From: Aquipuribacter nitratireducens
GTDB taxonomy: Bacteria > Actinomycetota > Actinomycetes > Actinomycetales > JBBAYJ01
Direction of reading: 5' to 3'
NCBI RefSeq assembly: GCF_037860835.1
Contig: NZ_JBBEOG010000003.1
Location: forward strand, 372,001 to 436,000
DNA: 64,000 nt
Shown here: positions 1-64,000 of the stretch, in pieces
Layout of the letters: each line of letters opens with the position of its first letter
How positions within the stretch are numbered: position 1 is the stretch's first letter
Notes under the pieces: generated by a model
What the model saw: the letters and a program-made list of their open reading frames with translations, nothing else
The model's database searches: none
What the model was told of the DNA's origin: nothing
Program-made: the position numbers and the translations under genes

Positions 1-11
1 CGGACCGGGGG

Positions 12-764
12 TCACCGGGCGCGCCACGCCGCGACGAGGTACCCGACGCCGAGGGGGGCCGCCGCCAGGAGGACCCGGGCCCGCGGGCGCGTCGTCGGGA
101 CCGGGTCGTGGGCGGCCCGGGCGCGACCCGGACCGGTGACCACGGGCGCCAGGGGCAGCGCCGGCAACGCGGCGAGGTGCGCGAGGAGGTCGACGGCCGG
201 GCACGCGTCGGCGCCGACCTCCGGCGCCACGGCGCGCGTCCGGGCCGGGACGGGACGGCCCGCACGGGCCGCTCGCGCGAGGGAGCGGTCGACGGTCTCC
301 CCCCGGGGGTCGTCCCCACCGGGGGCCCGGGGGCCGCGCGTGCGGGAGCCGTCGGCGAGGAGGAGCAGCCCGGTCGTGCCGGGCCGGGCGTCCTGCGCCG
401 CGCACCAGGCCGCGGACGCGGCGGGGTCGGGCCCGACCCGGTCCCACGACGTCTCCTCCCGGCCGGGGCGCCAGTCGGGGGCGGCGTCGTGACCGGGTCG
501 TGAGTCGAGCAGCGCGTGGCCGAGCTCGTGCGGCCAGGACCCGCGGGCGCGGGAGGGGACCGGCGGCGGGAGCGGGGAGCCGAACCCGGCGAGCGTCCCC
601 GGCACCTGCGTCGCCACGAGGACGACCCGGTCACAGCCGTCGAGGACGTCGAGCGCCTCGTGGACGGCGTCCCGGACGGGCGCGACCTCGGGCACGGCGG
701 TGCCCGTCAACCACGGCAGCAGGACCGGCGCCGCCGGGACCAGGCAGGCGGCGGTCACGGGCAC
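12..764 (-). CDS. LigB-like (class III extradiol dioxygenase superfamily) protein
   Basis: A 250-residue protein rich in Ala and Pro, starting VPVTAACLVPAAPVLLP. It resembles the conserved actinobacterial protein found between miaB and miaA and usually annotated as a class III extradiol ring-cleavage dioxygenase homologue; its substrate is unknown. I recognise it from the N-terminal pattern and from its place downstream of miaB on the same strand, not from visible metal ligands. The reading frame stays open far upstream, but that part runs antisense-like through the LuxR regulator, so I place the start at the GTG at 764, before the first hydrophobic strand. No clear ribosome site precedes it. 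miaA would be expected next, beyond the left edge. Confidence 0.55.
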   Translation of the reverse strand: MPVTAACLVPAAPVLLPWLTGTAVPEVAPVRDAVHEALDVLDGCDRVVLVATQVPGTLAGFGSPLPPPVPSRARGSWPHELGHALLDSRPGHDAAPDWRPGREETSWDRVGPDPAASAAWCAAQDARPGTTGLLLLADGSRTRGPRAPGGDDPRGETVDRSLARAARAGRPVPARTRAVAPEVGADACPAVDLLAHLAALPALPLAPVVTGPGRARAAHDPVPTTRPRARVLLAAAPLGVGYLVAAWRAR

Positions 765-801
765 CGCGTCACGGTAGCCGGGCGGGCGGCGCCGGGCCGT
801 G

Positions 802-829
802 TCAGCCCTGTCAGGCCCTGTCAGCCCTG
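802..829. repeat. Short tandem repeat (9/10/9 bp) at the end of the LuxR-type regulator
   Basis: Three consecutive units tcagccctg, tcaggccctg and tcagccctg. The TGA stop of the regulator, read on the minus strand, lies in the unit at 821-829, and the other units repeat the same CTGACAGGG text downstream of it. The unit lengths are not multiples of three. Confidence 0.8.
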
Positions 830-3800
830 TCCGTCCCCCTGACGGCCGTGCGGCTCCACGGGCAGCAGGCCCCCGCGGTGGGCGAGGGACACCGCCTCGG
901 TGCGGCTGCCCGCCCCCAGCTTCGCCATGAGGTTCGACAGGTGCACGGAGACGGTCTTCTCGCTGATGAAGAGCGCGGCGCCGACCTGGCGGTTCGTCAG
1001 GCCGTGGGCGACGAGGCCGAGGACCTCGCGCTCGCGGGCCGTCAGCGGGTGCGGCAGCTCCGGCTCGGCGCCACCGGCGAGCCCGGCCCGGCGGGCCAGC
1101 GCGTCGGCGCGGTCCAGCAGGGGGGTCGCCCGCAGCTCGGTCGCGACGCCGCGGACCTGCGCGACGAGGGCCTCGACCTCGTCCCGTGAGCTGACACGGC
1201 CGCCGGAGGCGAGGAGGGCTGCGGCGAGGCCGAGGTGGCAGCGGGCGGCCTCGAAGGGGTGACCGAGGGAGGTGAACGCCGTCACCGCCTCCCGCCACGC
1301 GGGCACGGGGTCCGGGCCGAGCCGGGCGAGCTCCGCACGCAGGCGGGCCCGCCACGCCAGCGCCTCCAGGCCGGGGCGGGACCGCGGGTGGGGGTCGGCG
1401 TCGGCGCGCGCGACGAGCTCCTCGACGGCCGCCGCACGGCGCTCCGCCCGCCGGGCGAGGGCGCCGGCGCGGGTCTCGTCCCGGCGCAGCAGCGCCTCCT
1501 CGGCGACGTCGGCGAGGGCGGCCACCTCGACCGCGCCGAACCACACGAGACCGAGGTGGTCCTCACCGGCCGCGCGGGCGAGCTCGTCACGTCCCGCCCG
1601 GGCGAGGTCGGCGGCCTCCTCGGGGCGCCCCTGCCAGCGGCGCAGCTCGGCGAGGCACCCGTCGACGACGACCTGGACCCCGAGGTCGAGCCCGCGCAGG
1701 GGAACGAGCCGCTCGACGGCGGCGTCGGCCGCCTCGTCGCCGCGGCCGACGGCGACGTAGAGGTCGATCGCCGCGAGCCGGGCGGAGGGCGTGTCGGGCG
1801 CGAGGTCGGTGTCGGCCTCCGGACGGGAGCGCCAGCGCCCCGTCATGTACCGGGCGAGGCGGCGCAGCACCCGCAGCTCGACGGCGAGCGGGCTCCACAG
1901 CAGCCCCGCCGCCCCGGCTCGCTCGACGGCGTCGTCGGCCACCGCGAGGGCGCCCTCGAGGTCGCCGCGGTGGTGCCGGGACCAGCCGAGGTTGACCGAG
2001 GCGCGCAGCTCCGTCAGCAGGTCGCCCGCGGAGCGGGACCGCTGGACCGCCTGGACGAGGCGCTCGTCGGCGAGCCGCTCCACCGCCTCCGGGTCGCCGG
2101 CGCCCGCGACGTCGTCGGCGACCGAGACGGCGACCGTCGCGAGCGCGTCGGCCTCGACGTCGGTGAGCCCGGCCTCGACGGCGACGGCGAGGGCCCGCTC
2201 GGCCGCCTGCCGGGCCTGCGGGGCCCCGGCGAGCATGAGGGCGCGCGCGAGGCCGGCCAGCGCCCAGGCCCGGTCGCGGACGACGTGGGGCGGCCCCTCG
2301 CGGACGACCGCGTCGGTCGCCGTGCCGTCGACGTCGAGCAGGGCGACCGCGGCCCGGGCGTGCTCGAGGGCCTCCTCGGTCCGCTCGGCGGCGATGAGGT
2401 GCTGGGCGAGGCGGTGCTGGAGGGTGCCCTCACGGTGGGCGTCGCCTGCGGCGTGCGCACGGTCCAGCGCCCCCCGTGCCAGCGCCACGGCACGCTCCAC
2501 CTGGCCGCAGCGGCTCGCGAGCCCCGCGGCGCGGCGGTGCAGGTCGACGTCGTCCTGACCGAGCCTGGCGGCCGCGTCGGGCACCGCGTCGTACAGCTCG
2601 ATCGCCCGTTCCAGGTGGGCGAGCGCCTGCCGTGGCGCGAGCCGGTCCACCGCCTCGTCGGCCGCCCGGACGCACGCCGACAGCGCCGTGGGGAGGTCGT
2701 GCGCCGCGAGCGCGTGGTGGGCGAGCTCCGCGGCGCTGCCCCCCACGGCGGCCGGACCGCCGGTCGTGGCGTCGTCGAGGGCCGCGACGAGGGCCGCGGC
2801 GTACTCCCCGTGCCAGCGGCGCCGCTCTCCCGGCAGGAGGTCGTCGTACACGACCTCCTGCAGGAGGGCGTGCCGGAACGCGAACCGCTCCCCCTCGGGG
2901 CGCAGCACCTGCGCGGACACCGCCTCGCGGAGGGCGTCGTCGAGCTCGTCCCGCGGCAGCCCGCTCACGGCCGCGAGGAGGGTGTCGTCGACCCGGCGAC
3001 CGCCGACCGACGCGACGCGCGCCACCTGCCGCCCGCGCGGCGACAGCCGCTCGAGGCGGGCCAGCAGCACGTCGGCGAGGCCGTCGGGCACGCCGGGACG
3101 GTCGCCGGCGGCGAACAGCTCCTCGGCGAAGTACGCGTTCCCCTCCGAGCGGTCGAGGACCCGCTGCACGGTCCCGGCCGGTACGTCCCGACCGGCGAGC
3201 ACCGCGAGGAAGCGGGCCATGCCCGGCCGGTCGAACGGTCGGACCTCGACCCGTTCGACGTGCGGCAGCCGCGCGAGCTCACCGAGGAGACCGCGCACGG
3301 GGTGCGAGCGGTGGAGGTCGTCGCTGCGGTAGGTGGTGACGACCAGCACCCGCTCGCGCCGCATGCGTCCCAGCAGGTAGCGCAGGAGGTCCCGGGAGGA
3401 CGGGTCGGCCCAGTGGAGGTCCTCGACGACGAGCAGCAGGGGCTGCTGCCGCGACAGCCCGCCGAGGTGCGCGGCGACGGCCTCGAAGAGCCTGAGCCGG
3501 CCGACCTCCACCGCCGTGGCGTCGGCGACGGCGTCCAGCGGCGGCGGTGCCGGGGTCGCCGGCGGCGCCGCGGCGCCGAGGAGGGGCGCGAGCGCCTCCG
3601 GCAGCACGGCCCCGGTGGCGGAGAGGTGGTCGCCGAGCGCCTCGGCGAACGCGAGGTACGGCAGGCCGGCGGCACCGAAGTCGACGCAGTGCCCGCGCAG
3701 CACGAGCGCCCCGACGCCGGCGACCCGCTCGGCGACGGCCTCGACGAGGCGCGTCTTGCCGGCCCCGGCGTCGCCCGCGAGCAGGACCGCGCCCGGGCGT

Positions 3801-3889
3801 CCGGACGCGGCCTGCTCGAAGCGGTCGAGGAGCCGGGCGAGCTCGTCGGCCCGTCCGACCAGCGGCGCGTCGAGGCTCAGGCGGGACAC
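821..3889 (-). CDS. Large ATP-binding LuxR-family (LAL) transcriptional regulator
   Basis: A protein of about 1022 residues with the LAL layout. It begins with an AAA/ATPase module: Walker A GDAGAGKT at 39-46 and the Walker B-like LLLVVED at 151-157, followed by HWADPSS. A long helical, TPR-like, Ala/Arg/Leu-rich middle follows. The last 65 or so residues form a LuxR helix-turn-helix (LTAREREVLGLVAHGLTN, then SEKTVSVHLSNLMAKLG). Such proteins (MalT, many Streptomyces pathway activators) sense a ligand through the ATPase/TPR part and bind DNA through the C-terminus. I use the GTG at 3889, just before the conserved LVGR. An upstream GTG at 3931, next to the stop of the 56-residue gene, would add 14 residues. 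The ligand and targets cannot be read from the sequence. Confidence 0.85.
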   Translation of the reverse strand: MSRLSLDAPLVGRADELARLLDRFEQAASGRPGAVLLAGDAGAGKTRLVEAVAERVAGVGALVLRGHCVDFGAAGLPYLAFAEALGDHLSATGAVLPEALAPLLGAAAPPATPAPPPLDAVADATAVEVGRLRLFEAVAAHLGGLSRQQPLLLVVEDLHWADPSSRDLLRYLLGRMRRERVLVVTTYRSDDLHRSHPVRGLLGELARLPHVERVEVRPFDRPGMARFLAVLAGRDVPAGTVQRVLDRSEGNAYFAEELFAAGDRPGVPDGLADVLLARLERLSPRGRQVARVASVGGRRVDDTLLAAVSGLPRDELDDALREAVSAQVLRPEGERFAFRHALLQEVVYDDLLPGERRRWHGEYAAALVAALDDATTGGPAAVGGSAAELAHHALAAHDLPTALSACVRAADEAVDRLAPRQALAHLERAIELYDAVPDAAARLGQDDVDLHRRAAGLASRCGQVERAVALARGALDRAHAAGDAHREGTLQHRLAQHLIAAERTEEALEHARAAVALLDVDGTATDAVVREGPPHVVRDRAWALAGLARALMLAGAPQARQAAERALAVAVEAGLTDVEADALATVAVSVADDVAGAGDPEAVERLADERLVQAVQRSRSAGDLLTELRASVNLGWSRHHRGDLEGALAVADDAVERAGAAGLLWSPLAVELRVLRRLARYMTGRWRSRPEADTDLAPDTPSARLAAIDLYVAVGRGDEAADAAVERLVPLRGLDLGVQVVVDGCLAELRRWQGRPEEAADLARAGRDELARAAGEDHLGLVWFGAVEVAALADVAEEALLRRDETRAGALARRAERRAAAVEELVARADADPHPRSRPGLEALAWRARLRAELARLGPDPVPAWREAVTAFTSLGHPFEAARCHLGLAAALLASGGRVSSRDEVEALVAQVRGVATELRATPLLDRADALARRAGLAGGAEPELPHPLTAREREVLGLVAHGLTNRQVGAALFISEKTVSVHLSNLMAKLGAGSRTEAVSLAHRGGLLPVEPHGRQGDGQG

Positions 3890-3938
3890 CGCCTCATCGT
3901 GGCAGGCGCCCCCGACACGGGACGAGAGCACTCACCCG

Positions 3939-4109
3939 TCACGCGGCGAGGACGAGGTCCTCGTCCCGCCGTGCGACGCGCGCCCGACGGCGGGCGATCA
4001 GCCGGGACACGAGGCCGCGGGCGGATGCGACGTCGCGGGCGAGCCGCTCGCGGCGGTAGGCGAGCTCGGCGTCGGCGAGCATCCCCACGGTCATCAGGTC
4101 GTGCGACAC
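3939..4109 (-). CDS. 56-residue basic protein of unknown function
   Basis: A small protein starting VSHDLMTVGMLADAEL. Its centre is amphipathic and Arg-rich (ERLARDVASARGLVSRLIAR, then RRRARVARRDE). I do not recognise a family. The start is well supported: a GGAGGAGG ribosome site sits 5 nt before the GTG at 4109. It lies between miaB and the LAL regulator on the same strand. Its stop is only 8 nt from the alternative GTG start of the regulator, so the two are probably co-transcribed. There is no signal peptide or membrane segment. Possible roles (a small regulator or an accessory factor of the LAL protein) are guesses from position alone. Confidence 0.7.
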   Translation of the reverse strand: MSHDLMTVGMLADAELAYRRERLARDVASARGLVSRLIARRRARVARRDEDLVLAA

Positions 4110-4127
4110 GGTGGCCTCCTCCGGTTC

Positions 4128-4150
4128 CCCGGGAGGTCGTTCCTCCCGGG
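4128..4150 (-). terminator. Perfect 9-bp stem-loop between miaB and the 56-residue gene
   Basis: CCCGGGAGG, loop TCGTT, CCTCCCGGG. It lies about 20 nt upstream of the 56-residue gene, just before its ribosome site, and 210 nt after miaB on the same strand. It has no T-tract, so it could be a weak terminator, a leader attenuator or an operator. Confidence 0.4.
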
Positions 4151-4230
4151 CACTACCAGAGTCGGTCTCAGAGACGGCCCGGCGGATCGGACGACCACGC
4201 CGCCCTTGCGCGTCGCAGAAGGCGAGGCGG

Positions 4231-4320
4231 CCTGAGTCGCCCTGTCGGCGACCTGAGGGCCCGGCGGCCGGACGGCCGCCGCCCTGAGGTCGTCCGGCGA
4301 GCGCCTGAGGGGTGGCTGAG
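4231..4320. repeat. CCTGAG motif series with near-helical spacing
   Basis: CCTGAG occurs at 4231, 4252, 4283 and 4304, with a variant GCTGAG at 4315. The ctgag cores are 21, 31, 21 and 11 bp apart, close to 2, 3, 2 and 1 turns of B-DNA. The array lies in the 250-bp gap upstream of the 56-residue gene and the LAL regulator, so it is a candidate multi-site operator. Confidence 0.6.
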
Positions 4321-4359
4321 GGGGCCTCGGGGCCCCGAGGGGCCCGAGGTCCTGGTGGG

Positions 4360-5892
4360 TCAACCGGTCGGTACCCCGACCCGGGGCATGCCGAGCCCGA
4401 CCGTGACGGGACCCGGGCCGCTCCCCCCGTCGGTGCCGGCAGGGCGGGCCTGGCGGGCCTCCCACGCGTCGCCGGCACGGGTGCGCCGCACCGACAGCAC
4501 GCCGGCGTCCGCGACGAGGTGGTGCGGGGCGCCGTACGTCACCTCCACCTCGACGACGTCCCCGGGCCGGATGTCACCCTCCGCCGGCTCCGCCCCGGGT
4601 GCGGGGTGGGGGGCGAAGTGCACGAGGCGGTTGTCCGGGGCCCGCCCGCTCAGCCTCGCGGTCACGCCGTCCTTGCGGCCCTCCCCCTCGGCGACGAGGA
4701 GCTCGAGGCGGCGGCCCTCCTGGGCCCGGTTCTCCGCCCACGAGATCTCCTCCTGGAGCGCGACGAGGCGTTCGTACCGCTCCTGCACGACGGCCTTCGG
4801 CAGCTGCTCCGGCAGGTCCGCCGCCGGGGTGCCCGGTCGCGTCGAGTACTGGAAGGTGAAGGCGTTGGCGAAACGCGCACGACGCACGACGTCGAGCGTC
4901 GCGAGGAAGTCCTCCTCGGTCTCGCCGGGGAAGCCGACGATGATGTCGGTGCTGATCGCGGCGTCCGGCATGGCGGCGCGGACCCGGTCGATGATGCCGA
5001 GGAACCGCTCGGAGCGGTACGAGCGCCGCATGGCGCGCAGCACCCGGTCCGAGCCGGACTGCAGCGGCATGTGGAGCTGCGGCATCACCGTCGGCGTCTC
5101 GGCCATCGCGTCGATGACGTCGTCGGTGAACGCCGCGGGGTGCGGGCTCGTGAAGCGGACCCGCTCGATGCCGGGCACCGCCCCGACGGCGCGCAGCAGC
5201 CTGCCGAAGGCGAGGCGGTCCCCGAACTCGACGCCGTAGCTGTTGACGTTCTGCCCCAGCAGCGTGACCTCGACGACGCCCTCGCCGACCAGCGCCTCCA
5301 CCTCGGCGAGGACGTCGCCGGGCCGGCGGTCCTTCTCCTTGCCACGCAGGCTCGGGACGATGCAGAAGGTGCACGTGTTGTTGCACCCGACGCTGATCGA
5401 CACCCACGCGGCGTAGGCGGACTCCCGCCGCGTCGGCAGCGTCGAGGGGAACACCTCGAGCGACTCGAGGATCTCGACCTGCGCCTCGGCGTTGTGCCGG
5501 GCCCGCTCGAGGAGACCGGGCAGCGACCCGAGGTTGTGGGTGCCGATGACGACGTCGACCCACGGCGCCCGCCGCACGATCTCGCCACGGTCCTTCTGGG
5601 CGAGGCAGCCGGCGACGGCGATCTGCATGCCGGGGCGACGCTGCTTGACGGGGGCGAGGTGGCCGAGGTTGCCGTACAGCTTGTTGTCGGCGTTCTCCCG
5701 GACCGCGCACGTGTTGAGCACCACCACGTCGGCGCCCTCGCGGGCGACGAGGTCCGCGTCGGCGGCGACGTAGCCCGCCTCCTCGAGGAGCCCGGTGAGG
5801 CGCTCGGAGTCGTGGACGTTCATCTGGCAGCCGAACGTCCGCACGTGGTAGGTGCGGACGGCCGGCGCGGGGGTGCTCGTGCTGCTGGTCAT
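4360..5892 (-). CDS. miaB: tRNA-2-methylthio-N6-(dimethylallyl)adenosine synthase MiaB
   Basis: A 510-residue radical-SAM methylthiotransferase that adds the 2-methylthio group to i6A37 of tRNAs. The N-terminal UPF0004 domain has its three cluster cysteines: C22 in TFGCQMN, C61 in LNTCAVREN and C95 in AGCLAQK. The radical-SAM cluster is C169-x3-C173-x2-C176 in GCNNTCTFC. The C-terminal part fits a TRAM domain. The start is ATG at 5892. A TACGCT hexamer ends 9 nt before it and no ribosome site is visible, so the leader is probably absent or very short. It is the first gene of the miaB / 56-residue / LAL / dioxygenase-like set on this strand. Confidence 0.97.
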
Positions 5893-5944
5893 GGCGGCAC
5901 CAGCGTACGGCGACGTGCACCCCCGCCCGGACGCGTCGAGCGGC

Positions 5945-7363
5945 TCAGACCGCGCGGGCCTGCTCGTAGAGCGCGGAGCCGATGAGCTCGAGGCTCACCT
6001 GCATGCGCTCCGGGGAGATGTTCTTGGCGACGGTGTCCTCCGGCGAGTGGTAGGGCGGCTCCAGCAGCGCGGGCGAGGCCTCCCCGCGCCACGAGAAGTT
6101 GCTGCTCGCGATGCCCCGCTCCTGGAAGGACTGGTGGTCGCTGGCGCCACGGGTGGTGACCGGCGACAGCGACGGTGCGTAGCCGAGACGCTCGGCGGCG
6201 GCGATGACCGACTGGTTGATGACGTTGGCGGAGCCGTCCCACGACAGCACCCAGTAGCGCGTCGCCGGGTCCCAGCTCGTCGCGACCATGTCGTTGTTGT
6301 AGACGCCGAGCAGGCGGTCGCGCTCGGCCTGGTCGAGCTGCGCGACGTGGAAGCGGGAGCCGATGAGCCCCTGCTCCTCCGAGCCCCACAACGAGAACCG
6401 CAGGTCGGCCTCCGTCGGCAGCGACCGCATGACTCGCGCGATCTCGACGGTGAGCGCGGTACCGGAACCGTCGTCGTTGGCGCCGGGGGCGCCGATCACG
6501 GAGTCGTAGTGCGCGCAGACCATGAGCGCGGGGCGGCTGCCGTCGGGGCGTCCCCTCCCGGCCCGCTCGGCGAGCACGTTGTGGGAGGTGAGCCCACGGA
6601 ACGCCTGGGTGCGCACGGTGAGGGTCATCGGGCCGCGGGCCAGCGCCTCCCGCAGGCGGTACTTCTGCACGGTGGCGACACCGACGACGGGCACGGCGAC
6701 CGGGGTGGACAGCGCGACCGACGCGGCCTGGGCCCGGCGGATCGGGTCGGTGGGGTCGGCCGGCAGGACGAGCACGGCCGCGGCGCCGCGGGCGACCGCG
6801 GCCTGCACGCGCTGCGTGCGGACCGCGGTCGACACGCCCAGGGGGGTGTCGACGAGCACGACGGCACCGCTGAGGTCCCCACCGCCGGTGCCGTCGAGGG
6901 CGTCCACGACCGGACCGGTCACCGTCGTGTCGAGCGCGGCCTGCGGCGAGGCGCCCGCCTGCCAGCAGATGTCGCCGTCGAGGGCGGGGCTGCCCATGAC
7001 CTCGGCGAGGAACTTGTCTGCGACCGGGAACGGCTCGAGGCGCACGTCGTAGCCGTAGGAGTCGAGGACACCGGCGAGGTAGTCGGCGGCCGCACGCTCC
7101 GACGGCGTGCCGCCGATGCGCGGCCCGACGCCCTCCGACAGCTCGACGATGTGCTCGATCGCGCGGGCAGCGGAGACCCGCTGGACGACGACCCGGTCGC
7201 GTGCGGTCAGGGCGGGCGCTGCCACGGCGCCGGGTCGGACGGCGTCCACGGCCCAGGCGGGCGCGGCGAGCGCGGTCGCAGCGGCGCCGCCGAGCGCCGC
7301 GAGCGCGCTGCGGCGGGTCAGGGTGGGGAGGAGGGACGGATCGGGGCTGGGCTCGGTCGACAC
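5945..7363 (-). CDS. Exported M28-family zinc metallopeptidase
   Basis: A 472-residue protein with a Tat-type signal ([11 protein letters not shown] at 16-26, then a hydrophobic stretch and APAWA). A PA-like insert lies at roughly 145-255, followed by an M28 peptidase core. Likely zinc ligands and catalytic residues are H285 in AHYDS, D297 in GANDDGSG, E329/E330 in WGSEEQG, D358 in YNNDM and H439 in YHSPEDT. M28 enzymes of this layout are secreted aminopeptidases or glutamate carboxypeptidase-like proteins; the exact substrate is not evident. The start is GTG at 7363, with GGAGG 7 nt upstream; a longer frame to 7447 lacks such support. It diverges from the glutamate importer, which might take up its products, though that is inference. 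Confidence 0.85.
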
Positions 7364-7403
7364 GGGCGGACCTCCGGGGTCGCGGTGGGGTGGATGCGGG
7401 CTG

Positions 7404-7433
7404 AACGTACGGTCGGTTATGCGCGGTTGACAA
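7404..7433 (-). promoter_or_regulatory. Likely sigma-A promoter of the M28 peptidase gene
   Basis: On the minus strand TTGTCA (7428-7433) and TACGTT (7404-7409) are separated by 18 bp. This leaves a leader of roughly 35 nt containing the GGAGG of the peptidase gene. The same bases read on the plus strand give a perfect TTGACA at 7427-7432, but without a well-placed -10. Confidence 0.5.
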
Positions 7434-7548
7434 TGGCTCACCCGCATCTGTCGCGAGACGTCCCGTCATCACCCGTTCGCTGCGACGCGCCAGGTCACGG
7501 ATCGGCAACGTCGGCCCTGCTGCATGGCCCGGCACGGTCCGATCGGTC

Positions 7549-7554
7549 TAGGTT
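7549..7554 (+). promoter_or_regulatory. -10 hexamer TAGGTT of leaderless gluA
   Basis: TAGGTT ends 7 nt before the gluA ATG and there is no Shine-Dalgarno sequence between them, so the transcript probably begins at the start codon. Confidence 0.55.
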
Positions 7555-7561
7555 GCCCGTC

Positions 7562-8335
7562 ATGCCCGATCAGGAGGCCTCCCCCGCTGCGGCTGTCGGC
7601 GCGCCCCTCGTCGTGGTCGACGACGTGAACAAGCACTTCGGCGACCTCCACGTCCTCAAGGACATCGACCTCACCGTCAAGCGCGGCGAGGTGGTCGTCG
7701 TCATCGGGCCGTCCGGCTCGGGCAAGTCGACGCTGTGCCGGACGATCAACCGGCTCGAGACGTACGAGTCCGGCTCCATCACCATCGACGGGGAGCCGCT
7801 GCCCGACGAGGGCAAGGAGCTGGCCCGGCTCCGTGCCGACGTCGGCATGGTGTTCCAGTCGTTCAACCTCTTCGCCCACAAGACCGTCCTCGAGAACGTG
7901 ACCCTCGGGCCGACGAAGGTCCGCAAGGTCAAGAAGTCCGAGGCGGAGAAGACGGCGATGCAGCTCCTCGAGCGCGTCGGCGTCGCCAACCAGGCCAAGA
8001 AGTACCCCGCGCAGCTCTCGGGCGGTCAGCAGCAGCGCGTCGCGATCGCGCGTGCCCTCGCGATGCAGCCGAAGGTCATGCTCTTCGACGAGCCGACGTC
8101 GGCGCTCGACCCCGAGATGATCAACGAGGTGCTCGACGTCATGACCTCGCTGGCCAAGGAGGGCATGACGATGATCGTCGTCACCCACGAGATGGGCTTC
8201 GCGCGCAAGGCGGCGAACCGCGTCGTCTTCATGTCCGACGGCGAGATCGTCGAGGAGGCCGAGCCCGAGACGTTCTTCACGAGCCCGCGCTCCGCCCGCG
8301 CGAAGGACTTCCTGTCCAAGATCCTCACCCACTGA
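7562..8335 (+). CDS. gluA: Glutamate-type amino-acid ABC transporter, ATP-binding protein
   Basis: A 257-residue ABC ATPase of the polar amino-acid uptake family that powers the GluCD permease. Walker [10 protein letters not shown] is at 49-57, the Q-loop FQSFNLF follows, the signature LSGGQQQ is at 152-158, and Walker B LFDEP is at 174-178. The H-loop is in VTHEMGF. Length and motifs match GluA/GlnQ proteins. The ATG at 7562 follows a TAGGTT -10 by 7 nt, suggesting a leaderless message. It heads the order gluA-gluB-gluC-gluD known from Corynebacterium glutamicum. Glutamate is the likely substrate, but glutamine or aspartate cannot be excluded. Confidence 0.93.
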
Positions 8336-8394
8336 TCCCCGCACCACACCGGCGGGGGCCCAGCCCACGCCCCGAACATCCCGGGAGGGAACCC

Positions 8395-9351
8395 ATGAAC
8401 GCACGCCGCCCGCTCACCGGCATCGCCGCGCTGAGCGTCGCCGCCCTCGTCCTCGCCGCCTGCGGCGGCGGGGACGACACCACCGACACCGACGCCGGAG
8501 CCGGCGCGACCGACGCGGGGGCCGAGGCCACCGACGCCGGCGCCGAGGCCACCGACGCCGCCGCGGGCGGTGGGGACTTCGCCGAGGGCACGACCATGGC
8601 CGAGCTCGCCGAGGCCGGCAGCATCCGAGTCGGCACGAAATTCGACCAGCCGCTGTTCGGCCTGGCGAACCTCGAGGGCACCCCCGAGGGCTTCGACGTC
8701 GAGATCGCCAAGATCATCGCCGGTGAGCTCGGGATCGACGAGGGCTCGATCGAGTGGGTCGAGACGCCGTCGGCCATCCGCGAGGAGGTCATCGAGACCG
8801 ACCAGGTCGACATGGTCGTCGCCACGTACACGATCAACGACGAGCGTCGTGAGCGCATCACCTTCGCCGGGCCGTACTACGAGGCCGGCCAGACCCTCAT
8901 GGTCCGCGCGGGCGAGGAGTCGGAGATCACCGGCCCCGAGGCGTTGTCCGACGAGTCGATCCGCGTCTGCTCCGTCGAGGGCTCGACCCCCTCGGAGAAC
9001 ATCCGCGAGTACCTCGCCTCCGACGACCAGCTGACGCTCTTCTCCACGTACCAGGAGTGCGTCGACTCCCTCGACAACAACCAGGTCGACGTCGTCACCA
9101 CCGACAACGTCATCCTCCTCGGCTTCGTGTCGCAGAGCGACGGCGCGTACGCCATCGCCGGCGAGACCTTCACGGAGGAGCCGTACGGCGTCGGCATCGA
9201 GAAGGGCGACGTCGAGTTCTGCGAGTTCATCAACGAGACCCTGGCGGCGGCCGAGGAGGCCGGGACCTACGTCGAGGCGTGGAACGCCACGGCCGGCGCG
9301 ATCGAGGGCTCCGAGGAGCCGACGCTCCCCGAGCCCGACCCCTGCTCCTGA
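8395..9351 (+). CDS. gluB: Glutamate-type ABC transporter, substrate-binding lipoprotein
   Basis: A 318-residue family-3 solute-binding protein. It has a lipoprotein signal with LVLAAC (C23) and then a repetitive Thr/Asp/Ala/Glu linker (TDAGAEATDAGAEATDAA). The binding domain starts around ELAEAGSIRVGTKFDQPLFG, with the family pattern EGFDVEIAKIIAGELG. It should capture amino acids outside the membrane and deliver them to GluCD. A GGGAGGGA ribosome site precedes the ATG at 8395. A strong stem-loop 10 nt after the stop separates it from gluC, a common way to give the binding protein more transcript than the permeases. Confidence 0.92.
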   Translation: MNARRPLTGIAALSVAALVLAACGGGDDTTDTDAGAGATDAGAEATDAGAEATDAAAGGGDFAEGTTMAELAEAGSIRVGTKFDQPLFGLANLEGTPEGFDVEIAKIIAGELGIDEGSIEWVETPSAIREEVIETDQVDMVVATYTINDERRERITFAGPYYEAGQTLMVRAGEESEITGPEALSDESIRVCSVEGSTPSENIREYLASDDQLTLFSTYQECVDSLDNNQVDVVTTDNVILLGFVSQSDGAYAIAGETFTEEPYGVGIEKGDVEFCEFINETLAAAEEAGTYVEAWNATAGAIEGSEEPTLPEPDPCS

Positions 9352-9360
9352 TGTGACACG

Positions 9361-9392
9361 GCGGGTGGCGCGGTCGCGGCCGCGCCACCCGC
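9361..9392 (+). terminator. Strong 13-bp stem-loop between gluB and gluC
   Basis: GCGGGTGGCGCGG, loop TCGCGG, CCGCGCCACCCGC: a perfect stem 10 nt after the gluB stop. It has no T-run. Its place inside the operon suggests partial termination or protection of the gluAB part of the message. Confidence 0.6.
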
Positions 9393-9426
9393 TGCTGAAC
9401 GTGTCCGGCCGAGAGGAGTACGCCGC

Positions 9427-10077
9427 GTGAGTGTGCTGGTCGACAACATCGACCTGTTCTGGGAGGGCTTCCTCCGCTCGCTCGAGATCATCGTGTTCGC
9501 CCTCGTCGGCTCCCTGGTGCTCGGCACGGTGCTCGCGATGATGCGGGTCTCCCCGGCTCCCCCGCTGCAGCGGTTCGGCTCGCTGTACGTGGCGCTGGTC
9601 CGGAACAGCCCGCTGACGGTCATGCTCTTCTTCACGGCCTTCGTGCTCCCGGCGCTCGGCTTCAACGCGGAGTTCTTCTGGCTCGGGGTCCTCGGGCTGT
9701 CGCTCTACACGGCGGGCTTCGTGTGCGAGGCGATCCGCTCGGGCATCAACGCCGTGCCGGCCGGTCAGGCGGAGGCCGCCCGCTCCATCGGGCTGACCTT
9801 CGGCCAGTCGCTCGGGCAGGTGATCATGCCGCAGGCGTTCCGGTCGGTCGTGCCACCGCTCGGCAGCGTCATCATCGCCATGCAGAAGAACTCGGCCATC
9901 CTCGGCGTCTTCGGCGTGGGCGGTGACCTGCTGAGCGTCGGGAACCGGCTCATCAGCGCCCAGGGCTTCGCGGTGTCCGTCGTGTTCCTCGGCGTGTGGG
10001 TCGGCTACCTCGCCATCACGCTGCCGACCGGTGCCCTGCTCGGGCTCCTCGAGCGGAAGGTGGCGATCGTCCGATGA
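9427..10077 (+). CDS. gluC: Glutamate-type ABC transporter permease
   Basis: A 216-residue membrane protein of the HisMQ/GluC family. Hydrophobic segments are visible around residues 15-40, 55-80, 85-110 and near the C-terminus. The ABC-coupling EAA region reads EAARSIGLTFGQSLGQVIMP. It pairs with GluD to form the channel driven by GluA. The start is GTG at 9427, preceded by GAGAGGAG about 7 nt upstream. Its TGA overlaps the gluD ATG (ATGA), indicating translational coupling. Confidence 0.9.
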   Translation: MSVLVDNIDLFWEGFLRSLEIIVFALVGSLVLGTVLAMMRVSPAPPLQRFGSLYVALVRNSPLTVMLFFTAFVLPALGFNAEFFWLGVLGLSLYTAGFVCEAIRSGINAVPAGQAEAARSIGLTFGQSLGQVIMPQAFRSVVPPLGSVIIAMQKNSAILGVFGVGGDLLSVGNRLISAQGFAVSVVFLGVWVGYLAITLPTGALLGLLERKVAIVR

Positions 10078-11132
10078 GCACGAGCGTCCTCTACGACGCC
10101 CCGGGCCCGAGGGCCCGCCGACGGTCGCGCATCATCTCCGTGGTCTCGATCGCCGTCATCCTCGGGCTGCTCGCCGCTGCGGCGTGGCGGCTGGGGCAGC
10201 AGGGTCAGTTCTCGCCCGAGCTGTGGTCGCCGCTCTTCTGGCCAGGTGACGACGACTTCGTCACCGTGTGGGGCCGGGTCGGTACGGGCATCAGGAACAC
10301 CCTGCTCGCCGCGGCTGCGGCGATCGCGCTGAGCCTCGCGATCGGGGTCGCCGTCACGACCACGCGGCTCATGCTCGGACGCGGCGGCCGTCTGCCGGTC
10401 GTCGTGCTCGTCGAGCTCCTGCGCGGCACGCCGGTCGTCGTCCTCATCTTCTTCTCCGGCAAGATCCTGCCTGCGCTCGGCGTGGGGCTCGACACGTTCT
10501 GGCAGCTCGTCATCGGGCTCACGCTGTACAACAGCGTCGTCATCGCCGAGATCCTGCGAGCCGGAGTCGCCGCGCTGCCACGGGGCCAACGCGAGGCCGG
10601 GCTCGCCATCGGTCTCACGAAGCGGCAGACGCTCCTCACCATCCAGATGCCGCAGGCGTTCCGGCTCATGCTGCCGGCCCTCATCAGCCAGCTCGTCGTC
10701 ATCGTCAAGGACACGTCGCTCGCCGGGATCATCCTCACCGGCCCCGAGGAGCTGCTCCGCATCGGCGAGCAGCTGCGCAACTTCTTCGGCAACCCCCTGC
10801 AGGTCGCCATCCTCCTCATCATCCTGTTCGTGACGATCAACGTCCTCCTCAGCCGGCTCGCCACGTACGTGGAGCGGAAGCTCAGCGAGTCCCGGTCGAA
10901 GGTGAGCAGCGACCTCGACGTCGACGCCGACCAGGTGGCCGACGCCACGACGGCGGACGACCGGCGCACCGACGCGGGCGACGCGTCCGGGCACGGGCGA
11001 CGCGTCCGGGCACGGCCCGGCGCGCTGAGCAGGCGGTCTCCCGCCAGTCGGCCAACTCAGTCGGCCAACTCGGTCGGCCCCGACGACCGGAGGGCCTGGC
11101 GGACCACCTCACCCGACAACCCGGGCGGGTAG
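10074..11132 (+). CDS. gluD: Glutamate-type ABC transporter permease with frame-extended tail
   Basis: A 352-residue inner-membrane permease with the EAA motif EAGLAIGLTKRQTLLTIQMP and a final hydrophobic segment VAILLIILFVTINVLL. The transporter part ends near residue 290. The rest is a charged, low-complexity tail. Within it a perfect 19-bp tandem duplication (10978-11015) shifts the frame by one base: with one copy removed, a TGA at 11026-11028 comes into frame and the protein ends at about 311 residues. As it stands, the frame runs on to 11132 and overlaps the 3' end of recX on the other strand by 76 bp. Its start overlaps the gluC stop. Confidence 0.88.
   Translation: MSTSVLYDAPGPRARRRSRIISVVSIAVILGLLAAAAWRLGQQGQFSPELWSPLFWPGDDDFVTVWGRVGTGIRNTLLAAAAAIALSLAIGVAVTTTRLMLGRGGRLPVVVLVELLRGTPVVVLIFFSGKILPALGVGLDTFWQLVIGLTLYNSVVIAEILRAGVAALPRGQREAGLAIGLTKRQTLLTIQMPQAFRLMLPALISQLVVIVKDTSLAGIILTGPEELLRIGEQLRNFFGNPLQVAILLIILFVTINVLLSRLATYVERKLSESRSKVSSDLDVDADQVADATTADDRRTDAGDASGHGRRVRARPGALSRRSPASRPTQSANSVGPDDRRAWRTTSPDNPGG
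10978..11015. repeat. 19-bp perfect tandem duplication in the gluD 3' end
   Basis: GCGACGCGTCCGGGCACGG occurs at 10978-10996 and again at 10997-11015. Because 19 is not a multiple of three, it changes the downstream frame and the stop codon of gluD. Confidence 0.95.
11046..11079. repeat. 13-bp tandem repeat holding the recX stop codon
   Basis: AGTCGGCCAACTC at 11046-11058 and 11059-11071, followed by a partial unit GGTCGGCC. The recX stop (minus strand, 11057-11059) spans the junction between the two full units. Confidence 0.9.
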
Positions 11133-11587
11133 CCCTTGCGCGCGAGCATGCCGACGAGGCGGTTGGCGGCGCGTCTCTCGTCGAGTCCTCGCAGGGACGG
11201 CAGTCGCCGCTCGACGAGCGCGGTGGCTGCGGCACGCTCGTCGTCACCGTCGAGCTGCGTGAGGGCGTCGTCGACGAGCGCGCGGTCGACGCCCTTGCGC
11301 TGCAGCTCGTGGGAGAGCGCCCGCCGGGACAGCCCCTTGCTGCGGTGCCGGGAGCGGACCCAGTCGTGGGCGAACTGCTCGTCGTCGATGAGCCCGACCT
11401 CGCCCATGCGGTCGAGCACGGCGTCGGCGACGTCGGGGGGCACGTCCTTCGCGAGGACCTTCTCCCGCAGCTGGGCGCGCGTGCGGGGCCCGAAGGAGAG
11501 CTGACGCAGCACGACGGCGCGGGCCACCTCCTCGGGCGGCTCGGGCGAGGAGCCGTCCGAGGAGGGGCGCGCGCCGTCGTGGGTCAT
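11057..11587 (-). CDS. recX: RecA regulatory protein RecX
   Basis: A 176-residue RecX protein that binds RecA filaments and inhibits or modulates recombinase and coprotease activity. The body shows the repeated three-helix units of the family: ARAVVLRQLSFGPRTRAQLREK, then DEQFAHDWVRSRHR and RRALSHELQRKGV. The N-terminal 20 residues are polar and probably disordered. It starts 11 nt after recA on the same strand, the usual recA-recX operon, so it should share SOS control. The ATG is at 11587. Its 3' end overlaps the extended gluD frame and contains a small tandem repeat. Confidence 0.93.
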   Translation of the reverse strand: MTHDGARPSSDGSSPEPPEEVARAVVLRQLSFGPRTRAQLREKVLAKDVPPDVADAVLDRMGEVGLIDDEQFAHDWVRSRHRSKGLSRRALSHELQRKGVDRALVDDALTQLDGDDERAAATALVERRLPSLRGLDERRAANRLVGMLARKGYPPGLSGEVVRQALRSSGPTELAD

Positions 11588-11598
11588 GCGGTGCCGGC

Positions 11599-12648
11599 TC
11601 AGAACTCCACCGGTACGTCGGTGACGGCGGGCCTGTCGACCTTCGCGCCGACACCGAGCTTCTCCTTGATCTTCTTCTCGAGCTCGTCGGCGAGGTCGGG
11701 GTTGTCGCGGAGGAACGCCCGGGCGTTCTCCTTGCCCTGCCCGAGCTGGTCGCCCTCGTACGTGTACCAGGCGCCGGCCTTGCGGACGAAGCCGTGCTGC
11801 ACGCCCATGTCGATGAGCCCGCCCTCACGACTGATGCCCGTGCCGTAGAGGATGTCGAACTCGGCGAGCTTGAACGGCGCGGCGAGCTTGTTCTTGACGA
11901 TCTTGGCCTTGGTCCGGTTGCCGACGGGCTCCGAACCGTCCTTGAGGGTCTCGATGCGTCGGACGTCGAGACGGACCGATGCGTAGAACTTCAGGGCCTT
12001 GCCGCCCGTGGTGACCTCGGGCGAGCCGTAGACGACGCCGACCTTCTCGCGCAGCTGGTTGATGAAGACGGCCGTGGTCTTCGAGTGGCTGAGGGCGCCG
12101 GTGATCTTCCGCAGCGCCTGCGACATGAGACGGGCCTGGAGACCGACGTGGCTGTCACCCATCTCGCCCTCGATCTCCGCCCGCGGGACGAGGGCCGCGA
12201 CGGAGTCGATGACGATGATGTCGAGGGCCCCGGACCGGATGAGCATGTCCGTGATCTCGAGCGCCTGCTCGCCGGTGTCCGGCTGGGACACCAGCAGGGC
12301 GTCGGTGTCGACGCCGAGGTTGCGTGCGTACTCCGGGTCGAGCGCGTGCTCCGCGTCGACGAACGCCGCGATCCCGCCCGCCTTCTGCGCGTTGGCGACC
12401 GCGTGGAGGGCCACGGTGGTCTTTCCGGAGCTCTCCGGCCCGTACACCTCCACGACCCGCCCGCGCGGCAGGCCGCCGATGCCGAGGGCGACGTCGAGGG
12501 AGATCGACCCCGTGGGGATGACGTCGATCGGGGCGCGCGCCTCGTCGCCGAGGCGCATGACGGAGCCCTTGCCGAACTGCTTGTCGATCTGGGACAGGGC
12601 GGTCGCGAGCGCCTTCTCGCGGTCGCCACCGGGTGCGGGTGCGGGCAT
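11599..12648 (-). CDS. recA: Recombinase RecA
   Basis: A 349-residue recombinase for strand exchange and LexA cleavage. Walker A GPESSGKT, Walker [11 protein letters not shown], loop L1 [20 protein letters not shown] and the loop L2/ATP-cap region [17 protein letters not shown] are all present, so it looks fully active. There is no intein. The start is ATG at 12648 with GAGGTGA 5 nt upstream. An upstream extension of the frame to 12831 would run over the promoter and LexA box, so I reject it. It is followed immediately by recX. Confidence 0.98.
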
Positions 12649-12773
12649 CTGGTCACCTCGTGCGGGTCGTCTGCTGGGCACGGAGACGACGCTAGGCACC
12701 GCCTCCGACACAACCCTCGACGGTGGCTCCGGCTGTGGACGACCGGCCCGCCTCAGGCGCTGTGGACACGGCA

Positions 12774-12796
12774 ACCATAGGACGAACACGTGTTCG
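12774..12796 (-). promoter_or_regulatory. LexA (SOS) box and -10 of the recA-recX promoter
   Basis: CGAACACGTGTTCG at 12783-12796 is a perfect match to the actinobacterial SOS consensus CGAAC-N4-GTTCG. Three bases downstream on the minus strand lies TATGGT (12774-12779), a TANNNT -10. LexA bound here would block polymerase. It lies about 130 bp upstream of the recA ATG. Confidence 0.88.
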
Positions 12797-12846
12797 ACGC
12801 GGGACGCGACACGTGCGGCGTGTCGCGCCATCGACCACCGGAAGAC

Positions 12847-13689
12847 CTACCGCAGGAGCAGCGACCGCAGCCGTCGCTCCGTCACGGCCACCCCGGCGAG
12901 ACCGAGCCCGACGAGCACCGCCGCGTGCCCGAGCAGCCCCCAGCCGAGGTCCTCCAGCGCGCACCCCCGCAGCAGGGCGACGCCGTGGTAGAGCGGGGAG
13001 AGCTGCACGAGCCACGCCACCGAGGTCGGGTACGTCGACACCGGGTAGAAGGTCGCCGAGAACAGGAACAGCGGCACGATCGCGATCTGGACGACGTCGA
13101 GGTCCTGCCAGCTGCGCATGTACGTCGTCACCGCCATCCCGACGCTCGCGAACGCCCAGCCGACCAGCAGCGCGGACGGCAGCATGAGGAGCGCCCACGG
13201 GGTCCGCACGAGGCCGGCGAGGGCGAGCACGACGAAGAAGGCGGCGGCATACAGCGAGCCCCGCACGAGCGCCCACGACGTCTCCCCCACCGCCACGTCG
13301 CGCGGCCCCAGGGGCGTGGCGAGCACCGAGTCGTACAGCCGCGAGTACTTCAGCTTGAAGAAGACGTTGAACGTGGAGTCGAAGACGGCGCCGTTCATCG
13401 CCGCGCTCGCCATGAGCGCCGGAGCGACGAAGAGCGCGTACGGCACCAGGCGACCGGAGTCGGTCGTGACGTCGCCGACCAGCTGCCCGAGACCGATCCC
13501 GAGGCCGAACAGGTACATGACGGGCTCGACGAACCCCGAGAGCAGGAGGAGCCACGCGCGGCGGTAGGCCCGCATGTTCCGCTCGAGCAGGCTCATGGCG
13601 CGAGGCGGCGGGCCGCTCGGGAGCAGGCGACCCAGCACGCCGTAGGCCGGCACCGGGGGCCGGGTCGGCGGCACGACGGGCGCGCTCAC
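12847..13689 (-). CDS. ABC-2 type exporter permease (second of pair)
   Basis: A 280-residue membrane protein of the DrrB/ABC-2 family: a cytoplasmic N-terminus (ERNMRAYRRAWLLLLSGFVEP) and about six hydrophobic segments, including LVPYALFVAPALMASAAM, FFVVLALAGL and IAIVPLFLFSATFYPVSTYP. The last is the typical ABC-2 signature region. With its partner it probably forms an export channel for a lipid, drug or polymer. The GTG at 13689 overlaps the stop of the upstream permease (GTGA). The best candidate ATPase lies at 15766-16737, separated by a lipoprotein gene of opposite orientation. Confidence 0.85.
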   Translation of the reverse strand: MSAPVVPPTRPPVPAYGVLGRLLPSGPPPRAMSLLERNMRAYRRAWLLLLSGFVEPVMYLFGLGIGLGQLVGDVTTDSGRLVPYALFVAPALMASAAMNGAVFDSTFNVFFKLKYSRLYDSVLATPLGPRDVAVGETSWALVRGSLYAAAFFVVLALAGLVRTPWALLMLPSALLVGWAFASVGMAVTTYMRSWQDLDVVQIAIVPLFLFSATFYPVSTYPTSVAWLVQLSPLYHGVALLRGCALEDLGWGLLGHAAVLVGLGLAGVAVTERRLRSLLLR

Positions 13690-14519
13690 GTGAGCCGCCG
13701 GGTGTACGTGCGGAGCGCGACGAGCAGGCCGGCGACCACCCACGCGACGAGGTAGGCGACGTGGCCCGCGACGACCAGCGGCGCCGGCGCGAGACCGAGC
13801 GTGGCGGCGCGGGCGAGCTCGACACCGTGCCACAGGGGCGTGAGCCACACGACGGGCTGCAGGAGGCCCGGCAGGTCCGCGACGGGGAAGAAGACCCCGG
13901 CGAACAGGAACATCGGGATGAGGGCGAAGCGCAGGAGCAGGGCGAAGGAGGTGTCGTTCGACACCGTCGCGGAGTACGCCGCGATGGGGAGGGCGAACGC
14001 CGTGCCCGTGAGCAGCCCCACGAGCACCGCGAGCGGGGCCCACGGCCACGCGACCAGTCCGAGCGCCGCCATGACGGCGAAGAACGGCACGATCGTGACG
14101 GCGAGGCGGACGGCGATGAAGACCATGTGCCCGACGAGCACGTCGCGCACCCGAAGCGGCGAGGCGAGCTGGGCGTGGTACTGCCGCTGCCACTTGATGG
14201 CCCCGAGGACCGGCCACGCCGACTCCCCGAAGCCCGACTGCATGGCGGAGGCGACGAGGACGCCCGGGGCCACGTAGGCGGCGTACGGCACGCCGCCGGG
14301 GGCGTCCCCGCCGGCGTCGACGAGCGTCCCGAGCCCGAAGCCCAGGCCGACGAGGTACAGCAGCGGCTCGAGCACCGAGCGGGCGACGAGGGAACGCCAC
14401 CAGGCCCGGGACAGCACGAACCAGTAGGCGGCGGCGCGCCACCACAGCAGCCGGGTCGGGTGCGACGGCGTCGGCGACTGCGATCGCCGGATCGTTCCCG
14501 GCGCCCCCTCGGCCGACAT
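13686..14519 (-). CDS. ABC-2 type exporter permease (first of pair)
   Basis: A 277-residue membrane protein of the same ABC-2 family: VLEPLLYLVGLGFGLGTLVD near the N-terminus, then YAAYVAPGVLVASAMQ and LIPMFLFAGVFFPVADLP. The ATG at 14519 has GGAGG 5 nt upstream. A TAGCCT hexamer at 14548-14553 (minus strand) is a plausible -10 for a short leader. It diverges from the binding lipoprotein gene, with 132 bp between the starts. It is translationally coupled to the second permease, and the two probably heterodimerise. The substrate is unknown. Confidence 0.85.
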   Translation of the reverse strand: MSAEGAPGTIRRSQSPTPSHPTRLLWWRAAAYWFVLSRAWWRSLVARSVLEPLLYLVGLGFGLGTLVDAGGDAPGGVPYAAYVAPGVLVASAMQSGFGESAWPVLGAIKWQRQYHAQLASPLRVRDVLVGHMVFIAVRLAVTIVPFFAVMAALGLVAWPWAPLAVLVGLLTGTAFALPIAAYSATVSNDTSFALLLRFALIPMFLFAGVFFPVADLPGLLQPVVWLTPLWHGVELARAATLGLAPAPLVVAGHVAYLVAWVVAGLLVALRTYTRRLT

Positions 14520-14601
14520 CGCACCCTCCACTCACCGATCGCCGCGAAGGCTAGCGCGGGGTCGCCGTGCGGGCTCTCCCCGATGAGCCGGCCTGGGTGT
14601 G

Positions 14602-14625
14602 GTAAACCTTCCCTCGCTTGTTTAC
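14602..14625. promoter_or_regulatory. Inverted repeat GTAAAC-N12-GTTTAC in a divergent promoter region
   Basis: Perfect 6-bp arms at 14602-14607 and 14620-14625 lie in an unusually AT-rich patch between the ABC-2 permease and the siderophore-type lipoprotein. Position fits an operator. It does not match the 19-bp DtxR/IdeR iron box. Confidence 0.45.
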
Positions 14626-14651
14626 AGCACTCTCGACGATCGGAATTCACG

Positions 14652-15734
14652 ATGACCGTGCAGACCCTCGCCCGCCGCGCCCGCGCTGCGGCGCTGCTGC
14701 CCCTCGCCGCCCTCGCTCTCGCCGCGTGCGGGTCGGGGGATCCCGACCCGGCCGGCACCGACGCCGTGGCGACCGACGCCGCGGTCGCGGACGCCGCCGA
14801 CGCCGCTGTTGCCGCTGACGCGTTTCCCGTGACGATCGAGCACGCGTTCGGCGAGACCACCGTCGAGAGCGCACCCGAACGAGTCGTCACGTGGGGCTGG
14901 GGCTCCACCGACGCGGCCCTCGCCGTGGGCGTGGCGCCGGTCGCCATCCCCCTCGCCGCCTACGGCGGCAACGAGGACGGGGTGCTGCCGTGGGTGGCGG
15001 AGGAGCTCGACGCCCTCGGCGCCGACACCCCGACGCTCGTCCCCGACACCGACGGCGTCCCGTTCGAGCAGGTCGCCGCCGCGCAGCCCGACCTCATCCT
15101 CGCCGTCTACTCCGGCATCACGCAGGAGGAGTACGACACCCTGTCGGAGATCGCCCCGGTCGTCGCCTACCCGGACGCCGCGTGGTCCACGCCGTGGCGG
15201 GACGTCGTGACGACCGTCGGGCAGGCGCTGGGCCGCAGCGAGCAGGCGGAGGAGGTGCTCACCGACATCGAGGCGCAGGTCGAGGCGGCGGCCGAGGCGA
15301 ACCCCGTCCTCGACGGCACGAGCGTCGCCGCCGTCGTCGACACGCCGGACGCCTTCTACGTGTACGAGCCCGCCGACCCGCGCGTGGAGTTCCTCACCGA
15401 CCTCGGCATGGAGGTCGCCCCGAGCGTCAGCGAGCTGTCGACCGGCGAGTCGACGTTCTTCTACACGCTGAGCCCCGAGCTCGTCGGTGGCCTCGAGAGC
15501 GACGTGCTCCTCGCCTACGCCGACTCCGAGGAGCAGGCGCAGGCCTTCCTCGACAAGCCGTACGCGCAGTCGCTCCCCCAGGTCGGCAGCGGCGCGGTCG
15601 CGCAGGTCGTGGGTCAGGACGTGGTCGCGTCGGTGTCCCCGCCGACGGCGCTGTCACTGCCGTACGCCCTCGACACCTACGTCGCGGAGCTCGTCGAGGC
15701 GGCCGAGGCCGCGCAGGCCGCCGCCGCCGGCTGA
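14652..15734 (+). CDS. Siderophore-type (Peripla_BP_2) binding lipoprotein
   Basis: A 360-residue lipoprotein: signal with LALAAC (C26), then an Ala/Asp/Thr linker to about residue 57, then a FecB/FepB-like binding domain. The family opening is visible in ITIEH-type VTIEHAFGETTVESAPERVV, followed by GVAPVAIPLAAYGGNEDG and PDLILAVYSGITQEEYDTL. It should bind a ferric siderophore or a similar chelate at the cell surface. No matching permease or ATPase is beside it; the neighbouring ABC parts are of export type. The ATG at 14652 has no good ribosome site. It converges with the ABC ATPase gene, 31 bp away. Confidence 0.85.
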   Translation: MTVQTLARRARAAALLPLAALALAACGSGDPDPAGTDAVATDAAVADAADAAVAADAFPVTIEHAFGETTVESAPERVVTWGWGSTDAALAVGVAPVAIPLAAYGGNEDGVLPWVAEELDALGADTPTLVPDTDGVPFEQVAAAQPDLILAVYSGITQEEYDTLSEIAPVVAYPDAAWSTPWRDVVTTVGQALGRSEQAEEVLTDIEAQVEAAAEANPVLDGTSVAAVVDTPDAFYVYEPADPRVEFLTDLGMEVAPSVSELSTGESTFFYTLSPELVGGLESDVLLAYADSEEQAQAFLDKPYAQSLPQVGSGAVAQVVGQDVVASVSPPTALSLPYALDTYVAELVEAAEAAQAAAAG

Positions 15735-15749
15735 GCCTCCCGGGGCTCA
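15732..15749. terminator. Small stem-loop between convergent genes
   Basis: TGAGCC, loop TCCCGG, GGCTCA. It overlaps the lipoprotein stop and lies in the 31-bp gap facing the ABC ATPase end, so it could act in both directions. It is weak, and there is no T-tract. Confidence 0.3.
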
Positions 15750-15765
15750 CCGGCCGGGCCCTCGC

Positions 15766-16737
15766 TCAGTCCACGAGGGTCCGGCCGGTGAGCCGGAGGA
15801 ACACGTCCTCCAGGCTCGAACGGCGCGGCAGCAGCGACATGGGCCGCTCCGGGCCCGCACCGAGCACGGCCGACGCGGTCGCGTCGGCGTCGTCGACGTA
15901 CAGCAGGACCCGGTCCGGCAGCACCTCGACCCGCTCCGCGAGCGGGCGCAGCGGCTGCGCGTACGGCTCGTGGTCGTCCGTGCGGTAGCGGACCTCGAGC
16001 ACCTCTCGCGTGCTGTGGCGCCGGATGAGCTCCTGCGGGCTGCCCTCGGCCACGTACCGCCCGCCGTCCATGACGACGAGCCGGTCGCACAGCTGCTCCG
16101 CCTCGTCCATGTAGTGCGTGGTGAGCACGAGCGTCACGCCCTCCCGCTTGAGGCGGTACAGCCGGTCCCACAGCACGTGCCGCGCCTGCGGGTCGAGCCC
16201 GGTGGTCGGCTCGTCGAGCAGGAGCACGTCGGGGTCGTTGACGAGGGCGCGGGCGATGGTGAGACGCCGCTTCATCCCGCCGGACAGCGGCTCCACGACC
16301 GAGTCCGCCCGGTCGGCGAGCTGGACGAAGTCGAGGAGCTCGTCGGCCTTCGCGCGGACCGCCGCGCGCGACAGGCCGAAGTAGCGGCCGTAGACGAGGA
16401 CGTTCTCCCGGACGGTCAGCTCCTCGTCGAGCGTGTCGCGCTGCGGGACGACCCCGAGGCGGGCCCGGATGCGCGGGCCGTCGTGGCGCGGGTCGAGCCC
16501 GAGCACGCGCAGCTCGCCGTCCGTCGGGTCCGAGACGCAGCCGATGAGCCGCATGGTCGTCGACTTGCCGGCGCCATTGGGCCCGAGGATCCCGAAGGAC
16601 TCGCCCCGGCGGACGTCGAGGTCGATGCCGTCGACCGCGACGAAGTCGCCGTACACCTTCCGGACGCCGCGTCCGTGGACCAGGACCGGTGCCGCGTCCC
16701 CGTCCCCGTCGATGGCCTCGTCCCCCGTCGCCGTCAC
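15766..16737 (-). CDS. ABC exporter ATP-binding protein (DrrA/NodI-like)
   Basis: A 323-residue ATPase with Walker A GPNGAGKST, Q-loop VVPQRDTLDEELT, signature LSGGMKRR, Walker B LLLDEPTTGLDP and H-loop TTHYMDEAE. The C-terminal 80 residues form the extension typical of DrrA-like exporters (EVLEVRY through SLEDVFLRLTGRTL). It most likely energises the two ABC-2 permeases at 12847-14519, although a divergent lipoprotein gene separates them. The GTG at 16737 overlaps the stop of the MFS gene (GTGA), so it is the last member of a coupled chain DUF3046-App1-MFS-ATPase. Confidence 0.92.
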   Translation of the reverse strand: MTATGDEAIDGDGDAAPVLVHGRGVRKVYGDFVAVDGIDLDVRRGESFGILGPNGAGKSTTMRLIGCVSDPTDGELRVLGLDPRHDGPRIRARLGVVPQRDTLDEELTVRENVLVYGRYFGLSRAAVRAKADELLDFVQLADRADSVVEPLSGGMKRRLTIARALVNDPDVLLLDEPTTGLDPQARHVLWDRLYRLKREGVTLVLTTHYMDEAEQLCDRLVVMDGGRYVAEGSPQELIRRHSTREVLEVRYRTDDHEPYAQPLRPLAERVEVLPDRVLLYVDDADATASAVLGAGPERPMSLLPRRSSLEDVFLRLTGRTLVD

Positions 16738-18062
16738 GGCGCAGCAGAGTACGGCGCGAGGTCGGGTGCCCCGGGCCGGCGCGCGAGCAGGACCGCGACC
16801 GCGGCCAGCGGCGCGGCCGCCACGACGACCAGGCCGGGGTAGCCGAGCAGCGCGAGCACCGGCCCCGACACGGCGCCGGCGCCGGCCCCGGCGACGCCCA
16901 TGACGAGGTCGGAGGCGCCTTGCAGCGTGCGGGCCCGGGGGTCGTCGCCGTCGAAGGCGCGCGCGAGGGCCGCGGAGCCCGCGACGAGGCACGACGACCA
17001 GCCGAGGCTGAGCAGCACCAGCCCGGCGCCGACCGCGCCGTGACCGAGCGGGCCGTCGCCCACGGCTCCCCCGCCACCGGCGACGACCAGCGCGGCGACG
17101 AGGAGCGCGAGGCCCGTGCCGATACCGGCTCTCGGGCCCGCCCGGTCGGCGAGCCAGCCGAAGAGCGGGCTCGCCGCGTACATGCCGGCGATGTGCCCGC
17201 TGATGACGAACCCGACGACCTGCAGGCTCGCCCCGTGCCCGCCGAGGTGGACCGGCGTCATCACCATGACGCCGACCATGACGGCGTGGGCGGCGGCGAC
17301 CGCGACGACACCCAGACGGGCCTCGGGCACGTGCCACACGGCGCGCAGCACCGCGACGGTCGACGAGCCGGACCGGTCGCCGACCCGGTCACCTGCCCCG
17401 TCGCGCGGTGCCGCGAGCACCTCCTCACCGGGCCGGTGCCTCGGCAGTCCCACCGCGAGGACCCCCGCCGCGGCCGCGAAGGCGACGGCCGACAGGACGT
17501 ACGCTCCGGAGTACGCCGGCAGACCGAGCCCGCGATCGAGCGCCCCGGCGGGACCGGCGAGGTTGGGGCCGGCGACGGCGCCGACGGTCGTCGCCCACAC
17601 CACTGTCGACAGCGCCCGGCCGCGGGACTCGGCGACCACGCCGTCCGTCGCCGCGAAGCGCGCCTGCAGCCCCACCGCGGTCCCGGCGCCGAACAGCCCC
17701 GCCGCCGGCAGGAGGAGGGCGAAGGAGCCGATCACGGCGGCCCCGACCGTCCCCAGGGCACCGGCGACCGCGAGGCCGAGCCCGGCGACCAGCGCCGTCC
17801 GCCGGCCGCGGCGGGCGGCGAGCCGCGCCAGCGGGACCGCGAGCAGCGCGGCCCCGAGGACGGCGGCCGTCTGGAGCAGGCCGGCGAGAGAGGTCGAGCC
17901 CGCGACGTCCTGCGCCAGGAGGCTGCCCGCCGCGATGCCGACGGCGACGCCCACTCCGATGGCGACCTGGGCGGCGGACAGGACGACGACCTGCCGTCGG
18001 TGCGGGACACGCGGTCGTGCCCCGGCGAGGTCGGGCGGGCCGACCCCCGGGGCGGTGCTCAC
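16734..18062 (-). CDS. Major facilitator superfamily transporter
   Basis: A 442-residue protein with about twelve hydrophobic helices, for example VVVLSAAQVAIGVGVAVGIAAG, FALLLPAAGLFGAGTAVGLQA and the C-terminal VVVAAAPLAAVAVLLARRPGA. The cytoplasmic loop LARLAARRGRRTALVAG is the usual MFS loop 2-3 Gly/Arg motif. A polar central loop (about 205-235) divides two six-helix halves. The substrate is not evident; drug or metabolite efflux is typical of this class. Both ends overlap neighbours by GTGA, pointing to coupled translation with the App1 phosphatase and the ABC ATPase. Confidence 0.85.
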   Translation of the reverse strand: MSTAPGVGPPDLAGARPRVPHRRQVVVLSAAQVAIGVGVAVGIAAGSLLAQDVAGSTSLAGLLQTAAVLGAALLAVPLARLAARRGRRTALVAGLGLAVAGALGTVGAAVIGSFALLLPAAGLFGAGTAVGLQARFAATDGVVAESRGRALSTVVWATTVGAVAGPNLAGPAGALDRGLGLPAYSGAYVLSAVAFAAAAGVLAVGLPRHRPGEEVLAAPRDGAGDRVGDRSGSSTVAVLRAVWHVPEARLGVVAVAAAHAVMVGVMVMTPVHLGGHGASLQVVGFVISGHIAGMYAASPLFGWLADRAGPRAGIGTGLALLVAALVVAGGGGAVGDGPLGHGAVGAGLVLLSLGWSSCLVAGSAALARAFDGDDPRARTLQGASDLVMGVAGAGAGAVSGPVLALLGYPGLVVVAAAPLAAVAVLLARRPGAPDLAPYSAAP

Positions 18063-19105
18063 AACCGGCCGACCGCGTCGAGGCGCTCGGCGAGTCGGTG
18101 CCCGTCGCCGCCGTGGAGCACGGGCACCGGCCCGGCCCCCTCGTCGCTCTCGGGCGGGGTGAGACCGCGGGACAGGACCTGCTCGGCCGGGCTCAGCTCC
18201 CGCAGCAGGACGGCACGCACGGCCTCGGGGGCCTCCCTCGCGACGGTGGAGTAGATGTCGGGGTCGTGCTGTCCGTCGTCGCCGACGAGCAGCCACGTGA
18301 GGTGGGGCATCTCGATCCGCAGCCGGCGCAGGGCGCTCAGCTTGTGCTCGCGCCCGGAACGGAACCACCCCGTGTTCGTCGGTCCCCAGTCGGTGAGCAG
18401 CAGCGGGCCGACCGGGAAGCCGTGCTTGCGGAGGAACCGGCGCAGGAACGGCGCGGTGTTCCACGCCCCCGTCGAGAGGTAGACGACGAAGGTGCCGGGG
18501 TGACGCCGGGCCACCTCGCGGTAGAGCTCGGCCATGCCGGGCACCTCCGCGCGCGCCGTCTCGTGCCGGACGAACGTGTTCCACGCCGCGATGAAGGGCC
18601 GCGGCAGCCACGTCACCATGACCGTGTCGTCGATGTCGCTGACGAGGCCGACGTCGGCCTCGCGCCCCACCACCACGACCTCCCCCCGGCCGGGCTCGCC
18701 GCCCTGCGGCGTCATGACGACGGGGTGGCGGCCGGGCGGCAGGTCGACGGACAGGACGGCGTCGACGAGGCCGGCCCGGTCCGCGCGCACGTCGAAGCGG
18801 TGCCCGCCGACCTCCACCACGACCGGGGCGTGCTCCACCTGGGCGGTGATGAAGCTGCGCCAGCCGCGGGTGCGCACCCACGCGCGGTACGGGTCCTGGC
18901 CCCGGGCCATGAGGATGCGTCCGAAGACACGGACCCACGGCACGCCGTGCGGTGCCGGCACCCCCGCGGCGGCGCCGTAGCCGCGGTGGACCTGGGCGTG
19001 GGGCACCCACCCGCGCCGGCGCAGCACACCGACGGCGACGCGGTTGACGGCGTCCTCCAGCACGGCCGCCACGTGGAGGGCCGGGGTCTCCGCCGGGGCG
19101 TTCAC
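18059..19105 (-). CDS. App1-like (DUF2183) phosphatidate phosphatase-family protein
   Basis: A 348-residue protein. The C-terminal half is the HAD-type App1 catalytic domain with the DxDxT motif DIDDTVMVT, then LSTGAWN and later GDDGQHDPDIY. The N-terminal half includes a region resembling the family's beta-rich domain (VRVFGRILMARGQDP). In yeast App1 dephosphorylates phosphatidate; bacterial substrates are unproven. The GTG at 19105 overlaps the DUF3046 stop. Confidence 0.85.
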   Translation of the reverse strand: MNAPAETPALHVAAVLEDAVNRVAVGVLRRRGWVPHAQVHRGYGAAAGVPAPHGVPWVRVFGRILMARGQDPYRAWVRTRGWRSFITAQVEHAPVVVEVGGHRFDVRADRAGLVDAVLSVDLPPGRHPVVMTPQGGEPGRGEVVVVGREADVGLVSDIDDTVMVTWLPRPFIAAWNTFVRHETARAEVPGMAELYREVARRHPGTFVVYLSTGAWNTAPFLRRFLRKHGFPVGPLLLTDWGPTNTGWFRSGREHKLSALRRLRIEMPHLTWLLVGDDGQHDPDIYSTVAREAPEAVRAVLLRELSPAEQVLSRGLTPPESDEGAGPVPVLHGGDGHRLAERLDAVGRL

Positions 19106-19344
19106 GCGGCGCCCCCGCGCACACCGCTGCCGCGGCGGCGACGGTCGCGACCGAGCCGGCGCTCGGGCGGCACGTCCATGGCGTCGCACAGGGCGAGCCA
19201 CACCCGTCGGGGGTCCTCGCCGCGCTCGAGGGCCTGCGCGGCCGTCGCGTCGAACGGCGCGAGCACGAGGTCGCTCACGAGCGTGTCGGCGAGCGCCCGA
19301 CCGAACTCCTCGTGCGTGAGCGTCCGGAACTCGCTGAGCCTCAC
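19102..19344 (-). CDS. DUF3046 protein
   Basis: An 80-residue protein opening VRLSEFRTLTHEEFGRALAD, with a later LALCDAMDVPPERRLG. This matches the small actinobacterial family DUF3046, often encoded near recA/recX. Its function is unknown. It heads a four-gene chain in which every junction is a 4-bp GTGA overlap. The GTG at 19344 is preceded by TAGGAA ending 6 nt before it and by no ribosome site, so it may be leaderless, although the last base deviates from TANNNT. Confidence 0.8.
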   Translation of the reverse strand: MRLSEFRTLTHEEFGRALADTLVSDLVLAPFDATAAQALERGEDPRRVWLALCDAMDVPPERRLGRDRRRRGSGVRGGAA

Positions 19345-19432
19345 CCGAGGTTCCTACCACGCCCCGGTGCCGGCCAGCAGGCCGTGCACCCGTGCGGGCG
19401 CGGTTGTCGGTGCCGTCGCCCATGATGACGAC

Positions 19433-22400
19433 GTGCCCCGACGTGCCTCGTCGGCCGCGTCGACCCGGGAGTCGGCGGGGCCGGACCCCGCCGCCGTCCT
19501 CGACCGGTTCTCGCCCGCGACGAGGGACTGGTTCGCGGCGGCGTTCGCCGCGCCCACGCCGGCTCAGCTCGGTGCGTGGGAGGCCGTCAGCGGCGGCGAG
19601 GACGCCCTCGTCGTGGCCCCGACGGGGTCCGGCAAGACCCTCGCCGCGTTCCTGTGGGCCCTCGACCGGCTCGCGGTCGAGCCGGTCCCGGAGCCGGCCC
19701 TGCGGTGCCGGGTCCTCTACGTGTCGCCGCTCAAGGCCCTCGCCGTCGACGTCGAGCGCAACCTGCGGTCGCCGCTCACCGGCATCCGCGGCAGCGCGGG
19801 GCGGCTCGGGCTCCCGGTCCCGGACGTCCGGGTGGGCGTCCGGTCCGGCGACACGCCGACCGACGAGCGGCGCCGGCTCGCGCAGAGCCCCCCGGACGTC
19901 CTCATCACGACACCGGAGTCGTTGTTCCTCCTCCTCACCTCGCGGGCTCGGGAGTCGCTGCGCGGGGTGCGGACGGTCGTCCTCGACGAGGTCCACGCCG
20001 TTGCGGGCACCAAGCGGGGCGCGCACCTCGCGGTGTCCCTCGAGCGGCTCGACGCCCTCCTGCCGGGGCCCGCGCAGCGGGTGGGTCTCTCCGCGACCGT
20101 GCGACCCGTCGACGAGGTCGCCCGGTACCTGTCCGGGGGGCGGCCGGTCCGGGTGGTGCAGCCGCGGTCGGACAAGGTCCTCGACGTCGCCGTCGAGGTG
20201 CCGGTGCCGGACATGGCCGACCTGGGTGCCCCGACGGGAGAGGTCGTCGGCTCCGCCGCCGGGGAGGAGCAGCGGACCTCCATCTGGCCGGCCATCCACT
20301 CCCGGGTCGTCGACCTCGTCGACGACCACCGCGCCACGCTCGTCTTCACGAACTCCCGGCGGCTCGCCGAGCGCGTGACGGCGCAGCTGAACGAGGTGTG
20401 GGTCGACAAGCACGCGCCCGAGGGCGACACGGACGACGAGGACGGCCCGCGGTCCGGCCCGCCCGCCGACGTGATGGGACAGGCGGGGGCCTCGGCGGGG
20501 GCGCCCGCGGTGCTCGCCCGCGCCCACCACGGCTCGGTGAGCAAGGAGCAGCGCGCGCTCATCGAGGACGACCTGAAGACGGGGCGGCTGCCCGCCGTCG
20601 TCGCCACGTCGAGCCTCGAGCTCGGCATCGACATGGGCGCGGTCGACCTCGTCGTGCAGGTGGAGTCCCCGCCGAGCGTCGCGAGCGGGCTGCAGCGCGT
20701 GGGCAGGGCAGGGCACCAGGTCGGGGCGGTGTCCCGCGGCATCGTCCTGCCCAAGCACCGCTCCGACCTCGTCCAGGCGGCCGTCGTCGCGGAGCGCATG
20801 CGGTCGGGGCAGATCGAGGCCCTCCACGTCCTCCGCTCCCCCCTCGACGTCCTGGCCCAGCAGGTGGTCGCGATGGTTGCGATGGACGACTGGCAGGTCG
20901 ACGACCTGTACGCCCTCGTGCGCCGGACGGCCTCCTTCGCCGACCTGCCGCGCGGGCCGTTCGAGGCGACCCTCGACATGCTCGCGGGCCGCTACCCGAG
21001 CGAGGAGTTCGCCGAGCTGCGGCCGCGGCTCGTGTGGGACCGCGTCACCGACACCCTCCACGGCCGCCCCGGGGCGCAGCGGCTCGCCGTCACGTCCGGC
21101 GGCACCATCCCCGACCGGGGCCTCTTCGGGGTGTTCCTCGCCGGCGGCGACGGCCCGGGCCGTCGCGTCGGGGAGCTCGACGAGGAGATGGTGTACGAGA
21201 CGCGGGTCGGGGACGTCGTCACCCTCGGCGCGAGCTCGTGGCGGGTGGAGGACATCACGCGCGATCAGGTGCTCGTCACACCTGCACCCGGTCAGCCGGG
21301 GCGGCTGCCGTTCTGGCACGGCGACGCCGCCGGGCGCCCCGCCGAGCTCGGCCGGGCCGTCGGGGCGTTCGTCCGCGAGCTCGCGGGCGCGGCGCCCGCG
21401 GCGGCCCGCGAGCGGGCACGGGCCGCGGGGCTCGACGCGTGGGCGGTCGACAACCTCCTCGCCTACCTCGAGGAGCAGCGCGCGGCCACGGGGCACGTGC
21501 CGGACGACCGGACCGTCCTCGTCGAGCGCTTCCGGGACGAGCTCGGCGACTGGCGGGTGTGCGTGCACTCCCCCTACGGCGCCCAGCTGCACGCGCCGTG
21601 GGCGCTCGCGCTGGCGGCCCGGTTCCGGGAGCGGCACGGCCTCGACGTCCAGGCGATGCACGGCGACGACGGGATCGTCCTCCGGCTTCCCGACGTCGAG
21701 GTCGGCGGCTGGGGCACCCGCGGCGCGGACGACGGCCCGGACGGCGGCGACCCGTGGGACACGGGCGGGGGCGCGTGGCCGCTCGCGCAGGAGGTGCACG
21801 GGGTCGAGGTCGCGGAGCTCGTCGTCCTCGACCCGGACGACGTCGAGGACGTCGTCACGCAGGAGGTGGGCGGGTCCGCGCTCTTCGCGTCCCGGTTCCG
21901 GGAGTGCGCCGCGCGCGCGCTCCTCCTGCCGCGGCGCACCCCCGGGCGGCGCCAGCCCCTGTGGCAGCAGCGACAGCGGGCCGCCTCCCTGCTCGACGTC
22001 GCCCGCCGCTACCCCAGCTTCCCGATCGTGCTGGAGACAGTCCGCGAGTGCCTGCAGGACGTCTTCGACGTCCCCGGGCTGCGGACCCTCATGCAGGACG
22101 TCGCCGCGGGCCGGGTGCGGGTCGTCGAGGTCGAGACGACGACGCCGTCGCCCATGGCGCGCTCGCTCATGTTCGGCTACGTCGCGCAGTTCCTCTACGA
22201 GGGCGACTCCCCGCTCGCCGAGCGCCGCGCCGCCGCGCTCTCGCTCGACCCGCAGCTGCTCGGTGAGCTGCTGGGCCGCGGGGACGGCGCGACCCTGCGG
22301 GACCTCCTCGACCCGGACGCCGTGCAGACGCTGGAGGCGCAGCTGCAGCGGACCGCGACCGACCGGCGTGCCGGCGACACCGAGGCGGTCGCCGACCTCC

Positions 22401-24307
22401 TGCGGGTGCTCGGCCCCCTCACGACCGCCGAGGTCGCCGCCCGCTGCGACGACCCGGCCGCCGCCGAGCACCGGCTCGCCGCGCTCGAGAACGCCCGTCG
22501 CACCGTACGGGTGCGCATCGGCGGCGACGAGCACCACGCAGCGGTGGAGGACGCCGCCCGCCTGCGGGACGGGCTCGGGGTCGCCCTGCCGGTCGGGCTG
22601 CCCGAGGCGTTCCTCGAGGCCGGCCCGGACCCCCTCGGGGACCTCGTCGCACGTCACGCCCGCACCCACGGGCCGTTCACCGCCGAGCAGGTGGCGGCCC
22701 GGTTCGCCCTCGGGGTCGCCGTGGTCCGCACGGCGCTGCGCCGCCTGGAGGAGACCGGCCGGGTGACGTCCGGGCAGATCCGCCCCCTCGCCGCGGGCGG
22801 CGCGGTCGAGGACGTCGACTGGTGCGACGCGGGCGTGCTGCGGGTGCTCCGACGTCGCTCGCTCGCGGCGCTGCACCAGGAGGTCGAGCCGGTCACCGCG
22901 GTCGAGCTCGCCCGCTTCGTGCCGGCCTGGCAGCACGTGGCGTCCGGGCCCGCGCGCGGGGGGCTGAGGGGCGTCGACGGACTGCTGCGCGCGGTCGAGC
23001 AGCTCGCGGGCGCACGGGTGCCCGCGAGCGCCCTCGAGCAGCTCGTGCTGCCCGCACGGGTGAGCGACTACGCCCCCGCCATGCTCGACGAGCTGACCTC
23101 CAGCGGCGAGGTGCTGTGGACCGGGCACGGGGCGCTGCCCGGCGGTGACGGCTGGGTGTCGCTGCACCCGGCCCGCACCGCCCACCTCACGCTGCCGCTG
23201 GCGGTCGGCGGCGCCGGCGGGACCGGCCCCGACGACGCAGCGGACCCCTCCGACGACGTGCCGACCGCCTCCGACCCGGCAGCCCGTGAGCGCGTGCTCG
23301 ACCTGCTGTCCGGGGGCGGGGCGTTCTTCTTCCGCAGGCTGGCCGAGGCCGCGCAGCTGCCGGACGGCGCCGTCGTCGACCTCCTGTGGGAGCTCGTGTG
23401 GGCCGGGCTCGTGACGAACGACACCCTCGCCCCGCTGCGGGCCCGGGTACCGGTGGGGCCGCGCCGCGCAGGCACGCGGACGTCGTCGCGCGTGCGGCGC
23501 GGGGGCCGGCCGAGGCTGCGGGGTCCCGGGGCGGGTGGGCTCACGAGCCCGTTCGGCGGTGGCCTCGGGAGCGCGCCGACGCCGCCGCAGGGAGCGGGAC
23601 GCTGGGCTCTCGTGCCGACGGAGACCCGCGCCGCAGGCGCACCGACCGACGCGACGGCGGCGACCGTCCGGGCGACGGCGCTGGCCGACCTCCTGCTCGA
23701 CCGGTACGGCGTCGTGACGCGCGGCAGCGTCGTCGCGGAGGACGTCCCGGGCGGCTTCGCCGCCGTGTACCGGGTCCTCGCCGCGATGGAGGAGGCGGGG
23801 CGGGTCCGGCGCGGCTACTTCGTCGAGGGTCTCGGTGCCGCCCAGTTCGCCACCGTCGGCGCCGTCGACCGGCTGCGGGCCGGGAGCGAGGGCGAGGCGT
23901 CCCCCGACGTGCGCGCGGGGACCGACCCCGCACGCGACCTCCGGCGCCAGGCGCTGGTGCTGGCCGCCACCGACCCCGCGAACGTCTACGGGGCCGCCCT
24001 CCCGTGGCCGGAGCGGGAGGGGCACCGGGCCGGCCGCAAGGCCGGGGCGGTCGTCGTGACCGTGGCCGGCGCCCTCGCGCTCTACCTCGAGCGCGGCGCG
24101 CGGAGCCTCCTCACCTACACCGACGACGAGTCCGTCCTCGAGGCGGCCGCCGCCGCGCTCGTCGGCCACGTGAGCGACGGGCAGCTCGGTCGCGTCACGG
24201 TCGTCCGCGCCGACGGTGAGGGGGTGCTCGACGCAGGCTCCCCCGTGGCCCGGGCCCTCGAGGCCGCCGGGTTCCGCGCGACCCCGCGGGGCCTGCGGGC
24301 CGGCTGA
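19433..24307 (+). CDS. lhr: Lhr-type ATP-dependent DNA helicase
   Basis: A 1624-residue superfamily-2 helicase. Motif I APTGSGKT is at about 62-69, motif II DEVH at about 185-188, motif III LSATV follows, and motif VI QRVGRAGHQ lies further on. The long C-terminal region (winged-helix and Lhr-specific domains) follows the helicase core. Mycobacterial Lhr is a 3'-5' DNA translocase that unwinds DNA and RNA:DNA hybrids and is damage-inducible. The start is GTG at 19433; the frame continues open upstream, but that part is antisense to App1/MFS. Its stop overlaps the nei2 start as TGATG, the conserved Lhr-Nei pairing. Confidence 0.94.
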   Translation: MPRRASSAASTRESAGPDPAAVLDRFSPATRDWFAAAFAAPTPAQLGAWEAVSGGEDALVVAPTGSGKTLAAFLWALDRLAVEPVPEPALRCRVLYVSPLKALAVDVERNLRSPLTGIRGSAGRLGLPVPDVRVGVRSGDTPTDERRRLAQSPPDVLITTPESLFLLLTSRARESLRGVRTVVLDEVHAVAGTKRGAHLAVSLERLDALLPGPAQRVGLSATVRPVDEVARYLSGGRPVRVVQPRSDKVLDVAVEVPVPDMADLGAPTGEVVGSAAGEEQRTSIWPAIHSRVVDLVDDHRATLVFTNSRRLAERVTAQLNEVWVDKHAPEGDTDDEDGPRSGPPADVMGQAGASAGAPAVLARAHHGSVSKEQRALIEDDLKTGRLPAVVATSSLELGIDMGAVDLVVQVESPPSVASGLQRVGRAGHQVGAVSRGIVLPKHRSDLVQAAVVAERMRSGQIEALHVLRSPLDVLAQQVVAMVAMDDWQVDDLYALVRRTASFADLPRGPFEATLDMLAGRYPSEEFAELRPRLVWDRVTDTLHGRPGAQRLAVTSGGTIPDRGLFGVFLAGGDGPGRRVGELDEEMVYETRVGDVVTLGASSWRVEDITRDQVLVTPAPGQPGRLPFWHGDAAGRPAELGRAVGAFVRELAGAAPAAARERARAAGLDAWAVDNLLAYLEEQRAATGHVPDDRTVLVERFRDELGDWRVCVHSPYGAQLHAPWALALAARFRERHGLDVQAMHGDDGIVLRLPDVEVGGWGTRGADDGPDGGDPWDTGGGAWPLAQEVHGVEVAELVVLDPDDVEDVVTQEVGGSALFASRFRECAARALLLPRRTPGRRQPLWQQRQRAASLLDVARRYPSFPIVLETVRECLQDVFDVPGLRTLMQDVAAGRVRVVEVETTTPSPMARSLMFGYVAQFLYEGDSPLAERRAAALSLDPQLLGELLGRGDGATLRDLLDPDAVQTLEAQLQRTATDRRAGDTEAVADLLRVLGPLTTAEVAARCDDPAAAEHRLAALENARRTVRVRIGGDEHHAAVEDAARLRDGLGVALPVGLPEAFLEAGPDPLGDLVARHARTHGPFTAEQVAARFALGVAVVRTALRRLEETGRVTSGQIRPLAAGGAVEDVDWCDAGVLRVLRRRSLAALHQEVEPVTAVELARFVPAWQHVASGPARGGLRGVDGLLRAVEQLAGARVPASALEQLVLPARVSDYAPAMLDELTSSGEVLWTGHGALPGGDGWVSLHPARTAHLTLPLAVGGAGGTGPDDAADPSDDVPTASDPAARERVLDLLSGGGAFFFRRLAEAAQLPDGAVVDLLWELVWAGLVTNDTLAPLRARVPVGPRRAGTRTSSRVRRGGRPRLRGPGAGGLTSPFGGGLGSAPTPPQGAGRWALVPTETRAAGAPTDATAATVRATALADLLLDRYGVVTRGSVVAEDVPGGFAAVYRVLAAMEEAGRVRRGYFVEGLGAAQFATVGAVDRLRAGSEGEASPDVRAGTDPARDLRRQALVLAATDPANVYGAALPWPEREGHRAGRKAGAVVVTVAGALALYLERGARSLLTYTDDESVLEAAAAALVGHVSDGQLGRVTVVRADGEGVLDAGSPVARALEAAGFRATPRGLRAG

Positions 24308-25179
24308 TGCCCGAGGGCGACACCGTCTGGCTCGCCGCCCGGCGCCTCCACGAGGCGCTGGCCGGTCGTGTGCTCCTCGCCTCGGACTTCCGGGTGCCGC
24401 AGCTCGCGACCACGGACCTCGCCGGCAGCACCGTCACCGGGGTCGAGGCGCGTGGCAAGCACCTGCTCACCCGCTTCGCCGGGGGCCCCGGCGGCGAGGT
24501 CACCCTCCACACGCACTTCCGCATGGACGGGTCCTGGCACCTGTACCCCGACGGGCGCCGGTGGGGCGGCGGCCCGGACTGGCAGGTGCGTGTCGTGCTC
24601 CGGGTCGAGGGGACGGCGGCCGTCGGGTACCGCCTGCCGGTCGTCGAGCTCCTCCCCACCGACCGCGAGCACGACGTCGTCGGGCACCTGGGACCGGACG
24701 TCCTCGGGCCGGGGTGGGACCCGACCGCCGCGACCGTGAACCTCCTCGCCGCTCCCGAGCGGGAGGTCGGCGACGCCCTGCTCGACCAGCGGGTCCTCGC
24801 GGGCGTCGGCAACCTCTACCGCGCCGAGACGTGCTTCGTCGCGGGCGTCACCCCGTTCACCCCGGTCGGGGACCTGCCGCACCACGGCAGCTCCGCCGCG
24901 CAGGTCGTCGCGGTGGCGGCGCGGTTGCTGCACGCCAACCGCGGCCGGTGGCAGCAGAGCACCACCGGGGACCTGCGTCGCGGACGCGACCACTGGGTGT
25001 TCGAGCAGCGGCGCTGCCTGCGCTGCGGGACGCCCGTCCTCACCGCCGCGACGGGTGACGCCGGGCGCGAGCGGGTCGCGTACTGGTGCCCGCGGTGCCA
25101 GCGTGGGCCGGCGCCGGATCCGGTGCCCCTGTCGGTGCTGCTGCCCCCGACGCGCGGCCGCACCCGCTACCGGCCGTGA
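24307..25179 (+). CDS. nei2: Nei2-type DNA glycosylase/AP lyase
   Basis: A 290-residue Fpg/Nei-family base-excision enzyme that removes oxidised bases. It starts MPEGDTVW, with catalytic P2 and E3 (after Met removal, P1/E2). The H2TH region shows LLDQRVLAGVGNLYRAETCF. A C-terminal zinc finger is formed by CLRCG and CPRCQRG. The PEGDT start is typical of the actinobacterial Nei2 branch. The ATG overlaps the lhr stop (TGATG), so the two are translationally coupled, supporting a shared repair role. It ends 9 bp from clgR, which converges on it. Confidence 0.93.
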   Translation: MPEGDTVWLAARRLHEALAGRVLLASDFRVPQLATTDLAGSTVTGVEARGKHLLTRFAGGPGGEVTLHTHFRMDGSWHLYPDGRRWGGGPDWQVRVVLRVEGTAAVGYRLPVVELLPTDREHDVVGHLGPDVLGPGWDPTAATVNLLAAPEREVGDALLDQRVLAGVGNLYRAETCFVAGVTPFTPVGDLPHHGSSAAQVVAVAARLLHANRGRWQQSTTGDLRRGRDHWVFEQRRCLRCGTPVLTAATGDAGRERVAYWCPRCQRGPAPDPVPLSVLLPPTRGRTRYRP

Positions 25180-25188
25180 CCTGCCGGC

Positions 25189-25578
25189 TCAGGCGACGGG
25201 CGCGAGGGACTCGTCGTCGCTCGCGACCGGTGCGGGGATGACCGTCTTGCGGATGGCGTCGACCGCGGGCTCGCCCGTGCGCGCCGTGCGCGCGCCCTGC
25301 GTCGCCGGGACACCGGCGCCGGCCTCGAGCCGGGCGGCCAGGGACTCCGAGACCGCCACGCGGTCGCTCACCGACCGCAGGACGCTCGACATGGGGACGT
25401 CGAGGGCCTCGCAGATGCTGAGCAGGAGCTCGGACGAGGCCTCCTTCTGCCCGCGCTCGACCTCGCTGAGGTAGCCGAGCGAGACCCGGGCGCTCGAGGA
25501 CACGTCGCGCAGCGTGCGGCCCTGGCGCTGCCGGGCACCGCGCAGGACGTCGCCGATCTCCTCGCGGAGCAGGACCAT
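25189..25578 (-). CDS. clgR: XRE-family regulator ClgR
   Basis: A 129-residue helix-turn-helix activator. The HTH occupies about residues 5-62 ([20 protein letters not shown], then [21 protein letters not shown]), matching ClgR, which activates clp protease and stress genes in actinobacteria. In studied members the C-terminus is a Clp degradation signal; here it ends LAPVA. The ATG at 25578 has GGGAGG 5 nt upstream. A 9-bp stem-loop lies in its leader and a palindrome CACGATCGTG lies further up. It follows pgsA directly; the cinA gene usually found between them is absent. Confidence 0.9.
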
Positions 25579-25618
25579 GACGACCTCCCTTCCCGGCCGG
25601 ATCGGCCTCGTGCGGTGC

Positions 25619-25645
25619 GTCCGTCCCGGTCGTCTCGGGACGGAC
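25619..25645 (-). promoter_or_regulatory. Perfect 9-bp inverted repeat upstream of clgR
   Basis: GTCCGTCCC, 9-nt spacer, GGGACGGAC, 41-67 nt before the clgR ATG. It may be an operator (ClgR is autoregulated in related species) or a leader hairpin. Confidence 0.45.
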
Positions 25646-25709
25646 CCGCGTCTGCGGTTGGTCGCTCCACGGTACCTCCCCGTCGCCGGAGGGGTCGCGT
25701 CGGGCACAT

Positions 25710-25719
25710 CACGATCGTG
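25710..25719. promoter_or_regulatory. Palindrome CACGATCGTG between pgsA and clgR
   Basis: A perfect 10-bp palindrome 130 bp upstream of clgR, in the gap after pgsA. The same 10-mer sits inside the larger palindrome at 27892-27905 between rimO and the CYTH/CHAD gene. Confidence 0.4.
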
Positions 25720-25761
25720 TGAACACCCGTGCGGGCGCCAGGACCGGGCCCCGCACGGTCG

Positions 25762-26394
25762 TCAACGCCGGCGCCGCTCCGCCGCTTCCCGCGCCCGGGT
25801 GCGCACCTCGGCGCGGTGCCGGCGGGCCGCGCCGAGGATGGCGACCGCGTACTGGACGCCGGTGACGACGGTGACGACGACCGCTGCGACCATGACGGCC
25901 CACCCCGCGTACCGCAGCAGCTCCGGCAGCGGCGCCACGAGCAGGGCGAGGGCGACGGTCTGCAGCACGGTCTTGAGCTTCCCGCCGCGGCTGGCCGGGA
26001 CGACGGTGTGCCGGATCACGACGGCGCGCAGCACCGTCACCCCGACCTCGCGGACGAGGACGACCGCCGTCACCCACCACGGCAGGATGCCGAGCAGGCT
26101 GAGCCCGACGAACCCGGCCCCCGTGAGCGCCTTGTCGGCGATCGGGTCCGCGACGATGCCGAACGTCGTGACGCTGCCCTGCCGGCGCGCCAGCCACCCG
26201 TCGAGCCGGTCCGTCGCGGCCGCGACGACGAAGACGACGGCCGCCCACCAGCGCAGGCTCGTGTCGTCGCCGCCGTCCGCGAGCAGCAGCCACGCGAAGA
26301 CGGGCACGAGGAGGATGCGCAGGAGCGTGAGGGCGTTGGGCAGGTTGGCGTTGCGCCCGAAGGAGCCCCGGTCGACCACCCGCCGCCCGCTCAC
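25762..26394 (-). CDS. pgsA: CDP-diacylglycerol-glycerol-3-phosphate 3-phosphatidyltransferase (PgsA family)
   Basis: A 210-residue membrane enzyme of the CDP-alcohol phosphotransferase family, making phosphatidylglycerophosphate. The signature D-x2-DG-x2-AR-x8-G-x3-D-x3-D is complete: D62, D65-G66, A69-R70, G79, D83, D87. About six hydrophobic segments are present. The GTG at 26394 overlaps the rimO stop (GTGA). Order rimO-pgsA-clgR on one strand matches other actinobacteria apart from the missing cinA. A related cardiolipin-type synthase is less likely given this context. Confidence 0.92.
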
Positions 26395-27866
26395 CGCTGC
26401 TCCACCGCCGCGACGAGGTCGGCGCCCTCGGCGGCCACGACCCGCGCGCGGACGAGCTCGCCGGGCACGGCCAGCACACCGACCGGCAGGACGACGGTGG
26501 TGGTGCCGTCGACCTCGGGCCCCTGGTGGGCCGCACGACCGACCACGTGGTGCTGCGCACCGGCGTGCGCGGGGGCGTCCTCGTCGACCGCCTCCTCCAC
26601 GAGCACCTCGACGTCCTCACCGACCCGCTCCTCCGCGCGCTGCGCGACCAGCTCGTCGACGACCGCACTGACGTGGGCGACGCGGGCCGCCACCTCGGCG
26701 TCGTCGACGTGACCGTCGAGCCGCTCCCCCTCGGTGCCGTCCTCGTCGGAGTAGCCGAACACCCCGACCGCGTCGAGCCGGGCGGCCCCGAGGAACGCGA
26801 CGAGCTCCTCGACGTCGGCCTCGGTCTCGCCCGGGAACCCGACGATGACGTTGGAGCGGGCACCCGCGGTCGGTGCGTGCGCCCGGACCCGGTCGAGCAG
26901 GGCGAGGAAGTGCTCGGACCCGCCGAAGCGACGCATGCGCCGCAGCAGGCCGGGCGCGGCGTGCTGGAAGGACAGGTCGAAGTACGGCGCCACCCCGGGT
27001 GTGGTCGCGATGGCCCTGAGCAGCCCGGGGCGCAGCTCGGCGGGCTGGAGGTAGGACACCCGGACGCGGGAGACGCCGGGCACGGCGACGAGCTCCGGCA
27101 GCAGCCGCTCGAGCAGGTCGAGGTCCCCGAGGTCCTTGCCGTAGCTCGTCGTGTTCTCGCTGACGAGGAACAGCTCACGGGCGCCGCGCTCGGCGAGCCA
27201 CCGTGCCTCGTCGAGCACCTCGGTCGGGCGGCGGGAGACGAAGGAGCCGCGGAACGCGGGGATCGCGCAGAAGGCACACCGCCGGTCGCAGCCGTTGGCG
27301 ATCTTCAGCGGCGCCCAGGGGGCGTCGTCGAGCCGGGCCCGCAGCACCGGCGGCCCGGACCGCGGCGCGCCGGCGGTCGATCCGGCGACCGACGTGCCGA
27401 CAGTCGTCCCGGCCGGACGCGACGCCTGCCGCGCGGCGGGCGCCAGCGGCAGCAGCGTCCGGCGGTCGCGCGGCACGTGGCTCGCGGGCCGCTGCCCGTC
27501 GAGCACGTCCTGCAGGTGCCGGTGGAGGTCGGCGTAGGAGTCGAAGCCGAGGACGGCGTCGGCCTCCGGCAGGGAGTCGGCCAGCTCCTGGCCGTACCGC
27601 TCGGCGAGGCAGCCGACGGCGACGACGGCCCGCGTCCGCCCGGAGCCCTTGAGGTCCGCGGTCTCGAGCAGGGTGTCGACGGAGTCCTTCTTCGCCTGCT
27701 CGACGAAGCCGCACGTGTTGACGACGGCCACGTCGGCGTCGGCCGGGTCCGGCACGAGCGTCCAGCCGTTGGCGAGCAGCCGCCCGGCGAGCTCCTCGGA
27801 GTCGACGTCGTTCCGCGCGCACCCGAGGCTCGTGATCGCCACCCTGCGCTCGGCCGTCCGCTCCAC
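26391..27866 (-). CDS. rimO: Ribosomal protein S12 methylthiotransferase RimO
   Basis: A 491-residue radical-SAM methylthiotransferase for an aspartate of ribosomal protein S12. The UPF0004 cysteines are C16 in SLGCARN, C52 in NTCGF and C86 in VGCLAER. The radical-SAM cluster is C193-x3-C197-x2-C200 in [10 protein letters not shown] Pro/Ala/Thr-rich insert of some 40 residues (about 140-180) precedes that cluster. A C-terminal TRAM-type domain follows. The start is GTG at 27866. A TAGGCT hexamer ends 7 nt upstream, so the mRNA is probably leaderless. It diverges from the CYTH/CHAD gene, with only 39 bp between them. Confidence 0.95.
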
Positions 27867-27873
27867 GACTCCC

Positions 27874-27879
27874 AGCCTA
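27874..27879 (-). promoter_or_regulatory. -10 hexamer TAGGCT of leaderless rimO
   Basis: TAGGCT on the minus strand ends 7 nt before the GTG start. The palindrome at 27892-27905 lies over the place of the -35 element. Confidence 0.55.
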
Positions 27880-27891
27880 GGCGCGACGTCG

Positions 27892-27905
27892 GGCACGATC
27901 GTGCC
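27892..27905. promoter_or_regulatory. 14-bp perfect palindrome GGCACGATCGTGCC
   Basis: It ends directly at the ATG of the CYTH/CHAD gene and covers the -35 region of divergent rimO, so a bound protein could affect both. It shares the core CACGATCGTG with the site upstream of clgR. Confidence 0.5.
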
Positions 27906-29489
27906 ATGGCGGTCGGCAGCCACACCGAGGTGGAGACGAAGCTCGCGGTGACGGACGAGGCGGGCGCGTCCGTCGCGGCGCTGCTCGACGACGACGCGGG
28001 GCTGCTCGCACTGCCCGGGGTGGCCGGAGTCGACCGCCCCGGCACCGTCGAGCTCGTCGCGACGTACCACGACACCACGGACCTGCGGCTGGCCCGGTCA
28101 CGGGCCACCCTGCGGCGACGTACCGGCGGGGCGGACGAGGGCTGGCACCTCAAGCTGCCGGGCCGCGAGGACAGCCGCACCGAGGTGCACGAGCCCCTGG
28201 GGGACGACGCCGCTGGGGTGCCGGACCGGCTCGTCGACCTCACCCGGTCCCGGCACCGCGGGGCCGGGATCGGTCCGGTCGCCGTGCTGCGGACCCGGCG
28301 GACCGAGATCCACCTCCTCGACCACGACGCCCGCGTGCTCGCGGAGATCGCCGACGACGAGGTGACCGCCGAGGTCGCGGACGTCCTCGTCGCTCCCGGG
28401 CACCCGGCCGTCGTGGTCTGGCACGAGGTGGAGGTCGAGCTCGTCTCCGGAGGCCGGGACCTGCTCGCGGCCGCGGTCAGCCTCCTCCGGGACGCGGGCG
28501 CGGAGCCGGCGGCGTCGCCGTCGAAGCTGGCGCGGGCCCTCGGCGCCGCGGGCGCGCGCCCCGCCGTCGGTGCCACCGGGGACGACGACGCACGGAGGTC
28601 GCCGCGGACGGCGCTCGACGTCGCGCTCGTCGCCGTGGGCGAGCACGTGCGCTCGCTCGTCGAGGAGGACCCCCACGTCCGGCTCGACTCCCCCGACTCC
28701 GTCCACAAGGCGCGGGTCGCCACCCGGCGCCTGCGCTCGACGCTCGCGACGTTCCGGCCGCAGCTCGACCGCGACGTCACCGAGCCCGTGCGGGACCGGC
28801 TCAAGGACCTGGGCTCCGCCCTCGGCGGCGCCCGCGACGCAGAGGTGCTGTCGGCCCGCCTGCAGGGTCGGCTCGCGGGGCTGCCACCCGAGCTCGTCCC
28901 GGGACCGGTGGCCGCGCGCCTGCAGGCCGACCTCGACGGCGGCTACGAGCGGGAGCGCGAGGTCGCCGTGGCCGCGCTCGACGCGCCCGAGCACGCCGAC
29001 CTGCTCGACCGCCTCGAGGCGCTCGTGCTCGACCCGCCGCGCGGCCGACGGGCCGACGACCCGGCCCGCAAGGGCACGCGGCGCCGGGCGCGGAAGGCGG
29101 TGCGGCGGCTCGAGGACCGCCTCGGCCGGGTACCGGCCGAGGTCGGGCCCGAACGGGACGCCGCCCTCCACGAGGTCCGGAAGGCGGCGAAGCGGGTGCG
29201 GTACGCGGGCGAGGCGCTCACCGGCGTCCACGGGAAGAAGGCGGCCCGCCTCGCCTCGCGGGCCGAGGACCTGCAGGACCTGCTCGGCGAGCACCAGGAC
29301 GCCGTCGTCGCCACGGACCGCCTGCGCGACATGGCCCTGCGCGCACACGCCGACGGGGAGAACACCTTCGGCTACGGGCTGCTGGCCGGGCTCGAGCACG
29401 CCCGTACCGCCGGCCTGGACCCCGACGACCCGGCGCTCGTGCGGGCCCTGCGCCGGCTGCGGAAGGCCGCCCGGCGCTGGCCGGGCTGA
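27906..29489 (+). CDS. CYTH and CHAD domain protein
   Basis: A 527-residue two-domain protein. The N-terminal CYTH (triphosphate tunnel) domain, about residues 5-210, shows the ExExK start [10 protein letters not shown], then [16 protein letters not shown] and WHLKLPG. The CHAD domain, about 235-520, is helical with conserved His/Lys/Arg sites ([19 protein letters not shown] and [18 protein letters not shown]). CHAD domains bind inorganic polyphosphate, and CYTH domains hydrolyse or bind triphosphates, so a role in polyphosphate metabolism is likely. The ATG at 27906 abuts a 14-bp palindrome. It converges with the NYN gene. Confidence 0.9.
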
Positions 29490-29507
29490 CCCGCGTCGAC
29501 GGGCTGG

Positions 29508-30170
29508 TCAGTGCTCGCCCGCGACCTCACGCAGCGAGCGGGTCGGACGCAGCCACGCACCGGACTCGGGCAGGGCGTCGAGCCGGGTCCGGTCGAGGGG
29601 CTCGAGGAAGGCACCGGGCACCTCCTCGAGGTCGAGGAAGCGGAGCAGCGGGGACTGCGCGGCGTAGCCCGCGACCTCGAAGAACGACAGGACCGTGACG
29701 TCGACCCCGTGGCCCGCGAGCTCCTCGAGGGGCTCGAGGAAGTTGCGCCCGTCGCCGCTCGCGACGACGAGCCGTGCGAGCCGGCCCGAGGCGGCACGGT
29801 GCCGGACGTGGGCCAGCATGTCGAGGTCGACGTCGTCGCGGTCGACGAGCTTCGGTCTGGCGAACACCGCGAAGCCGATGGCCCGGACCGCCTCCACCCA
29901 CCCGCGCATGCCGTGCGCGGCCGCGGGCGGCACGTTGGCGAACACGGCGCCCTCGACCTCGTGGTCCCCGGCGGTGTCGACGAGCCAGCGGGCGATGGCG
30001 TCGTAGCGGGGACGGTTCGCCGCGGTGGGCTTGGCCCCGATGACCTGCGCGAGTGTGGCGTCGACGTTCGGGGCGTCCCACACGAGGACGTCGAGCGGGC
30101 CGTCGCCCGGCGGGAGCGGGAACTCGGGGGTGTGCCGCTCGTCGACGGGGTCCGGTGCGTGCTCAGCCAC
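29508..30170 (-). CDS. NYN-domain (PIN-like) putative ribonuclease
   Basis: A 220-residue protein with an NYN fold. Acidic candidates for the metal site are in [22 protein letters not shown] and [10 protein letters not shown], the familiar D...D...SGDGDF-like pattern. NYN proteins are metal-dependent RNases. The C-terminal 70 residues are an extra region of unclear role. The GTG at 30170 overlaps the ftsK stop by 8 bp, suggesting coupling to ftsK. Its RNA target cannot be inferred. Confidence 0.82.
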
Positions 30171-32913
30171 GGCCGGTCAGCTCCCACGCGTCCTCGGACT
30201 CCTCGTCGAGGTCCGCCTCGTCGACGACCCGGGCCGCCGCGGCGTCCCCCACGGGGTCACCGTCGTAGCGGTCGCGCGAGCCGGCGTCGTCCGACGGTCC
30301 GCCCCCGCCGTCCTCACCCCGCAGGCGCGCGAGCACCTCGGGCAGGTCGTCGGGGCGGGCGAGCACGTCCCGTGCCTTCGAGCCCTCGCTGGGCCCGACG
30401 ACCTCACGCGACTCGAGGAGGTCCATGAGGCGTCCCGCCTTCGCGAAGCCGACGCGCAGCTTGCGCTGCAGCATCGAGGTGGAGCCGAACTGGGTGGTGA
30501 CGACGAGCTCGGCCGCCTGCAGGAGCACCTCGAGGTCGTCGCCGATGTCCTCGTCGACCTGCTTCTTCGCCGCGGGCGCCGTGACGTCGGGCCGGTACAC
30601 CGGCTGCAGCTGCTGCTTGACGTGCGCGACGACCTCGGCGACCTCGGACTCCGTGACCCACGCCCCCTGGACGCGCATCGGCTTGCTCGCGCCCATGGGC
30701 AGGAAGAGGGCGTCGCCCTGTCCGATGAGCTTCTCCGCGCCGGGCTGGTCGAGGACGACCCGGGAGTCCGCCAGCGAGCTCGTCGCGAAGGCGAGCCGGC
30801 TCGGCACGTTCGCCTTGATGAGGCCGGTGACGACGTCGACGCTCGGCCGCTGCGTCGCGAGGACGAGGTGGATGCCGGCGGCGCGCGCGAGCTGCGTGAT
30901 GCGGACGACGGAGTCCTCGACGTCCCGCGGCGCGACCATCATGAGGTCGGCGAGCTCGTCGACGATGACGAGGAGGTACGGGTACGGCTGCAGCTGCCGC
31001 TCGCTGCCCGGCGGCGGCTGCACGGCGCCGGTGCGGATGGCCTTGTTGAAGTCGTCGATGTGCCGGAAGCCGTAGCTCGCGAGGTCGTCGTAGCGGTGGT
31101 CCATCTCCGCGACGACCCACTGCAGCGCCTCGGCGGCCTTCTTCGGGTTCGTGATGATGGGCGTGATGAGGTGCGGCACGCCCTCGTACGCGGTGAGCTC
31201 GACCCGCTTGGGGTCGACGAGGACCATCCGGACCTCGTCCGGCGTCGCCCGCACGAGCACCGACGTGATCATCGAGTTGATGAACGACGACTTGCCCGCG
31301 CCGGTCGCCCCCGCGACGAGCATGTGCGGCATCTTCGCGAGGTTCGCCACGACGTAGCCGCCCTCGACGTCCTTGCCGACGCCGATCGTCATGGGGTGGC
31401 TGCTGCGCCGTGCGACGTCGGAGCGGAGCACGTCGCCGAGGCAGACGGTCTCCTTGTCGGCGTTGGGGATCTCGATGCCGATGGCGGACTTGCCGGGGAT
31501 GGGCGAGAGGATCCGGACGTCGGCGCTCGCGACGGCGTAGGAGATGTTGCGCGACAGCGCGGTCACCCGCTCCACCTTGACGCCCGCACCCAGCTCGACC
31601 TCGTAGCGGGTGACCGTGGGCCCCCGGGTGTACCCGGTGACGGCCGCGTCGATCTGGAACTGGGCGAGGACGTCGGTGAGCGCGGCGACGACGTCGTCGT
31701 TGACGACGGTCCGCGAGCGGTGCGGGGTGCCGGCGTGGAGGCGGGCGACGTCGGGCAGCGTGTAGACGACGTCCCCGGCGAGCACGAGCTGCTCGGCGCG
31801 CTCGGGCAGTCCCGTCGGCTCGGGCGGCACGCGGTCGCCCGCCTTCGCCGCGGCCGGGGCCGGCCCGGGGACGGGCTGGGGGGCCGGGTCGGGTCCGGCG
31901 CCGACCGGGCTGTCGCCGCGACCGACCACGGCGGCGGAGTCGTACGGGGTGTCGTCGGCGCGCCCGTCGGAGCGGCCGTCGAGGAGGCGGCCACCACGGT
32001 CGGCCGTCGCCGCGTCGTCCGCACCCTTGCGGCGCCGGGACCGGCGCGGCTCGGGGGCGGGGGCCACGTCCTGCCCGTGGCGACCGCTGCGCACCGCGTC
32101 GTCGGCGTCGTCGGCGGGGTCACCGTCGTCAGCGGCGTCCGCTCCCGTGCCCCGTGTGCTGCCCGTGAGCCACGCGAGCGCGTCCCGCACGCGGCCGCTC
32201 ACCTCGTGCAACGGCGTGGCGGTGACGACGAGGACGCCGAAGCCGCCCAGCAGCACGAGCAGGGGGACCGCGAGCCACACCGACACGGCGGCCTCGAGCG
32301 GGTCGGCGACGACGAAGCCGACGACCCCGCCGCCCGCGTAGAGGCGCTCGACGCCCTCGGACGGGGTCGGCAGGCCGGCGGCGAGGTGGAGGACCCCGGC
32401 GCAGGCGGCGCCGACGAACACGAGACCGATGCCGATGCGCCCGTTGCCGTGCTCGTCGTCGGGGCGCCGGAAGAGCCGGAGGCTGAGGACGAGGAGCACG
32501 AGCGGGAGTGCGAGGGCGGCCCGGCCGAGGGCGCCGGCCGTCAGCCAGTGGACCGCGTCGATGACGACCCCGTCGAGGGTGAACCACTCCCCCGCCGCGA
32601 CCACGGCGGCGGCGGCGAGCAGGAGGAAGCCCGCACCGTCGCGGCGGTGGGCGGGGTCGAGCTCCGCGGTGCTGCGGTGGACGGACCTCACGAGCGAGCC
32701 GACGAGCCTTCCGGGGAGCAGGAGCAGGGCCAGCAGGACGCGGCCGGCACGAGCGCCGCCACCGCCCGTGCCGCGACGCGCCGCCGGTCGCCCGCCCCCC
32801 TTCGCCGGCTTGCGGGGGGTGGAGGTGCGCGACCTGCCCGTGCTCGAGCCCTTGCCGGAGCGCGCGGTCGGGCGCGCTCCCGAGGAGCGGGTCGAGGACG
32901 ACGTGCGGGCCAC
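30163..32913 (-). CDS. ftsK: DNA translocase FtsK
   Basis: A 916-residue septal DNA pump. A basic Ser/Thr/Arg-rich N-terminus (to about 55) is followed by four membrane segments (about 91-107, 126-146, 160-179, 211-231). A charged Asp/Ala linker follows (to about 370), then the motor domain with Walker A GATGAGKS at 535-542 and Walker [13 protein letters not shown]. The C-terminal gamma winged helix ([20 protein letters not shown]) reads KOPS sites. I use the GTG at 32913 rather than the more distal 32955, because TACGGT ends 6 nt before it. It is followed by the overlapping NYN gene. Confidence 0.95.
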
Positions 32914-32919
32914 CCCGTC

Positions 32920-32925
32920 ACCGTA
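32920..32925 (-). promoter_or_regulatory. -10 hexamer TACGGT of leaderless ftsK
   Basis: TACGGT on the minus strand ends 6 nt before the GTG chosen for ftsK; no ribosome site is present. Confidence 0.55.
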
Positions 32926-32994
32926 CGCGCGGGCGGACGGGCGGCGGCGGTGCACACGCCGCCGCGGTGGGGTCCTCGCGGCGGAGGCGCCGGC

Positions 32995-34680
32995 TCAGGT
33001 GCTGAGCACGACCGGGACGATCATCGGGCGGCGGCGGTAGCGCTCGTTGACCCAGCGGCCGATGGTCCGCCGCACCACCTGCTGCAGCTGGTGCTGGTCG
33101 GTGGCCCCGCTGGTGACCGCGTCGACGAGCGCCTTCTCGATGCGGGGCGTCACCTGCTCGAAGACGGTCTGCTCCTCGGCGAAGCCGCGCGCGTGGACGT
33201 GCGGGCCGGCCACCACCCGGCCGTTCTCGTGGTCGACGACGACGAAGCAGGAGACGAACCCCTCCTCCGCGAGGATCCGCCGGTCCTTGAGGTCGGCGTC
33301 GGTGATCTCGCCGACCGTCGAGCCGTCGACGTAGACGAACCCGCACTCGACCGCCCCGACGACCCGCGCGACCCCGTGGGTGAGGTCGACGACGTGGCCG
33401 TCCTCGACCACGACGACGCGGTCCGCGGGCACCCCGGAGAGCCGCGCGATCGCGGCGTTCGCCGTGAGGTGGCGAGGCTCGCCGTGCACCGGCATGACGT
33501 TCGCGGGCCGGACGAGGTTGTAGACGTACAACAGCTCCCCCGCGGTGGCGTGCCCGCCGGTGTGGACCTTCGCGACGCCCTTGTGCACGACGTCGGCGCC
33601 GAGGCGGGTGAGGCCGTTGATGACGCGGTAGACGGCGTTCTCGTTGCCGGGGATGAGGCTGGAGGCGAGGACGACGGTGTCCCCGGCACCGACCTGCACC
33701 CGGTGGTCGCCGTTCGCCATGCGCGACAGCGCCGCCATCGGCTCGCCCTGCGACCCGGTCGACATGATGACGACCTTCGAGTCGGGCAGGTCCTCCACCT
33801 GCTTGATGTCGACGAGGACGCCCGGGGGCACGTCGAGGTAGCCCAGGTCGCGGGCCACACCCATGTTCCGCACCATCGAGCGGCCCACGAACGCGACCTT
33901 GCGGCCGTGCTCCGCGGCCGCGTCGAGGACCTGTTGGACGCGGTGCACGTGGCTGGCGAAGCTCGCGACGACGATGCGCTTCTGCGCCCGCGCGAAGATG
34001 TGGGACAGGACGGGCCCGATCTCGCGCTCGGGGAGCGTGAAGCCCGGCACGTCGGCGCTCGTGGAGTCGATCATCAGCAGGTCGACACCGCGCTCGGCGA
34101 CGCGGGCGAAGTGCCGCAGGTCGGTGATCCGCCGGTCGAGCGGGAGCTGGTCGAGCTTGAAGTCGCCGGTGTGGAGGATCGTGCCGGCGCTCGTCGTGAC
34201 GGCGACGGCCAGCGCGTCCGGGATGGAGTGGCTCACGGCGAGGAACTCGCAGGAGAACGGCCCGAGCTGCTCCGTCACGCCCTCGGCGACGGTCAGCTGG
34301 AGCGGGGTGATGCGGTGCTCCTTGAGCTTCGCCTCGACGAAGGCGAGCGTGAGCTGGGAGCCCACGACGGGGATGTCGGCCTTGAGGCGGAGCAGGTACG
34401 GCACGGCGCCGATGTGGTCCTCGTGGCCGTGGGTGAGCACGACCGCGACGACGTCGTCGAGCCGGTCGGCGATGTACTGGAAGTCGGGGAGGATGAGGTC
34501 GACGCCGGGCTGGTCGTCCTCGGGGAACAGCACGCCGCAGTCTATGACGAGCAGCTTCCCGTCGTGCTCGAGCACCGCCATGTTCCGCCCGATCTCCCCG
34601 AGCCCGCCGAGCGGGACCACCCGGGTGGTGCCGGGTGCGAGCGGGGGCGGAGCGGGCAGGTCGGTACGGGCTGGCAGCAC
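32995..34680 (-). CDS. rnj: Ribonuclease J
   Basis: A 561-residue metallo-beta-lactamase RNase with endo- and 5'-3' exonuclease activity in mRNA and rRNA processing. The zinc motif HGHEDH is at about 84-89; further ligands fit HTGDFKLDQLP and the beta-CASP region with VASFASHVHRVQQ. The C-terminal domain is full length. The GTG at 34680 is preceded by TAGGCT 6 nt upstream and by no ribosome site, so it is probably leaderless although dapA lies 64 bp upstream on the same strand. The dapA-rnj-ftsK order is widespread in actinobacteria. Confidence 0.95.
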   Translation of the reverse strand: MLPARTDLPAPPPLAPGTTRVVPLGGLGEIGRNMAVLEHDGKLLVIDCGVLFPEDDQPGVDLILPDFQYIADRLDDVVAVVLTHGHEDHIGAVPYLLRLKADIPVVGSQLTLAFVEAKLKEHRITPLQLTVAEGVTEQLGPFSCEFLAVSHSIPDALAVAVTTSAGTILHTGDFKLDQLPLDRRITDLRHFARVAERGVDLLMIDSTSADVPGFTLPEREIGPVLSHIFARAQKRIVVASFASHVHRVQQVLDAAAEHGRKVAFVGRSMVRNMGVARDLGYLDVPPGVLVDIKQVEDLPDSKVVIMSTGSQGEPMAALSRMANGDHRVQVGAGDTVVLASSLIPGNENAVYRVINGLTRLGADVVHKGVAKVHTGGHATAGELLYVYNLVRPANVMPVHGEPRHLTANAAIARLSGVPADRVVVVEDGHVVDLTHGVARVVGAVECGFVYVDGSTVGEITDADLKDRRILAEEGFVSCFVVVDHENGRVVAGPHVHARGFAEEQTVFEQVTPRIEKALVDAVTSGATDQHQLQQVVRRTIGRWVNERYRRRPMIVPVVLST

Positions 34681-34686
34681 GGGGCG

Positions 34687-34692
34687 AGCCTA
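34687..34692 (-). promoter_or_regulatory. -10 hexamer TAGGCT of leaderless rnj
   Basis: TAGGCT ends 6 nt before the GTG of rnj, identical to the hexamers in front of dapA and rimO. Confidence 0.55.
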
Positions 34693-34744
34693 GTGGCGGA
34701 CCGCGACACGCCCGACCGGACGCCCCGCGGGCCCGGGTGGTCGG

Positions 34745-35632
34745 TCAGAGCAGCCCGGCGTCGCCGAGGGCGGACACGAGCCCCGCCCGCTCGGTCTCGT
34801 CCGGGACCACCAGCGGCAGCCGTACCGCCGGCGACGGCAGGTGCCCGAGGGCGTGCAGCGCGGCCTTGACGGCGACGGCGCCCTGCATGCGGGTCATGAC
34901 GGCGTCGACAAGAGGCTGCAGCGCGTGGTGCTCCGCCCGCGCGGTCGCCGTGTCGCCCGCGTCGTGGGCCGCGACGAGTCGTGCGTAGGCGGGCGCCGCC
35001 AGGTGGGTCGTGACGCCGACGACACCGACCCCGCCGACGGCGAGGTACGGCAGCGTGAGTCCGTCGTCGCCGGAGTACACCGCGAGGTCGCTGCCGCGCA
35101 TGACCCGCGTGGCGGCCTGGAGGTCGCCCTTGGCGTCCTTCACCGCGACGACCCGCGGGTGCTCCCCGAGACGGAGCAGCGTCTCCGTGGCGAAGGCGAC
35201 GGCCGTGCGCCCCGGGATGTCGTACAGCATGACGGGCAGCCCTGTGCCGTCCGCGACGGTCGTGACGTGGGCGATCAGGCCCGCCTGCGAGGGCCGCGAG
35301 TAGTACGGCGACACGAGGAGCAGGCCGTGGGCGCCGGCCGCGGCGGCCTCACGGGCGAGGTGGCAGGAGTGCGCCGTGTCGTTGGTGCCGACGCCGGCGA
35401 CGACGTGGGCCCGGTCCCCGACGGCCTCGACGACCACCTGGACGACCCGGCGCTTCTCCTCGTCCGTCGTCGTCGGCGACTCCCCCGTGGTGCCGTTGAC
35501 GACGAGGCCCTCGGTGCCGGCGTCGACGAGGTGCTCGGCCAGCGCCGCGGCGGCCTCGACGTCGAGCCCGCCGTCGTCCCGGAAGGGGGTCGCCATCGCG
35601 GTGAGGAGGGCTCCGAAGGGGCGCGCGACCAT
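34745..35632 (-). CDS. dapA: 4-hydroxy-tetrahydrodipicolinate synthase
   Basis: A 295-residue class I aldolase of the lysine/diaminopimelate pathway, condensing aspartate semialdehyde with pyruvate. Conserved parts: GTTGESPTT for pyruvate binding, the tyrosine of YYSRPSQ, YDIPGRTA, and the Schiff-base lysine in VVAVKDAKGD. The ATG at 35632 follows TAGGCT by 7 nt, consistent with a leaderless transcript. A longer frame to 35725 exists but would cross this promoter. In many actinobacteria thyX, dapA and rnj are neighbours, as here. Confidence 0.95.
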   Translation of the reverse strand: MVARPFGALLTAMATPFRDDGGLDVEAAAALAEHLVDAGTEGLVVNGTTGESPTTTDEEKRRVVQVVVEAVGDRAHVVAGVGTNDTAHSCHLAREAAAAGAHGLLLVSPYYSRPSQAGLIAHVTTVADGTGLPVMLYDIPGRTAVAFATETLLRLGEHPRVVAVKDAKGDLQAATRVMRGSDLAVYSGDDGLTLPYLAVGGVGVVGVTTHLAAPAYARLVAAHDAGDTATARAEHHALQPLVDAVMTRMQGAVAVKAALHALGHLPSPAVRLPLVVPDETERAGLVSALGDAGLL

Positions 35633-35639
35633 GCGGGGG

Positions 35640-35645
35640 AGCCTA
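35640..35645 (-). promoter_or_regulatory. -10 hexamer TAGGCT of leaderless dapA
   Basis: TAGGCT ends 7 nt before the dapA ATG. No ribosome site lies between. Confidence 0.55.
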
Positions 35646-35686
35646 ACCGTGACGCGGTGGCAGCCGACGCTCCCCCGGGACGCGGA

Positions 35687-35733
35687 GAACCGCGGCACCA
35701 GTCGCTCGGGGGGTCCGGCTGGCACCGCGGTTC
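35687..35733. terminator. Imperfect dyad between thyX and dapA
   Basis: Arms of 15 bases at 35687-35701 and 35719-35733 (GAACCGCGG / CCGCGGTTC outermost) match at 13 of 15 positions around a 17-nt spacer. It lies 120 nt after the thyX stop and about 50 nt upstream of the dapA -10. It may be a terminator for thyX or an operator for dapA. Confidence 0.35.
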
Positions 35734-35855
35734 GGGGGGGTCATCGCCGGAGCGGCCGACCGCGTTACAGGGCCGCCCACGTGACCTGCCTCACACCCGT
35801 CCGTCTGCGTCCGTGTCGACCTGCGAGCGGGAGGTGTGCGTCTGCGTGGGGGGCG

Positions 35856-36635
35856 TCAGGGGGCGACCCGGCCGTTGGCGTCGAAGGCGGCGTGCGTGAC
35901 GGGCATGAGAGCCGCCCACTCCCGCTCCATCTGCTCGGCGACCATCTCGATCTCCCGTTGGGGGAACGACGGGAACGTCGAGTCCTCCCGCTTCGTGCGC
36001 AGCGAGAGGAAGTTCATGAGGGACCGGGCGTTCACCGTCACGTACATCGAGGAGTACAGGCTCAGCGGCAGCACGATACGGGCGACCTCGCGCGCCACCC
36101 CGGCCTCGAGCATCCGCTCGTAGGCACGCCACGCGGTGAGGTACGTCTCGCGGGTCGCCTCGGTGACGACGGCGTGCTGCTCGTCGGTGCCGGGCACGAA
36201 GTCGTAGGCCCCGGGCTTGCCGACCTGCTGGAGGTTGCGCTCCCGCGACGGCACGTAGAACACCGGCCGCATCTCCCGGTAGCGGCCGCTCTCCTCGTTG
36301 TACGAGGCCATCCGGTGCCGCTGGAACTCCCGGAACACGAAGAGCGGCGCGCTCACGTAGAACGTCATGACGGCGTGCTCGAAGGGGCTGCCGTGCCGGT
36401 CCCGCATGAGGTAGCGGACGAGGCCGGCCGAGCGCTCGGGGTCGGCGTCGACGTCGGCGAGGCTCCCCTCCCCCTTCGTCGAGACCCGCGCGGCGAAGAG
36501 CACGTCGGCGTCCCTCGCGGAGTGCTTGACGAGCTCGACGTCCATGTCGGAGCGCAGCACGATCGCGGGCCCGGGCTCGGAGTCGAGGTCGGGGTCGTCG
36601 GGGGTCACGGTCGGCGGGAGCTCGGCGTCGGCCAC
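35856..36635 (-). CDS. thyX: Flavin-dependent thymidylate synthase ThyX
   Basis: A 259-residue FAD enzyme making dTMP from dUMP. The ThyX motif RHR-x7-8-S/ER is visible as RHRMASYNEESGRY at about 106-119, with the downstream R/Y-rich part TVNARSLMNFLSLRT. I prefer the GTG at 36635 because TAGCGT ends 7 nt before it; the GTG at 36644 would add three residues and lie inside that promoter. It diverges from the HAD phosphatase gene 41 bp away. No thyA is seen in the window. Confidence 0.95.
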   Translation of the reverse strand: MADAELPPTVTPDDPDLDSEPGPAIVLRSDMDVELVKHSARDADVLFAARVSTKGEGSLADVDADPERSAGLVRYLMRDRHGSPFEHAVMTFYVSAPLFVFREFQRHRMASYNEESGRYREMRPVFYVPSRERNLQQVGKPGAYDFVPGTDEQHAVVTEATRETYLTAWRAYERMLEAGVAREVARIVLPLSLYSSMYVTVNARSLMNFLSLRTKREDSTFPSFPQREIEMVAEQMEREWAALMPVTHAAFDANGRVAP

Positions 36636-36642
36636 GCCGGAC

Positions 36643-36648
36643 ACGCTA
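36643..36648 (-). promoter_or_regulatory. -10 hexamer TAGCGT of leaderless thyX
   Basis: TAGCGT ends 7 nt before the GTG at 36635; this decides the start over the GTG at 36644. Confidence 0.55.
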
Positions 36649-36676
36649 GTGCGCCGCGGGTTGCGAGGATGGGGCC

Positions 36677-37402
36677 GTGCAGCCCACCGTCCCCCTCGCC
36701 CCGCACCGTCCCCGCGCCGCGACCGACCCGACCGCGCCGGCGGCCCGTCTCACGGGCCGCGCCTTCGCCGCCGTCCTGTTCGACATGGACGGCACGCTCG
36801 TCGACTCCACCGCCTCGGTCGTCCGCTGCTGGCTGCGCCTGGCCGACGAGTACGGCGTCACGGTGGAGGCGCTGCAGGCGGCCGCGGGCCACGGGCGCCC
36901 GGCGCGTGACATCGTCGCCGACCTGCTCCCCGAGACCGACCACGTGGCCGGCCTGGCCCGCATCACCGAGCTCGAGGTGGCCGACGTCGAGGGCGTCGTC
37001 GCACTCCCGGGCGCGCACGACGCGCTCGCCAGGACGGCGGGGCGCTCGGCGATCGTGACGTCGTGCACCGGGCCGCTCGCCCTGGCGCGGCAGCGGGCGG
37101 CGGGCGTCGTCGTCCCGGACGTCGTGGTGACGGCCGACGACGTCCGCCACGGCAAGCCGCACCCGGAGCCGTTCCTCACCGGCGCCGCCCGACTGGGCGT
37201 CGACCCGTCCCGCTGCCTCGTGGTGGAGGACGCGCCCGCGGGGCTGGCCGCCGCGCGGGCGGCCGGCATGGCGACCCTCGCCGTCACGACGACCCACGAG
37301 GCCGACGAGCTCCACGCCGACCTCGTCGTGCCCGACCTGTCGTACGTGACGTGGCTGGACGCGGAGGACGGGGTGGTGCCCGGCGTCCGGCCTAGTGCCT
37401 GA
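36677..37402 (+). CDS. HAD-superfamily phosphatase
   Basis: A 241-residue HAD hydrolase of the phosphoglycolate phosphatase/beta-phosphoglucomutase type: motif I FDMDGTLVDS (nucleophile D36, acid D38), motif II in IVTSCTGPL, and motifs III/IV around GKPHPEPF and VVEDAPAGLAAARAAGM. The N-terminal 28 residues are a low-complexity addition. Sequence alone does not give the substrate; a sugar phosphate such as 2-deoxyglucose or glycerol phosphate is typical. The GTG at 36677 has GAGGA about 7 nt upstream. Its 3' end overlaps ctaF on the other strand by 11 bp. Confidence 0.88.
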   Translation: MQPTVPLAPHRPRAATDPTAPAARLTGRAFAAVLFDMDGTLVDSTASVVRCWLRLADEYGVTVEALQAAAGHGRPARDIVADLLPETDHVAGLARITELEVADVEGVVALPGAHDALARTAGRSAIVTSCTGPLALARQRAAGVVVPDVVVTADDVRHGKPHPEPFLTGAARLGVDPSRCLVVEDAPAGLAAARAAGMATLAVTTTHEADELHADLVVPDLSYVTWLDAEDGVVPGVRPSA

Positions 37403-37790
37403 AGTCGCCCGTGTAGTGCTCGAACAGCAGGCCGAGGGAGGCGAAGAGGAGCATCCCGCAGCCGATGAAGAACAGCCACCACCCGACGGCGAGGCCGAGG
37501 AAGACGGCCCCGGCCGCCGTCGCGACGAGGATCGGCCAGATGCTCCGGGGGTTGAAGAACCCGAGGTCACCCGCCCCGTCCGCCACCTCGCCCCGCGCGT
37601 CGTCCTCGGGGCGGGCGTCCACCCGCAGCGACACGAGGTAGAGGTACAGCCCGACCATCGCCGCGAGGCCGCCGGTGAGCAGCAGTGCGGTGAAGCCGAC
37701 GGCCTCCCAGCCGGACAGCAGCCCGTAGACGAAGGCCAGCGGCACGAAGAAGAACGTGCCCGACCCGAACACCCAGGTCTCGACCCTCAC
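37392..37790 (-). CDS. ctaF: Cytochrome c oxidase subunit IV (actinobacterial type)
   Basis: A 132-residue membrane subunit with four hydrophobic helices: [53 protein letters not shown] and [19 protein letters not shown]. It ends EHYTGDFRH, close to the usual EHYRG ending of CtaF. It stabilises the aa3 oxidase of the bc1-aa3 supercomplex. The GTG at 37790 overlaps the ctaD stop (GTGA), making ctaC-ctaD-ctaF a coupled unit. Confidence 0.92.
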
Positions 37791-39595
37791 CTGCGGCCCC
37801 CCTCGTCGTCGCGTCGGTGGCTCGGCGTCGCGCTCCGGGCGCCGGCCGGTGGGCTGTCGCCCCGGTCGACGTCGCTGTCGCCCAGCACCTGCTCGAGGAC
37901 GGTCTTGTCGGCGAACGCCTTGTCGGCGGCCGCGACCTCCGGGTGCGCGAGGTCGAACGCCGGCCGCTCGGAGCGGATCCGCGGCAGCGCCGTGAAGTTG
38001 TGGCGCGGCGGCGGGCACGACGTCGCCCACTCCAGCGACGCGCCCCAGCCCCACGGGTCGTCGACGGTGACCTTCTCGCCCTTGACCGCGGTGATGTAGA
38101 CGTTCCAGAGGAACGGCAGCGTGGCGGCGCCGAGGACGAACGCACCGACGGTCGACACCTGGTTGAGCAGCGTGAAGCCGTCCTCCGGCAGGTAGTCGGC
38201 GTAGCGCCGGCTCATGCCCTCGACGCCGAGCCAGTGCTGCACGAGGAACGTCGTGTGGAAGCCGATGAAGGTGAGCCAGAAGTGCAGCTTGCCGAGGCCC
38301 TCGTTGAGCATCGAGCCGGTGAACTTCGGCCACCAGAAGTAGAAGCCGGCGAACATCGCGAAGACCACGGTGCCGAACACGACGTAGTGGAAGTGCGCGA
38401 CGACGAAGTAGCTGTCGGACAGGTGGAAGTCGAGCGTCGGCGAGCTGAGGATGATGCCGGTCAGGCCGCCGAAGAGGAACGTCACGAGGAAGCCGATGGC
38501 CCAGAGCATCGGGGAGTCGAACGTCACCGAGCCCTTCCACATCGTCCCGATCCAGTTGAAGAACTTCACCCCGGTCGGCACGGCGATGAGCATCGTCATG
38601 AAGGCGAAGAACGGCAGGAGCACCGCGCCCGTGACGTACATGTGGTGGGCCCACACCGCCACCGACAGGCCCGCGATGGCGATGATCGCGAAGACCATGC
38701 CCTTGTAGCCGAACAGCGGCTTGCGGCTGAAGACGGGGATGACCTCGCTGATGATGCCGAAGAACGGCAGCGCGATGATGTAGACCTCGGGGTGGCCGAA
38801 GAACCAGAACAGGTGCTGCCAGAGGATGGCGCCGCCGTTCTCCGCCTCGAAGACGACCGAGCCGAGCTTGCGGTCCGAGCCGAGCACCAGCAGCGCCGCG
38901 GCGAGCGGCGGGAACGCCATCAGCACGAGGACGCTCGTGATGAGCGTGCTCCAGCTGAAGATCGGCATCCGGAACATCACCATGCCGGGGGCGCGCATCC
39001 CGATGATCGTCGTGATGAAGTTGACGGCGCCGAGGATCGTGCCGAAGCCACCGAGCGCGAGGCCGAAGATCCACAGGTCGGCGCCGAGACCCGGCGAGTA
39101 CGCCTCGGTCGACAGCGGCGTGTAGGCGAACCAGCCGAACCCGGCGGCGCCGAGCGGCGTGAGGAAGCCCGAGACGGCGATGAGGCCGCCGAAGAGGTAC
39201 AGCCAGTACGCGAAGGCGTTGAGGCGCGGGAACGCGACGTCCGGCGCGCCGATCTGCAGCGGCAGCAGCCAGTTGGCGAAACCCGCGAAGAGGGGCGTCG
39301 CGAACAGCAGCAGCATGATCGTGCCGTGCATCGTGAAGAGCTGGTTGTAGCTCTCCTTCGACTCCACGACCTGAAGACCCGGGGAGAAGAGCTCCGCGCG
39401 GATAGCGAGCGCCATGATGCCGGCGATGACGAAGAAGAAGAACGACGAGACGAGGTACAGCGTCCCGATCTTCTTGTGGTCCGTCGTCGTGAGGTAGTCG
39501 GCGAGGAGGCGCCCGAGGCCTCGCTCCTTCGCGACCGGGAGCGGCGTCCCGGCCGACTGCGCGTCGCGGTAGGCGACGCCCTGGACGGTGGCCAT
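37787..39595 (-). CDS. ctaD: Cytochrome c oxidase subunit I
   Basis: A 602-residue heme-copper oxidase catalytic subunit with twelve membrane helices. Ligands are visible: the low-spin heme His in [12 protein letters not shown], the CuB His-Tyr pair in GHPEVYI, the two CuB histidines in AHHMY, and the heme a3 / second heme a histidines in VAHFHYV. The C-terminus ends in a charged Arg/Asp tail. It reduces oxygen with electrons from CtaC. The ATG at 39595 overlaps the ctaC stop by one base (TGATG), with GAGGAGG about 7 nt upstream inside ctaC. Confidence 0.97.
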
Positions 39596-40545
39596 CAGGA
39601 GTCCTCCTCGATCCCGAGCTCACTGTCATCGGGCGCGGGATCGGGCGCGTCGCCTATCCCTGGGTCGTCGCGGTCGCCGGTCACGCTGCCGCCCACCTCG
39701 CCGGTGAGCCCGCTGCGGCTGAGGTCCGTCGACAGGCGGCCCGTCTGTCCGAGCGCACGCAACCTCTCGAGGTACTCGTCGTACTCGCCCCGGGACACGA
39801 CCTCGACGTTGAAGAGCATCTCGGAGTGGTACTCCCCGCACAGCTCGGCGCACTTGCCCTGGAAGCGGCCCTCCTTGGTCGGGACGACCTGGAAGCGGTT
39901 CTCGCGGCCGGCGATGGTGTCCATCTTCATGAGGAACGCGGGGATCCAGAACGAGTGGTTGACGTCGCGGGCGTAGAGGACGAACTCGACGCGCTCGTCG
40001 ACCGGCAGCACGAGGGTGGGGATGCGCTCCTCGGCACCCTCCTCACCGTCGAGGTCCGCCTGGACACCGGTCTCGAAGACACCTTCCTCGACGTAGTTGA
40101 AGTCCCACGACCACTGCTTGCCGATCACCTCGACGGTGTGGTCGGGCTCCTCCTCGGTGCTGAGGATCGCCGCCTGCGACGTGGCCGTGTAGTAGAAGAG
40201 CACCGCGACCATCATGAGCGGCACGGCCGTGTACATGACCTCGAGCGGCAGGTGGTAGCGGAACTGCGGCGGCACCTCGGGGTCGCCGGCACGCCGCCGG
40301 TAGGCGATGACGCACCACACCGTGAGGCCCCACACGATGACCCCGATGGCGAGCGCCGCGATCCACGAGCCGTTCCACAGCGTCTGGATCATCGGGGTGT
40401 TGTTGGTGGCCCCCACGCTCTCGGCGGGGAGGTAGCCGCGTCTCAGCTGGTCCGCCGAGCAGCCGCTGAGCGCGAGCACGGCGGCCGCGGCGAGCCCGGC
40501 CCGGGCTGCGCGGAACCGAACGGCCGCGGAGCGAGTTGTCGTCAC
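39595..40545 (-). CDS. ctaC: Cytochrome c oxidase subunit II
   Basis: A 316-residue lipoprotein-type CuA subunit. The signal ends LALSGC (C29). Two membrane helices follow at about 60-80 and 104-122, then the periplasmic-side cupredoxin domain with CuA ligands H197 and C232, C236, H240, M243 in [13 protein letters not shown]. It passes electrons from the bc1-bound cytochrome c to CtaD. The 50-residue C-terminal tail is acidic and disordered. The GTG at 40545 has a GGGGAAGG site upstream. It diverges from the desulfurase-like gene. Confidence 0.96.
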
Positions 40546-40717
40546 TGGCGCCTTCCCCGGGATTCCTGTTCGACGGGCACGGGGCCCTCTGCTGTGGGCG
40601 CGACCCGACGGCGGGCCACCTCCCGAGGCACCTTACCCCGCGGCCCCTCCGCCACCACGGTGGGGCTCGCCGCCCTCGTCCGGCGGTCACGATCCCGGTG
40701 GTCCGGGCCCGCGGTCG

Positions 40718-40723
40718 TACCGT
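40718..40723 (+). promoter_or_regulatory. -10 hexamer TACCGT of the leaderless desulfurase-like gene
   Basis: TACCGT ends 7 nt before the ATG at 40731; no ribosome site. Confidence 0.55.
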
Positions 40724-40730
40724 CGGGGTC

Positions 40731-41882
40731 ATGACGTCCGGCACGACGTCCGACCCGGTCGACCTCGACACGGCGACGGCGGCACCTCCCCTCCCGGTCG
40801 CGGTCGACGCGTGGCGCGTGGCCCTGGACGACGCGTGGGCCGACGAGCGGGGACTGCACGGCACGGGTGCGCGGGCCCGGCTCGTCCTCGGGCAGGTGCG
40901 CTCCGCCCTCGCGGAGCTGGTGGGCGATCCGGGGGCGCTCGTCGGCCTCCCGCCGGACCACGTGCGCGCGCTGCACGCCGCGGTCCTCGGCTGCTCGGCG
41001 CCCACGGCAGCCGCGGACGGCCCTGTCGTCGTCAGCGCGGTGGAGCACTCCGCCGTCCACCACGCGGCCCGCTTCTCGGGGCAGGTCCGTGAGGTGGCGG
41101 TCGACCGCGACGGGCGCGTCGACCTCGACGCCCTCGCGGACGCCCTGCCGGGGGCACGGCTGGCGTGCGTCCAGCAGGCGAACCAGGAGATCGGCACGCT
41201 GCAGGACCTCGAGGCCGTCCACGCGCTGTGCCGGCGCGAGGGGGTGCCGCTGCTCGTCGACGCCGGCGCCTCGCTGGGTCACGTGCCCGTTCCCGGGGCC
41301 TGGGACGTCCTCGTCGGCTCGCCCCGGGCGTGGGGGTCGGTCCCGGGTGCGGCGCTGCTCGTCCTGCGCCCGGGCGTCCGCTGGCGGCGCAGCGGTCCCG
41401 GTGAGGCAGGCGCCTCGCAGCGGCCCGGCGAGCACCCGGGCACCGTCGACGTCCCGGCCGCGCTGGCCGCCGCGGTGTCCCTGCAGTCCCTGCAGGCGGG
41501 ACCACTGGGCGACGCGGACCCCCGCCACGCCCTCGTCGCTCGCCTGCGCGAGCGGGTGGCCGAGGTGCCCGGCACCGACGTCGTCGGGTCGGCGGGGCAC
41601 CGCCTCCCCCACGTGCTGACGGTCTCGGCCCTCTACGTGCCGGGCGAGGAGCTCGTCCGCCGCCTCGACGCGGTCGGGTTCCGGGTCGGGTCGGGCTCGG
41701 CGTGCACCGCGGACACGCTGCGGCCGAGCCACGTTCTGGCCGCGGTCGGGGCCCTCACGCACGGCAACGTGCGCGTCGCCGTGCCCCGTGGCACCGACCC
41801 GGCGGTCCTCGACCGGTTCGCGCCCGCCCTGGCGGAGGTCGTGGCGGAGCTGCGGCGCGAGCTCGGTGCGGAGTCGCTGTGA
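40731..41882 (+). CDS. Cysteine desulfurase-like protein lacking the PLP lysine
   Basis: A 383-residue class V aminotransferase-fold protein aligned by eye to IscS/NifS. Retained: EH at 105-106 (VEHSAVHH), N151-QEIGTLQD, D177 in VDAGASLG, and the sulfur-accepting cysteine C325 in GSACTADTLRPSHVL. Lost: the SxHKxxGPxG loop reads GSPRAWGSVPG, putting R199 where the Schiff-base lysine should be, and P where the His is. VDATQS has become VDAGAS, and the N-terminal SGATESN loop is unrecognisable. The protein probably cannot use PLP normally. The next gene is tusA, overlapping by GTGA, so a sulfur-relay or scaffold role is inferred. Confidence 0.82.
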   Translation: MTSGTTSDPVDLDTATAAPPLPVAVDAWRVALDDAWADERGLHGTGARARLVLGQVRSALAELVGDPGALVGLPPDHVRALHAAVLGCSAPTAAADGPVVVSAVEHSAVHHAARFSGQVREVAVDRDGRVDLDALADALPGARLACVQQANQEIGTLQDLEAVHALCRREGVPLLVDAGASLGHVPVPGAWDVLVGSPRAWGSVPGAALLVLRPGVRWRRSGPGEAGASQRPGEHPGTVDVPAALAAAVSLQSLQAGPLGDADPRHALVARLRERVAEVPGTDVVGSAGHRLPHVLTVSALYVPGEELVRRLDAVGFRVGSGSACTADTLRPSHVLAAVGALTHGNVRVAVPRGTDPAVLDRFAPALAEVVAELRRELGAESL

Positions 41883-42208
41883 GCACCGCCGACTCCGCCG
41901 ACCTCCCGCACCTCACCGTCGACGCGCGCGGGCTGCGCTGCCCGCTGCCCGTGCTGCGGCTCGCGGCGGCGGTCCGGGACCTGGCGCCCGGGACGGTGGC
42001 CGCGGTCGTCGCGACCGACCCCGCGGTCCGCCACGACGTCCCGGCCTGGGCGCGCCTGCGAGGGCACACGGTGCTCGAGGTCCGGGAGGGCGAGGAGGAG
42101 ACCTACGAGGTCGTGGTCCGGCTGGGCGGCGGCACCTCGACCGGACCGGGCCTCGACAGACCGGCCGGCGACGGCGTCGCGAGCAGCGCCGGCAGGCGGG
42201 CGAGGTAG
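41879..42208 (+). CDS. tusA: TusA-like sulfurtransferase
   Basis: A 109-residue sulfur carrier. The TusA core (about 12-83) contains the CPxP motif in DARGLRCPLPVLRL, with C21 as the persulfide cysteine. The last 25 residues (GTSTGPGLDRPAG onward) are a low-complexity tail, and the gene overlaps the 3' end of aat on the opposite strand by 106 bp. The GTG overlaps the stop of the desulfurase-like gene (GTGA), so the two are co-translated. In related actinobacteria these two functions can occur as one fused protein. Confidence 0.88.
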   Translation: MSTADSADLPHLTVDARGLRCPLPVLRLAAAVRDLAPGTVAAVVATDPAVRHDVPAWARLRGHTVLEVREGEEETYEVVVRLGGGTSTGPGLDRPAGDGVASSAGRRAR

Positions 42209-42810
42209 CCGGACCGCGTCAGCTCGGTCACCCCGAGGGTCTCCAGGTGCGGGGTGCTCCACTGCACGTCGACGAGCCGCGGCCCCGTCGGGTCGGCGGC
42301 GAGGAGCCGGCAGAGCGCGACGACGGCGTGCTTGGAGGCGTCGGTCTCGCGGTGGAACTTCGACTCCGCCGCGAAGAGACCGCCCAGCGCCACCCCGAAC
42401 AGACCGCCCACGAGCCGGCCCCCGGCCCACGTCTCGACCGAGTGCGCGAGACCCGCGTCGTAGAGCTCCCGGTAGGCGCGGGCGTAGCGCCCGTCGATCC
42501 AGGCGCCGTCCCGGGCGGGGTCCGCACACGCCGCGACGACCTCGTCGAAGGCGCAGTCCACCCGCGTCTCGAACCGGCGTGAGCTGCGCCGCAACGACCG
42601 CGACTCGTGGACCGCTGCGGGCTCGAGGACCCCGCGCGGGTCCGGGGAGAACCAGCCGAGGACCTCGCGGCGGCGCAGCCGGACCCCCATCGCGAACAGG
42701 CCGCGGCGGTAGCCGTCGAGCAGCAGCCCCGACGCGAGCGCGCCCCCGACGCACACCAGGTCCTGGCCGTCGGGGGCGCGCTCGAGCGCCCTGTCGAAGG
42801 GGTGGCTCAG
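42103..42810 (-). CDS. aat: Leucyl/phenylalanyl-tRNA-protein transferase
   Basis: A 235-residue N-end-rule enzyme that attaches Leu or Phe to N-terminal Lys/Arg for ClpS/ClpAP-type degradation. Family landmarks: LLLDGYRRGLFAMGV, WFSPDPRGVL, GAWIDGRYARAYRELYDAGLAHSVE, and GGLFAAESKFHRETDASKHAVVAL. No ATG, GTG or TTG lies at the expected start; the frame before the conserved region offers a CTG at 42810 that overlaps the erpA stop as CTGA, analogous to the many GTGA junctions here. I infer this non-standard start. The C-terminal 25 residues overlap tusA. Confidence 0.88.
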   Translation of the reverse strand: MSHPFDRALERAPDGQDLVCVGGALASGLLLDGYRRGLFAMGVRLRRREVLGWFSPDPRGVLEPAAVHESRSLRRSSRRFETRVDCAFDEVVAACADPARDGAWIDGRYARAYRELYDAGLAHSVETWAGGRLVGGLFGVALGGLFAAESKFHRETDASKHAVVALCRLLAADPTGPRLVDVQWSTPHLETLGVTELTRSGYLARLPALLATPSPAGLSRPGPVEVPPPSRTTTS

Positions 42811-43169
42811 TGGAAGCTGTCGCCGCAGGCGCAGGAGCCCTGCGCGTTCGGGTTGTCGATCTGGAAGCCCTGCTTCTCGATCGTGTCGGCGAAGTCGATG
42901 GTCGCGCCGGCGAGGTACGGCACCGACATGCGGTCGACGACGAGCTCGACGCCACCGAACTCGCGGACGGCGTCGCCGTCCATCTGCCGGTCGTCGAAGT
43001 ACAGCTGGTAGATGAGGCCCGAGCAGCCGCCGGGCTGCACCGCGAGCCGCAGCCGGAGGTCGTCGCGGCCCTCCTGGGCCAGCAGCGCCTTCACCTTGTC
43101 GGCGGCGACGTCGGTCAGGGTGACCTCGTGCGTGGCGGTGGCGCCGGTCGTGGCGGTGGTGTCGGTCAT
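42807..43169 (-). CDS. erpA: Iron-sulfur cluster insertion protein ErpA (HesB/IscA family)
   Basis: A 120-residue A-type Fe-S carrier with the three conserved cysteines: one in QPGGCSGLIYQL and two in GSCACGDSFH at the end. It passes clusters to client enzymes; miaB, rimO and nadA in this window are possible clients. The N-terminal 14 residues are Thr/Ala-rich. The ATG at 43169 has AGGAG about 7 nt upstream. Its stop overlaps the inferred CTG start of aat. Confidence 0.94.
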   Translation of the reverse strand: MTDTTATTGATATHEVTLTDVAADKVKALLAQEGRDDLRLRLAVQPGGCSGLIYQLYFDDRQMDGDAVREFGGVELVVDRMSVPYLAGATIDFADTIEKQGFQIDNPNAQGSCACGDSFH

Positions 43170-43296
43170 GTTCGGCTCCTGGGTGGCCGGGGTCTGCGGT
43201 CCGGGGGCACGCCGTGGCGCCGCCTCCCGATGGGTCCAATGCTACGGGGCGCACGCGTGTTCCCCCGCCCGCCCGGGTGCGGCGCGCCCCAGCCCC

Positions 43297-44487
43297 TCAC
43301 CGGTGCCAGGTCCGCGCGACACGCTCGGTACGGGCGGCGAGCGTGCCGGCGGGGTCGGCCATAGCGGCCGGCACGTGGCGCGGCTCGGCGGCGACCGGGT
43401 ACGCGGACTCGACCCCCACTGCCGCGAGCTCGCGACGGCCGACGAGCACCTGCCCCGCGACGACGACGACGGGGACGCCGTGCCTCCCGGCGACGTCGGC
43501 CACCGCGCCGACGACCCGACCGCGCAGCGAGTCCCAGTCGAAGGCCCCCTCCCCGGTGACGACGAGGTCCGCGTCGGCGACGGCCTCGGGCAGGCGCGCG
43601 ACCTCGGCCACGACGCTCGCGCCCGGCTCGCGCTCCGCCCCCAGCGCGAGGAGAGCCGCGCCGAGCCCACCACCCGCGCCGGCGCCCGGCAGGGCGACGA
43701 GCCGGCCGGGGTCGGCGGCCCCGGCTGCGGTGAGCGCGTCGACGAGGACCGTCGCCCACGCCGTCATCGCGGCCTCGGCGGAGCGGAGGTCGTCCCCCCG
43801 CAGCCCGAGGGCGGGGCCGGCGCCCCGGACGGGGCCGTGCCGACCGACGAGCGGGGCGTCGGTGTCGGTCGCGACGACGAGGTGAACCCCGGCGAGCCGG
43901 TCACGCAGGTCACGGAGCCCGGCGAGCGCGGCGCCGTCCGCGGCGGCGGCGGCGACGAGGCCGCCGTCCGCCACGGCGCGCACGTCGTCACCGGGGGCGT
44001 CACCTGTGCCCTCGCCGAGCAGCGCGGCGATGGCACCGGCGCCGCCGTCGAGCACCCCGGCGCGGCCGACCCCGACCACCAGGCGCTCCGGTCGCAGCGC
44101 GAGGGCGGCGGCGAGCAGCTGCCCGGCCCCGCGGCTCGTGCGGGACGCGACAGCGCGTGACGCGTTGCCGCGGTCGAGGTGCTCCCCGACCGCCTGGGAC
44201 GTGTCGACGTAGACGGTGAGGACACCGGCGGGGTCGTCGGCGGGACCGACGAGCAGGACGGCCCCGGGGACGTCGCGCCCGTCGGGGTCGCCGACGGTGC
44301 ACGGCACCAGCTCGCCGGGCAACGCCGCCCGCACCGCGTCGAGGAAGCCGGGACCGCCGTCGGACATCGGGAGCTCGACGACCTCGTCGTCGGGAGCGTG
44401 CCGGCGCCACCCGGCGGCGAGCGCGGTCGCCGCCTCCGGGGCGCTGAGGGTGCCGCGGAAGCTGTCGGGGGCCATGACCACGCGCAC
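43297..44487 (-). CDS. glxK: Glycerate kinase (GK1 family)
   Basis: A 396-residue glycerate 2-kinase-type protein. It begins VRVVMAPDSFRGTLSAPEAA, a clear family start. Also seen are MSDGGPGFLDA, GLGAALLALGAEREPGA and ADLVVTGEGAFDWDSLRGRVVGAVADVA near the C-terminus. It phosphorylates D-glycerate in serine-glyoxylate or allantoin breakdown. I use the GTG at 44487; an in-frame GTG at 44505 would add six residues. It diverges from nadA, and its place beside erpA is conserved in actinobacteria. Confidence 0.92.
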   Translation of the reverse strand: MRVVMAPDSFRGTLSAPEAATALAAGWRRHAPDDEVVELPMSDGGPGFLDAVRAALPGELVPCTVGDPDGRDVPGAVLLVGPADDPAGVLTVYVDTSQAVGEHLDRGNASRAVASRTSRGAGQLLAAALALRPERLVVGVGRAGVLDGGAGAIAALLGEGTGDAPGDDVRAVADGGLVAAAAADGAALAGLRDLRDRLAGVHLVVATDTDAPLVGRHGPVRGAGPALGLRGDDLRSAEAAMTAWATVLVDALTAAGAADPGRLVALPGAGAGGGLGAALLALGAEREPGASVVAEVARLPEAVADADLVVTGEGAFDWDSLRGRVVGAVADVAGRHGVPVVVVAGQVLVGRRELAAVGVESAYPVAAEPRHVPAAMADPAGTLAARTERVARTWHR

Positions 44488-44513
44488 CCCGGCAGTGTGC
44501 TGCACTTGACGGC

Positions 44514-45752
44514 GTGACGAGCACCACGACCGGCACCACCGCCACGGCCCTGCCGACCCCCGCCGTGCCGGGGTCGCTGCTGCTGCTCGGGCGCGGCCGG
44601 GACCTCGCGAGCGAGCGGGGCGTCGAGTGCCCCGGCGACCTGCCCGCCCCCTCCGACCCCGACCTCGTGGCCCGGGCCCAGCGCGCCCGCGCGGAGCTCG
44701 GCGACCGGGCCTTCGTGCTCGGTCACCACTACCAGCGCGACGAGGTCATCGCCTTCGCCGACGTCACCGGTGACTCGTTCACGCTGGCCCGGGACGCCGC
44801 CGCCCGGCCGGAGGCGGAGTACGTCGTGTTCTGCGGCGTCCACTTCATGGCCGAGAGCGCCGACATGCTGACGGGTCCGGAGCAGGCCGTCGTCCTGCCG
44901 GACCTGTCGGCCGGCTGCTCGATGGCGGACATGGCCGCGATCACGCAGGTCGAGGACGCGTGGCGCGTGCTGCAGGACGCCGGCGTCGCCGAGCGGACCG
45001 TCCCCGTGACGTACATGAACTCCTCCGCGGCCATCAAGGCGTTCACCGGCCGCCACGGCGGCACCGTCTGCACCTCGAGCAACGCCGAGCAGGCCCTGCG
45101 GTGGGCCTTCGAGCAGGTGGGCGGGGTGGAGGCCGAGGGCCCGACCTCGGGCAAGGTCCTGTTCCTCCCGGACCAGCACCTCGGTCGCAACACCGCCGTG
45201 CTCGCCCTCGGCCTCTCTCTCGACGACTGCGTCGTCTTCGACCCGTGGCGGCCGGGTGGCGGTCTCACCCGCGAGCAGCTCGAGCGCGCGCGGATGATCC
45301 TGTGGCGCGGCCACTGCTCGGTGCACGGCCGCTTCAGCGCCGAGGCGGTCGACGCCTACCGGGAGCGTGTGCCCGGCATCAACGTGCTCGTCCACCCCGA
45401 GTGCCGGCACGAGGTCGTGACCCGGGCGGACGTCGTCGGGTCGACCGAGCTCATCATCCGCACGATCGAGCGGGCCGAGCCGGGCTCGTCGTGGGTCGTC
45501 GGCACGGAGCTCAACCTCGTCAAGCGGCTCGCGGCGGCCCACCCCGACAAGGACGTCCACTTCCTCGACCGGGACGTCTGCTACTGCTCGACGATGAACC
45601 GCATCGACCTGCCGCACCTCGTGTGGGCGCTGGAGTCGCTCGCCGCCGGGCGGGTCGTCAACCGGGTCGTCGTCGACGAGGAGACCGCCCGCTGGGCGAA
45701 GGTGGGCCTCGACCGCATGCTCGCGCTGCCCGGACCGACGGCCCGCGACTGA
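44514..45752 (+). CDS. nadA: Quinolinate synthase NadA
   Basis: A 412-residue [4Fe-4S] enzyme condensing iminoaspartate with dihydroxyacetone phosphate in NAD synthesis. Visible parts: LGHHYQRDEVI, the first cluster cysteine region VVFCGVHFMAE, VTYMNSSAAIKA, FLPDQHLGRNTA, HPECRHEV, and the last cysteines in DVCYCSTMNRIDL. nadB and nadC are not adjacent. The GTG at 44514 lacks a convincing ribosome site. The 40-residue N-terminal Thr/Pro-rich lead is typical of high-GC members. A 14-bp minisatellite follows the stop. Confidence 0.94.
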   Translation: MTSTTTGTTATALPTPAVPGSLLLLGRGRDLASERGVECPGDLPAPSDPDLVARAQRARAELGDRAFVLGHHYQRDEVIAFADVTGDSFTLARDAAARPEAEYVVFCGVHFMAESADMLTGPEQAVVLPDLSAGCSMADMAAITQVEDAWRVLQDAGVAERTVPVTYMNSSAAIKAFTGRHGGTVCTSSNAEQALRWAFEQVGGVEAEGPTSGKVLFLPDQHLGRNTAVLALGLSLDDCVVFDPWRPGGGLTREQLERARMILWRGHCSVHGRFSAEAVDAYRERVPGINVLVHPECRHEVVTRADVVGSTELIIRTIERAEPGSSWVVGTELNLVKRLAAAHPDKDVHFLDRDVCYCSTMNRIDLPHLVWALESLAAGRVVNRVVVDEETARWAKVGLDRMLALPGPTARD

Positions 45753-45765
45753 GCGTCGGGGCCGA

Positions 45766-45835
45766 CGGTCGCGCGGCGTCGGTCGCGCGGCGTCGGTCGC
45801 GCGGCGTCAGGCCCGCGGCGTCAGGCCCGCGGCGT
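45766..45835. repeat. 14-bp minisatellite, five units
   Basis: Three copies of CGGTCGCGCGGCGT (45766-45807) followed by two of CAGGCCCGCGGCGT (45808-45835). It fills the gap between convergent nadA and the M20 peptidase gene, and contains the stop codon of the latter (45821-45823). Confidence 0.95.
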
Positions 45836-47272
45836 CAGCGCCTCCAGGAGGAGCGCCTCGGCGAGGCACACCCTCGCGAACTCGCCGAGGTGGAGGGACT
45901 CGTCGATGCCGTGCGCCCGCGAGTCCGGGTCCTCGACCCCGGTGACGAGGACCGCGGCCCCCGGCATGACGCGGTCGAGGTCGGCGATGAACGGGATGGA
46001 GCCGCCGACCCCGATGTCGACGGGCTCGCTGCCCCACGCCGTCCCGAGCGCCCAGCGCGCCGCCGCGTACCCGGTCGTCGCGGTGTCGGCGGCGAAGCCG
46101 TGACCCTGCTCCTCGCTCTCGACGACGACGCGGGCGCCGCCCGCCGGCTGCGCGAGCAGGTGCTGCCGGAGGGCGTCGAACGCCGTCGCGGGGTCCGCAC
46201 CGGGCGGTACCCGGACGGACACCCGGGCCCGGACCACCGGCTGGACGGTGTTCGACGCGTGCTCGACGGACGGCAGGTCGAGCCCGATGACCGTCACCGC
46301 CGGTCCCGCCCAGACCCGCTCCGCGACGTCGTCGTCGCCCGCGCCGGCGAGCGCGACGCCCTCGAGGACTCCCGCCTCCTCGCGGAACCGTTCCGCGGGG
46401 TACGGCGACTGCGCGGCGGCCGCCGCCCGCGCGTGCGGGGGCATGTCGCCCAGACCGGGCACCGCGACGCCGCCGTCGGCGTCGTGGAGCGAGGCGAGGA
46501 GCCGCAGCAGGACGACGGCGGGGTCGGGGACGGCTCCGCCGAACATCCCGGAGTGCAGGGCGTGGTCGAGGGTCCGGACCTCGACCACCGCCTGGACGAG
46601 GCCCCGCAGCGTCGTCGTGACCGCCGGGGTGCCGACCGCCGCGTTCGTCGAGTCCGCGACGACGAGGACGTCGGCGCGCAGCAGCCCGGCGTGCTCGGCG
46701 AGGAAGGCCTGGAACGACGGCGAGCCGACCTCCTCCTCCCCCTCGACGAAGACCGTGAGCCCCACACCGCCGCCGTCGTCGTGCGCAGCGAGGTGGGCGC
46801 GCACGGCCGCGAGGTGGGCGCAGATCCCGGCCTTGTCGTCGGCGGCGCCCCGCCCGTACAGCCGCTCCCCGCGCCGCGTCGGCTCGAACGGCGGGCTCGT
46901 CCAGCGTGACGCCTCCCCCGGGGGCTGCACGTCGTGGTGGGCGTACAGCAGGACGGTCGGCGCCCCGGGTGGCGCCGGCCGGCGGGCGACGACGGCGGGG
47001 GCGCCCGGGGTGCCGTCGGGCCGCGGGGCGCGCAGCACCTCGACGTCGGGCATGCCGGCGTCCCGCAGCAGCGACGCGACGGCATCGGCGGAGGCCTCGA
47101 CGTGCGCCTGGTCGAACGCCGCCGCGCTCACCGACGGGATGCGGACGAGCCGCTCGAGGGTCTCGACGGTGCCGGTGACGAGGCCGGCCACGCGCTCGCG
47201 CGTCGCCTCGACGACGTCGGCCGCCGGGGGTCGCAGCGGGCTGGACTGTGGCTGGCGGGTCGGCTCGGGCAC
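45821..47272 (-). CDS. M20-family metallopeptidase (dipeptidase)
   Basis: A 483-residue zinc peptidase of the M20/ArgE-DapE group. Metal and catalytic sites are in YAHHDVQPPG (about 110-119), GRGAADDKAGI, FVEGEEEVGS (about 175-184), VVADS, and a late HLGEF. It most resembles cytosolic non-specific dipeptidases. The GTG at 47272 is preceded by TACGGT 8 nt upstream, giving a very short or absent leader. It diverges from the DUF3043 gene with 39 bp between. The gene ends inside a minisatellite. Confidence 0.9.
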   Translation of the reverse strand: MPEPTRQPQSSPLRPPAADVVEATRERVAGLVTGTVETLERLVRIPSVSAAAFDQAHVEASADAVASLLRDAGMPDVEVLRAPRPDGTPGAPAVVARRPAPPGAPTVLLYAHHDVQPPGEASRWTSPPFEPTRRGERLYGRGAADDKAGICAHLAAVRAHLAAHDDGGGVGLTVFVEGEEEVGSPSFQAFLAEHAGLLRADVLVVADSTNAAVGTPAVTTTLRGLVQAVVEVRTLDHALHSGMFGGAVPDPAVVLLRLLASLHDADGGVAVPGLGDMPPHARAAAAAQSPYPAERFREEAGVLEGVALAGAGDDDVAERVWAGPAVTVIGLDLPSVEHASNTVQPVVRARVSVRVPPGADPATAFDALRQHLLAQPAGGARVVVESEEQGHGFAADTATTGYAAARWALGTAWGSEPVDIGVGGSIPFIADLDRVMPGAAVLVTGVEDPDSRAHGIDESLHLGEFARVCLAEALLLEALTPRA

Positions 47273-47299
47273 GAGGCGAGACCGTACCGGCCCGCCGGA

Positions 47300-47305
47300 T
47301 ATCCT
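47300..47305 (+). promoter_or_regulatory. -10 hexamer TATCCT of the leaderless DUF3043 gene
   Basis: TATCCT ends 6 nt before the ATG at 47312; no ribosome site. Confidence 0.55.
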
Positions 47306-47311
47306 CATCGC

Positions 47312-47887
47312 ATGTTCGGCCGTGGTTCGAAGACGCCCACCCAGGACTCCTCGCCCGTGGAGCAGCGTCCCGGGGCCAAGGGCCGGCCGACCCCGAAGCG
47401 CGCGGCGGCGGAGGCAGCCAACCGCCGCCCGCTCGTGCAGAACGACCGCAAGCTCGCCCTCAAGCGGGCGCGCGAGGAACGGCGCGCGGAGCAGGCCCGC
47501 GTCCTCGACGCCTACCAGACCGAGGACCAGCGGCACCTGCCGGTCCGCGACCGCGGGCCCGTCCGGCGGTACGTGCGCGACCTCGTCGACCGCCGTCGCA
47601 ACGTCGGGCAGTACTTCCTGCCCGTGGCGTTCGTCGTGCTGTTCCTCTCGGTGCTCCCGCAGACGACGGTCGTGGCCGCGATCGCGATGTACACGGTGCT
47701 CGCGGTGCTCGTGCTCGACTGCTTCCTGCTGGCGCGGACGGTGAAGACCGCCGTCGCGGAGCGGTTCGGCGACGCGGCGGCGCAGGAGCGCGGGCTGCGG
47801 ATGTACGCGGTGATGCGCGCGACGCAGATGCGGCGCATGCGCCGCCCGGTGCCGAAGGTCGCGCACGGCGGCACGCCGCGCAGCTGA
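47312..47887 (+). CDS. DUF3043 membrane protein
   Basis: A 191-residue protein. The N-terminal 100 residues are highly charged, including PKRAAAEAANRRPLVQNDRK and LKRAREERRAEQARVLDAY; two membrane helices follow at about 100-145 (YFLPVAFVVLFLSVLP and MYTVLAVLVLDCFLLA). A basic tail ends with QMRRMRRPVPK. This pattern is typical of the actinobacterial DUF3043 family, of unknown function, commonly beside an M20 dipeptidase gene. The start is supported by a TATCCT -10 6 nt upstream. Confidence 0.88.
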   Translation: MFGRGSKTPTQDSSPVEQRPGAKGRPTPKRAAAEAANRRPLVQNDRKLALKRAREERRAEQARVLDAYQTEDQRHLPVRDRGPVRRYVRDLVDRRRNVGQYFLPVAFVVLFLSVLPQTTVVAAIAMYTVLAVLVLDCFLLARTVKTAVAERFGDAAAQERGLRMYAVMRATQMRRMRRPVPKVAHGGTPRS

Positions 47888-47932
47888 CCCCCCGGGTTCG
47901 CGTCCCGGTCGGCGTCCGTGTGTGATTGACGC

Positions 47933-48949
47933 ATGGACTACCGACACCTCGGCCGCAGCGGCCTCGTCATCAGCGAGATCGTCTACGGCAACTGGCTCAC
48001 CCACGGCTCCCAGGTCGAGAACGAGGCGGCGAGAGCGTGCGTGCGCGCCGCCCTCGACGCCGGCATCACGAGCTTCGACACCGCCGACGTGTACGCGAAC
48101 ACCGCCGCGGAGACGGTCCTCGGCGAGGCCCTCAAGGGGGAGCGCCGCGAGAGCCTCGAGATCTTCACGAAGGTCTACTGGCCCACCGGGCCCAAGGGCC
48201 ACAACGACACCGGCCTCGGCCGCAAGCACGTCATGGAGTCGATCGACGCGTCGCTGAGGCGGCTGCAGACCGACTACGTCGACCTCTACCAGGCGCACCG
48301 CTTCGACGTCACCACGCCGCTGGAGGAGACGATGAGCGCGTTCGCCGACATCGTCCACTCCGGCAAGGCGCACTACATCGGCGTCAGCGAGTGGACCGCC
48401 GACCAGATCCGCGCCGGGGCGGCGCTCGCGCGCGAGCTGCGGATCCCCTTCGTCTCGAGCCAGCCGCAGTACTCGATGCTGTGGCGCGTCATCGAGGAGG
48501 AGGTCGTCCCCACGAGCCGCGAGCTCGGCCTCGGGCAGATCGTGTGGTCACCGATCGCGCAGGGCGTGCTCACCGGCAAGTACGTGCCGGGCCAGCCGCT
48601 GCCCGAGGGCTCCCGCGCCACCGACGAGAAGGGCGGCGCCAACATGATCAAGCGGTTCATGCGGGACGAGGTCCTCGAGCGCGTCCAGCGGCTGAAGCCG
48701 ATCGCGGAGGAGGTCGACCTCTCGATGGCGCAGCTGGCCGTCGCGTGGGTGCTGCAGAACGACAACGTGTCCGCCGCCATCATCGGCGCGTCGCGGCCGG
48801 AGCAGGTGACGGAGAACGTCAAGGCGGCCGGCGTCACGCTGCCGGCCGAGGTGATGGCCCGCATCGACGAGGTCCTGGGCGACGTCGTCGAGACCGACCC
48901 GGCGCGCACGCGCGAGGGCATGCCGCGAGGTCGCAGCGTCGCCTCCTGA
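47933..48949 (+). CDS. Aldo/keto reductase (potassium-channel beta-subunit-like)
   Basis: A 338-residue NADPH-dependent oxidoreductase with a TIM-barrel fold. The catalytic tetrad is in place: D in FDTADVY, the nearby Y, K in FTKVYWPTGP and H in YQAHRFD. GVSEWTADQI and the C-terminal IIGASRPEQVTENV bind the cofactor. It resembles the Kv-beta/YghZ branch that reduces aldehydes such as methylglyoxal. TGTGAT ends 6 nt before the ATG, a weak -10 candidate. It converges with a small gene across a stem-loop. Confidence 0.92.
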   Translation: MDYRHLGRSGLVISEIVYGNWLTHGSQVENEAARACVRAALDAGITSFDTADVYANTAAETVLGEALKGERRESLEIFTKVYWPTGPKGHNDTGLGRKHVMESIDASLRRLQTDYVDLYQAHRFDVTTPLEETMSAFADIVHSGKAHYIGVSEWTADQIRAGAALARELRIPFVSSQPQYSMLWRVIEEEVVPTSRELGLGQIVWSPIAQGVLTGKYVPGQPLPEGSRATDEKGGANMIKRFMRDEVLERVQRLKPIAEEVDLSMAQLAVAWVLQNDNVSAAIIGASRPEQVTENVKAAGVTLPAEVMARIDEVLGDVVETDPARTREGMPRGRSVAS

Positions 48950-48979
48950 GAGACGGCGCTGAGCCACGGCGGACCAGCA

Positions 48980-48997
48980 CCGCCCCGTCGGGGGCGG
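48980..48997. terminator. 7-bp GC stem-loop between convergent genes
   Basis: CCGCCCC, loop GTCG, GGGGCGG, 31 nt after the aldo/keto reductase stop and 20 nt beyond the stop of the 73-residue gene on the other strand; likely bidirectional. Confidence 0.5.
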
Positions 48998-49016
48998 GCC
49001 GGGGCGCTCGTCCCGG

Positions 49017-49238
49017 TCAGCCCTCGGCGGGGTGCAGGCTCATCGGCCCGTACACGACCTCGTCGCCGTGGAGCAGGCTGACGGCGTCCACACCGGCGTC
49101 GAGGAGCTCCCGCCACGTCTCACCGACCCACGACTCCGCCTCGGCCTGCGAGGGGAAGGCGGCCGCCGGTAGCGAGGGGTCGTCGAGCACCGTCCCGCCC
49201 GTCGCCTCGTACCGCCAGGACCACGGACCAGCGCTCAT
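49017..49238 (-). CDS. 73-residue conserved-looking protein of unknown function
   Basis: A small soluble protein: MSAGPWSWRYEATGG, then FPSQAEAESWVGETWRELLDAGVDAVSLLHGDEVVYGPM. The pattern (aromatic N-terminus, an SQAEAESW helix, a final strand with YGPMSL) resembles small actinobacterial hypotheticals, but I know no function. No signal or membrane segment. The ATG at 49238 is strongly placed: TAGCGT ends 6 nt before it, as in a leaderless gene. Three 52-bp-spaced dyads lie immediately upstream, so it may be specifically regulated. Confidence 0.75.
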   Translation of the reverse strand: MSAGPWSWRYEATGGTVLDDPSLPAAAFPSQAEAESWVGETWRELLDAGVDAVSLLHGDEVVYGPMSLHPAEG

Positions 49239-49244
49239 GTCGTC

Positions 49245-49250
49245 ACGCTA
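49245..49250 (-). promoter_or_regulatory. -10 hexamer TAGCGT of the leaderless 73-residue gene
   Basis: TAGCGT on the minus strand ends 6 nt before the ATG at 49238. Confidence 0.55.
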
Positions 49251-49276
49251 GCGGGGGGCGGCCGCCGCGCCACACC

Positions 49277-49395
49277 GTCCGGGAACCGGACCGCCGGGCG
49301 TCGGTCGGCCGTCCTCCCTCACCACGACGTCCGGAAACCGGACCACACGGCGTCGCACGCCCGGCCCCGCTCACCACGACGTCCGGAAACCGGAC
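49277..49395. repeat. Three dyads GTCCGG-N3-CCGGAC at exact 52-bp period
   Basis: GTCCGGGAACCGGAC at 49277-49291, and GTCCGGAAACCGGAC at 49329-49343 and 49381-49395. The first two units also share GGCGTCG and CTCACCACGAC downstream, so this is a degenerate 52-bp tandem repeat with a palindromic core. It fills the gap upstream of the 73-residue gene and downstream of the small-lipoprotein terminator. Confidence 0.9.
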
Positions 49396-49427
49396 CCCAT
49401 GGCCACGGACCTGACCCGGGAACGGCT

Positions 49428-49463
49428 GAGGCCGGGCAGGACGTAGGCGTCCTGCCCGGCCTC
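49428..49463 (-). terminator. Perfect 15-bp stem-loop after the small lipoprotein gene
   Basis: GAGGCCGGGCAGGAC, loop GTAGGC, GTCCTGCCCGGCCTC. It lies 58 nt after the stop of the small lipoprotein gene (minus strand), and separates it from the dyad repeats. It has no T-run, but it is the strongest hairpin in this part of the window. Confidence 0.7.
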
Positions 49464-49520
49464 GGGCTCGTGGGCCGTCACGGCCGGGCACGTGGGCCCG
49501 GCGGACGACGTGGCGACGGC

Positions 49521-49691
49521 TCAGCCGTCGGTGGGCTCCATGGTGGCCATGTCGTCCATCATGGTGGCCGTGTCCTCGACCGCCGGGTCGTCGACCGCGG
49601 GGTCGGTGGTCGCCCCGTCGTCGGCGCAGCCGGCGAGCAGGGTGGCGCTGGCGAGCGTGGCGACGGCCACACCGGAGATGGTCCTGCGCAT
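49521..49691 (-). CDS. 56-residue Met/Asp-rich lipoprotein
   Basis: A tiny predicted lipoprotein: MRRTISGVAVATLASATLLA with cleavage before C22 (LLAGC), leaving a 35-residue acidic mature chain ending EDTATMMDDMATMEPTDG. There is no folded domain; the Met/Asp clusters could bind metal ions, but this is speculation. The gene is convincing: GGGAGGAA lies just upstream of the ATG at 49691, a TAGTGT -10 candidate is about 65 nt upstream, and a 15-bp hairpin terminator follows. It is monocistronic and diverges from the cobT paralogue. Confidence 0.72.
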   Translation of the reverse strand: MRRTISGVAVATLASATLLAGCADDGATTDPAVDDPAVEDTATMMDDMATMEPTDG

Positions 49692-49756
49692 GTTTCCTCC
49701 CGAAAAGTGCGCGTGCCCGGGGCATGCCCGGGAGCCGTCGGCGACGGCGGTTGGGA

Positions 49757-49762
49757 ACACTA
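49757..49762 (-). promoter_or_regulatory. Candidate -10 TAGTGT for the small lipoprotein gene
   Basis: It lies in a locally AT-richer patch about 65 nt before the ATG at 49691, consistent with a leader carrying the ribosome site. No clear -35. Confidence 0.4.
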
Positions 49763-49923
49763 GAACTGCTACCCATTCGGACGCACACTCCAATCCTGTG
49801 ACGAACCCGACGTTTGGCGCGGACGCCGTGTCGGGGAAGAGTGAGGCCCCGCCGCCCCGGGCCGAGGCCCGTGAACACGGGGCCCGTACGGCAGGGGCGC
49901 CGTCGCCGGGCACACTCTGGGCC

Positions 49924-51156
<1,233 letters not shown>

Positions 51157-51173
51157 CCTGAGGCCGGCGCGAC

Positions 51174-52325
51174 TCAGTCGCGCACGTGCGACGGCACGAA
51201 GGGCGGGCGCTGCACGCGGCACGGCAGCACGCGCCCGCGGACGTCGAGGACCACCTCGTCGCCGTCGGACAGTCCTGCGGCGGTGTCGAGGAGCGCGAGC
51301 GCGATGCCGGTGCGGGTCGTCGGGGAGAACGTCCCGGACGTCACGGTGCCGACCCGCGGGCCCAGGGCCGGTGCCGTGCCGCCCTCGGCGGCGGGCACGT
51401 GGACGGCCATGCCGGCGCGGGGCACCCCGCGTCCGGTCGCGACGAGGCCGGTCGCGCGACGCGCCGGGCCGGACTCCTTCTCCGCGACGACGGCGTCGCG
51501 GCCGGTGAACCGCTCCTTGCGCCAGCCGACGGCGAAGCCGAGCCCCGCCTGCACGGGGCTGACGTCCCGCGAGATGTCGTTGCCGTGGAGCGGGTAGCCC
51601 ATCTCCGTCCGCAGCGTGTCGCGGGCGGCGAGCCCCGCCGGCAGGCCGCCCTCGGCGGCGACCGCCTCGCGGAGGCGCTCCCACACCTCGAGCGCGCGGG
51701 CCGCGGGCACGAGGACCTCGTAGCCGCGCTCCCCCGTGTACCCCGTCCGGCACACGACGGTCCGCTCGGCACCCGCCGTCGCGTCGCCGGAGACGACGAA
51801 CGACATGTAGTCGTGGCCGTGCGGGAGCCCGGCCGCCGCGAGGACGGCGTCGCTGCGCGGGCCCTGGACGGCGAGCACGGCGACGTCCCCGTGGACGTCG
51901 ACGACCTCGACGCCGGCCGGTGCCCCGTCGCGCAGCCGCCGCACCACCTCCGCGGCGTTGGCGGCGTTCGGCACGAGGACGAGGTCGTCGTCGGCGACCC
52001 GGTACACGATGAGGTCGTCGACGATCCCCCCGGACTCGTCGAGGCACAGCGTGTACTGCGCCTGACCCGCCTCGATGCGCGACAGCGCGTTGCTCAGCAC
52101 GGAGTCGACGTGCGCGAGCGCGCCGTCGCCGCGGACGAGGACCGTGCCGAGGTGCGACACGTCGAAGAGACCGACCCGCTCGCGCACCGCGGCGTGCTCG
52201 GCGAGGGTGCCGGCGCCGTGCTCGACGGGCATGAGCCACCCCCCGAACTCCGCGAGGCGGGCACCGGCCGCCTCGTGGGCGGCGTGCAGCGGCGGACGGA
52301 CCAGGGCAGAAGAGGTGTCGACCAC
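51174..52325 (-). CDS. gcvT: Glycine cleavage system T protein (aminomethyltransferase)
   Basis: A 383-residue tetrahydrofolate-dependent aminomethyltransferase releasing ammonia and methylene-THF from the H-protein. Family landmarks: [61 protein letters not shown] and [10 protein letters not shown]. gcvH and gcvP are not adjacent. The GTG at 52325 is preceded by TACGGT 6 nt upstream with no ribosome site; this leaves no room for a glycine riboswitch. Its place between cobT-type and pepA-type genes is conserved in actinobacteria. Confidence 0.95.
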
Positions 52326-52331
52326 GCGGGC

Positions 52332-52337
52332 ACCGTA
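52332..52337 (-). promoter_or_regulatory. -10 hexamer TACGGT of leaderless gcvT
   Basis: TACGGT on the minus strand ends 6 nt before the gcvT GTG. Confidence 0.55.
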
Positions 52338-52458
52338 GTCTCACCCCGCAGTCAGCCCCGTGCCCTGCGGCGGCGCCCCCCCTGCAGGCGCGTCGCGGTA
52401 CGGGCAGCCGCCGAGACGCCGCACGTCCCGCGCCGCGCGGGACGAGGAGAGGAGCCCC

Positions 52459-54048
52459 GTGAGCCCCGCCACCGCCCCGCACCCGACCGTCCCCACCGCC
52501 GCCCTCACGACGAAGAAGCTGTCGGCGGTCGAGGCGGACGCCGCCGTCGTCGGCATGGTGAGCACCTCCGACGGCGCCGCGGTCGCGGTCGACGACCTCC
52601 CGTCGGACAGCGTCCACGCCCTCGAGGCCGCCGCGGCGGCGCTCGACTTCACCGGCTCCGCCTCGACGACCCTGCGGCTGCCGGGCGTCGAGGGGCTCGA
52701 GGTCGACCAGGTCGTGCTCGTCGGGCTCGGGAGCACCGACGACGAGGACGCCCCGTCGACGGACGTCCTGCGTCGCGCCGCGGGCGCCGCGGTGCGCGCC
52801 GTCTCGAAGGCGTCGACGGTCCTCGTCGTGCTGCCGTCGGAGGGCGCCGAGCAGGTCCGCGCGGTGACGGAGGGCGCCCTGCTGGGCGGGTACCGCTTCA
52901 CCGCCTACAAGTCCGGTCTCGCCAAGGGCGCCACCCGCGACAGCGCCGGCAAGGGCAGCAAGGACGACGACGGACGCACGAAGGGCGTGCGGGAGGTGCT
53001 CGTCCACGCCGGCGGCCGCCGGGACAAGGCGACGAAGTCGGCCCTCGAGCAGGGCGTCGTCACCGCCGAGGCCGTCGCGCTGGCCCGCGACCTCGTCAAC
53101 ACGCCGCCGCTCGACCTGCACCCCGGCACCTTGGCCGACCGCGCCGAGGAGGCCGTGCGCTCCCTGCCGGTCAAGGCGAGCGTCCTCGACGAGAAGCAGC
53201 TCGCCCGCAAGGGCTACGGCGGCATCCTCGCCGTGGGGCAGGGCTCGTCGCGGCCGCCGCGGCTCGTCACCCTGTCGTACTCTCCCAGCCGCGCGAAGGC
53301 GCACGTCGCCCTCGTCGGCAAGGGCATCACGTTCGACACCGGCGGCATCTCGCTCAAGCCGCCCGCGTCGATGCCCGGCATGAAGGCCGACATGGCCGGG
53401 GCCGCGGCCGTCCTCGCGACGGTCGTCGCGGCCGCGCGGCTGCAGCTGCCCGTGGCGGTGACGGGTTACCTCGCCCTCGCGGAGAACATGCCCGGAGGCG
53501 GCGCCCAGCGTCCCAGCGACGTCATCACGATGTACGGCGGGCGCACCGTCGAGGTCCTCAACACCGACGCCGAGGGCCGTCTCGTCATGGCCGACGCCAT
53601 CGTCACCGCGACGGAGCTCTCGCCCCGTCCCGACGCCCTCGTCGACGTCGCGACCCTCACCGGCGCGCAGGTCGTCGCCCTCGGCAGCCGGGTGTCCGGT
53701 GTCATGGGCAACGACGACGCGCTGCGCAGCGAGGTCGTCGCCAACGCCGACGTCGCGGGCGAGGAGATGTGGCCGATGCCGCTGCCGGAGCACCTGCGGC
53801 CGACGATGGACTCCACGGTCGCCGACATCGCCAACATCTCGAGCAAGCGCGACGCCGGGATGCTCACCGCCGGCGTGTTCCTCAAGGAGTTCGTCCCCAC
53901 CGGCGGGGAGGACCACCTGCCGTGGGCGCACGTCGACATCGCCGGGCCCGGCTTCAACGAGGGCGGCGCCTTCGACCACGTCCACAAGGGGGGCACCGGC
54001 GCGGCCGTCGCCACGCTCGTGCGCCTCCTGGAGAACCGCTCGGCCTGA
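52459..54048 (+). CDS. pepA: Leucyl aminopeptidase (M17)
   Basis: A 529-residue cytosolic di-zinc exopeptidase. The M17 signature NTDAEGRLVMAD is complete; zinc ligands and catalytic residues also lie in VGKGITFDTGGISLKP, KADMAGAAAV and DVATLTGAQ. The N-terminal domain (to about 190) is the usual macro-like region with a Gly/Lys/Asp-rich loop. The GTG at 52459 has GAGGAGAGGAG just upstream. It precedes lpd on the same strand, in an order also known from Mycobacterium (gcvT, pepB, E2). Confidence 0.95.
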   Translation: MSPATAPHPTVPTAALTTKKLSAVEADAAVVGMVSTSDGAAVAVDDLPSDSVHALEAAAAALDFTGSASTTLRLPGVEGLEVDQVVLVGLGSTDDEDAPSTDVLRRAAGAAVRAVSKASTVLVVLPSEGAEQVRAVTEGALLGGYRFTAYKSGLAKGATRDSAGKGSKDDDGRTKGVREVLVHAGGRRDKATKSALEQGVVTAEAVALARDLVNTPPLDLHPGTLADRAEEAVRSLPVKASVLDEKQLARKGYGGILAVGQGSSRPPRLVTLSYSPSRAKAHVALVGKGITFDTGGISLKPPASMPGMKADMAGAAAVLATVVAAARLQLPVAVTGYLALAENMPGGGAQRPSDVITMYGGRTVEVLNTDAEGRLVMADAIVTATELSPRPDALVDVATLTGAQVVALGSRVSGVMGNDDALRSEVVANADVAGEEMWPMPLPEHLRPTMDSTVADIANISSKRDAGMLTAGVFLKEFVPTGGEDHLPWAHVDIAGPGFNEGGAFDHVHKGGTGAAVATLVRLLENRSA

Positions 54049-54116
54049 GGTGGTTGGATTGTCACCGACCGCCCGGAGCACAGCCGCCCCAGCGGGGCGG
54101 GGAACGAGGAGCCCCA

Positions 54117-55502
54117 GTGCCTGACCAGGACACCGACCAGTTCGACGTCGTCATCCTCGGCGGTGGCAGCGGCGGCTACGCCTGCGCCCTCCGCGCGGCC
54201 GAGCTCGGCATGAGCGTCGCGCTCGTCGAGAAGGACAAGCTCGGCGGGACGTGCCTGCACCGCGGCTGCATCCCGACGAAGGCGCTGCTCCACGCCGCCG
54301 AGGTGGCCGACGCCGCGCGGGACTCCGAGCACTTCGGCGTGAAGGCGACCCTCGAGGGCGTCGACGTGCCCGCCGTCACGAAGTACCGCGAGGGCGTCGT
54401 CGGCCGGCTGTACAAGGGCCTCCAGGGCCTCGTGAAGAGCCGGAAGATCACCTACGTCGAGGGCACGGGCCGCCTCGCGGACGCCCACACCGTCGAGGTC
54501 GAGGGCCGCCGCCTCAGCGGCCGCAACGTCGTGCTCGCGACCGGCTCCTACGCCCGCACGCTGCCGGGGCTGGAGATCGGCGGGCGCATCATCACGAGCG
54601 ACGGCGCGCTCGCGCTCGACCACGTCCCCCAGAAGGTCGTCGTCCTCGGCGGCGGCGTCATCGGCGTGGAGTTCGCGAGCGTGTGGCGCTCCTTCGGCGC
54701 CGAGGTGACGATCGTCGAGGCGCTGCCGCGGCTCGTCGCGGCCGAGGACGAGGCCGTGTCGAAGGCGTTCGAGCGGGCGTACCGCAAGCGGGGGATCTCC
54801 TTCAGGACCGGCGTGAAGTTCACCGGCGCCACGCAGGACGACGACGGCGTCACCGTCTCGCTGGAGAACGGCGACGAGCTGCGCGCCGACCTCCTGCTCG
54901 TCGCCGTCGGGCGCGGCCCGGTGACGGAGGGCCTCGGCTACGAGGACGCGGGCATCACCGTCGAGCGCGGTTTCGTGCCCACCGACGAGCGCCTCCGCAC
55001 GGGCGTGGAGAACGTGTACGCCGTCGGCGACATCGTCCCGGGCCTCCAGCTCGCGCACCGCGGCTTCGCCCACGGCATCTTCGTCGCGGAGGAGATCGCC
55101 GGGCTCGACCCCGCACCGGTCGTCGACGTCGAGGTGCCGCGGGTCACGTACTCCGAGCCGGAGATCGCGAGCGTCGGTCTCACCGAGGCCCAGGCGAAGG
55201 AGAAGTACGGTGACGACAACGTCGCGACGTACGAGTACAACCTCGGCGGCAACGGCAAGAGCCAGATCCTCGGCACGGCGGGCTTCGTCAAGCTCGTCCG
55301 CGAGAAGGACGGCCCGGTGGTCGGCGTCCACGCCGTCGGCGCCCGCATGGGCGAGCAGATCGGCGAGGGGCAGCTCATCGTGAGCTGGGAGGCCTACCCC
55401 GAGGACGTCGCCTCCCTCGTCCACGCCCACCCGACGCAGAACGAGTCGATGGGCGAGGCGCACCTCGCCCTCGCCGGCAAGCCGCTGCACTCCCACGCCT
55501 GA
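54117..55502 (+). CDS. lpd: Dihydrolipoyl dehydrogenase (E3)
   Basis: A 461-residue FAD disulfide oxidoreductase that reoxidises dihydrolipoyl groups. FAD motif VVILGGGSGGYACALRAAELG, redox disulfide C46/C51 in GGTCLHRGCIPTK, NAD motif VVVLGGGVIGVEFASVW, and the C-terminal His-Glu pair in HAHPTQNESMGEA. The GTG at 54117 has GAGGAG about 6 nt upstream. It lies 47 bp before the E2 gene, so E3 and E2 are made together and may serve several 2-oxoacid dehydrogenases and the glycine cleavage system. Confidence 0.96.
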   Translation: MPDQDTDQFDVVILGGGSGGYACALRAAELGMSVALVEKDKLGGTCLHRGCIPTKALLHAAEVADAARDSEHFGVKATLEGVDVPAVTKYREGVVGRLYKGLQGLVKSRKITYVEGTGRLADAHTVEVEGRRLSGRNVVLATGSYARTLPGLEIGGRIITSDGALALDHVPQKVVVLGGGVIGVEFASVWRSFGAEVTIVEALPRLVAAEDEAVSKAFERAYRKRGISFRTGVKFTGATQDDDGVTVSLENGDELRADLLLVAVGRGPVTEGLGYEDAGITVERGFVPTDERLRTGVENVYAVGDIVPGLQLAHRGFAHGIFVAEEIAGLDPAPVVDVEVPRVTYSEPEIASVGLTEAQAKEKYGDDNVATYEYNLGGNGKSQILGTAGFVKLVREKDGPVVGVHAVGARMGEQIGEGQLIVSWEAYPEDVASLVHAHPTQNESMGEAHLALAGKPLHSHA

Positions 55503-55549
55503 CCCCGACCCCACAGCCGCCGCACCACACCCACGGAGGACGACCAGAC

Positions 55550-57520
55550 ATGGCGAACCCGGTCAACATGCCGCCCCTCGGCGAGAGCGTCACCGAGGGG
55601 ACGGTCACGCGATGGCTCAAGCAGGTCGGCGACCGGGTGGAGCAGGACGAGCCCCTGGTCGAGATCGCGACCGACAAGGTCGACACCGAGATCCCGTCCC
55701 CCGTCGCCGGGGTGCTGCTCGAGATCTCGGTGCCCGAGGACGAGACCGCGGAGGTCGGCGCGCAGATCGCCGTCATCGGCGAGGAGTCCGAGGCCTCCGG
55801 GGGCGACGGCGGTGGCGACGACACCGGTGACGGTGGCGCGAGCGAGGATGACGGCGGCGACGCGGAGCCCGCCACCGAGGACGCCGGCGACGGTGGCCCC
55901 GGCGACGAGGCCGCTGCCCAGGAGGACGCCGACGAGCCCGCGGAGGCGCCGAGCGCCGCCGCGGACGCCCCCGCGGAGAAGCCGCACGCGGACACGCAGG
56001 AGGGCGACGGCGGCACGGAGATCGTCATGCCCGCGCTCGGGGAGAGCGTCACCGAGGGCACCATCACCCGCTGGCTCAAGCAGGAGGGCGACACCGTCGA
56101 CGTCGACGAGCCGATCGTCGAGGTGTCCACGGACAAGGTCGACACCGAGGTGCCCTCCCCCGTCGCGGGCACGGTCCTGCGGATCCTCGTCCAGGAGGAC
56201 GAGACCGCCGAGGTCGGGGCGGCGCTCGTCGTGGTCGGTGACCCGTCGGCCGGAGGCGACTCGTCGGGCGGAAGCGACTCGTCGGGCGGGGAGGAGCCGT
56301 CCGCCCAGGAGCAGGAACCCGAGCCGGAGCAGCCCGCGGCCGACGTCGAGGACGCCGCGGCCGAGGCGAGCCCCGAGCAGACGCCCGGCACGCCCGAGGC
56401 GAAGGAGCAGGCGGCGGACGCCGCCGGCGAGGGCGACCGCGGCCCCACGGCCGAGGACTCCGCCGCCGCGCAGTACACCTCGCCGGCCGGCCAGACGTCC
56501 GAGGGCGCCGGCTCCGGGTCGCAGGGCATGACGGCCGTCGGCGGCGGGGACCAGAGCGGCTACATCACCCCCATCGTCCGCAAGCTCGCCGCCGAGCGCG
56601 GCGTCGACCTGTCGAGCGTCACCGGCAGCGGCGTCGGTGGGCGCATCCGCCGGCAGGACGTCCTCGCGGCCGCCGACGCCGCCGACAAGGCCGCCCGCAC
56701 GCCTGAGCCGGCGGCGCAGCGGCAGGAGACGACGGAGGCCCCGGCGGCCCAGGCGGAGCAGCCGGCCGCCTCGGCCCCGAAGCCGACGGCCGCCGCGTCC
56801 CCCAAGCGCGGCACCCGCGAGAAGATGAGCCGGCTCCGCAAGGTCATCGCCCAGCGGATGGTCGAGTCGCTGCAGGTGTCGGCCCAGCTCACCACCGTCG
56901 TCGAGGTCGACGTCACCCGCGTCGCGGCGCTGCGCGCGCGGGCGAAGGACCGCTTCGCCGAGCGCGAGGGCGTCAAGCTGTCGTTCCTGCCGTTCTTCGC
57001 CCTCGCGGCGGTCGAGGCCCTCAAGCAGTACCCGGTCGTCAACGCGAGCATCGACGGCGAGGAGATCGTCTACCACGGCGCCGAGCACCTGGGCGTCGCG
57101 GTCGACACCGAGCGGGGCCTGCTGGTGCCGGTCATCAAGGACGCCGGCGACCTCAACATCGCCGGGCTCGCCCGGAAGATCTCCGACCTGGCCGCCCGCA
57201 CGCGCGACAACAAGGTGAGCCCGGACGAGCTCAGCGGCGGCACGTTCACCCTCACCAACACCGGCAGCCGCGGCGCGCTGTTCGACACGCCGATCCTCAA
57301 CCAGCCGCAGGTCGGCATCCTCGGCACCGGCTCGGTCGTCAAGCGCCCGACGGTGGTGAAGGACAGCGAGGGCAACGACTCCATCGCGATCCGCTCGATG
57401 GTGTACCTCGCGCTGTCCTACGACCACCGCATCGTCGACGGCGCCGACGCGGCCCGCTTCCTCTCCGCGGTCAAGGGCCGTCTGGAGGAGGGCGCGTTCG
57501 AGTCCGCGCTCGGGCTGTGA
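55550..57520 (+). CDS. sucB: Dihydrolipoyllysine acyltransferase (2-oxoacid dehydrogenase E2)
   Basis: A 656-residue E2. Two lipoyl domains carry the lipoylated lysines K43 (ATDKVDTE) and K196 (STDKVDTE), joined by long Asp/Gly/Glu/Ala linkers. A peripheral-subunit-binding domain (ITPIVRKLAAERGVDLSSV, about 335-375) and the acyltransferase core follow; the core ends with the catalytic SYDHRIVDG (H626, D630). In actinobacteria such a protein (DlaT/SucB) serves pyruvate and often oxoglutarate dehydrogenase, so the gene name is approximate. The ATG has GGAGGA upstream. Confidence 0.95.
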   Translation: MANPVNMPPLGESVTEGTVTRWLKQVGDRVEQDEPLVEIATDKVDTEIPSPVAGVLLEISVPEDETAEVGAQIAVIGEESEASGGDGGGDDTGDGGASEDDGGDAEPATEDAGDGGPGDEAAAQEDADEPAEAPSAAADAPAEKPHADTQEGDGGTEIVMPALGESVTEGTITRWLKQEGDTVDVDEPIVEVSTDKVDTEVPSPVAGTVLRILVQEDETAEVGAALVVVGDPSAGGDSSGGSDSSGGEEPSAQEQEPEPEQPAADVEDAAAEASPEQTPGTPEAKEQAADAAGEGDRGPTAEDSAAAQYTSPAGQTSEGAGSGSQGMTAVGGGDQSGYITPIVRKLAAERGVDLSSVTGSGVGGRIRRQDVLAAADAADKAARTPEPAAQRQETTEAPAAQAEQPAASAPKPTAAASPKRGTREKMSRLRKVIAQRMVESLQVSAQLTTVVEVDVTRVAALRARAKDRFAEREGVKLSFLPFFALAAVEALKQYPVVNASIDGEEIVYHGAEHLGVAVDTERGLLVPVIKDAGDLNIAGLARKISDLAARTRDNKVSPDELSGGTFTLTNTGSRGALFDTPILNQPQVGILGTGSVVKRPTVVKDSEGNDSIAIRSMVYLALSYDHRIVDGADAARFLSAVKGRLEEGAFESALGL

Positions 57521-57530
57521 GCCGCGCGCG

Positions 57531-58421
57531 GTGAAGGTCGCGGTCACGGGGGCGTCGGGCCTCATCGGCTCGGCGCTCGTCCCGGCCCTGCGGACGTCCG
57601 GGCACGACGTCGTCCGCCTGGTCCGACGCGACGTCCGGGCCCCGGACGAGGTCCGCTGGGATCCCGCCGGGGGCACGGTCGACCTCGCGGGCCTCGCGGG
57701 CACGGACGCGGTGGTCCACCTCGCCGGCGCCGGCGTGGGGGACCACCGTTGGACCGACTCCTACAAGGAGACGATCCTCCGGTCCCGGGTCGACGGCACC
57801 CGGACGATCGTGCGGGCGATGACGCAGCTGGACCCCGCGCCGGGCGTCCTGCTCTCCGGCTCGGCGGTCGGCTACTACGGGGACCGCGGCGAGGAGGTGC
57901 TCCTCGAGGGCTCCGCGAAGGGCGACGGCTTCCTCAGCGACGTCGTGCAGGCGTGGGAGGCGGAGACCCTGCCCGCGAGCGAGGCCGGGATCCGCACCGT
58001 GCTGCTGCGCACGGGGCTCGTCATGGCGAGGGGCGGCGGCGCGTTCGGCCGGCTGCTGCCGATCCTCCGCGCCGGTGTGGGCGGACCCATCGGCGACGGC
58101 CGGATGTGGTGGCCGTGGATCACCCTGCTCGACGAGGTGCGCGCGATCGAGTTCCTCCTCGACGCCGACGTCGCCGGGCCCGTCAACCTCGGCTCGCCCA
58201 GTCCCGCGCGCAACGGGGACGTCACCCGCGCGGTCGGCCGGGCGCTCGGTCGTCCCACGGTCGTCCCGGTGCCCGGCTTCGCGCTGCGGGTGGTGCTCGG
58301 GGAGTTCGCCGACGACGTCACGTCGAGCCAGCGGATGGTTCCCGAGGTGCTGTCCGAGGCGGGTTTCGACTTCGTCCACGCCGACCTCGACAACGCGGCC
58401 CGCTGGCTCGTCGAGCAGTAG
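57531..58421 (+). CDS. TIGR01777-type NAD-dependent epimerase/SDR protein
   Basis: A 296-residue extended SDR protein. Nucleotide motif VAVTGASGLIGSALVPAL, then VVHLAGAGVGDHRW, LLSGSAVGYYGDRG (the YxxxK-like region is GYYGDRGEE, without the usual lysine), WEAETLPA, and the C-terminal VTSSQRMVPEVLSEAGF (DUF1731-like) tail. This family sits next to dlaT/lipB in mycobacteria and is related to YfcH and SulA-type proteins; its reaction is unknown. GTG at 57531 is 10 nt after the E2 stop, so it is probably in the same operon. It converges with the pseudokinase gene 7 bp away. Confidence 0.88.
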   Translation: MKVAVTGASGLIGSALVPALRTSGHDVVRLVRRDVRAPDEVRWDPAGGTVDLAGLAGTDAVVHLAGAGVGDHRWTDSYKETILRSRVDGTRTIVRAMTQLDPAPGVLLSGSAVGYYGDRGEEVLLEGSAKGDGFLSDVVQAWEAETLPASEAGIRTVLLRTGLVMARGGGAFGRLLPILRAGVGGPIGDGRMWWPWITLLDEVRAIEFLLDADVAGPVNLGSPSPARNGDVTRAVGRALGRPTVVPVPGFALRVVLGEFADDVTSSQRMVPEVLSEAGFDFVHADLDNAARWLVEQ

Positions 58422-58428
58422 CCGCACC

Positions 58429-59499
58429 TCACCGCCGCCCCACCGCCACGAGGACCCACCGGTCACCGCGGGTGGCGCCCAGAACCAGCCGCACGAGCTC
58501 TCGACGCGCCGGCCCGGCGGCGGGGCGGGTGACGAGCTCGACGTCGACGACCTGTCTCGTACCGTCGGCTGCGTCGGAGGGCACCGGGACGACCGACACG
58601 ACGTCGAACCGGACGGCGACAGGACCGCCCGCGAGGACCCGCCGGTCGGCCGCCAGGCCCGCCGAGCCCGACGCGTGGACGTCCGCGAGCGCGGCGAGGT
58701 CCCCGCCGCGCAGCGCGGCCTCGCGCTGCGCGACGAGCGTGCGCACCCGCGCGTGCAGCACCGACGGATCCGACGCCGCCGGGAGGCCCACCTCCGGGGC
58801 GCCCACCTCCGGGGAAGGACCGGGGGCGTCACCCGCGAGCGTCGGCGCCACGAGCACCAGCGCCAGCACGAGCGCTGCGAGGACACCGCCGGCGCCCGGC
58901 GCGACCAGCGCGCCGGGTCCCGCCCGCCTCGGGGACGTCGGTCGCGTCCGCTCCTGACCCCGTGGTCGGTGACGCGGGCGCGCCGGCGCCGGTCCCCGGA
59001 CGGCACGCGCGAGCTCGGCGGCGGTCGGGCGACGCGCCGGGTCCGGATCGAGCGCGGCGGTGATGGCGACAAGGAGCGCGTCCGGGCACTCGGGGGCCAG
59101 CAGCCGAAGCGGGAGCCGGTCCTCGGCCGCCGGTGGTGGCGGCCCACCGGTCAGGGCGACCCACGCGACCGCCCCGAGGGCGTACACGTCGGCGGGTGGC
59201 GTCGCTCCCGTGCCCGCGAGCGACTCAGGAGCCGCGTAGCCCGTCGGACCACCACCGGTGCCGGCCACCGCCCGCGCCACGGCGAGACGCGGTCGTCCGG
59301 CGCTGTCGAGCACGACGCCTCCGGGGTGGACGGCGCCGTGCGCGGCGCCTCGTGCGTGGAGCACGGCGAGGGCCTCGGCGACCGCGACGACCAGGTCGCC
59401 GACCTCGCGCGCGGGCAGGAAGCCACGCGCGGACAGCCGCGCCGCCAGCGTCCCCACGACCCTCGCGCCACCGGCCCGCGTCCCGCCCTGCCCGACCAC
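58429..59499 (-). CDS. N-lobe-less pseudokinase with membrane anchor
   Basis: A 356-residue protein. Residues 1-170 match a Ser/Thr kinase C-lobe: VAVAEALAVLHARGAAHGAVHPGGVVL, TGYAAPESLAG (APE), DVYALGAVAWVALTG and DPDPARRPTAAELA. The N-lobe (P-loop, VAIK lysine) is missing; HRDxxxxN reads HGAVHPGG, and DFG is absent, so it cannot be an ordinary kinase. A proline/arginine linker, one membrane helix (about 197-222) and an outside domain of about 130 residues ending LVLGATRGDRWVLVAV follow. No in-frame earlier start supplies the N-lobe. It could bind a partner kinase or cell-wall ligand. Confidence 0.75.
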   Translation of the reverse strand: MVGQGGTRAGGARVVGTLAARLSARGFLPAREVGDLVVAVAEALAVLHARGAAHGAVHPGGVVLDSAGRPRLAVARAVAGTGGGPTGYAAPESLAGTGATPPADVYALGAVAWVALTGGPPPPAAEDRLPLRLLAPECPDALLVAITAALDPDPARRPTAAELARAVRGPAPARPRHRPRGQERTRPTSPRRAGPGALVAPGAGGVLAALVLALVLVAPTLAGDAPGPSPEVGAPEVGLPAASDPSVLHARVRTLVAQREAALRGGDLAALADVHASGSAGLAADRRVLAGGPVAVRFDVVSVVPVPSDAADGTRQVVDVELVTRPAAGPARRELVRLVLGATRGDRWVLVAVGRR

Positions 59500-59557
59500 G
59501 GGACCAGCCCACCACGGGTGGGGCCCTCCCCGCAGGCGTCGTCCACAGGCCTCCGGC

Positions 59558-59563
59558 TACCGT
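59558..59563 (+). promoter_or_regulatory. -10 hexamer TACCGT of the leaderless FAD oxidoreductase gene
   Basis: TACCGT ends 7 nt before the GTG at 59571. Confidence 0.55.
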
Positions 59564-59570
59564 GCACTCC

Positions 59571-61028
59571 GTGCCAGCCGACCCTTCCGCCCCCGGCGGC
59601 CCCGGCTCGGTACGCGCGCCGGGGGTCCCCTCGGTCCACGCGCCGGGCGGCCCCGTCGCGCACGTGGCGCGGTCCGGCGTCCCGGCCGCCGCCGACGTCG
59701 TCGTGGTGGGCGCAGGTCTCGCGGGTCTCGCGTCCGCGCGCGGCCTCATGGGGTCCGGGCTCGACGTCGTCGTGCTCGAGGCAGGCGACGCGGTCGGCGG
59801 CCGGGTGCGCACCGACAGCACCGACGGGGTCTACGCCGACCGCGGATTCCAGCTGCTCAACCCGGCCTACCCCGTCCTGCCGTGGTTCCTCGACGTCGAC
59901 GACCTGGGGCTCCAGGCCCTGCCCGCCGGGGTGGCGACGACCAGGCCGGGCACCGGCACGACCCTGCTCGCCGACCCCGTCCGCGAGCCGGCCGCGCTGC
60001 CCGGCATGCTCCGCTCCGGTCTGCTGGACGCCCGCGACCTGCTCGGCGTCGTGCGGCTCGCGCTGCGGGCCGTGCTCTCGCCGGTGCGGCGCCTGGAGGA
60101 CGCCCCGGACGTGGGCTGGCACGAGGCCTTCGACCGCGCCGGGCTGACCGGCCCGCTGCGCCGGCAGGTGGTGGAGCCGTTCCTCACCGGCACCCTCGCC
60201 GACGCCGAGGGCTCCACCTCGCGCCGCTACGTCGACCTGGTCCTCCGCTCCTTCGTCCTCGCCGCGCTGGGGCGTCCCCCCGGACTGCCCGCGGGGGGCA
60301 TGCAGGCACTGCCCGACACCGTCGCCTCGTTCCTGCCGCCGGACACCGTGCGCACCGGCGTCCGCGTCGACGCCGTCACCCCGACGGGGGACGCCTGGAC
60401 CCTCAGCACGTCGACCGCCGACGGGCCCGTGACCGGTGCGGCCGGGGAGCAGCAGCTGCGCGCCCGCTGCGTCGTGCTCGCCGCCGAGGCCTCGACGACC
60501 GCAGCGCTCCTGCAGCGCCCGGCCCCGGGCGAGCGCGCCCTCACGACCGTCTGGCACCTCACGCCCGAGCCCCTGCCGCTGGGACGGCGGGCGCCGTACC
60601 TCCACGTCGACGGCGGCGGCGCGCACCGGCGCCGCCTCGGGCTGGTGAACACGGTCGTCGTGTCACGCAGCGCCCCGTCGTACCTCCCGGCGCCGCTGCG
60701 GGGCGGCCGCGACCTGGTCGCGACGAGCGTCCTCGGGACGCTCGGTGAGGACCGTGCCGCCGCCCTCGCGCACGTGCGGGGAGAGGCGGCGCGCGTCCTG
60801 GGTGTCCCGCCGGCGCTCCTCGGCGAGGAGGTGGCGGTGCACGAGGTGCCGAGGGCCCTGCCCCGCGCCGAGCCCCCGCTCGCGGTGCGGCGCCCGGTCG
60901 ACCTCACCGACGGGCGCTTCGTCGTCGGCGACCACCGCGACACCCCGTCCATCCAGGGGGCGCTGGTGTCGGGGCGGCGGGGCGCGGCGGCGGTCGTCCG
61001 CCACCTCGGCCTGACGCCGCCCCGCTGA
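59571..61028 (+). CDS. FAD-dependent amine oxidase/phytoene dehydrogenase-type protein
   Basis: A 485-residue flavoprotein. The N-terminal 38 residues are a Pro/Gly-rich lead; then the dinucleotide fold VVVVGAGLAGLASARGLMG and the second FAD motif VLEAGDAVGGRVRTD. A C-terminal FAD contact region is in GRFVVGDHRDTPSIQGALVSG. It belongs to the protoporphyrinogen oxidase / phytoene desaturase / amine oxidase group; the substrate cannot be told. The GTG at 59571 follows TACCGT by 7 nt and there is no ribosome site. It diverges from the pseudokinase gene. Confidence 0.85.
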   Translation: MPADPSAPGGPGSVRAPGVPSVHAPGGPVAHVARSGVPAAADVVVVGAGLAGLASARGLMGSGLDVVVLEAGDAVGGRVRTDSTDGVYADRGFQLLNPAYPVLPWFLDVDDLGLQALPAGVATTRPGTGTTLLADPVREPAALPGMLRSGLLDARDLLGVVRLALRAVLSPVRRLEDAPDVGWHEAFDRAGLTGPLRRQVVEPFLTGTLADAEGSTSRRYVDLVLRSFVLAALGRPPGLPAGGMQALPDTVASFLPPDTVRTGVRVDAVTPTGDAWTLSTSTADGPVTGAAGEQQLRARCVVLAAEASTTAALLQRPAPGERALTTVWHLTPEPLPLGRRAPYLHVDGGGAHRRRLGLVNTVVVSRSAPSYLPAPLRGGRDLVATSVLGTLGEDRAAALAHVRGEAARVLGVPPALLGEEVAVHEVPRALPRAEPPLAVRRPVDLTDGRFVVGDHRDTPSIQGALVSGRRGAAAVVRHLGLTPPR

Positions 61029-61065
61029 GCCCCCCCACCCGACCCGACCCGCAGGAGGACCGCCC

Positions 61066-61800
61066 GTGCCCGCCGACGCCCCCACCATCGTCGCGACGTC
61101 CGGGGGGTGGGTGCCGGGGCACCGCACCCGCCTCGCCTTCGGCCCGCTGCTCCACCACTGCCTCGACCTGTCCGGCGCGCACGGCCGCACCCCCCGCGTG
61201 ACCGTGCTCCACACGGCGGGCGGCGACCAGGCGCACTGGCAGCAGTGGGCGAGCGAGGCCGGCCGCGCCGCCGGGGTGGACCTCACGAACCTCGCGCTGT
61301 TCCCCATGCCGAGCGTCGACGACGCGCCCGGGCACCTGCACGACGCCGACGTGGTGTGGGTCAACGGCGGCTCGGTCGTGAACCTCCTCGCCGTCTGGCG
61401 CGCCCACGGCCTCGACCGGGTGTTCCGTGACGTGTGGCAGGCCGGTGTGGTCCTCGGCGGGGTGAGCGCGGGCTCCATCTGCTGGCACACGGGCGGCACC
61501 ACCGACTCCTTCGGCCCGGACCTCGACCCCGTGACCGACGCGCTCGGGCTCCTGCCGTACGCCAACGGCGTCCACTACGACTCGGAGGAGCGGCGCCGTC
61601 CCCTGGTCCACGCCCTCGTCGGCGACGGGACCCTCGGGCGCACGTACTGCACCGACGACGGCGTCGGGCTCGTCTACCGGGGCACCGCCCTCGTCGAGGC
61701 CGTCGCGGAGCGTCCCGGCGCAGGCGCCTACGTCGTGGAGCGGGGACCGGACGGCACGGCCGTCGAGGAGCCGCTCGACGTGCGCCGGCTGCCGGCGTGA
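61066..61800 (+). CDS. Peptidase E-like (S51) serine peptidase
   Basis: A 244-residue peptidase of the class I glutamine amidotransferase-like fold. The nucleophile elbow GVSAGSICW holds the catalytic Ser; WVNGGSVVNLL and VHYDSEERRR are also conserved. Family members cleave N-terminal Asp dipeptides or cyanophycin-type products. GTG at 61066 has GGAGGA 6 nt upstream. Its stop overlaps the cobT start (GTGA), so it is read together with cobT-cobS, although no functional link is evident. Confidence 0.88.
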   Translation: MPADAPTIVATSGGWVPGHRTRLAFGPLLHHCLDLSGAHGRTPRVTVLHTAGGDQAHWQQWASEAGRAAGVDLTNLALFPMPSVDDAPGHLHDADVVWVNGGSVVNLLAVWRAHGLDRVFRDVWQAGVVLGGVSAGSICWHTGGTTDSFGPDLDPVTDALGLLPYANGVHYDSEERRRPLVHALVGDGTLGRTYCTDDGVGLVYRGTALVEAVAERPGAGAYVVERGPDGTAVEEPLDVRRLPA

Positions 61801-62849
61801 GGGCGCCCGACGCCACCGACGTCCCGGCGCCCGACGCGGCCGCCGCGGCCGCCGCCCGTGAGCGGCTCGCCTCGCTCGCGACACCGCCGGGCGCCCTCGG
61901 CCGGCTCGGGGAGCTCGCCGTCTGGTGGGCGGGCGTGCGGGGGGTGCCGGTGCCCCCGGCGCCCCGGCGCGTCGACCTCCACGTCGTCGCCGGCGACCAC
62001 GGCGTCGTCGCGCGGGGCGTGTCGGCGTTCCCCGCCGCGGTGACCCCCCTCATGGTGCGGGCGTTCCTCGACGGCGGCGCGGCGGCCACGGTGCTCGCGC
62101 GGCAGCTCGGCGTCCACGTCCACACCCACGACCTCGCCGTCGACACCGACTGGCCGCCCGGCACCGACCCCGCCCTCACTGCGCACAAGGTGCGGCGCGG
62201 CTCCGGCAGCATCGACACCGACGACGCACTCACCCCCGAGGAGACCGACGCCGCGCTCGCCGCGGGCGCCGCGCTCGCGGACGCCTCCGTCGACGCGGGC
62301 GCCGACCTCCTCCTCGTCGGGGACATGGGCATCGGCAACACGACGCCGGCGGCGGCGCTCGTGTGCGCGCTGCTCGACGGCGACCCCGCTGTCCTCACCG
62401 GGCGGGGGACGGGCGTCGACGGGGACGCCCTCGCACGCAAGCGGGAGGTCGTCACGGCCGCCGTCACCCGCGCCCGCGACGCGCACGGCGACGACCCCCG
62501 GCGGCTGCTGGGTGGGCTGGGGGGTGCCGACCTCGCCGCCATGGCGGGTCTGTGCGCGCGGGCGGCCCGCCGCCGCACGCCCGTCCTGCTCGACGGGGTC
62601 GTCGTCACGGCCGCGGCACTCGCCGCGGAGCGGGCGGCCCCCGGGTCAGCGGCGTGGTGGGCGGCCGGGCACCGTTCCGCCGAGCCCGCGCACTCCCCCG
62701 CCCTCGTCGCCCTCGGCCTGGACCCCCTGCTCGACCTCGGGATGCGTCTCGGCGAGGGCAGCGGGGCGCTCGCCGCCCTGCCGCTGCTGAGCTCGGCCGC
62801 GACCCTGCTCGCCGAGACGGCGCTCCTCGCCGACGTGCTGCCCGGGTGA
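61797..62849 (+). CDS. cobT: Nicotinate-nucleotide-dimethylbenzimidazole phosphoribosyltransferase CobT
   Basis: A 350-residue enzyme making alpha-ribazole phosphate for the lower ligand of cobalamin. All family regions are intact: AGDHGVVARGVSAFP, GDMGIGNTTPAAALVCALL, GRGTGVDGDALARK, LLDGVVVTAAALAA and the catalytic glutamate in DLGMRLGEGSGA. It contrasts with the degenerate paralogue at 49924. GTG overlaps the peptidase E stop, and its own stop overlaps cobS, both as GTGA, giving a coupled trio. Confidence 0.95.
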   Translation: MRAPDATDVPAPDAAAAAAARERLASLATPPGALGRLGELAVWWAGVRGVPVPPAPRRVDLHVVAGDHGVVARGVSAFPAAVTPLMVRAFLDGGAAATVLARQLGVHVHTHDLAVDTDWPPGTDPALTAHKVRRGSGSIDTDDALTPEETDAALAAGAALADASVDAGADLLLVGDMGIGNTTPAAALVCALLDGDPAVLTGRGTGVDGDALARKREVVTAAVTRARDAHGDDPRRLLGGLGGADLAAMAGLCARAARRRTPVLLDGVVVTAAALAAERAAPGSAAWWAAGHRSAEPAHSPALVALGLDPLLDLGMRLGEGSGALAALPLLSSAATLLAETALLADVLPG

Positions 62850-63664
62850 GCCGCCGCAGCGGGCGTGCCGGGTCGCGCGGGCGCTCCGGACACGTGGTCG
62901 ACGGGCTGCGGCTCGGCTTCGGGACCCTCACCGTGCTGCAGGTCCCGGCGCCGAGGAGCGTCGACCGGGACGCCGCGGCCGTCGCCATGGTGACGGCCGT
63001 CCTGCCGGGCGCCGTGGTCGGGCTGGGTGTCGCGGCGACCGCGACGCTGCTCGTCCTGCTCGGGGTGCCCGCCGCGCCCGCAGGGGTGGCCGGTGTCGGC
63101 GCGGGGGTGCTCCTCACGCGCTTCCTCCACGTCGACGGCCTCGCCGACACCGCCGACGGCCTGGTGGCCGGTCGTACCGCCGAGCGCGCCCTCGAGGTGA
63201 TGCGGCGGGGCGATGTCGGGCCTGCCGGCGCGACCGTGCTCGTGCTCGTCCTCGGCGGCCAGGTGCTCGGCGTGGGCGCCGTCGTCGCCGGGGTCGCCTC
63301 GGGTGCGGCGCCGTGGTGGTCCGGAGCGCAGCTCGTCCTGGCGTGGGCGGCGTCCCGCGCGGTCCTCGCCCTTTTGTGCGTGCGGGGCCTGCGCCCTGCC
63401 CGTTCCGGCGGTCTCGGCGCGGCCGTCGTCGGCAGCGTCCCCGTCGCGCTCGCGCCCGTGCCGCTCCTGCTGTGCGGCGCGGTGGGAGCGGTCGCCGGGC
63501 TCGGCCCCGCTCCCGCCGTGCTCGTGCCGGTCGCCGCGGCCGCGGCGGCGGGTGCCGTGGCGTGGCACGGCACCCGGCGTCTCGGCGGTCTCACCGGCGA
63601 CGTGCTCGGCGCCGGGGTGGAGGTCGCCCTCCTCGCGGCGATCCTCGTGCTCGCCGCGACCTGA
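62846..63664 (+). CDS. cobS: Adenosylcobinamide-GDP ribazoletransferase (cobalamin synthase)
   Basis: A 272-residue membrane enzyme joining adenosylcobinamide-GDP and alpha-ribazole. The metal-binding motif is in RFLHVDGLADTADGL; the late LGGLTGDVLGAGVEVALL is also conserved. About six to seven hydrophobic helices are present. The GTG at 62846 overlaps the cobT stop. No cobU or other cobalamin genes are in the window, so this pair may work in salvage or with genes elsewhere. Confidence 0.95.
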   Translation: MSRRSGRAGSRGRSGHVVDGLRLGFGTLTVLQVPAPRSVDRDAAAVAMVTAVLPGAVVGLGVAATATLLVLLGVPAAPAGVAGVGAGVLLTRFLHVDGLADTADGLVAGRTAERALEVMRRGDVGPAGATVLVLVLGGQVLGVGAVVAGVASGAAPWWSGAQLVLAWAASRAVLALLCVRGLRPARSGGLGAAVVGSVPVALAPVPLLLCGAVGAVAGLGPAPAVLVPVAAAAAAGAVAWHGTRRLGGLTGDVLGAGVEVALLAAILVLAAT

Positions 63665-63700
63665 CGGGCGCGACGGGCGACGGCGCCCGGCTCGCCTCCC

Positions 63701-64000
63701 TCAGCCGGCGGCGACGGGCTCCGGCTCCTCCACGTGCCTGCCGTGCCCGGCGGCCACCTGCTCCCCCGGCGCGTCAGCCCGTGACAGCCGGTGCGGCCAC
63801 CACACCCGCCGCCCGATGTCGTACGACAGCGCCGGCACGAGGAGCGAGCGCACCACGAGGGTGTCGAGGAGGACGCCGAACGCGACGATGAACGCGATCT
63901 GGGCGAGGAAGAGGATCGGGAGCACCCCGAGGGCCGCGAACGTCGCCGCGAGGACGACGCCCGCCGACGTGATGACCCCGCCCGTGACCGCCAGCCCGGA
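63701..64000 (-). CDS. MMPL/RND-family transporter, C-terminal fragment (runs off the window)
   Basis: The last 99 residues of a larger minus-strand gene whose start lies beyond position 64000. The readable part begins SGLAVTGGVITSAGVVLAA, then FLAQIAFIVAFGVLLDTLVVRSLLVPAL, the typical end of MMPL/RND proteins, which export lipids or drugs using the proton gradient. The tail after YDIGRRVWWPHRLSR is hydrophilic. Partial, so no substrate can be assigned. It converges with cobS, 36 bp away. Confidence 0.88.
   Translation of the reverse strand, partial: SGLAVTGGVITSAGVVLAATFAALGVLPILFLAQIAFIVAFGVLLDTLVVRSLLVPALSYDIGRRVWWPHRLSRADAPGEQVAAGHGRHVEEPEPVAAG

Follow-up and report, generated by a model that had tools for sequence, protein, structure and literature searches.

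The gene at positions 40731 to 41882 of the window (the whole stretch of 64,000 nucleotides of Aquipuribacter nitratireducens DNA that was analyzed) encodes an IscS/NifS-like protein that lacks the PLP lysine and keeps the sulfur-carrying cysteine, a description that is well supported by the sequences compared here. A search of 396 sampled genomes from the same bacterial order turned up only orthologues that likewise lack the lysine, and further losses are seen in other actinobacterial families. In effect, the family is a natural experiment that bears on which desulfurase parts are needed, and it allows one to test whether such a fold can carry sulfur when PLP is absent. Cysteine desulfurase annotations may be wrong for proteins of this kind.

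Results

The protein, here called P0001, has 383 amino acids and an ATG start, is encoded on the forward strand, and was characterized by its open reading frame, Pfam and NCBIfam searches, an AlphaFold model, and fold matches. It is followed on the same strand by tusA (41879 to 42208; product P0002, 109 amino acids, GTG start; assigned by Pfam and NCBIfam), and the two frames share a GTGA stop/start overlap at positions 41879 to 41882. This overlap was part of the original prediction, as were the IscS-type membership of P0001, its retained sulfur-carrying cysteine, and an intact CPxP cysteine in TusA, and all of these were borne out. P0001 matches Pfam Aminotran_5 (PF00266; E = 2.5e-19) and has the aminotransferase class V fold. 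Its best NCBIfam match is NifS, at 125.9 bits and hence well below the cut-off of 530.75. The persulfide cysteine, Cys325 (codon at 41703 to 41705, forward strand), stands in an SGSAC loop. The tusA product matches Pfam TusA (PF01206; E = 1.8e-21, 76.2 bits against 28.6), falls under the cut-off of the NCBIfam TusA equivalog (55.1 bits versus 78), and carries Cys21 in a CPLP motif (codon at 41939 to 41941). The convergent 3' ends of tusA (forward strand) and aat (reverse strand) overlap by about 100 bases at window positions 42103 to 42208.

There is no lysine anywhere in the 383 residues of P0001, so a Schiff base cannot form within the chain. The original prediction would have been contradicted by another lysine taking up the PLP site; within one chain this is impossible, and we rejected an alternative PLP lysine on the same grounds. 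The motif reads S197-P198-R199-A200-W201. In an ungapped alignment with the NifS/IscS-type paralogues of the same genome, S-P-R-A-W-G stands against S-G-H-K-L-G. Column 200 is Lys in at least 90% of a 33-sequence alignment (P0001 and 32 IscS-like proteins), and the lysine-containing orthologues (SAHKWGG) also place their Lys at Ala200 of P0001. Ala200 (codon at 41328 to 41330, forward strand) therefore occupies the Schiff-base position, and Arg199 (41325 to 41327, forward strand) that of the His preceding it. Thus, the claim that Arg199 had replaced the Schiff-base lysine was right about the missing lysine and off by one about the residue in its place. Nor is Arg a conserved replacement, a proposal that we reject: the lysine position is occupied in orthologues by Asp, Ser, Thr, Ala, or Gly, whereas Arg199 aligns with the His and is common to 14 of 102 proteins from the order.

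The reported loss of a His likewise held in part, in that the residue before the lysine is now Arg199, whereas His106 (codon at 41046 to 41048, forward strand), which we take to be the PLP-stacking His, is kept in P0001; it is Arg in 72 of the 102 order members. The predicted loss of the Gln of VDAxQS was confirmed, with Ala180 in its place. Altogether, P0001 keeps His106, Asn151, Asp177, Ser197, Thr238, Cys325, and Arg348 and has lost Gly77-Thr78 (which reads H77-V78), Gln180, His199, and Lys200. We assume that Asn151 (41181 to 41183) and Asp177 (41259 to 41261) are the PLP ring Asn and PLP ring Asp, that Arg348 (41772 to 41774; all forward strand) is the substrate-carboxylate Arg, that Gly77-Thr78 is the phosphate loop, and that G77, T78, H106, S197, and K200 are PLP contacts. 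An internal aldimine is almost certainly absent from P0001, and ordinary activity as a PLP cysteine desulfurase is very probably absent as well. Because Asn151 and Asp177 never change and His106, Ser197, and Thr238 remain, the protein may hold PLP or another ligand noncovalently.

To determine how far the substitution extends, 396 genomes of the order were searched at E ≤ 1e-90, a threshold at which more diverged copies are missed. The family was found in 101 genomes (102 proteins), and the remaining 295 had no match at this threshold. At position 200, none of the 102 proteins has Lys; instead, the residue is Asp (68), Ser (22), Thr (6), Ala (5), or Gly (1). Asn151 and Asp177 are invariant in all 102, and Cys325 and Arg348 are invariant in all 101 that could be read there, the last protein being cut by a contig end. 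With no lysine kept in 102 proteins while these four residues are invariant, its absence goes beyond chance. In 66 of the 102, there is no lysine at all within the matched columns. Other parts of the pocket vary: Thr78 is kept in 35 proteins, Asp stands at position 197 in 76, and Asp200 co-occurs with Arg106 in 67 of its 68 cases, the remaining case lacking that residue. A TGA codon lies inside the matched stretch in 3 of the 102 matches, and the other 99 are stop-free.

In G002, a 550-contig draft from another species of the genus, neither the family nor any TusA was found. A weakly matching fragment from that draft was rejected as this gene, since it reads as the terminal part of a NifS-like gene that precedes an MnmA-like open reading frame. 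One genome, G522, has two lysine-less copies (L169 and L170), one of which has the loop CGCTC and is followed by a TusA-like open reading frame without the CPxP cysteine.

The lysine-less gene is under purifying selection and is not neutral. Its dN/dS was 0.25 (dS = 0.67) when the window genome was compared with the relative nearest to it; in that pair, ctaC gave 0.245, tusA 0.222 (62 codons), and erpA 0.17. Values for the gene ranged from 0.05 to 0.33 over ten lysine-less pairs and from 0.11 to 0.19 over six pairs from outside the order. Among the neighboring genes, the comparisons of ctaC in G547/G718 (40 badly aligned codons) and of tusA in G186/G225 (13 codons) were ignored. Two pairs without an adjacent tusA gave 0.05 and 0.33, versus 0.01 and 0.34 for their ctaC.

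Outside the order, we examined 53 high-scoring relatives, comprising a Nocardioides contig and 52 genomes from the best matches listed, a set that favors lysine-containing proteins. Lys is present in 52 of them, mostly as SAHKWGG, and Cys325 and Arg348 are present in all 53. A more divergent set came from 32 weaker-scoring genomes chosen by hand, 31 of which matched (32 matches); two matches without a locus were left untyped, giving 30 proteins. Their assignment to the family rests on profile scores and, for 23 of the 30, also on a nearby TusA match within their short loci. Here, 11 proteins have Lys and 19 do not (8 Ser, 6 Asp, 2 Gly, 1 Thr, 1 Ala, and 1 Met), and the cysteine of the loop is found in 30 of 30. 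Taken together, the sulfur cysteine is present in 184 of 184 readable proteins (101 from the order, 53 outside it, and 30 divergent). The six proteins of family f51 with Asp200 have Arg (four), Lys (one), or Thr (one) at position 199, and, as with Asp200 and Arg106 in the order, oppositely charged residues may together occupy the space left in the pocket.

Trees were built by a quick method with SH-aLRT supports and were thinned by family (82 of 158 rows in the first and 91 rows in the second); the second was built without the active-site columns and without the divergent copy L170 of G522. In the first tree, the lysine-less proteins of the order form one group (SH-aLRT 84) beside the lysine-keeping Nocardioides protein and family f45. 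The second tree recovers the group (SH-aLRT 86), and one lysine-less outsider, f57, falls near it with a weakly resolved placement. On this second tree, the presence or absence of Lys needs seven changes, three of them forced by starred (well-supported) branches, with several branches below 80, several long divergent rows, and stars that are less reliable under the quick method where rows are long. A single loss across all lineages is thus disfavored. Lysine loss looks old in the window's order and has probably been repeated in other lineages, and the pattern suggests that the sulfur-carrying part of the protein, and not its enzyme chemistry, has been preserved by evolution.

We also compared conservation between 101 lysine-less and 52 lysine-containing rows, leaving out L170 of G522 and G078 (an outside protein without lysine). 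At 33 positions, conservation is 95% or more in the lysine-containing relatives but below 80% in the lysine-less ones; G77, T78, H106, S197, and K200 are among them. The other 28 are spread over the chain, and none is known to us as a PLP contact, so part of the change at lost positions is, as far as these alignments go, general divergence. Forty-four positions are at least 95% conserved in both groups, including N151, D177, C325, S333, G345, and R348, and S321 to S323 are also retained in the lysine-less relatives. The stem leading to the family of P0001 is long, at about 1.0 change per column, and this family departs from the conserved P39, R41, and R47, so its function may have drifted.

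Names from NCBIfam and Pfam around P0001 are CtaD, CtaC, Aat, ErpA, glycerate kinase, and NadA. Upstream and divergent are ctaC (39595 to 40545) and ctaD (37787 to 39595), both on the reverse strand; downstream lie erpA, for an A-type Fe-S carrier (42807 to 43169, reverse strand), and nadA, for quinolinate synthase (44514 to 45752, forward strand). The order ctaD-ctaC, lysine-less gene, tusA, erpA, nadA is largely conserved. Divergent ctaC is found upstream in 99 of 102 loci of the order and 51 of 53 outside it. Where there is enough sequence, erpA lies on the downstream side in 71 of 73 loci within the order and in all 33 outside it, and nadA does so in 61 of 73 and 29 of 33, respectively. 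Because this synteny is common to both, the lysine-less and lysine-containing genes are orthologous. For the same reason, the closeness of erpA, which the original prediction had brought forward, is real but, like that of nadA, is no evidence for the lysine-less function. Actinobacterial pairs of desulfurase and TusA, including single-frame fusions, occupy the same ctaCD-erpA-nadA locus with tusA adjacent or fused. Those outside the order differ from P0001 in that 52 of the 53 typed keep the lysine, and these relatives may be active enzymes. Family f37 encodes both proteins as a single-frame fusion in 6 of 6 typed loci (L055, L057, L058, L069, L070, and L072), with the lysine kept.

The proposed coupling to TusA fits the window genome, in which no TusA besides the neighboring one was found at E ≤ 0.01, and the outside relatives, in which a CPxP TusA is next door in 53 of 53 loci. 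It is not general in the order. Among 101 loci with enough downstream sequence, 69 have an adjacent CPxP TusA and 32 do not, and no TusA was detected at E ≤ 1e-6 in 15 of the 101 genomes that carry the lysine-less protein. One of these 15 is G040, a draft of 73% completeness whose lysine-less gene sits on a 4.3-kb contig; in the other 14, the SGSAC loop was read and is kept in all. We therefore reject TusA as an obligate partner for the clade, and since gene-carrying genomes exist without detected TusA, it is neither the sole partner nor the basis of a universal function. TusA was detected at E ≤ 1e-6 in 86 of 101 order genomes with the protein versus 66 of 295 without it, a comparison uncorrected for kinship. 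The second TusA matches listed for family f10 lie in open reading frames of roughly 750 to 920 residues and were treated as another system; one of 909 residues (L272) looks, from its translation, like a CoA-disulfide-reductase-type/rhodanese/TusA/DsrE fusion.

The AlphaFold model of P0001, made with 33 sequences, has a pLDDT of 90.8 and a pTM of 0.90. Its five best Foldseek matches are chains of Archaeoglobus fulgidus IscS (E down to 3.5e-29), including the IscS-IscU complex and a D199K mutant, and this protein is also the best sequence match in the PDB. VIA-align gave Z values of 43.0 to 43.3 against A. fulgidus IscS (rmsd 2.3, 357 to 364 residues aligned) and 43.3 to 44.6 against human Nfs1 and Escherichia coli IscS. 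Because the values for A. fulgidus IscS and the active desulfurases are close, the fold can be called IscS-type and nothing more specific, and a family absent from the match lists was not taken as excluded.

A. fulgidus IscS (PDB 4eb5, 4hvk, and 4r5f) shares with P0001 the IscS fold, a replaced lysine, and a retained cysteine loop, and its Asp is the commonest replacement in the window's order as well. It differs in being archaeal and crystallized with IscU, and P0001 has Ala at the lysine position while its relatives have Asp, Ser, Thr, Ala, Gly, or Met. We know of no link between A. fulgidus IscS and TusA and, to our knowledge, lysine-less IscS is known only from a few archaea. A search of titles and the starts of abstracts, which was not exhaustive, found no paper on a lysine-less, TusA-linked desulfurase in actinobacteria. 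Excerpts of one study report that A. fulgidus IscS has Asp for Lys, is without desulfurase activity, and gives a Cys ligand to the IscU cluster; they also describe IscS1 of Methanosarcina acetivorans, like P0001 an IscS homologue without the essential lysine but archaeal and insoluble in recombinant form (PMC7585200). The E. coli IscS-TusA complex (PDB 3LVJ and 3LVK), for which excerpts describe sulfur transfer, resembles the pair studied here in joining a persulfide Cys-loop protein to TusA; E. coli IscS is, however, active, with PLP on Lys206 (PMC2854127), the residue to which Ala200 corresponds, and P0001 has no lysine.

The window genome encodes other desulfurases, and P0001 is 29 to 39% identical to these paralogues. 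A SufS scores above its NCBIfam cut-off and has a NifU_N-family (SufU-like) gene just behind it, and a NifS-like desulfurase (L004; G000:C2:447828-448940) lies directly before MnmA (L271; G000:C2:449023-449628). Fe-S assembly and tRNA thiolation thus likely have their own sulfur sources, and loss of desulfurase chemistry from P0001 would therefore be tolerable. The order NifS-like gene, then MnmA, seems to be present in G002 too (L274). A DndA also scores above its NCBIfam cut-off (L002; G000:C5:55129-56220), which suggests that DNA phosphorothioation genes may be nearby.

Discussion

Our somewhat favored reading is that P0001 is a PLP-free persulfide relay or scaffold, working through the Cys325 loop and descended from an actinobacterial TusA-linked cysteine desulfurase. 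From the original proposal of a PLP-free relay or scaffold, the lysine-less protein that keeps its sulfur cysteine stands, being clade-wide, under purifying selection, and preceded by A. fulgidus IscS; a relay to TusA as the universal function does not. Along this line of descent, the PLP Schiff-base chemistry would have been lost, and the sequence shows the PLP pocket to be partly dismantled. Cys325, which probably carries sulfur, would then take sulfane sulfur from another donor; candidates are cysteine persulfide bound at Arg348 and one of the cell's own SufS/NifS-type enzymes. From Cys325, the sulfur would pass to TusA where TusA is present and otherwise to another acceptor, perhaps the Fe-S machinery; for the window genome itself, we consider the chances of delivery to TusA to be evenly balanced. 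It is a good deal more tentative that actinobacteria have repeatedly turned a TusA-linked desulfurase into a PLP-free sulfur-transfer protein, giving up the lysine and much of the PLP pocket but keeping the persulfide cysteine, the substrate Arg, and the ring-contact Asn and Asp. In such a protein, a donor resembling cysteine persulfide would bind in the emptied pocket, transpersulfidation would replace PLP chemistry, and TusA would be an optional acceptor.

The nearest rival to this relay is the role reported for A. fulgidus IscS, in which Cys325 would help to ligate a cluster bound to a scaffold or carrier such as SufU or ErpA and would donate no sulfur. The best fold matches, the reported inactivity and IscU-cluster ligand of the archaeal protein, the downstream erpA, and the persistence of the gene without detected TusA are all consistent with it. 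However, erpA is equally conserved beside the outside relatives, the Z values of A. fulgidus IscS are not separated from those of active desulfurases, and 69 of 101 loci in the order still have an adjacent TusA. We consider this role rather unlikely.

Two further possibilities are less likely still, and about equally so. P0001 could be a regulatory or structural subunit that forms mixed dimers with an active NifS/SufS-type desulfurase or competes with it for acceptors. Its modeled fold is intact, other desulfurases coexist in the genome and, according to excerpts on the dimeric E. coli IscS, TusA bound there is faced by Cys328 from the other subunit (PMC2854127). Nevertheless, the low identity of P0001 to its own paralogues argues against this reading, and neither role would require the Cys loop to be so strongly conserved. 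Alternatively, residual activity could use PLP or PMP noncovalently, or Arg199 could hold the phosphate of another ligand. This would accord with the retained H106, N151, D177, S197, and T238, and a report on the A. fulgidus protein bears the title words "unusual L-cysteine desulfurase," so the literature is not unanimous. Yet the phosphate loop reads H77-V78 in P0001, and the Asp residues that most order members have at position 197 (76 of 102) and at position 200 (68 of 102) should repel a phosphate.

Finally, it is very improbable that this is a desulfurase gene in decay and about to be lost: the long stem, the failure to find the family in G002 or, at E ≤ 1e-90, in 295 of 396 order genomes, and the three TGA-containing matches could be read in this way, but a dN/dS of 0.25 that matches ctaC in a largely conserved locus makes decay unlikely, and the range over the ten lysine-less pairs, the four invariant residues, and the 99 stop-free matches likewise disfavor a pseudogene. 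As a separate observation, 44 IMG/VR loci (L226 to L269) encode IscS-like proteins, one of which (L227) has three in-frame stops, perhaps from a recoded phage or from damage.
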